Virus record (IMG/VR): IMGVR_UViG_3300047560_001945
Span: 1-20,658 of that record
Reading direction: 5' to 3' (one strand)
Length of the DNA stretch: 20,658 nucleotides
DNA from: a virus
The notes beneath the pieces were generated by a model that worked only from the letters and a program-made list of their open reading frames with translations, was not told where the DNA came from and made no database searches. Positions 1-20,658 of this stretch are shown in pieces; within the stretch, counting starts at the first letter, position 1; each line of letters begins with the position of its first letter. The translations under genes were made by a program, and so were the position numbers.

Positions 1-299
1 ATCTGAATAGAATCAAAAATCTACGTAGACTCTTTGGGCGTTATGAAAAGCATGGTGAGCTTAAGGAAAGATTGATACTGAATCATTTGATGGTACTGTA
101 TAATGTGTTCGAGCATAAAGCTCTTACGCGAATGCTCGTATTTAAGTTGTACGATCATTTACATATACTCAAGCCATTCCTTATGTTGTTGAACTATTGG
201 CCAGAACTCGTCGAAAATATTGGTACAGAAAACGTCTCGATTAGATCAAACGAAGTTGTCATGGATATGCGAGTTGTTGATGTTCTAAGGAAAATCTAA
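1..299 (+). CDS. DUF7207-like T4-type phage protein, 5' end missing
   Basis: The reading frame is open from base 3 to a TAA at 297-299, so about 98 C-terminal residues are present and the start lies outside the window. A TTG at 72 is only an internal codon. The visible protein is helical and hydrophobic, with a run of the form ERLILNHLMVLYNVF, then LKPFLMLLNYWPE, and a C-terminus ending VVDVLRKI. This pattern (LILNH...NVF...LNYMPE...LRKI) matches my memory of the small conserved protein of T4-like marine and soil phages called DUF7207, whose function is unknown. The stop overlaps the next ATG (TAATG), so the two are probably translationally coupled. Family assignment is from memory. Confidence 0.7.
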   Translation, partial: LNRIKNLRRLFGRYEKHGELKERLILNHLMVLYNVFEHKALTRMLVFKLYDHLHILKPFLMLLNYWPELVENIGTENVSIRSNEVVMDMRVVDVLRKI

Positions 300-901
300 T
301 GCTCAATGAATTATCCCCAGAACTTGTAGGTAAAGTCAACAAGGCTCGTTTATCTAAACCAGCTAAGTCTCCGGCTGCGCGCGCAACGCTCACGCGAGCT
401 GTAAGAAAAGCATGGCTGAAATCAAAGGTTGGTGTAGTCAAAGAAGATCTTGGCGGCGGACCAGGATCACCAACAACTGGTGGTATCGCGAACGTAGCTG
501 GTCCAGCGACTAGCACATCAGACGTTCATTGGAGTAAGCGTCAGCCAAATTTAGGACCAAAGGGACCAAAGAAAAAGTATGGTCAGCCTATGGTGTTTTC
601 TGCTGTTATGCGTCGTAAGATGACAGGAGAACAAACAGTTTTTTATAAAGCACTTGGTAAGCGCGTCAAAGCAGTAAGTCGCACCAGTGCAATGGGAGGT
701 GGTAGTGATGGATCAGGTGGAAACGGTGGTGGTGGCGGAGGAAACGGAAGCGAAAGTGTCCAACGCGAGCACATTGTTAAAACAGACGGTGGATACCGCC
801 TTGTCTCAAAAAAGACAGGAAAAAATCTCGGAACGTATCCTTCGAGGGCGGGCGCAGAAAGAAGAGAACGCCAAGTCCAATACTTCAAACATAAGGGGTA
901 A
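299..901 (+). CDS. Basic Gly-rich phage protein with C-terminal YFKH motif
   Basis: A 200-residue protein whose ATG overlaps the upstream stop. The N-terminal 60 residues are Lys/Arg/Ala-rich (SPELVGKVNKARL...AARATLTRAVRKAW). Residues about 75-125 are basic, a low-complexity Gly/Ser/Asn linker lies at about 131-151, and the C-terminal 40 residues have the compact pattern GGYRLVSKKTGKNLG, then YPSRAGAERRERQVQYFKH. That last module (x-TGKxLGxYPSxxxAExREKQVQYFK) occurs at the ends of many tailed-phage proteins of unknown role, probably as a small peptide-binding or DNA-binding tail. A virion-associated or nucleoid-associated role is possible but unproven. The Gly-rich linker also opens a long alternative frame, which is not a separate gene before 906. 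Confidence 0.75.
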   Translation: MLNELSPELVGKVNKARLSKPAKSPAARATLTRAVRKAWLKSKVGVVKEDLGGGPGSPTTGGIANVAGPATSTSDVHWSKRQPNLGPKGPKKKYGQPMVFSAVMRRKMTGEQTVFYKALGKRVKAVSRTSAMGGGSDGSGGNGGGGGGNGSESVQREHIVKTDGGYRLVSKKTGKNLGTYPSRAGAERRERQVQYFKHKG

Positions 902-905
902 GAAA

Positions 906-1373
906 ATGGGATTGGGTATTAAGATCGCGATTGCAGCAATTCTATTCTCTGTCATTTCGGGTGGATATTTCTATATCGAAGCACTTCAGGGTAAACTAGA
1001 AGCAGCCAAAGAAGTTCAAGTTCGCATGGAAGGTGTGATCACCCAGCAAAAGATGGTCATGGAACAGCAACAAGCCGACATGAAAAAGATGCAGGCTATC
1101 AACGTAGAAATCGCAGACAAAGTCCAGCAGGCACAGAGTGATGTAAATGCGCTCAATAAGAAATTCCAGCAGCGCGATCTTGCCATGCTTGCAGCCAAGA
1201 AACCAACAGAAGTTGAAACTCGTGCCAATCGTGGCACCAAGGATGCGCTTCGTTGTAATGAGCTTGTGACTGGTTCGCCTCTAACTCCAGATGAACTGAA
1301 TCGTAAGGTTAGAAACAATATCTGCCAAGATGTAATTGATTCAAAGATTCCTAAGAAGGAGGCTGCGAAGTGA
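906..1373 (+). CDS. Inner-membrane coiled-coil protein, candidate i-spanin
   Basis: 155 residues from ATG 906. The frame stays open further upstream only because it runs through the Gly-rich linker of the previous gene. Residues 4-23 form one N-terminal transmembrane segment, followed by a long Gln/Ala/Met-rich periplasmic coiled coil (about 25-110) and a C-terminal part with two Cys (LRCNEL and NICQDV). The 3' end overlaps the following lipoprotein gene by GTGA (1370-1373), with AAGGAGG at 1356-1362 serving that gene. A type II membrane coiled-coil protein overlapping a small lipoprotein gene is the usual architecture of a two-component spanin (Rz/Rz1-like), which fuses inner and outer membranes at lysis. 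No endolysin or holin is visible here, so the role is an inference from architecture. Confidence 0.65.
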   Translation: MGLGIKIAIAAILFSVISGGYFYIEALQGKLEAAKEVQVRMEGVITQQKMVMEQQQADMKKMQAINVEIADKVQQAQSDVNALNKKFQQRDLAMLAAKKPTEVETRANRGTKDALRCNELVTGSPLTPDELNRKVRNNICQDVIDSKIPKKEAAK

Positions 1374-1729
1374 AGAAAATTATTCTAGCTTCATGCTGTT
1401 TGTTCTTGACAGCTTGCACAGAAACGACTAAAGTATTAGATAAACCAGTTCTGGTTGAGCGCGCCGAGCTTATCGTTCCGCCTGTTCAGCCTGTCATGCA
1501 AACCGATATGAACTGGACTGTTATCACTCCTGAGAACTATGCCGCAAAGGCAGAAGAACTATCTACTAAAGGTAACGTAGTTCTATTTGCCCTAACGCCA
1601 CAAGGCTATCAGAATCTAAGCATGAATGTGGCTGAGTTGCGTAAGTATATTCAGCAACAGAACGCCGTGATTGCAGCCTATCAGGAATACTACAAGACTG
1701 ATCAGAAACCTACTCCAGAAAGCAAATAA
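1370..1729 (+). CDS. Outer-membrane lipoprotein, candidate o-spanin
   Basis: 119 residues starting with GTG 1370, supported by a strong Shine-Dalgarno AAGGAGG (1356-1362) and the GTGA overlap with the upstream stop. A lipoprotein signal peptide is clear: MKKIILASCCLFLTAC, lipobox LTAC with Cys16 as the acylation site. The mature part is about 104 residues with a conserved-looking block (ELIVPPVQPV...NWTVITPENY) and a helical end (NLSMNVAELRKYIQQQNAVI). The same lipoprotein style is known to me from phages of alphaproteobacteria, usually annotated as hypothetical or Rz1-like. It is longer than classical Rz1, so the spanin call rests mainly on the pairing with the upstream coiled-coil protein. 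Transcription probably ends near 1730, where a new promoter begins. Confidence 0.7.
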   Translation: MKKIILASCCLFLTACTETTKVLDKPVLVERAELIVPPVQPVMQTDMNWTVITPENYAAKAEELSTKGNVVLFALTPQGYQNLSMNVAELRKYIQQQNAVIAAYQEYYKTDQKPTPESK

Positions 1730-1733
1730 AGTC

Positions 1734-1762
1734 TTGACAACCTTCGTTGAACTTATTATAAT
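1734..1762 (+). promoter_or_regulatory. Near-perfect sigma70 promoter (P1) for primase
   Basis: TTGACA at 1734-1739, 17-bp spacer, TATAAT at 1757-1762: a full consensus match, with the flanking C and A (CTTGACAA) shared by the other promoters of the window. The spacer contains CAAC-cttc-GTTG (1738-1749). The first base expected to be transcribed is about 1769, exactly the A of the primase ATG, so the mRNA may be leaderless. Confidence 0.85.
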
Positions 1763-1768
1763 GAATCT

Positions 1769-2773
1769 ATGTCTATTGTCATTGACCATAAGTATGCTCA
1801 GATGATTTCGCACAAGCTTCTGCTGTTCAAGCGGAAGTCTGAGCGAGTCTATAATTTCCGCTGTCCTTTCTGTGGTGACTCACAGAGGAACAAATTGAAG
1901 GCGAGAGGCTACCTGTTTGAGAAATCAGGCGGACTCATTTACAAGTGTCATAATTGCGATGTCGGTACTAATCTTGGTAAACTTATTGAGCTCGTTGATC
2001 CTAGTCTGGCCAAGTCGTACAGACTCGAGTCGTTCAAAGACAAATCAGTAGCCAATACTGAAAATACGTTCATCATTCCTAAGACGATTGTTGAACGTCC
2101 ATCTATCATTCTTGATGAGATGCTTGCGCGTCTCGATCAACTTCCTTCACATCATCGTGCTGTAGAATATGTGAAAGCTCGCCAGATTCCTAAGGAACGC
2201 TGGAAAGATCTCTACTACGCACGCAATTTCAAAGAACTCGAAACGTTGAACCCAGCCTATGAGGGGCGTCTGGTAGCAGACGAACGGCTGGTCATTCCGT
2301 TTCGTCGCGAGGACGGGTTACTCACAGGCGTTACAGGTCGCGCTATGGGTAACTCGTCCTTGCGTTATGCTACATTGAGAATTACCGATGATCCTTTGAT
2401 CTACGGACTCGATAACGTAAATCGTGGCAATACTATATACGTCACGGAAGGTCCTATTGACAGTATGTTTCTTAGCAACGCTATAGCTGCTGGTGGCACG
2501 GACTTCACTCGTGCGCTTTATAACTTGAACGGGGAAAATGTCGTTCTTATCTTCGACAATCAGCCTCGTAACAAACAAGTAGTAAAGCGAGTTGAATCGT
2601 TTGCTCAACGTGGATATGCTATGGTTATCTGGAACTCAAACTGGACTTACAAAGACATCAATGATGCTGTGTTGTCTGGACTTAGTAGTTCGCAAGTTGA
2701 GCACTTACTAAATAAATCCACGTTTAAGGGACTCGCTCTTAAACTGGCCATCCGAGACTGGAAGAAGTGTTGA
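1769..2773 (+). CDS. DNA primase, T4 gp61-like
   Basis: 334 residues. N-terminal zinc-binding domain with CPFC (C32, C35) and CHNC (C60, C63). The Toprim-type catalytic core carries VTEGPIDSMFL (about 225-235), and LIFDNQPRN (about 260-268) supplies the acidic metal ligands. This is the layout of phage T4 gp61-type primases, which make short RNA primers for lagging-strand synthesis with the gp41 helicase. Pattern details (KARGYLF, YKCHNCD, AAGGTDF) are those of the cyanophage/T4-superfamily branch. The start at 1769 directly follows a consensus promoter with no room for a Shine-Dalgarno, so translation may be leaderless. The stop TGA (2771-2773) lies inside the next TTGACG element. Length is normal for the family. 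Confidence 0.93.
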   Translation: MSIVIDHKYAQMISHKLLLFKRKSERVYNFRCPFCGDSQRNKLKARGYLFEKSGGLIYKCHNCDVGTNLGKLIELVDPSLAKSYRLESFKDKSVANTENTFIIPKTIVERPSIILDEMLARLDQLPSHHRAVEYVKARQIPKERWKDLYYARNFKELETLNPAYEGRLVADERLVIPFRREDGLLTGVTGRAMGNSSLRYATLRITDDPLIYGLDNVNRGNTIYVTEGPIDSMFLSNAIAAGGTDFTRALYNLNGENVVLIFDNQPRNKQVVKRVESFAQRGYAMVIWNSNWTYKDINDAVLSGLSSSQVEHLLNKSTFKGLALKLAIRDWKKC

Positions 2774-2801
2774 CGCAGAGCAATTCTGCGAACGATATTA
2801 T
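2770..2801 (+). promoter_or_regulatory. Weak promoter candidate with hairpin, upstream of RNR
   Basis: TTGACG at 2770-2775 is followed by GATATT (2794-2799, 18-bp spacer) or TATTAT (2796-2801, 20-bp spacer); neither is ideal. The spacer contains a perfect 6-bp inverted repeat, CGCAGA (2774-2779) and TCTGCG (2785-2790), with a 5-base loop. This could be an operator, or an RNA hairpin at the end of the primase transcript. A GGAG Shine-Dalgarno for the next gene follows near 2823. Confidence 0.4.
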
Positions 2802-2832
2802 ATTGCCCGAACAATAAGAAACGGAGTTATTC

Positions 2833-4740
2833 ATGTCTAATTCACTACCGACCCTTTATCAGCAGTTTATTCATCTTTCACGATATTCGAGATTCATGTG
2901 GGATCAGGGTCGACGAGAATCATGGGAAGAAACAATCGGGCGTTTCTTCGATTTCTTTGAAGGTCATCTGAAAGAACAACACAACTATGACGTTAAGGTA
3001 TATCGTAAGGAACTCGAAGATGCAGTTCTTTCGCAAAAGGTAATGCCTTCGATGCGTTGCGTTATGACTGCAGGTGAAGCACTGAAACGCGAGAACGTCG
3101 CGGCTTATAATTGCTCGTATGTTGCTGTTAATACACCACGAGCCTTTGATGAAATCCTATACATCCTTATGAATGGAACAGGCGTAGGTTTTTCAGTAGA
3201 ATCAAAAGACGTAGAACAACTCCCCATCATTGCCGAAGAATTCCATCCCTCAGATACCACTATCGTAGTTGCCGACTCCAAGTTGGGTTGGGCTAAAGCT
3301 CTCAAAGAACTCGTTCATCTTCTTTACTCTGGACAGATTCCTAAGTGGGATCTCAGCAAGATTCGTCCAGCAGGAACTCCTCTCAAGACATTCGGTGGTC
3401 GTGCGTCTGGTCCAGAACCTCTCGATGCTCTTTTCAAGTTCTCAGTTGATATCTTTAAGAAGGCTGCTGGTCGTCGTCTGAATACACTGGAGTGTCACGA
3501 TATTGTATGTAAGATTGCCGATATTGTTGTTGTGGGCGGCGTTCGTCGTTCTGCTCTCATTTCTCTTTCAGACCTGAATGATGATCGTATGCGCACAGCT
3601 AAGTCTGGTCAGTGGTGGCTTGATGAATCACAGCGTGCGCTCGCGAACAACTCTGCTGTCTATAAAGAAAAGCCTGATATGGGTATCTTTATGGAAGAGT
3701 GGAAATCGCTCTATGAATCAAAGTCTGGTGAGCGTGGTATCTTCAATCGTGCTTCTGCTAAGGCTACTGTTAACAAGCACGGTCGTCGCGATACGAACTA
3801 TGACTTTGGTACGAATCCTTGCTCAGAGATTATTCTGCGCGATAAGGAATTCTGTAATCTGTCAGAAGTTGTTGTTCGTGCAACTGACACTATGGAAACG
3901 CTCAAGGAAAAGGTTTACTGGGCGACTATCCTCGGAACGTGGCAGTCAACTCTGACGAATTTTAAGTATCTTTCATCATCATGGAAGAAGAATTGTGAAG
4001 AAGAACGTCTTCTCGGCGTTTCAATGACAGGTATCATGGACAATGATCTCACCAACGGAAAAACTCCAGGACTCGCAGGACGTCTCGAAGAACTCAGAGC
4101 AATCGCAGTTGAAACCAACAAGAAGTTTGCTAGGGAGATCGGCATCCCACAGTCTGCTGCTGTCACTTGCGTTAAGCCCTCTGGTACTGTTAGTCAGCTT
4201 ACTGATGCTGCTTCTGGTATTCATGCACGCCACAATCCATACTATATTCGAACTGTTCGCGCGGATAAGAAAGATCCACTAGCAGCTCTTATGATCGACG
4301 CTGGTGTTCCAGTTGAAGATTGCGTGATGCGTCCGAACAACGTGTATGTGTTCTCGTTCCCAATGAAGGCTCCAGAGAACGCAGTATTCCGTCAGGATAT
4401 GTCTGCTATCGAACAGCTGGAACTCTGGGTTACTTATCAGGACCACTGGTGCGAACATAAGCCATCTGTCACGATTTCTGTTAAGGAACATGAATGGCTC
4501 GACGTTGGTGCGTGGGTTTACAATCACTTTGACAAGATGTCTGGTGTTTCGTTCCTTCCATTCAGCGAGCACGTTTATAAGCAAGCTCCTTATCAGGATT
4601 GCTCGAAAGAAGAATACGAAGCGTTCGATGCTAAGATGCCTAAGTCTATCGAGTGGAGCAAACTCAAAGACTACGAAAAGACTGACACTACAACTGGGGC
4701 GCAGGAACTTGCTTGCGTTGCGGGCGGCTGTGAGATCTAA
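2833..4740 (+). CDS. Adenosylcobalamin-dependent ribonucleoside-triphosphate reductase (class II RNR)
   Basis: 635 residues. It resembles the monomeric class II reductases (Lactobacillus RTPR type, also found in cyanophages), which reduce ribonucleoside triphosphates to deoxy forms using coenzyme B12. Motifs seen: the catalytic loop NPCSE with the presumed thiyl Cys C330 and E332; the active-site disulfide partners C94 (YNCSYV) and C341 (EFCNLSE). The C330-C341 spacing of 11 matches the C408-C419 spacing recalled for the Lactobacillus enzyme. NGTGVGFS, VKPSGTVSQL and a C-terminal redox pair C628-x4-C633 (CVAGGC) are also present. The protein is shorter than the Lactobacillus enzyme (about 740 residues), as phage forms usually are. 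GGAG precedes the ATG. A B12-dependent enzyme implies a host that makes or imports cobalamin, as rhizobia do. Confidence 0.93.
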   Translation: MSNSLPTLYQQFIHLSRYSRFMWDQGRRESWEETIGRFFDFFEGHLKEQHNYDVKVYRKELEDAVLSQKVMPSMRCVMTAGEALKRENVAAYNCSYVAVNTPRAFDEILYILMNGTGVGFSVESKDVEQLPIIAEEFHPSDTTIVVADSKLGWAKALKELVHLLYSGQIPKWDLSKIRPAGTPLKTFGGRASGPEPLDALFKFSVDIFKKAAGRRLNTLECHDIVCKIADIVVVGGVRRSALISLSDLNDDRMRTAKSGQWWLDESQRALANNSAVYKEKPDMGIFMEEWKSLYESKSGERGIFNRASAKATVNKHGRRDTNYDFGTNPCSEIILRDKEFCNLSEVVVRATDTMETLKEKVYWATILGTWQSTLTNFKYLSSSWKKNCEEERLLGVSMTGIMDNDLTNGKTPGLAGRLEELRAIAVETNKKFAREIGIPQSAAVTCVKPSGTVSQLTDAASGIHARHNPYYIRTVRADKKDPLAALMIDAGVPVEDCVMRPNNVYVFSFPMKAPENAVFRQDMSAIEQLELWVTYQDHWCEHKPSVTISVKEHEWLDVGAWVYNHFDKMSGVSFLPFSEHVYKQAPYQDCSKEEYEAFDAKMPKSIEWSKLKDYEKTDTTTGAQELACVAGGCEI

Positions 4741-4743
4741 TCA

Positions 4744-4905
4744 ATGCCTGATAAAGAACTCACCTGTCCGTGTGGAGAACACGATTACATTGTTTGCTAT
4801 GAACGTCGTGGTAAGAAAGAACAACCAACCTACTGTCCCTTTTGTGGGGCAGATGGTGCTACCGAAGGCATTGAGCTAGAGGATAACGAGGATGATGACG
4901 AGTGA
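4744..4905 (+). CDS. Small zinc-ribbon protein (53 residues)
   Basis: ATG 4744 lies 3 bases after the reductase stop and the frame ends at TGA 4903-4905. Two Cys knuckles are obvious: C8-P-C10 and C31-P-F-C34 (YCPFCGADG), with an extra C18 and H13, followed by a strongly acidic tail (EDNEDDDE). This is the form of a minimal phage zinc ribbon. A role with the reductase or in transcription is possible, but nothing in the sequence shows which. No strong Shine-Dalgarno is seen, so translation may be coupled to the upstream gene. Codon usage agrees with the neighbours. Confidence 0.75.
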   Translation: MPDKELTCPCGEHDYIVCYERRGKKEQPTYCPFCGADGATEGIELEDNEDDDE

Positions 4906-5092
4906 ATCGTTGATGAGCATCAACGAACGTTATAATCAGATACTTGATAAAATTGATAGCATCAAGGCAAATATTCATCTCATTCATGCTGATGAACTTG
5001 ATGCTGTCATGAAAGAAATGGATAAACTAGAACTGATCCTGAAACAGCTTGAAGATCTTTATCCAGAAGAGGTTTCTAATCACGCTATATAA
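4892..5092 (+). CDS. Small coiled-coil protein, unknown function
   Basis: 66 residues from ATG 4892 (GAGG at 4879-4882), overlapping the zinc-ribbon gene by 14 bases. ATG 4895 and 4913 are alternative starts. The sequence is almost entirely amphipathic helix (ERYNQILDKIDSIKANIHLI, then VMKEMDKLELILKQLEDLYP), probably a short dimeric coiled coil. I do not recognise a family. It ends 3 bases before the next ATG, so it belongs to the same operon. Confidence 0.6.
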   Translation: MMTSESLMSINERYNQILDKIDSIKANIHLIHADELDAVMKEMDKLELILKQLEDLYPEEVSNHAI

Positions 5093-5095
5093 AGT

Positions 5096-5560
5096 ATGGC
5101 TGATTACGAAAATCCTTGGACATTTGACGGAAAAGAGTTTACAAGTGAAGATATCGGGAACTCGTATGGTTTCGTCTATATCATTACGACACCGGAAGGC
5201 CAGAAGTATATCGGACGTAAATACTTCTGGTCTATCCGTAAAGCCCGTGGAAAGAGTCGCCGCCAGCGATCCGAATCCGACTGGAAGGCATACTATGGAT
5301 CCAGCGACTTACTCAAGGCTAAGATCAAAGATTCTGACAAAAAACTCTTCCGAAGAGAAATTGTGTCTTTACACAGCACCAAAGGTAGAGTAAACTATGA
5401 GGAAGTAAAAGAGCAGTTTGCTCATGGCGTCCTCGAGAATGACAATTACTTGAATGACAACATTAATGGGAAATGGCATCGTGGACCAGAACACATCAGA
5501 TCAAAATCAAGATTCTCTGCCCTCGCATCTGGGCGGACATCTCAACAAGACCCACAATGA
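5096..5560 (+). CDS. GIY-YIG-like putative nuclease of T4-type phages
   Basis: 154 residues. The N-terminal pattern FVYIITTPEGQKYIGRKYF matches a GIY-YIG-type motif (here VYI and YIG), and is followed by KSRRQRSESDWKAYYGSS, LFRREIVSLHSTKG and a C-terminal NDNINGKWHR. Proteins of this exact layout are widespread in T4-like phages and usually annotated as Seg-like or homing-type endonucleases, although they are conserved core genes rather than free-standing mobile ones. Biochemical activity is uncertain. The last 26 or so residues lie in sequence that also encodes the start of the methyltransferase in another frame, so the C-terminal tail is probably unconstrained. Confidence 0.75.
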   Translation: MADYENPWTFDGKEFTSEDIGNSYGFVYIITTPEGQKYIGRKYFWSIRKARGKSRRQRSESDWKAYYGSSDLLKAKIKDSDKKLFRREIVSLHSTKGRVNYEEVKEQFAHGVLENDNYLNDNINGKWHRGPEHIRSKSRFSALASGRTSQQDPQ

Positions 5561-6059
5561 TCGTGGGACTCTTTCATTCCTAATCAACGAGTTTAAGATT
5601 AAGTCATTCCTTGATATTGGCTGTGGGCCTGGAGGTATGGTCGCGCTCGCGGGAATGCGTGGATTGAAAGCCGTCGGGATTGATGGTGACTGGGAAGTTC
5701 CGAAAGAACGTGATACTGATATCATCATTCATGATTTCACCACTGGTCCTTGCTACACGATTCCCGCAGAATTTGATCTTGGTTGGTCTGTAGAATTTCT
5801 TGAACACGTTGAAGAAAAGTATCAAGATTTCTATATGCACGCCTTTGCTCGCTGTAAGTATGTTGTCTGCACTGCTGCTCCTCCTGGCTATCCTGGTCAT
5901 CATCATGTGAACTGTCAGCCGCTAACATATTGGCGTGATGTATTCAATGACTATGGTTTTGATTATGATAATGACGTAACGCAGCGCATTCGTACACAAA
6001 AATCGACTATGCAGAAGCCATTCATGCAGACTACAGGTATGTTTTTTAGGAGACGATAA
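5454..6059 (+). CDS. Class I SAM-dependent methyltransferase
   Basis: Up to 201 residues. Motif I is clear: FLDIGCGPGGMVALA (about residues 52-66), followed by GIDGD (acidic residue after strand 2) and the EFDLGWSVEFLEHVEEKY block that carries motif IV/post-I in phage and SpsN/UbiG-like methyltransferases. The conserved-looking N-terminus (SLPSHLGGHLNKTH) forces the start into the upstream gene. ATG 5454, ATG 5466 and GTG 5481 are possible, and no clear Shine-Dalgarno decides among them. The substrate is unknown; the position at the head of a glycosyltransferase cassette suggests a sugar or small-molecule acceptor rather than DNA, and no TRD-like DNA-recognition part is seen. The stop overlaps the next ATG (TAATG). 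Confidence 0.82.
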   Translation: MTTLMGNGIVDQNTSDQNQDSLPSHLGGHLNKTHNDRGTLSFLINEFKIKSFLDIGCGPGGMVALAGMRGLKAVGIDGDWEVPKERDTDIIIHDFTTGPCYTIPAEFDLGWSVEFLEHVEEKYQDFYMHAFARCKYVVCTAAPPGYPGHHHVNCQPLTYWRDVFNDYGFDYDNDVTQRIRTQKSTMQKPFMQTTGMFFRRR

Positions 6060-6787
6060 TGATTGAACCTATTCGTATTTTCGTGGGAACATCTGCGAAC
6101 AATGAAGACGCTGAAGCAGAAATGGTGCTGGAATATACGCTCCGCAAGAATACGACTCTTCCGCTCGATATCACTTGGATGCGTCAGTCACGGGATGAGT
6201 CTAGTATATGGGGTGGTTGGGAAACTCAACGTTGGTCGACGCCTTTTAGCGGATTCCGTTGGGCGATTCCAGAGGCGTGTGGATTCAATGGTCGCGCCAT
6301 TTACATGGATGTGGACCAACTCAATCTCAAGGATATTGCTGAGCTGTATTGCATTGATATGCAAGGTAAGCCTCTTGCTGCTCGCCGTGGCGCTCGTTTT
6401 GGAGGGCATGAGTTCTGTGTCATTCTATTTGACTGCGAAATGATGGGTAATCTGCTTTCACCTGTTTCAAGAATGAAACCAAATCCAGACGCGCATCATC
6501 GCTACATCAATATGTTTAGCGGAAGCGACTACGTTCTAGATCTTGATCCGCGCTGGAACTGTCATGATGGCGACGGTCGTGCTATTGACGATATCTGGCA
6601 TTTGCACTATACTGAAATGAGCACTCAACCATGGAAGCCGGCTTGGTTCACTGGTCAAGGTCGCGAACATCCGCGTCAGGATCTAGTTAAGCTATGGCAC
6701 GACACGAGAGCAGAAGCCGTTCTTAATGGATGGGCTCCTAATCTTCAAAACGATACATTTGGCGAATATAGCATCATAGGCCGATAA
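6059..6787 (+). CDS. GT8-like glycosyltransferase
   Basis: 242 residues. The N-terminus IRIFVGTSANNEDAEAEMVLEYTLRKN and the metal-binding motif YMDVDQL (D84-V-D86) are those of GT-A fold retaining glycosyltransferases near family GT8. WSTPFSGFRWAIPEACGFNGRAIYMD is the donor-side strand-loop typical of this bacterial/phage subgroup. HLHYTEM near residue 190 may supply the distal His. It uses a nucleotide sugar to modify an unknown acceptor. A good Shine-Dalgarno (TAGGAG, 6047-6052) and TAATG overlaps on both sides place it in the middle of an operon. Acceptor candidates are host lipopolysaccharide, virion protein or modified DNA. Confidence 0.8.
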   Translation: MIEPIRIFVGTSANNEDAEAEMVLEYTLRKNTTLPLDITWMRQSRDESSIWGGWETQRWSTPFSGFRWAIPEACGFNGRAIYMDVDQLNLKDIAELYCIDMQGKPLAARRGARFGGHEFCVILFDCEMMGNLLSPVSRMKPNPDAHHRYINMFSGSDYVLDLDPRWNCHDGDGRAIDDIWHLHYTEMSTQPWKPAWFTGQGREHPRQDLVKLWHDTRAEAVLNGWAPNLQNDTFGEYSIIGR

Positions 6788-7512
6788 TGAAACTCTTTGC
6801 ATCATGCGATTCTGGATATCTTCATGCGCATGCACCAGCTCTGATTGCAAGTGCTGCTTGTGCGGAAACTTCGATTCATCTTCATGTTATTGATCCAAAC
6901 GATGAAGATCTGCAATTCCTAGATCATCTTTCATCTAGATATCACAAGATTGCTGGATGGCCACAGAGCGACTTTACGTTCTCGTCTGCGCCTATGTGGA
7001 TTCAGAATCCAGCCATTCGTGAAGATACTATTCGAACTCTATATGCGACGGATCGTTTCTTGTCTGTCATGACACAGATGATTGCTCGTCCTGATCAGTA
7101 TCTTATTATTGATACAGACTGTCTCATCATGAAACCTATCAGCGAAAGCAGTTTGCATGGTGACGTTGGTTTGTTTTTGCGTGAGCCTTTGCCTGGAACT
7201 GTTGGATGGGAAGCACAGGGAACTCGTTGTGCCGCTGGCGCAGTTTACTATTCTTCTCGTGCAATGAGTTTTGCTCACGCAGTTGCAAATCGGATTCGTA
7301 AGGGTCCTATCGCTTGGTTTTTGGATCAGGTTGCTATCAGCGAAACTTATGAAAACATGAAAGATAGCTACAACTATCAGTATTTTGATTCGAACTTCAT
7401 GGATTGGGAGTTCAAGGAAGGAACTACAATTTGGACTGGTAAGGGTCCGCGCAAGTATGACAATCCAACCTACGTTGCGAAGAAGCAACACTTTGATAGG
7501 ATGATGCGATGA
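6787..7512 (+). CDS. GT-A-like glycosyltransferase, second in cassette
   Basis: 241 residues. A DxD motif (D109-T-D111) sits in YLIIDTDCLIMKP, the strand-loop that binds the nucleotide-sugar metal in GT-A enzymes. ATDRFLSVMTQMIA precedes it, and AAGAVYYSSRAM downstream resembles the acceptor-side loop. The C-terminal WTGKGPRKYDNPTY is also typical of GT8/GT32-like bacterial proteins. It is only loosely similar to the preceding gene, so this is not a fresh duplication. It begins in a TAATG overlap and ends in an ATGA overlap, indicating coupled translation and a common pathway. Confidence 0.72.
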   Translation: MKLFASCDSGYLHAHAPALIASAACAETSIHLHVIDPNDEDLQFLDHLSSRYHKIAGWPQSDFTFSSAPMWIQNPAIREDTIRTLYATDRFLSVMTQMIARPDQYLIIDTDCLIMKPISESSLHGDVGLFLREPLPGTVGWEAQGTRCAAGAVYYSSRAMSFAHAVANRIRKGPIAWFLDQVAISETYENMKDSYNYQYFDSNFMDWEFKEGTTIWTGKGPRKYDNPTYVAKKQHFDRMMR

Positions 7513-7760
7513 CAAAAGTAATTGAAAGACCAATGTCAACTACACACGTTCTAGAGTTTCCATTTCATTACATCAAGGACGAAAAGGAAGCAGAGAACGT
7601 AAGAAAACTAATCGGCGATAAAGAAGTGATGCAGGTGCATCGTGGTGTTGATGAACACACATTTCAGCCAATTCTCTATTTCGCTATTCCCGAAAAAGAT
7701 AAACCTTTCTTTTATTGGGTAAAGTATGCAGCTCCAATGACACTATGGACGTTAGAATGA
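7509..7760 (+). CDS. Small hypothetical protein in glycosyltransferase cassette
   Basis: 83 residues, start ATG 7509 overlapping the upstream TGA. No transmembrane segment or Cys motif is visible. It has a mixed alpha/beta look (VLEFPFHYIKDEKEAENVRKLI, then ILYFAIPEKDKPFFYWVKYA). I do not recognise a family. Its ATGA overlaps on both sides show it is translated with the glycosyltransferases, so an accessory role in the same pathway is the simplest reading. Confidence 0.6.
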   Translation: MTKVIERPMSTTHVLEFPFHYIKDEKEAENVRKLIGDKEVMQVHRGVDEHTFQPILYFAIPEKDKPFFYWVKYAAPMTLWTLE

Positions 7761-8713
7761 AAGTAGCAATTCTATTCCCTCGACTCGACGTTACGTTCAA
7801 GGAAGGTCCTGTTCCTGAAGCTCGTGGAGCTATTCCTGAAATCCGTGTTCACTGGCAGAACATGGGCAATCGACTTCTTCATCGTCATCGCACGAAGGGC
7901 GATCAAGTCGAATTCATTGAAAAGCCACTTTGGCAGTTTACTCCAGAGTTCGTAGAATCTCTTGATGCAGATATCGTATATATCCCACACAAGTCGACAG
8001 ATACGTTTCCGGTCCGCGATAAGATTGTTCGCTACTATATGCAATCAGTGTTTCCGTGGCAGTTCTATATCGACTCAAAGGGATTCGCTGGCGGCGCTTC
8101 GTGCTATCCATTTCTAATTGACAAGAATCGTGAAGTTCCACATGGTAGTTTCTACTCTCAGATGCAAGCTCGCGCTGCATTGGGAGGAAGCAAGTTTGAA
8201 CAACCGCCTTCTCAGAAACTGAACTTACCAGAAGAGTTTTTCTTCTTTCCGTGCCAAATTCCACACGACGAAACGATCAAATATCACTCAAATGTTTCCG
8301 TTTTGGATGCTCTAGTCGCTACCTGTAAGGCCACTGAAAGACTAAATAAACCACTAATCGTTAAGGGCCACCCTGTTAATCCAGGAAGTATGGCTCCGCT
8401 GTATCAGGCAGCAAGTCAGTTTAACCACGTCATTTGGGTTAACGACATTTCTATCCACGATCTAATCCCCAAAGCTAAAGCTGTTATTGTTGTTAATTCG
8501 GGAACGGGTATGGAAACACTGTTGCATAAGACACCAGTTGTTACATTTGGTAGATGTGAGTATGATTGTGTGAGTAACAGAGCTACGACTGATAATATCG
8601 TCGATATCCTCAAGGATCCTAAATTCGACGAGAAGGCTGTACGAGCGTTTTTCGAGTCATGGTATGAATGGACCTATGACACAAGAAGCGGTAAATCTTT
8701 CGAACGACTTTAG
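7757..8713 (+). CDS. KpsC/KpsS-like capsule (Kdo) transferase-family protein
   Basis: 318 residues with ATG 7757 in an ATGA overlap; the frame is open further upstream to 7715, but homologous-looking sequence begins MKVAILFPRLDV. The C-terminal half has the marks of the capsule-synthesis family (Capsule_synth; KpsC/KpsS, LpsZ): LIVKGHPVNPGS, the switch VIVVNSGTGMETLLHKTPVVTFGRCEYD (the NSGTG at 247-251 and the following PVVTFG). In bacteria these are GT-B-like beta-Kdo transferases that build the capsule lipid linker in Gram-negatives, including the K antigens of Sinorhizobium. A phage copy suggests remodelling of host surface polysaccharide. The substrate cannot be read from the sequence. 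Confidence 0.78.
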   Translation: MKVAILFPRLDVTFKEGPVPEARGAIPEIRVHWQNMGNRLLHRHRTKGDQVEFIEKPLWQFTPEFVESLDADIVYIPHKSTDTFPVRDKIVRYYMQSVFPWQFYIDSKGFAGGASCYPFLIDKNREVPHGSFYSQMQARAALGGSKFEQPPSQKLNLPEEFFFFPCQIPHDETIKYHSNVSVLDALVATCKATERLNKPLIVKGHPVNPGSMAPLYQAASQFNHVIWVNDISIHDLIPKAKAVIVVNSGTGMETLLHKTPVVTFGRCEYDCVSNRATTDNIVDILKDPKFDEKAVRAFFESWYEWTYDTRSGKSFERL

Positions 8714-8724
8714 GAGTAATGAAA

Positions 8725-9090
8725 ATGGCATATTGGGGTTATCATCTAATTTTAGATTGCGCTGAACTGGATCATGCTTGCATTACCAGTGAGAATACCA
8801 TTTATAATTTCGTCAAGCGACTTGTTCAAGAGATTGATATGGTTCCTTATGGCGAGCCACAGATTGTAAACTTTGGATCTGGTAACAAGGCTGGATATAC
8901 TCTTGTCCAGCTGATCGAAACGTCGAACATTTGTGCCCACTTTGTTCCTGATGATGGAATGGGTGGCAATGCTATGTATCTTGACGTTTTTTCATGTAAG
9001 GAGTATGATGATCAGGTTGTTATCAATCTGGTTAAGCAATTCTTCGGCGCTAAGTATGTGCGTCCGAATTATCTAACTCGACAAGCCTAA
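8725..9090 (+). CDS. SpeD-like pyruvoyl-dependent decarboxylase (AdoMetDC family)
   Basis: 121 residues from ATG 8725. AGGAG (8712-8716) is 8 bases away, whereas the earlier ATG 8719 would be only 2 bases from it. The protein has the short-form AdoMetDC layout: GYHLILDC, EIDMVPYGEP, NKAGYTLVQLIETSNICAH and YLDVFSCKEYD. The residues expected for self-cleavage and catalysis can be placed: Ser67 (pyruvoyl precursor) after E-T, His72 five residues later, Cys91 in VFSC. AdoMetDC makes decarboxylated SAM for spermidine synthesis. Phage SpeD homologues are known to have been recruited to decarboxylate arginine or ornithine, so the substrate must be tested. The cleavage context ETS-N differs from the usual ES-H. 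It follows the capsule-like gene by a few bases. Confidence 0.85.
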   Translation: MAYWGYHLILDCAELDHACITSENTIYNFVKRLVQEIDMVPYGEPQIVNFGSGNKAGYTLVQLIETSNICAHFVPDDGMGGNAMYLDVFSCKEYDDQVVINLVKQFFGAKYVRPNYLTRQA

Positions 9091-9102
9091 TAGGAGTGGA
9101 GA

Positions 9103-9708
9103 ATGATTATGGCTGCTGATGACTATGATGATATGGATAACTGGGAAGTTAAGCAACACGCTAAGGTAAGTAAAAAGAGGATCGGTTCAATTGTTCCTGC
9201 TGTTAAGTTTAAGATCCGCGTTCGCGACGACAGTATCGAGGGACCCAATCCTTATCGTTGGGATGATCTGACTTCTTATCAGATCTTTGGTGGCAAGCGA
9301 GTTATCGTATTCTCACTTCCAGGCGCATTTACGCCAACCTGTTCAACGATGCAGCTTCCTGGTTTCGAAGAAAAGTATGATCAGTTCAGACAAGAACACG
9401 GTATCGACGAAATCTACTGTTTGTCTGTTAACGACGCATTCACGATGAATGCTTGGGCAAAAGCTCAAGGCATTAAGAATGTAAAAGTCATTCCAGATGG
9501 TAACATGGATTTTACGCATGGAATGCGCATGACTGTTGACAAGAGCAATCTTGGTTTTGGTGATCGTAGCTGGCGTTATGCTATGATTGTCAATAACGGT
9601 ATCATCGAAGCATGGTTCGAAGAGCCAGGATTCATGAATAACTGCGAGACTGATCCGTATGGCGAAACGTCTCCAGAAAAAATCATGGACTGGTTAAACT
9701 GGAAATGA
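9103..9708 (+). CDS. Peroxiredoxin (Prx5-like)
   Basis: 201 residues. AGGAG (9092-9096) precedes ATG 9103. The active-site motif PGAFTPTCST carries the peroxidatic cysteine C80. The rest (GGKRVIVFSLPG, LPGFEEKYDQF, IYCLSVNDAFTMNAWAK, VIPDGNMDFTHGM, WRYAMIVNNGIIEAWF) is typical of Prx5/hybrid-type enzymes that reduce hydrogen and organic peroxides. C181 (MNNCETDP) is a possible resolving cysteine. The first 27 residues are an acidic extension without a signal peptide, so a cytosolic enzyme is expected. Phage peroxiredoxins are uncommon; here it could protect against host or plant-derived oxidative stress. A tRNA gene follows after 9 bases. Confidence 0.92.
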   Translation: MIMAADDYDDMDNWEVKQHAKVSKKRIGSIVPAVKFKIRVRDDSIEGPNPYRWDDLTSYQIFGGKRVIVFSLPGAFTPTCSTMQLPGFEEKYDQFRQEHGIDEIYCLSVNDAFTMNAWAKAQGIKNVKVIPDGNMDFTHGMRMTVDKSNLGFGDRSWRYAMIVNNGIIEAWFEEPGFMNNCETDPYGETSPEKIMDWLNWK

Positions 9709-9717
9709 AAAAGAATT

Positions 9718-9792
9718 GCGGGTATAACTCAGGGGTAGAGTGTCAGCCTTCCAAGCTGTTCGTCGCAGGTTCGAATCCTGTTGCCCGCTCCA
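9718..9792 (+). tRNA. tRNA-Gly(TCC)
   Basis: 75 bases with encoded CCA. Acceptor GCGGGTA/TGCCCGC, D-arm AACTCAGGGGTAGAGT, anticodon loop CTTCCAA (anticodon TCC), T-arm GCAGG-TTCGAAT-CCTGT. It stands alone between the peroxiredoxin and porin genes. Confidence 0.95.
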
Positions 9793-9795
9793 AAT

Positions 9796-9826
9796 ATCGC
9801 GAATGGTTAGAAATAGCCATCGCGAT
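9796..9826 (+). other. Hairpin between tRNA-Gly and porin promoter
   Basis: ATCGCG-a-ATGG (9796-9806) is complementary to CCAT-CGCGAT (9817-9826) with one bulged A and a 10-base A-rich loop. There is no T-run, so it is more likely a processing or protection hairpin than a terminator. The 63-residue frame crossing it is an artefact of the tRNA. Confidence 0.5.
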
Positions 9827-9852
9827 TGCTATCTGTAACTGGATGGCAATTG

Positions 9853-9881
9853 TTGCAGGTGCTGTCCTGCTAATATATAAT
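9853..9881 (+). promoter_or_regulatory. Promoter candidate for porin gene
   Basis: TTGCAG at 9853-9858, 17-bp spacer, TATAAT at 9876-9881, about 24 bases before the porin ATG, with AAGGAG in between. The -35 is less perfect than the CTTGACAA class and lacks its flanking bases, so it may be read at another time or strength. Confidence 0.6.
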
Positions 9882-9905
9882 GTGTTCATCAACTAAGGAG
9901 TAGAA

Positions 9906-11276
9906 ATGAAAAAGACACTAACAGCTCTGGCTCTTCTTGCCTCCACCAGCATTGCTGGTGCGGTAGATCTGCCATCTGGAAAGGCTCAACCTCAGGCGCC
10001 AGCAAACTATGTTAAGGTTTGCGATGCTTATGGTGCAGGCTTTTTCTATATCCCTGGTACGGACTCTTGCTTGCGCGTGGGCGGCATGATTCGTCAGGAC
10101 TTTGCTTATGTTCCGTCTGGTGATACCTACAAGGTGACTGCTGGAGCTAAGGCAATCAGCACATACGGTGCTGGTCAGAATACAACTGGTTGGGAAACTC
10201 GCGGTCGTATTGATCTCGATGCTCGCACACCAACCGACTTCGGTACTGTAAGAACAGCTGCTGGTATTCGATTCAGCCGTTCTTCTGGTACTCTTGCTGA
10301 CGTAGCAAATCCAACAGGTGCTTCGCAGTCTGCAACGACTACGACTCCTATCATGGAATATGCTTACATTCAGTTCGCTGGTATCACTGCTGGTGCTTCG
10401 AGAGACAACTTCTCGTTCATGCCAAGCGCAGTTTACTCAGCACAGCACTGGGCATCGTTCATCATCAATCCTAAGCAGCTTGCTTACACAGCTACCTTCG
10501 GTGGTGGTCTGAGTGCAACTGTTGCTGTTCAGGATGCTACTGATACGGCAATTGCTCCTGTTGATGGTGTAAATGCTACTACGACTTACTATGCTCCACA
10601 GAACGAAAAGAATCTTAATCTCGTAGGCAACGTCCGTTGGGATCAGCCTTGGGGTTCAGTTCAGGTTATGGGTGCTGGTCGTCAAGCACAGGTTCTTGAC
10701 ACAACTGGTCTGACTTATGATCAGACTAAGAATGTATGGGCAGCTGGTGCTGGTGCTAAGATCAACCTGCCATTCACTGGTCATAAGGATAACGCTCTGT
10801 GGCTCACAGGTGCTTATGCTGACGGTATGACTGAATACACTACAGCTTATGGCTCAAACAAGATTGCTAACTGGAAACGCGATCTGAATGGCTGGCAGTT
10901 CAATCAGCCTTCAGTTATCGCTTACAGCACTGGCATCGAATCTGTTAAGTCATGGAATGCTGCTGCTCTTTATCAGCACTGGCTGACTGACAAGTATCGT
11001 ATCAATGCGTTTGGTTCATACGGTCAGATCCAGGCTCCAGAAACAGCTAAGGCTCTGGTGTTCGATGCTAAGAAGGGCTTCGGTGATGCTACTGTTTGGT
11101 CAGTCGGTTCAAACTTCGCTTGGCTTCCTACAAAGGATTTCGAGCTTGGTGTTGAAGGCATCTACTCAAACATGAAGCAGGATGTCCGTTATACGCTCGC
11201 TTCTTCAACGAACAAGGTTGAAAAGGAAAGCGATAACAACTGGACTATGCGTCTTCGCGCAGAACGTCGCTTCTGA
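9906..11276 (+). CDS. Rhizobiales-type outer-membrane porin (Porin_2 family)
   Basis: 456 residues, full length. A Sec signal peptide ends at about A19 (AIAGA|VDLP-type cut after STSIAGA). The mature N-terminus has the signature VCDAYGAGFFYIPGTDSCLRVGG with C39 and C55, shared with Brucella Omp2b and rhizobial RopA-type porins, followed by alternating beta-barrel strands and a terminal Phe (LRAERRF), as required for outer-membrane insertion. GC and codon use resemble the surrounding phage genes, not a recent host insert. It has its own promoter (9853-9881) and AAGGAG Shine-Dalgarno. Such porins are 16-stranded trimeric diffusion channels. In a phage it could replace the host receptor porin (superinfection exclusion), change permeability, or be a decoy. 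The related precedent is the porin gene of lambdoid phage PA-2. Confidence 0.92.
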   Translation: MKKTLTALALLASTSIAGAVDLPSGKAQPQAPANYVKVCDAYGAGFFYIPGTDSCLRVGGMIRQDFAYVPSGDTYKVTAGAKAISTYGAGQNTTGWETRGRIDLDARTPTDFGTVRTAAGIRFSRSSGTLADVANPTGASQSATTTTPIMEYAYIQFAGITAGASRDNFSFMPSAVYSAQHWASFIINPKQLAYTATFGGGLSATVAVQDATDTAIAPVDGVNATTTYYAPQNEKNLNLVGNVRWDQPWGSVQVMGAGRQAQVLDTTGLTYDQTKNVWAAGAGAKINLPFTGHKDNALWLTGAYADGMTEYTTAYGSNKIANWKRDLNGWQFNQPSVIAYSTGIESVKSWNAAALYQHWLTDKYRINAFGSYGQIQAPETAKALVFDAKKGFGDATVWSVGSNFAWLPTKDFELGVEGIYSNMKQDVRYTLASSTNKVEKESDNNWTMRLRAERRF

Positions 11277-11395
11277 TGATTAAGGCTGCATACGTCTGTG
11301 CAGCCTTATTATTCCTAATGGCTGGATTGTTGCTTTGGATAGCATACGGTCCAGCCATTTTCTTTGCAATGCAGACGCTATATAATATGTGTTAG
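11276..11395 (+). CDS. 39-residue hydrophobic micro-ORF coupled to porin
   Basis: The porin stop and an ATG overlap as TGATG (11274-11278). The frame then runs 39 codons to TAG 11393-11395, ending on the first base of the following tRNA. The product is one long hydrophobic stretch (YVCAALLFLMAGLLLWIAYG, then PAIFFAM), a plausible single-pass or hairpin membrane micro-protein with Cys8 and a terminal Cys. No independent Shine-Dalgarno exists beyond the end of the porin gene, so reinitiation would be needed. Its first codons lie in a strong inverted repeat (11281-11308), which may instead be a terminator. Real gene or chance frame is undecided. Confidence 0.4.
   Translation: MIKAAYVCAALLFLMAGLLLWIAYGPAIFFAMQTLYNMC
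11281..11308 (+). terminator. Hairpin after porin, possible terminator
   Basis: TAAGGCTGCA (11281-11290) pairs perfectly with TGCAGCCTTA (11299-11308) across an 8-base loop, followed by TTATTCCT. The stem is strong but the U-tract is poor, so termination may be partial and allow read-through to the tRNA. Confidence 0.55.
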
Positions 11396-11472
11396 CCCAT
11401 GTAGGCCAACAGGTTAGAGTCAGCGGACTTAAAATCCGCACAGTGTCAGTTCGAATCTGACCATGGGCACCA
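11395..11472 (+). tRNA. tRNA with Leu(TAA) anticodon, class I shape
   Basis: 78 bases with CCA. Acceptor GCCCATG/CATGGGC, anticodon stem GCGGA/TCCGC enclosing CTTAAAA (anticodon TAA), T-arm GTCAG-TTCGAAT-CTGAC. The variable region is only about 5 bases, whereas bacterial tRNA-Leu has a long variable arm. It would read UUA if charged with leucine, but its charging identity is uncertain. Confidence 0.85.
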
Positions 11473-11476
11473 TTTT

Positions 11477-12601
11477 ATGATCACGTTCAATCCTGATAAG
11501 TTTGGTTTCTATTCTGTAGGATCGCAATCAACCTACAGTAAATATGAAGCATTCGAACTATCAAGAACATCAAACGTTCCTGTTGTATGGAATTTCAACG
11601 ACAACATCTTTAGCAAGATGGACTGGAAAAAAGAGCCAGAGACTGATCTATGGGAGATGTATAAGCAACGAGCGAGGCAGATCCGTGAAGCATATGATTA
11701 TGTGGTACTTTGGTACAGCGGCGGTAGTGATAGTCACAACATTCTTATGGCGTGGTTAGAAGCTGGACTAAAGATCGACGAGATTGCTACGACTTGGAAC
11801 TATCAGGCGACAGGTAACTATCAGAATCACTACAATGCAGAAATCACAAATGTTGTTCTTCCCGATATCAAGAAACTAAAAGACGCTGGATACGACTTCA
11901 ACTTTCGCATTGTAGATATCAGCCAGTTTGTGGTTGATCTATTCGATACATGGAAACTAGATTTCGAATACAATGTCAACTTCCACTTCTCACCCAATAA
12001 TCCAGCAAAGCATCTCTTTCGTGAAAAGATTGATGACTACAAGAATCTAATTGCTCAAGGTAAAAAGCTGTGTTTCGTTTGGGGTAAAGAAAAGCCTGCT
12101 ATCATTCGAGAGAACGGAAAACACTACTTCGTGTTCACCGACAATATCGACAACACAGTTGGTCCTTATGTTCAACGCAATTACTATAAGGGCTGGTATG
12201 ATGAGCTATTCTACTGGACTCCAGATTTTCCTGAGTTACCAATCAAGCAAGCTCATGTCTTGAACAACTTCATCAAGTATTGCGAAGATCGTAATCTGTT
12301 CGAATCAATCAACGAAGAACGTTTCCAACCAAACGGATTTTCTAATCGCTTTGATATGCATCTGAAAGATCCGTATGTAAAAACGGTTCTGTATCCCAAG
12401 TGGTCGAATGACATTTTCTGTAATGGTAAAACAGCTTCGTTCACATATAGTATCAGAGATAGCTGGTTCCTAAAAGGCAATCTAGATGCGACAGCTAGAT
12501 ATATGCAGATATCGGATTCTTACTTCAAACACGTCGACTCTGAGAACAAAACTCGTAGAAGTATCCGTCCACAATTCAGTCAAAGGTATTGGATAGAATA
12601 A
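11477..12601 (+). CDS. PP-loop ATP pyrophosphatase-fold protein
   Basis: 374 residues. The PP-loop SGGSDS (81-86, in VVLWYSGGSDSHNILMAWLE) is the ATP-binding motif of N-type ATP pyrophosphatases (QueC, TilS/ThiI, asparagine synthetase C-domain, PAPS reductase). These adenylate a carbonyl or sulfur acceptor. The remaining 290 residues are rich in aromatic residues and do not match one of these enzymes by eye; there is no Cys array as in QueC and no signature of TilS. Similar proteins of unknown role are common in phages of marine and soil alphaproteobacteria. It opens the operon that ends with a radical SAM gene. TAATG couples it to the next gene. No Shine-Dalgarno is seen before ATG 11477, which lies 4 bases after the tRNA. 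Confidence 0.78.
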   Translation: MITFNPDKFGFYSVGSQSTYSKYEAFELSRTSNVPVVWNFNDNIFSKMDWKKEPETDLWEMYKQRARQIREAYDYVVLWYSGGSDSHNILMAWLEAGLKIDEIATTWNYQATGNYQNHYNAEITNVVLPDIKKLKDAGYDFNFRIVDISQFVVDLFDTWKLDFEYNVNFHFSPNNPAKHLFREKIDDYKNLIAQGKKLCFVWGKEKPAIIRENGKHYFVFTDNIDNTVGPYVQRNYYKGWYDELFYWTPDFPELPIKQAHVLNNFIKYCEDRNLFESINEERFQPNGFSNRFDMHLKDPYVKTVLYPKWSNDIFCNGKTASFTYSIRDSWFLKGNLDATARYMQISDSYFKHVDSENKTRRSIRPQFSQRYWIE

Positions 12602-12825
12602 TGTTCACTGAAACATATAAAAGAACTGTTGCTAAGATTATCACATGGCGAGTTCTGCTCACATGTGTTAACTTTACATATACATATGTTGTTACTGGTG
12701 ATTGGAAAGCTGGTCTAGCTGTAGCAGGTCTTGCCGCTATCTTCAATTCATTCATCTACTATCTACACGAGCGCGGATGGAATCTTATCAAATGGGGACG
12801 CGATGATCGTAGAGAACAAGAATAA
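12601..12825 (+). CDS. DUF2061 small membrane protein
   Basis: 74 residues from ATG 12601 (TAATG overlap). The pattern TYKRTVAKIITWRVL, VVTGDWKAGLAVAGLAAI, then YYLHERGWNLIKWG is that of DUF2061, a two-helix inner-membrane protein (KTxTWRxxAxxxT...GxxxxAxxxxxxExxxKxxLYYxHERxW). Its function is unknown, and it is often next to sulfur or cofactor genes in bacteria. Here it sits between PP-loop and oxygenase-like genes, perhaps anchoring the pathway at the membrane. Confidence 0.85.
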   Translation: MFTETYKRTVAKIITWRVLLTCVNFTYTYVVTGDWKAGLAVAGLAAIFNSFIYYLHERGWNLIKWGRDDRREQE

Positions 12826-13597
12826 TCTAACTCGTATGCGAGCTGAAGAAGCTGTGGAAGTGTTTGGTACTCCCGAATACACCGAGCTTGAACGAGCATA
12901 CGGAAAATATCTACTTGTTCCTTTTGCTATTCCAAAGATCGTACCACATGACATAGAAAAGTTTGTGGATTTCTATGATCGTAATGCTAAGTTTGCACTG
13001 AAGATGAAAGAAGATATCGCCGAAGATTTTCTGAAGAATGATCGACCAGAAGGTAAAACACCGTATCGTTCTATCGACAGTTGCGAAGCTACTTCCAGAA
13101 TGATCTGGGGTAAGAACTATGTGCCAGAAATCTTCACAGAGTTTCCAGAGATATTTGATCAGATTCATGACAATCTACCATTTCTAGATCGCGGATTCAT
13201 GTGGACTATGTGGTCGAGCGACAAAGATATTATCCCGCATCGCGACATGCGATCGATGCTTGATATGCCAATTCGTTTGCGCGTTATGTTGTATGATGAC
13301 AACCCAACAGAAACGCTAAGTCTGCATCTTGCTCCTGTAGATAAGCCTATCGTTGGTCCTTGGAAAATCGACATTCCCGAAGATACGAATTCATTCGCAT
13401 GGAATAATCTTCGCACGAGACACGAAAGCAAAAAGTATGAAGGTCATAAGAAAATTCTCATGATAGGTTTTGCGAACTATCCAGGTAAAAAGATGAATCA
13501 GTATGTTGATCTTTTGGATCGAAGTATCGGTCGTTATCATAATCGTCTATTGATAGACAAATTCACAACAGCTTCAGACTATATCAACGGAGTCTAA
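12803..13597 (+). CDS. Possible Fe(II)/2OG-dependent oxygenase-like protein
   Basis: 264 residues from ATG 12803, overlapping the DUF2061 gene by 23 bases. ATG 12836, after that stop, is an alternative; no Shine-Dalgarno decides. IIPHRDMR gives an H-x-D metal motif, and about 60 residues further NNLRTRHESKKYEGHKKILMIGF gives the distal His followed by basic residues that would bind 2-oxoglutarate, in a cupin-like strand pattern (IRLRVMLYDDN...FAWNN). The order and spacing fit a double-stranded beta-helix oxygenase such as Asp/Pro hydroxylase-like phage proteins. The call is an inference. The other motifs are unrecognised. It lies directly before the radical SAM gene with 1 intervening base after its stop. 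Confidence 0.6.
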   Translation: MIVENKNNLTRMRAEEAVEVFGTPEYTELERAYGKYLLVPFAIPKIVPHDIEKFVDFYDRNAKFALKMKEDIAEDFLKNDRPEGKTPYRSIDSCEATSRMIWGKNYVPEIFTEFPEIFDQIHDNLPFLDRGFMWTMWSSDKDIIPHRDMRSMLDMPIRLRVMLYDDNPTETLSLHLAPVDKPIVGPWKIDIPEDTNSFAWNNLRTRHESKKYEGHKKILMIGFANYPGKKMNQYVDLLDRSIGRYHNRLLIDKFTTASDYINGV

Positions 13598-13598
13598 A

Positions 13599-14999
13599 AT
13601 GAGTTTCACTAAAGACACATTCTGCACGATGCCTTGGTCGTCAATCCTAATTCTTCCATCGGGTGATTTCAAGATTTGCTGCTTCACTGGTCACACGTTG
13701 CCTAACGGCGGCGATTCACATGGTATCTCGATCGACGATAGTGGTCAGACTATGAACGTTCTGACGCATTCTATTCTTGATGCGATCAACTCAAAGTTCC
13801 ACAAAGAAATTCGTTTAGCCCAGTCAAAAGGCGAACGTCATCCGATCTGTAAAGTCTGCTGGGATCGTGACGATGCTGCTAATCGTCAGGGTGTTCTGTC
13901 GACTTCACTTCGTGTCGTGCGTTCTTACTATCAGAACGTAGAAGGAGCAAATAACAAAGAACAGAATGGATACAGACGTATTGGGGGTCATCCACTTGTT
14001 GGATCAGCTACACCAGAGAATGCCGTCGATTTCTTATCGAATCCTGAGACTGGTGAGATTAAGCCAATCATGCCGATCTCACTCGACATTCGCTTCAGCA
14101 ATCTCTGCAATGCGAAGTGTGTTATGTGCGAGCCGCTCTATTCAACTCTCTGGTACGAAGACCATGAGAAGGTAACGGGTAGCGATGTATTCAATACGGG
14201 TATGCGCAAATGGAAGATCGAAAAGACTCCAAAGGTTATGGGTGGCTATACCTACTCTTCCGATATGCCTGAGTGGCGTGACGATCCCCGTTGGTGGAAA
14301 CAGCTGGACGAGCTTGCTCCTCATCTTGCTCATGTCTATATCACAGGTGGCGAGCCATTCCTTCAGCCTCAGCACGATGTGTTCCTTGATCGTTTGATCG
14401 AAGCTGACTATGCGAAGAACATCGTTCTTGAATACGATACGAATCTCAGCGTCATCAATAAGAAAATCCTCGAGCGCCTATCAAAGTTCAAGGACATCAT
14501 CCTTCGTATCTCGACGGACGACATTCAGGAAAGATACAATCTCATCCGCTTCCCGCTGAAGTTCGATACACTCCTGAACAATATGTCGATGCTCAAGGAC
14601 TACGGTCTCGACAAGAACGTAGATACGATCACGACTTGCATTGGTATCTATTCATTGTATGCGCCTATGCGTATGCACGAATTCTTTTCGCCGATGGGAT
14701 ACGATAGATACTTCATTCGTATCTTGCGTTCACCGAAACCTGTGGATATGGCTTATCTGCCGCGCAAGGTCAAGGAAAAGATCATCCGCGACTACGACAC
14801 GAACAATTCACTTCCTCACTTCCATAAGACCCACATCTCAGGCTATCTGAAGAACAACATCGACCTCGTGAGCGATGAAGAAGGTCGTCAGCATATTGCA
14901 TCGTTCGTCCGATATATGGAAGCTCTGGATCGCACCCGTGGTACGAACTGGAAAGAAACGTTCCCAGAAATCGTCGAGCTACTGAAGCTGGCATACTGA
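13599..14999 (+). CDS. Radical SAM protein with twitch/SPASM-like N-terminus
   Basis: 466 residues; GGAG at 13589-13592 and ATG 13599. The core has FSNLCNAKCVMCEP with the [4Fe-4S] ligands C170-x3-C174-x2-C177 and the SAM-binding YITGGEPFLQP (GGEP, 250-253). The N-terminus carries extra Cys: C9 (FCTMPW), C27-C28 and C84-x2-C87 (CKVCW), resembling an auxiliary-cluster twitch domain placed before the core. Twitch/SPASM enzymes often modify peptides (RiPP), proteins or sugars. A substrate is not visible; no precursor-peptide gene was found adjacent. It is the last gene of the PP-loop operon and is followed by a strong terminator. Similar radical SAM proteins occur in other large phages with unknown roles. 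Confidence 0.93.
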   Translation: MSFTKDTFCTMPWSSILILPSGDFKICCFTGHTLPNGGDSHGISIDDSGQTMNVLTHSILDAINSKFHKEIRLAQSKGERHPICKVCWDRDDAANRQGVLSTSLRVVRSYYQNVEGANNKEQNGYRRIGGHPLVGSATPENAVDFLSNPETGEIKPIMPISLDIRFSNLCNAKCVMCEPLYSTLWYEDHEKVTGSDVFNTGMRKWKIEKTPKVMGGYTYSSDMPEWRDDPRWWKQLDELAPHLAHVYITGGEPFLQPQHDVFLDRLIEADYAKNIVLEYDTNLSVINKKILERLSKFKDIILRISTDDIQERYNLIRFPLKFDTLLNNMSMLKDYGLDKNVDTITTCIGIYSLYAPMRMHEFFSPMGYDRYFIRILRSPKPVDMAYLPRKVKEKIIRDYDTNNSLPHFHKTHISGYLKNNIDLVSDEEGRQHIASFVRYMEALDRTRGTNWKETFPEIVELLKLAY

Positions 15000-15021
15000 G
15001 CAAATCCTTAGCTGTCTAATC

Positions 15022-15051
15022 AAAACGGGGGCCACAAACCCCCGTTTTTTT
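15022..15051 (+). terminator. Strong rho-independent terminator
   Basis: AAAACGGGGG (15022-15031), loop CCACAAA, CCCCCGTTTT (15039-15048) and a continuing T-run to 15051. This closes the operon ahead of the small-gene region. Confidence 0.95.
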
Positions 15052-15121
15052 GTTAACAGAGCGTTAACGTTCGTAACAAGAAAAGTTACAAAAAAATCGC
15101 CATTTTTACCCGAAAACGCCC

Positions 15122-15150
15122 TTGACAACTACCCCCAAACCCCTTACAGT
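15122..15150 (+). promoter_or_regulatory. Promoter P3 (CTTGACAA class)
   Basis: TTGACA 15122-15127, 17-bp spacer, TACAGT 15145-15150. CCCTTA (15141-15146) and a TAAGGG just downstream form an inverted repeat over the -10. The preceding 70 bases (15052-15121) hold GTTAAC-type repeats and A-runs and no gene. Start of transcription is about 15157, leaving an 80-base leader. Confidence 0.85.
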
Positions 15151-15184
15151 TGGTTTTAAGGGTGGTTCGAAAACCCCCACCCCC

Positions 15185-15226
15185 GCTATAGCTTATAGCT
15201 AAGTTATAGCTTCCCCTTATATAAGG
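15185..15226 (+). promoter_or_regulatory. Repeat and palindrome in the P3 leader
   Basis: Three copies of TATAGC (15187-15192, 15194-15199, 15205-15210) are followed by the 12-base palindrome CCTTATATAAGG (15215-15226). The palindrome contains most of the AAGGA Shine-Dalgarno (15223-15227) of the next gene, so it could hide the ribosome site or be a repressor site. Confidence 0.5.
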
Positions 15227-15236
15227 AACCGCTAAT

Positions 15237-15386
15237 ATGGATTTAACGTCGATTTTCCGTGATTTCCGCGCTCTTGAAACCGTAACAGAAAAGGTTACGT
15301 TCCTTAAGCAACTCGAAACTCTTGCGCTTCCCTACGATATCAATTACGAAGCGCTCATTTCCGCTTGGGAACGTATCGAAAATTGA
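15237..15386 (+). CDS. 49-residue mini-protein, unknown function
   Basis: ATG 15237 to TGA 15384-15386. Shine-Dalgarno AAGGA ends 9 bases upstream and promoter P3 is about 115 bases upstream. The sequence (LTSIFRDFRALETVTEKVTF, then LPYDINYEALISAWERIEN) is soluble and helical, with Glu/Asp/Lys balance and no Cys. I do not recognise a family. The codon usage and GC-rich third positions match the downstream histone-like gene, supporting real coding. Confidence 0.65.
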   Translation: MDLTSIFRDFRALETVTEKVTFLKQLETLALPYDINYEALISAWERIEN

Positions 15387-15406
15387 TACAAAAATAATTC
15401 CAAAAA

Positions 15407-15450
15407 ACCACGGTTTGGGCCTTGACAACTAGCCCCTACCGTGGTACAAT
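15407..15450 (+). promoter_or_regulatory. Promoter P4 inside an extended dyad
   Basis: TTGACA 15422-15427, 17-bp spacer, TACAAT 15445-15450. Perfect inverted arms ACCACGGT (15407-15414) and ACCGTGGT (15438-15445), plus inner GGGC (15417-15420) and GCCC (15432-15435), make a 39-bp dyad whose centre is the -35 hexamer. It may be a repressor operator; read as RNA it would be a hairpin only in transcripts from upstream. Confidence 0.85.
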
Positions 15451-15482
15451 TAAAAAGTAGGGTAAAGTCAAGGAGTTAGCTA

Positions 15483-15581
15483 ATGTCCGCCGAGTTCATC
15501 ATTTTCGCGCCGTTCCTCTCAATCGTCGCGCTTATGCTAGTCGCTTTCGGATACGCTCACTATCTTGATAATCGCCCTTGA
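15483..15581 (+). CDS. 32-residue membrane mini-protein
   Basis: ATG 15483 with an excellent AAGGAG at 15470-15475 (7-base gap), directly under promoter P4. The product is essentially one transmembrane helix (FIIFAPFLSIVALMLVAFGY) followed by HYLDNRP. Stop TGA 15579-15581 is embedded in the -35 of the next promoter. The predicted topology is single-pass inner membrane. Host-takeover or early membrane functions are typical of such phage peptides, but none is shown here. Strong expression signals make it more than a chance frame. Confidence 0.7.
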   Translation: MSAEFIIFAPFLSIVALMLVAFGYAHYLDNRP

Positions 15582-15606
15582 CAATCACGATAGCACCAGC
15601 TATCAT
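15578..15606 (+). promoter_or_regulatory. Promoter P5 (CTTGACAA class)
   Basis: TTGACA 15578-15583, 17-bp spacer, TATCAT 15601-15606. GATAGC (15589-15594) and GCTATC (15599-15604) are a perfect inverted repeat overlapping the -10. The -35 contains the stop codon of the upstream mini-protein. Confidence 0.85.
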
Positions 15607-15635
15607 TCATTATGTAACCACTTGGAGACCTGTAT

Positions 15636-16196
15636 ATGAAAGCCCAGTTCGTAATTGACCTCTTGAAGTCCAACGCTAACCGTTTCACCCCCGAGCAGCT
15701 CGAAACGGCGACTGGTTCGCCCCGTCGTGCGCGTCGTGCTCTGTTCCTTGCTCGTAAGGAAGGTGTGAAGCTCGAAGCTATCCGCGACTCCGGTCGTGCG
15801 GTTACTGCGTATGTCTGCACCGACACTGCGCTTCCCACGATTGCTGCGAAGCCTGCTAAGGCGGCGAAAGCTGTTTCTGCTAAGGCTGCTGCGAAAGCGA
15901 AGACGAGTCCTGCGAAGACGATTTCCAAGGAAGTCGCTGCCGTAGTCGCAAAGAACAAGGCTCCGTCGAAGAAAGTCGACGAAGCTGTCAAGGCGAAGAA
16001 CCTCGCTACGATGAAAGCTGTTTCTGCAAAGCAGAAGCTGCATCCTGTCACTAAGCGCCCGCTCACCGACGAGCAGGACGCTGTGCTCAAGGAGTTCGCT
16101 CAGATGGAACGTGACGCGGAAGCTGAACGTGAAGATCGTGAATTTGCCCGCGCTTCTGTGCGCGAGTATCTGACGAAGGAAGCCTACGTCGAATAA
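15636..16196 (+). CDS. Histone H1-like Ala/Lys-rich DNA-binding protein
   Basis: 186 residues; TTGGAG about 9 bases before ATG. Residues 1-65 (LLKSNANRFTPEQLETATGS, RRARRALFLARKEG, IRDSGRAVTAYVC) look like a compact winged-helix domain. Residues about 66-135 are a low-complexity Ala/Lys/Pro stretch (KPAKAAKAVSAKAAAKAKTS, KAPSKKVDEAVKAK) like the tail of histone H1 or bacterial AlgP/HctB-type proteins. Residues 136-186 are an acidic/charged helix ending YLTKEAYVE. This three-part arrangement suggests binding and compaction of DNA, or silencing of host genes. The Lys/Ala repeats make the reverse strand open too, giving long mirror frames that are not genes. Under promoter P5. The exact role is inferred. 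Confidence 0.75.
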   Translation: MKAQFVIDLLKSNANRFTPEQLETATGSPRRARRALFLARKEGVKLEAIRDSGRAVTAYVCTDTALPTIAAKPAKAAKAVSAKAAAKAKTSPAKTISKEVAAVVAKNKAPSKKVDEAVKAKNLATMKAVSAKQKLHPVTKRPLTDEQDAVLKEFAQMERDAEAEREDREFARASVREYLTKEAYVE

Positions 16197-16210
16197 GCTC
16201 CATCGTTTGG

Positions 16211-16301
16211 CAGAGTCCGGACTCTGTCTCTCGAGAATACACCTCGGCCCTCCGCTATCGGGGAACGTCAAAGAGGTGGGGTAAAAGTCCTCAGATAGTG
16301 G
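16211..16301 (+). ncRNA. Structured 3' region, palindrome and possible pseudoknot
   Basis: No gene in 16197-16314. A 16-base perfect palindrome (16211-16226, CAGAGTCCGGACTCTG) is followed by two interleaved complementary pairs: CACCTC (16240-16245) with GAGGTG (16273-16278), and CCGCTATC (16252-16259) with GATAGTGG (16294-16301, one G-U). The order a-b-a'-b' would be an H-type pseudoknot if both helices form together. It could be the 3' end of the histone-like mRNA, a small RNA, or chance. Confidence 0.4.
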
Positions 16302-16314
16302 CTTGATTTACCAG

Positions 16315-16355
16315 TACCACAGGCCCTTGACAATCGAGTCTGCCTGTGGTATCAT
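16315..16355 (+). promoter_or_regulatory. Promoter P6 inside a perfect 10-bp dyad
   Basis: TTGACA 16327-16332, 17-bp spacer, TATCAT 16350-16355. TACCACAGGC (16315-16324) and GCCTGTGGTA (16342-16351) are perfectly complementary and flank the -35, the right arm overlapping the -10. This is similar in geometry to P4 but different in sequence. Confidence 0.87.
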
Positions 16356-16381
16356 TAAGTCAAGATGAAGGGAAGTTCGTG

Positions 16382-17023
16382 ATGATTAAGTTGTCCAAGG
16401 CTTCTAAGATGCCTGCTAAATCCTGGTCACTCCAGGCGCGCAAAACCTGCCCAGGATCCATTGATCCTAATACGAAGCAGCCTGTCGCGGTCTGTGCCGG
16501 ATGCTATGCTGCCGAGGGTTTCTATATGATGCCCGACGCGATTAAAGTCCGTGAGCATAACCGTGAGGATTGGAAGCGCGCAGAGTGGGTGGATGATATG
16601 GTCGCTGAGTTGAAGCGACAGAAGTTCTTCCGCTGGTTCGACTCGGGTGATGTATATCATCCGGCTCTTGCCTTCAAGATTTTCCTCGTGATGCAGAAGA
16701 CGCCTCACGTTCGCCATTGGCTTCCTACGAAGTCATACAAGGTAGCTCGTATCCGCCCGATCCTCGAGCGTATGAAGCTGCTGGAAAACGTTGCTGTTCG
16801 CTTTTCGTCAGACTCTATGACTGGCGAGTTCGACGCCGATCATGGTTCGACTGTGATTCCGTTCGCTGATAGCGAAACGTCTGCGAACAAGGTGTGCGAT
16901 GCGTATGAGCGCTCAGGTAAGTGTGGCGATTGTCGCGCCTGCTGGAGCAAGGAAGTCAGCGTCGTGGCGTATCCCGCTCACGGTCGTCGTATGGGCAAAA
17001 TCGTGAAGGAACTCGCTGCGTGA
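16382..17023 (+). CDS. Gp88-family (Gene product 88) Cys-rich phage protein
   Basis: 213 residues from ATG 16382; AAGGGAAG lies about 9 bases upstream, whereas GTG 16346 lies before the transcription start of P6. The N-terminus KMPAKSWSLQARKTCPGSID, AVCAGCYAAEGFY and VREHNREDW fit the phage family named after mycobacteriophage gp88. Conserved Cys are at TCPGS, CAGC and in KCGDCRACW near the C-terminus (three Cys in CGDCRAC), suggesting a metal or iron-sulfur centre. KFFRWFDSGDVYH and LPTKSYKV are also family-like. Its biochemical role is unknown. It overlaps the next gene by GTGA. Confidence 0.82.
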   Translation: MIKLSKASKMPAKSWSLQARKTCPGSIDPNTKQPVAVCAGCYAAEGFYMMPDAIKVREHNREDWKRAEWVDDMVAELKRQKFFRWFDSGDVYHPALAFKIFLVMQKTPHVRHWLPTKSYKVARIRPILERMKLLENVAVRFSSDSMTGEFDADHGSTVIPFADSETSANKVCDAYERSGKCGDCRACWSKEVSVVAYPAHGRRMGKIVKELAA

Positions 17024-17238
17024 AATATATAGCCAAGCCGTATATGAACAAGAATACGGGAATGAAAGAATTCGATGACATCAAGGATGCCGTGCTATAC
17101 CTAGAGGAATTCACGGGATACAAGATGGACTTCGTCAAGGATCGAAAGACAAAGGAAAAGACTTATGACTGGGAACTCGTCGGTAAGCTCATCCGCGTCA
17201 AAACGGAATCCGATGGCACGCGAAGTGCGTCAGTCTAA
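17020..17238 (+). CDS. 72-residue hypothetical protein
   Basis: GTG 17020 overlaps the upstream stop (GTGA), with AAGGA about 9 bases before it. ATG 17044 is an alternative. The product is a small soluble basic/acidic mix (KEFDDIKDAVLYLEEFTGYK, KDRKTKEKTYDWELVGKLIR) of probable alpha+beta fold. I do not recognise a family. Coupled expression with the Gp88-like gene is the only functional clue. Confidence 0.65.
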   Translation: MKYIAKPYMNKNTGMKEFDDIKDAVLYLEEFTGYKMDFVKDRKTKEKTYDWELVGKLIRVKTESDGTRSASV

Positions 17239-17245
17239 GTTTCGT

Positions 17246-17268
17246 TTGCGCGTGATTCGCTCGCGCAA
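17246..17268 (+). terminator. Hairpin upstream of tRNA-Arg
   Basis: TTGCGCG (17246-17252) pairs with CGCGCAA (17262-17268) across a 9-base loop. No T-run follows, so it may be a weak terminator or a processing hairpin before the tRNA. Confidence 0.4.
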
Positions 17269-17284
17269 GCTATATAAACGCAAG

Positions 17285-17361
17285 GGTCGCGTAGCTCAGC
17301 TGGATAGAGCATCAGACTTCTAATCTGAGGGTCGATGGTTCGAATCCATCCGCGATCGCCA
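17285..17361 (+). tRNA. tRNA-Arg(TCT)
   Basis: 77 bases with CCA. Acceptor GGTCGCG/CGCGATC, anticodon stem TCAGA/TCTGA with loop CTTCTAA (TCT, reads AGA/AGG), T-arm GATGG-TTCGAAT-CCATC. It reads codons that are rare in many GC-rich hosts. Confidence 0.96.
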
Positions 17362-17374
17362 ATAGGAGAGTAAC

Positions 17375-17665
17375 ATGAAAGTCGTAGCATTAGCCACTGT
17401 TGCCATGATTGCATTGACTTCCGCTGCAGAAGCGCAGCATCGTCGTGATCAACGTCATGGTTATCGTGCGCCCGCTCAGCGACATTATGTTGCTCCGCGC
17501 CCAAGGAATAACTGGGTGCCATACGCAGCAGGTGCGCTCGCCCTTGGCGCTGGCGCATACTACTACTATCCTCGCCCCACGGCATACTGTTGGGATGAGC
17601 CAGTTTACGAATACGATAGATACGGTCGCCGTTATATCGTGGAATATGAAAGACTCTGTCGATGA
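17375..17665 (+). CDS. Small exported Tyr/Arg-rich protein
   Basis: 96 residues; AGGAG (17364-17368) 6 bases before ATG 17375. The signal peptide is MKVVALATVAMIALTSAAEA, cleaved about A20. The mature part is basic (QHRRDQRHGYRAPAQRHYV), has a short Gly/Ala stretch (AAGALALGAGAYYYYPRP) and ends CWDEPVYEYDRYGRRYIVEYERLCR in pieces, with two Cys that may form a disulfide. The C-terminal motif ERLCR recurs as ERVCR in the lipoprotein at 18270. Resembles small periplasmic proteins of rhizobia. An envelope function is likely but unknown. Confidence 0.75.
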   Translation: MKVVALATVAMIALTSAAEAQHRRDQRHGYRAPAQRHYVAPRPRNNWVPYAAGALALGAGAYYYYPRPTAYCWDEPVYEYDRYGRRYIVEYERLCR

Positions 17666-17670
17666 GTCAC

Positions 17671-17699
17671 TTGACAATGGAGTATGGTTGTGTTATATT
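17671..17699 (+). promoter_or_regulatory. Promoter P7 (CTTGACAA class, twin of P8)
   Basis: TTGACA 17671-17676, 17-bp spacer, TATATT 17694-17699. The spacer carries GGAG (17679-17682) placed 7 bases before a GTG start, so promoter and ribosome site overlap. Nearly the same sequence recurs at P8, 150 bases on. Confidence 0.8.
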
Positions 17700-17824
17700 A
17701 TGATTTCTACTTCGATGGTGGACGGGAAGCTCGTTTCTGTGGCGTTTCTTTAGAAGAAGCCCTAAAGCACTTCCGCGATCACTTTCCGTATGAACCTGAG
17801 CGCATAGAACGAGTTGTGCCTTGA
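17690..17824 (+). CDS. 44-residue mini-protein A of a twin pair
   Basis: GTG 17690 (GGAG 7 bases before; ATG 17684 is an in-frame alternative) to TGA 17822-17824. The product reads LYYDFYFDGGREARFCGVSL then EEALKHFRDHFPYEP, a plausible soluble alpha/beta peptide. The start codon lies in the P7 -10 region, so a P7 transcript would not include it and translation would need upstream read-through. The stop is inside the P8 -35. It has the same 5' signals as the next mini-gene, and F..GV...EEA is shared, so the two are probable diverged duplicates. Confidence 0.5.
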   Translation: MLYYDFYFDGGREARFCGVSLEEALKHFRDHFPYEPERIERVVP

Positions 17825-17849
17825 CAATGGAGAATAGGTGTGTTACTAT
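17821..17849 (+). promoter_or_regulatory. Promoter P8 (CTTGACAA class, twin of P7)
   Basis: TTGACA 17821-17826, 17-bp spacer, TACTAT 17844-17849. GGAG at 17829-17832 lies in the spacer, 7 bases before GTG 17840. The predicted transcript start falls at about 17855-17857, on the in-frame GTG 17855. Confidence 0.82.
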
Positions 17850-17992
17850 ATACTGTGATCGCCTTCTGGTGGGACTCGTGGGAGTTCGTAGGCGTATATC
17901 GCACTCGTGAAGCAGCTGAAGCTGCTGGCGTGGCTTATGTTGGGCGCTCCGATTGGGGCTTTGATATTCATGAAGCGGAGTTGGGTGAATGA
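17840..17992 (+). CDS. 50-residue mini-protein B of a twin pair
   Basis: GTG 17840 with GGAG 7 bases before, or GTG 17855 (45 residues) as a leaderless start from P8. It ends at TGA 17990-17992 in an ATGA overlap with the next gene, which supports a real reading frame. The product (FWWDSWEFVGVYRTREAAEA, then VGRSDWGFDIHEAEL) is Trp-rich and acidic with one helix, EAAEAAG. I do not recognise a family. Confidence 0.6.
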   Translation: MLLYTVIAFWWDSWEFVGVYRTREAAEAAGVAYVGRSDWGFDIHEAELGE

Positions 17993-18273
17993 CGAAGATC
18001 GTATATAATGCTTGCTTCGGTGGCTTTGGTCTTTCTGATAAGGCTGTAGAGCGATATCGCGAACTTACTGGTCAAGTAGCTGATCGTTGGAATATCAATC
18101 GCGCTGATCCCGCTCTCGCGCAAGTCGTAGAAGAACTTGGTGACGAAGCAAACACAAGATTTTCCGATCTACAGATCGCTGATGTCCCTGCGGGGACTAA
18201 ATACCGTATCGACGAATATGACGGAAACGAATCCGTTATGACAATCGACGATTATGAATGGAGTATCGCATGA
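17989..18273 (+). CDS. Conserved phage hypothetical protein (KIVYNxCFGGFGLS type)
   Basis: 94 residues starting in an ATGA overlap. The N-terminus KIVYNACFGGFGLSDKAVERY, then INRADPALAQVVEELGDEAN and LQIADVPAGTKYRIDEYDG, is a pattern I know from many tailed phages and some prophages, always annotated as hypothetical. No transmembrane segment is present. The fold is probably small alpha/beta. It is translationally coupled to the next lipoprotein gene by ATGA. Confidence 0.85.
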   Translation: MTKIVYNACFGGFGLSDKAVERYRELTGQVADRWNINRADPALAQVVEELGDEANTRFSDLQIADVPAGTKYRIDEYDGNESVMTIDDYEWSIA

Positions 18274-18533
18274 AACGAATTATGGCAGTCTCACTTATCG
18301 CACTAGGTCTTGCTGGTTGCACAGCAAGAGAGCAGCAGCTTCTAGCTGCAGGCGCAGTCGGCGCAGTTGCTGGTGCAGTGGTTGCTAATGAAGTTTCGCA
18401 GCCGCGTCCAGTATATGTTGAACAACGCCCTGTTGTTTATCAGGAACGCTATGTCGTTCCGCGCCGCCCTCAGTGCTATATCGTTGAACGTCGTACTCAC
18501 TACGGCATTGAACGAGAACGAGTCTGCCGTTAA
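18270..18533 (+). CDS. Small lipoprotein
   Basis: 87 residues from ATG 18270 (GGAG at 18260-18263, ATGA overlap; the frame is open to ATG 18258). Lipobox LAGC with acylated Cys17 (MKRIMAVSLIALGLAGC). The mature part has a Gly/Ala zipper-like stretch (LLAAGAVGAVAGAVVANEV), Pro/Arg/Val-Tyr repeats (RPVYVEQRPVVYQERYVVPR) and a C-terminus QCYIVERRTHYGIERERVCR with two Cys. The ending echoes the exported protein at 17375. Probably anchored to the outer or inner membrane. Function unknown. Confidence 0.78.
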   Translation: MKRIMAVSLIALGLAGCTAREQQLLAAGAVGAVAGAVVANEVSQPRPVYVEQRPVVYQERYVVPRRPQCYIVERRTHYGIERERVCR

Positions 18534-18610
18534 GGACTCTTAGCTCAGTTGGTTAGAGCAGCGGTCTTTTAAACCGAAGGTGCTGGGTTCGAGTCCCAGA
18601 GAGTTCACCA
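18534..18610 (+). tRNA. tRNA-Lys(TTT)
   Basis: 77 bases with CCA. Acceptor GGACTCT/AGAGTTC (one G-U), anticodon loop CTTTTAA (TTT) on a CGGT/ACCG stem, T-arm CTGGG-TTCGAGT-CCCAG. Begins one base after the lipoprotein stop. Confidence 0.95.
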
Positions 18611-18615
18611 ATTCA

Positions 18616-18689
18616 CCTCCGATAGCTCAAAGGTAGAGCACACGACTGATAATCGTGCGACCATGGATCGATACCATGTCGGAGGACCA
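18616..18689 (+). tRNA. tRNA-Ile(GAT)
   Basis: 74 bases with CCA. Acceptor CCTCCGA/TCGGAGG, anticodon stem CACGA/TCGTG with loop CTGATAA (GAT), T-stem CATGG/CCATG. The T-loop reads ATCGATA instead of TTCGAAT, which is unusual. Confidence 0.88.
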
Positions 18690-18690
18690 T

Positions 18691-18768
18691 CCCGTGTTAG
18701 TGTAGCGATCCAACATACCCGCCTTTCAAGCGTGGAGATCATGGGTTTGAATCCCATACACGGGACCA
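18691..18768 (+). tRNA. tRNA-Glu(TTC)
   Basis: 78 bases with CCA. Acceptor CCCGTGT/ACACGGG, D-stem GTGT/ACAT, anticodon loop CTTTCAA (TTC) on a CCCGC/GCGTG stem with one C-U mismatch, T-arm ATGGG-TTTGAAT-CCCAT. Confidence 0.85.
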
Positions 18769-18773
18769 ATTCT

Positions 18774-18847
18774 GCCGCATTCGTCTATCGGGAGGACAGG
18801 AGGTTCTCAGCCTAAAGAGAGCGGTTCGACTCCGCTATGCGGTACCA
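18774..18847 (+). tRNA. tRNA-Glu(CTC)-like with weak anticodon stem
   Basis: 74 bases with CCA. Acceptor GCCGCAT/ATGCGGT (terminal G-U), D-arm with GTC/GAC and the Glu-like TTCGTCTA start, T-arm AGCGG-TTCGACT-CCGCT. Aligning with E. coli tRNA-Glu puts CTC in loop TTCTCAG, but only 3 bp (AGG/CCT) of the anticodon stem pair. It may be degenerating or of different identity. Confidence 0.75.
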
Positions 18848-18857
18848 ATTATGTGAC

Positions 18858-18886
18858 TTGACAATTGAAGGAAACCATGGTATGAT
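18858..18886 (+). promoter_or_regulatory. Promoter P9 (CTTGACAA class)
   Basis: TTGACA 18858-18863, 17-bp spacer, TATGAT 18881-18886. The spacer holds GAAGGA (a possible Shine-Dalgarno for ATG 18882) and the palindrome ACCATGGT (18875-18882) touching the -10. Confidence 0.83.
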
Positions 18887-19106
18887 AAGTAAAGTGAAAG
18901 AGTTTGCTCACAAGGCTGAGCCATTCGTTCTTATCGTCGCTTCGTTCGCGTCTGTAGAAGTGCTTCACACTATCTACACGGCATTGTGGACTACGAATAA
19001 GATGGATGTGCTGGCTACTGCGGCTCTGTTCATCAGTGCAATCTTGTCTTGGTGGTTCGACTACTTCGACAAGAAAAAAGTGGAAAAGTTGCTTGACAAC
19101 TTCTAA
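18882..19106 (+). CDS. Small two-helix membrane protein
   Basis: 74 residues from ATG 18882, or 70 from GTG 18894. ATG 18882 has AAGGA 9 bases before it but sits inside the P9 -10, so it needs read-through from the tRNAs; GTG 18894 lies at the predicted P9 start and would be leaderless. Two hydrophobic segments are clear: FVLIVASFASVEVLHTIYTA and VLATAALFISAILSWWF, followed by a basic tail (DKKKVEKLLDNF). The predicted product is an inner-membrane hairpin of unknown function. The last codons contain the -35 of promoter P10. Confidence 0.7.
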   Translation: MISKVKEFAHKAEPFVLIVASFASVEVLHTIYTALWTTNKMDVLATAALFISAILSWWFDYFDKKKVEKLLDNF

Positions 19107-19121
19107 TAAACCTAATATGAT
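19093..19121 (+). promoter_or_regulatory. Promoter P10 ahead of a gene-free stretch
   Basis: TTGACA 19093-19098, 17-bp spacer, TATGAT 19116-19121. AAGTTG (19086-19091) and CAACTT (19097-19102) flank and overlap the -35. No gene follows, so its product is probably the RNA at 19128 onward and the tRNA-Pro. Confidence 0.8.
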
Positions 19122-19127
19122 AGCTAA

Positions 19128-19494
19128 ATACGGTACTTGCTGTTTGAAAATTGAATCTGGTAGGAAACAACGAAAGTTGTTTCTTCATGGATGTTTCAGT
19201 GCGCCCTTGTGACGCACCTGCTCGGAAGCTATTGCAGCCTGAACCGAGTGGGAAAAATCTGGAACATCTTTGTAGAAACAACTTGTTTGGTGTGGTGTTA
19301 TGGAAAATTCCAGTGTTCCTGGACAGCGCACAGTCAATGGGTCCCTCTGTCCTGCAGGCACGGCCAATACTGAGTTGCAACTGAAATAGGAGTCATGACC
19401 TGAAATAAGGTTGCAGAGTAAAGCGAACGGTATGTCAGTCTATGCATATCCATAACATGACATCACTCCAAACAAGTTTTCTACGTTATGAAAT
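19128..19494 (+). ncRNA. Candidate structured non-coding RNA
   Basis: No frame here looks coding; short frames on both strands overlap each other. Hairpins seen: GAAACAAC/GTTGTTTC with a GAAA loop (19164-19183); CAG-TGCG/CGCAC-CTG with one bulge (19197-19220); CTCGG/CCGAG with inner GCT/AGC (19221-19248); GGAACA (19261-19266) with TGTTCC (19314-19319); GGACAG (19321-19326) with CTGTCC (19347-19352). The 8-mer GAAACAAC recurs at 19275-19282, giving GTTGTTTC two possible partners. It starts just downstream of promoter P10. No match to tmRNA, RNase P or 6S was recognised. The 5' end is predicted from the promoter; the 3' limit is a guess. Confidence 0.55.
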
Positions 19495-19526
19495 GACTAT
19501 GAGCATTTGCTAATGTTAGTCGTTTT
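19495..19526 (+). terminator. Weak hairpin with T-tract before tRNA-Pro
   Basis: GACTA (19495-19499) pairs with TAGTC (19517-19521), with inner CATT (19504-19507) and AATG (19512-19515), followed by GTTTT. It may end or process the P10 RNA. Confidence 0.35.
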
Positions 19527-19535
19527 ATAACACAC

Positions 19536-19612
<77 letters not shown>

Positions 19613-19623
19613 TTTAGGTAGCT

Positions 19624-19879
19624 GTGTCGTAGGTATTGAAAGAGATACATAGAGCACAGTTGAAAGAGGGAACGACGGACGATTCCCCGCCTAATCTAAT
19701 GGACCGTAGGAATGACAGTCTGACTGTCTGATAGTCGGAGAACACAAGCTGGGTGGTTCTAGCGAGTGCCGAGTCGCCTACGCCTCTCCTCGTTTGCACT
19801 AACCAGTGAACGAGCGTATGAGAGAGGGAGCTGTTGTCGAGCAGCAGGACGGCGAAGTGGATTCTTCGCATCGACACCA
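19624..19879 (+). ncRNA. Candidate structured RNA between tRNA-Pro and tRNA-Ser, ending CACCA
   Basis: The 271-base gap 19613-19883 has no convincing gene. GTGTCG (19624-19629) pairs with CGACAC (19872-19877), closing the domain two bases before the final CCA trinucleotide finishes. Inside is a long hairpin: CCTCTC-CTCGTT-tg-CACT (19783-19800), loop AACC, AGTG-AACGAG (19805-19814) and GAGAGG (19822-19827). Others are GACAG/CTGTC around 19715-19731 and GCGAAG/CTTCGC near 19852-19869. The ACCA end is like a tRNA or tmRNA, but no T-loop (TTCGAnT) or tag frame is visible, so it is reported as a stable RNA of unknown type, perhaps cut from the same precursor as the tRNAs. Confidence 0.5.
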
Positions 19880-19883
19880 TTTT

Positions 19884-19975
19884 GGATAGGTGGCAGAGTC
19901 TGGTTTATCGCTACGGTCTTGAAAACCGTCGTACCTGAAAGGGTACCGTGGGTTCGAATCCTACCCTATCCGCCA
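19884..19975 (+). tRNA. tRNA-Ser(TGA)
   Basis: 92 bases with CCA. Acceptor GGATAGG/CCTATCC, anticodon stem ACGGT/ACCGT with loop CTTGAAA (TGA), long variable arm GTACC/GGTAC, T-arm GTGGG-TTCGAAT-CCTAC. Confidence 0.96.
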
Positions 19976-19980
19976 TATAT

Positions 19981-20055
19981 GCGGGATTAGCTCAGTGGAA
20001 GAGCAACTCCTTTACACGGAGAAGGTCGGCAGTTCAACCCTGTCATCCCGTACCA
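19981..20055 (+). tRNA. tRNA-Val(TAC)
   Basis: 75 bases with CCA. Acceptor GCGGGAT/ATCCCGT (terminal G-U), anticodon stem CTCC/GGAG with loop TTTACAC (TAC), T-arm GGCAG-TTCAACC-CTGTC. Confidence 0.93.
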
Positions 20056-20108
20056 CTTATATGATCTTCACGCCTCTCGAAGAAGCGCAACAGAAGATCG
20101 TAACATTT

Positions 20109-20184
20109 GGACTGTTAGCTCAGTTGGTAGAGCAGGTGACTCTTAATCACTTTGTCGGGGGTTCGAATCCCTCACAGTCTACCA
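20109..20184 (+). tRNA. tRNA-Lys(CTT)
   Basis: 76 bases with CCA. Acceptor GGACTGT/ACAGTCT (terminal G-U), anticodon stem GTGA/TCAC with loop CTCTTAA (CTT), T-arm GGGGG-TTCGAAT-CCCTC. Second Lys isoacceptor in the window. The 53-base spacer before it (20056-20108) has GATCTTC/GAAGATC as an inverted repeat and no gene. Confidence 0.94.
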
Positions 20185-20202
20185 TTATAAAGTAAAGTTC
20201 AT

Positions 20203-20278
20203 TTCTCGGTAGCTCAGTTGGTAGAGCGGGTGACTGTTAATCACTAGGTCCGTGGTTCGAGCCCACGCCGAGGAGCCA
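20203..20278 (+). tRNA. tRNA-Asn(GTT)
   Basis: 76 bases with CCA. Acceptor TTCTCGG/CCGAGGA (one T-G wobble), anticodon stem GGTGA/TCACT with loop CTGTTAA (GTT), T-arm CGTGG-TTCGAGC-CCACG. Confidence 0.94.
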
Positions 20279-20361
20279 ATAAGCAGTAGCGTCTGCTGAA
20301 CCAACGTCAGAAAGAGATTGAGTTCTCTGGGTGGGCGTTGAAAACAAAACGCAGTTCTTAA
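20279..20361 (+). other. Structured spacer between tRNA-Asn and tRNA-Ala
   Basis: No gene. GCAG-tagcgt-CTGC is followed by a nested hairpin: CAACG (20302-20306) with CGTTG (20336-20340), inner AGAGA (20313-20317) with TCTCT (20324-20328). Likely a processing element or small stable RNA. Confidence 0.4.
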
Positions 20362-20437
20362 GGGGGTATAGCTCAGTTGGGAGAGCGTCTGCTTTGCAAG
20401 CAGAATGTCGGCGGTTCGATCCCGTCTACCTCCACCA
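20362..20437 (+). tRNA. tRNA-Ala(TGC)
   Basis: 76 bases with CCA. Acceptor GGGGGTA/TACCTCC (one G-U), anticodon stem TCTGC/GCAGA with loop TTTGCAA (TGC), T-arm GGCGG-TTCGATC-CCGTC. Confidence 0.95.
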
Positions 20438-20598
20438 AGATCGAGACTAAGCAGAGTGAATAGGGAACCTGCTGAATACTGGACTGCTGGTAAAAACCGA
20501 TAAAACCCACCTATGGTTTGCAGGACGTAAGATCTCGAAACACGGTTGGTCGCGAGAAATAGACCCGCGAGGAGTCATGGTTAGCTCCTCACCTATTT
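20438..20598 (+). ncRNA. Structured leader or small RNA after tRNA-Ala
   Basis: No gene before 20609. TCGAGA (20441-20446) pairs with TCTCGA (20533-20538), enclosing AGCAG/CTGCT and AAACC/GGTTT hairpins. Then come CGCG (20551-20554, 20566-20569) and GAGGAG (20569-20574) with CTCCTC (20585-20590), which ends 8 bases before the Shine-Dalgarno GGAG (20599-20602). It could be a 5' leader controlling the next gene. Confidence 0.4.
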
Positions 20599-20608
20599 GG
20601 AGTTTATC

Positions 20609-20658
20609 ATGTCGAATCTGATCACACGTTACGATCTTTTCCCAACGCCAGTCTGGCA
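20609..20658 (+). CDS. Start of a gene, possibly 2OG-Fe(II) oxygenase, truncated by window end
   Basis: ATG 20609 with GGAG (20599-20602) 6 bases upstream. Only 16 codons are present, reading MSNLITRYDLFPTPVW. The FPTPVW opening recalls the N-terminus of phage proteins annotated as putative 2OG-Fe(II) oxygenase (FPTPV/IY-type), but no catalytic residue is in the window, so this is a hint only. Confidence 0.55.
   Translation, partial: MSNLITRYDLFPTPVW

Follow-up and report, generated by a model that had tools for sequence, protein, structure and literature searches.

A predicted Porin_2 porin as one allele of an exchangeable outer-membrane protein slot in T4-like phages

Until now, temperate lambdoid phages and a handful of environmental contigs have been the main sources of phage-encoded porins, and the BFVD collection also holds proteins annotated as porins. 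The lambdoid phage PA-2 is temperate, and its porin Lc, which belongs to the enterobacterial OmpC type, is thought to alter the outer-membrane protein (OMP) content of the host. The transcript of this phage porin is the source of a small RNA, IpeX, that controls host OmpC (PMC12197685). A viral porin gene linked to glnK-amtB, OmpL, has been described on an environmental phage contig (PMC8115048). Virulent phages that target porins often disable their receptors, as is the case for Cor of T1 and Llp of T5, and porin receptors thereby become unavailable during lytic infection (PMC11990801). On the host side, Sinorhizobium phage PhiM9 and at least ten other phages use RopA1 as their receptor (PMC10132094; PMC6256558).

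The locus described here resembles PA-2 in that a phage codes for a porin, but the porin is of the Porin_2 family, lies in T4-like phages, follows a structured leader and is swapped among relatives with an 8-strand OMP. It differs from viral OmpL, which is attributed to Bacteroidetes hosts and sits beside an ammonium transporter (PMC8115048), and from Cor and Llp, which disable a porin, whereas the phages of this locus would make a porin or another barrel themselves and arrive at a comparable outcome. A literature search, with subscription journals mostly outside it, did not turn up any T4-like phage reported to carry a Porin_2 gene, and the literature searched held no description of an exchangeable OMP slot with a leader. 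An earlier note on this DNA had called such a phage porin unusual, a judgement that the databases bear out: the protein has no match among INPHARED phage records at E <= 0.01 (tblastn) and none among the PHROG families.

The gene occupies positions 9906–11276 on the plus strand of the window, by which we mean the whole stretch analysed, an IMG/VR virus record of 20,658 bases. The boundaries of the reading frame are exact, with an ATG start and a TGA stop enclosing 456 codons for amino acids, and its assignment draws on Pfam, a structure model, the alignment and dN/dS. The earlier note had proposed a full-length Rhizobiales-type porin, a claim it staked on a significant Porin_2 match; Porin_2 (PF02530) does match residues 31–447 over most of the model (9–355 of 357), with an E value of 1.4e-50 and 173.2 bits against a gathering cut-off of 22 bits. 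The N-terminus, MKKTLTALALLASTSIAGA, is signal-like over residues 1–19 (9906–9962), and with the cleavage site placed by eye the mature protein would begin V-D-L-P-S. This signal-like peptide, the VCDAYGAG...C signature of Omp2b/RopA-type porins and the terminal Phe456, all of which had been pointed out before, are present in the sequence. The AlphaFold2 model, computed from 55 aligned relatives from phages and cells, is a 16-strand barrel (mean pLDDT 80, pTM 0.80) whose closest solved fold is DcaP (6eus), with other outer-membrane channels and classical porins ranking next; a sequence search of the PDB gave no match. Loop L3 (residues 165–189, 10398–10472), which the model and the regional identities mark as the likely constriction loop, is conserved between the phage porins and their sister cellular porins (identity 0.59).

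Scans of viral contigs found relatives of the porin, at 56–95% identity, in 14 further IMG/VR contigs (the twelve of L002–L006 and L012–L018, then L106 and L163), so that the gene is present in 15 viral records including the window, in two T4-like contexts. The gene order around the window porin is common to an 85 kb relative whose porin is 93% identical. This relative carries a gp32-type SSB (phrog_224), a baseplate hub (phrog_150), a tube cap (phrog_230), a wedge protein (phrog_232), a T4 RNase H C-terminal domain, a gp6 homologue and 26 tRNAs, and the window itself encodes a primase (phrog_47) and SegE. The description of the phage as T4-like thus holds through the gp32, baseplate and RNase H genes of the 85 kb relative. 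So does the description of its codon use as phage-like: GC3 of the porin is 0.41, within the 0.37–0.60 of the phage genes and against 0.76–0.87 in the nearest cellular porins, and its codon distance is 0.103 to the phage and 0.242 to cells. Among the phage copies dN/dS is 0.09–0.31, indicating purifying selection. As a side observation, the B12-type ribonucleotide reductase of the window (2833–4740) is closest to that of Puniceispirillum phage HMO-2011 (64% identity), though the phage is T4-like.

In a tree of 107 sequences, all 13 phage porins included group into a single clade (SH-aLRT 100), nested among porins from MAGs of Beijerinckiaceae and of unclassified Hyphomicrobiales. Among the cellular matches listed, the closest (L019–L024, from Beijerinckiaceae/Hyphomicrobiales MAGs) are 46–50% identical, and the flanks of these copies look cellular, with a GC content of about 0.6; a closer relative in cells may lie beyond the matches listed. 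The phage proteins share with cellular Porin_2 porins of Hyphomicrobiales, such as Omp2b and RopA1, the family, the 16-strand model, L3 and the N-terminal region; they differ in forming their own clade, in AT-richer codons, in conserved loops of their own and in a mature residue 1 that is usually not Ala. The search and tree that the earlier note had suggested, as a way to expose a recent host contig misassembly, exclude that outcome through the many independent contigs, the phage flanks on both sides and the separate phage clade. Between the two phage lineages the porins are 55–60% identical and the gp32 proteins 54–59%, about equal, and since this matched divergence accompanies a separate clade, the porin is probably old in phages. 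Taken together, the frame at 9906–11276 is a genuine, intact and phage-owned gene for a predicted outer-membrane porin.

The porin lies between phage tRNA genes, as had been noticed at the outset. Both were called by ARAGORN on the plus strand, tRNA-Gly(tcc) at 9718–9792 and tRNA-Leu(taa) at 11395–11472, and the latter is the downstream border of the slot by synteny in relatives. In nearly all window-like phages a distance of 114 nt separates the tRNA-Gly gene from the OMP start downstream of it. Further upstream is a peroxiredoxin gene (9103–9708, plus strand; Redoxin PF08534, phrog_2281). Downstream is a PP-loop-like gene (11477–12601, plus strand), named from its SGGSDS motif only and from synteny, with no match in Pfam; it is the usual downstream neighbour of the OMP at two loci. 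A radical SAM/SPASM gene (13599–14999, plus strand; Pfam, synteny) is often found alongside the PP-loop gene and the OMP. We observed that the whole stretch 11477–14999, comprising the PP-loop-like gene, a possible oxygenase-like gene (12731–13597) and the radical SAM/SPASM gene, often accompanies the OMP at both loci, and these genes may form a small modification pathway.

When slot content was read between tRNA-Gly and tRNA-Leu of sister phages, found via neighbouring genes, a porin was present in the window-like group and a protein of 171–183 residues with an OMP_b-brl domain (PF13505) in most of the others. The model of this small OMP has 8 strands at a pLDDT of only 68 and resembles barrels of the OmpA/Ail/OprF type. 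The barrels of the two proteins are unrelated in sequence, but their signal and linker regions are alike, reaching 56–62% identity over 32 residues in some pairs. Matches of 45–62% in L135–L150 had the appearance of divergent porins; these are really 8-strand-type OMPs in which the leader peptide alone matches. The exchange recurs at a second locus between tRNA-Arg and gp32, where the porin of the L015–L018/L106/L163 lineage comes after tRNA-Arg and before genes leading to gp32, and where L230 and L231 have a small 8-strand-type OMP within the same flanks. In the tree of core genes, phages with the small barrel are spread widely and those with the porin fall within one clade, intermixed with small-barrel phages; the slot changes state three times on the best tree, one of these changes being forced by well supported branches. 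Searches for Porin_2 in the examined records whose slot holds a small OMP gave no match. One record, L163 (167.8 kb), departs from strict alternation in having both proteins, in different places, so the two are not strictly exclusive. From gene order and alignment, then, the porin is one allele of an exchangeable OMP slot, swapped with an 8-strand OMP at two loci.

The 8-strand allele has relatives in 56 viral contigs (the L195–L249 entry), and more than half of those checked lie directly 3' of a tRNA gene for Gly, Lys or Arg. Sinorhizobium phage Phosso, Agrobacterium phage Atu_ph07 and Ochrobactrum phage vB_OspM_OC, which are much larger phages or belong to other lineages, also carry relatives of the small allele at 33–39% identity, and that of Phosso adjoins a tRNA-Gly(tcc) gene as in the slot. 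For these three phages the searchable literature yielded no description of a porin allele or a slot swap. Their hosts, together with the porin tree, suggest that the phages of the porin slot probably infect Hyphomicrobiales-type alphaproteobacteria or near relatives. Core genes also match phages of Pelagibacter, Methylophilales and cyanobacteria, matches that reflect the wider T4 superfamily.

Both alleles are preceded by the same leader (9793–9905, plus strand), which was defined by ungapped alignment, folding and covariation. The stretch that separates tRNA-Gly from the OMP start has a constant length and aligns without gaps across 19 phages. RNAalifold predicts three hairpins on the plus strand, H1 (9799–9823), H2 (9828–9847) and H3 (9855–9870), and the leader carries a Shine-Dalgarno sequence, AAGGAG, at about 9895–9900. 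With the structure fixed, 94.5% of cells are paired, both sides have changed in 10 of the 20 pairs, and covariation is 0.447, compared with a shuffle score of 0.236 (sd 0.017) and with slid controls that reach 0.12 at most. The structure was evaluated on the same alignment that yielded it, and related sequences can exceed shuffles without any structure; an effect of kinship alone is made less likely here by the compensatory changes and by the low scores of the slid controls. An Rfam scan detected two tRNAs and nothing else. The leader is overlapped by a small reading frame (9705–9896, plus strand) with the sequence ...ICNWMAIVAGAVLLIYNVFIN, possibly a single-TM peptide, whose stop lies 9 nt before the porin ATG. 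This frame, which also overlaps tRNA-Gly, contains no stop in any of the 19 phages and is most variable at the third codon position, a coding-like pattern. Because the coding signal and the covarying hairpins fall in the same bases, the stretch may be both an RNA element and a gene for a small membrane protein. We also note that the tRNA-Gly gene sits within this conserved frame, and that L005 and L147 retain the frame without the tRNA.

The 3' side is built in a similar way. A hairpin follows the porin stop directly (11281–11308), with both arms changed between relatives, and the alignment shows a terminator-like hairpin at 11320–11356, in which GGCUGG...CCAGCC precedes a T-rich run; both are on the plus strand and are common to the two allele types. 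A frame of 39 residues, MIKAAYVCAALLFLMAGLLLWIAYGPAIFFAMQTLYNMC (11276–11395, plus strand), overlaps the porin stop and is likewise conserved with both alleles. The slot is a compact unit of tRNA-Gly, structured leader, one OMP gene, hairpin and terminator, and tRNA-Leu. A possible, though rather doubtful, extension is that it is a dedicated RNA-controlled cassette in which the leader drives whichever barrel occupies the slot, so that a swap would alter surface identity and decide which phages are excluded. The structured leader may regulate the OMPs of the slot.

The promoter that the earlier note assigned to the porin did not stand up. The motif concerned, TATATAAT at 9874, has no -35 partner and lies inside the conserved small frame; a scan upstream of the window porin supports no sigma-70-like site, the region having 5 sites where shuffles have 7.2. 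The phage does have many promoters resembling TTGACA-17-TATNAT, and in 7 of 19 slots a perfect TTGACA-17-TATAAT stands 11–14 nt before tRNA-Gly, a position at which the window lacks it. L006 has a TTGACA/TAATAT pair immediately before the porin that resembles the many others of the phage. As a consensus host-type promoter lies ahead of the slot in many relatives, early expression of the slot OMP is likely in the main group, and lineages may differ. Just upstream of the porin, L016 has the T4-late-like sequence TATAAATA, and L015 and L018 have TATAAGTA, a possible sign that the porin of that lineage is expressed late.

The predicted surface loops of the phage porins are unusually constant, unlike those of cellular porins. 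At strand identities of 0.6–0.7, loop identity is 0.57 in phage pairs and 0.24 in cellular pairs. The contrast is smaller against the sister cellular clade: with gaps skipped, loop identity is 0.47–0.59 in phages and 0.33–0.40 in cells at strand identities of about 0.55–0.64, and 0.67–0.73 and 0.50–0.62 at about 0.71–0.78; as the pairs are non-independent, these values describe a pattern and not a statistical test. L3 and L6 have changed little between the phage porins and their cellular sisters, while L1, L2 and L8 are only 0.03–0.21 identical. The constancy could also arise if a transiently expressed protein merely escapes the diversifying selection seen in cells. The mature N-terminus differs as well. 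Peptidoglycan-linked OMPs of Hyphomicrobiales begin with an Ala-Asp motif, and with cleavage placed as above nearly all cellular porins read Ala-Asp, residue 1 being Ala in 87 rows, whereas the phage porins have Val (8), Thr (3), Gly (1) and Ala (1), 12 of 13 being non-Ala. The window porin itself reads V-D in place of Ala-Asp, and residue 1 is Thr or Ser in 11 of 16 small phage OMPs. Both phage types have Asp at mature position 2 followed by a linker rich in PS-K/R/G, and the changed residue before this Asp could alter peptidoglycan linkage or signal cleavage only.

What the two barrels share for the phage is a question that a lytic T4-like lineage with a fixed, exchangeable OMP slot makes testable. 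Since a barrel without a large pore replaces the porin at two loci, the shared function would be that of an outer-membrane surface protein, and uptake is unlikely to be the main role. The reading we lean towards, with slightly less than even confidence, is that the slot remodels the surface of the infected cell and lowers adsorption, most likely by receptor replacement or superinfection exclusion; it is favoured by the slot swap, by the constancy of the phage surface loops, by the promoters that make early expression likely in the main group, by the receptor role of RopA1, which we take to be a Porin_2 member, and by the disabling of receptors in virulent porin-targeting phages. The phage OMP would be made early in infection, pass through Sec, be folded by the host BAM complex and appear on the surface, where the phage set of loops would replace or dilute the host's own members of these two OMP families, so that fewer related phages, or fewer of the phage's own progeny, adsorb. 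Host OMPs are stable and a lytic cell is short of time, which may make simple dilution weak. A serious rival, though rather less probable, is envelope upkeep, in which the phage substitutes for the abundant peptidoglycan-linked OMPs of the host after host shut-off and keeps the outer membrane intact until lysis. In Brucella, LD-transpeptidases attach Omp2b and Omp25 to peptidoglycan, and loss of the link leads to outer-membrane blebbing (PMC12729407); the swapped families correspond to Omp2b-like and Omp25-like proteins, the small allele being classed as Omp25-like via PF13505 and by eye. The shared Asp and linker and the early promoters fit such a role as well, yet the loss of Ala from most phage proteins of both types may weaken the linkage, and upkeep alone leaves the conserved but non-cellular loops unexplained.

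The earlier note had offered changed permeability as an alternative, and this is weakened by the frequent occupation of the slot by an 8-strand barrel without a large pore. In its fullest form, as an auxiliary metabolic gene by which the porin would raise outer-membrane permeability for nutrients or metabolites, we consider it improbable: L3 is conserved with sister cellular porins, DcaP is the closest solved fold and viral OmpL adjoins an ammonium transporter gene (PMC8115048), but the large pore is dispensed with at two loci in sister phages and no transporter gene adjoins the porin. About equally improbable is a decoy, that is, surplus phage OMP shed on vesicles or debris that titrates competing phages. 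The presumed kinship with the receptor RopA1 and the conserved surface loops are in its favour, but if the shed OMP bound the receptor-binding protein of the phage that made it, that phage's progeny would be trapped too, and loops L1, L2 and L8 differ from those of sister cellular porins. Very improbable, finally, is a slot that is only a tRNA-side recombination hotspot collecting host genes useless to the phage; the position beside tRNA genes and the state changes on the core tree would suit it, whereas purifying selection on the porin, the presence of OMPs in the slots read through, the same two OMP classes at two separate loci and the conserved leader with covarying hairpins speak against it. 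Surface remodelling, the reading we prefer, may be general among phages that infect alphaproteobacteria.

Two other sets of genes came to light in the same contigs and scans. In the 85 kb relative (L100:6078–8997, or 26078–28997 of that relative), a DctP-type solute-binding protein with TATAAATA before it and no evident signal peptide is followed by a secreted-looking, barrel-ending protein of 611 residues without a Pfam match; a link between this DctP-like gene and uptake through the porin is not supported, as the gene is far away, has no evident signal peptide and has TATAAATA upstream. A different Porin_2-like gene, MNIKSLLIGSAAALAAVSGAQAADAIVA... and Omp2b-like, is present on temperate-phage-like contigs (L111:9848–10960, L116:7991–9118, L112–L115 and L118–L120), several of which have isolate-type identifiers and some of which could be host flanks. 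In this set the gene lies near endolysin and tail genes, much as lambdoid porins lie near lysis genes.
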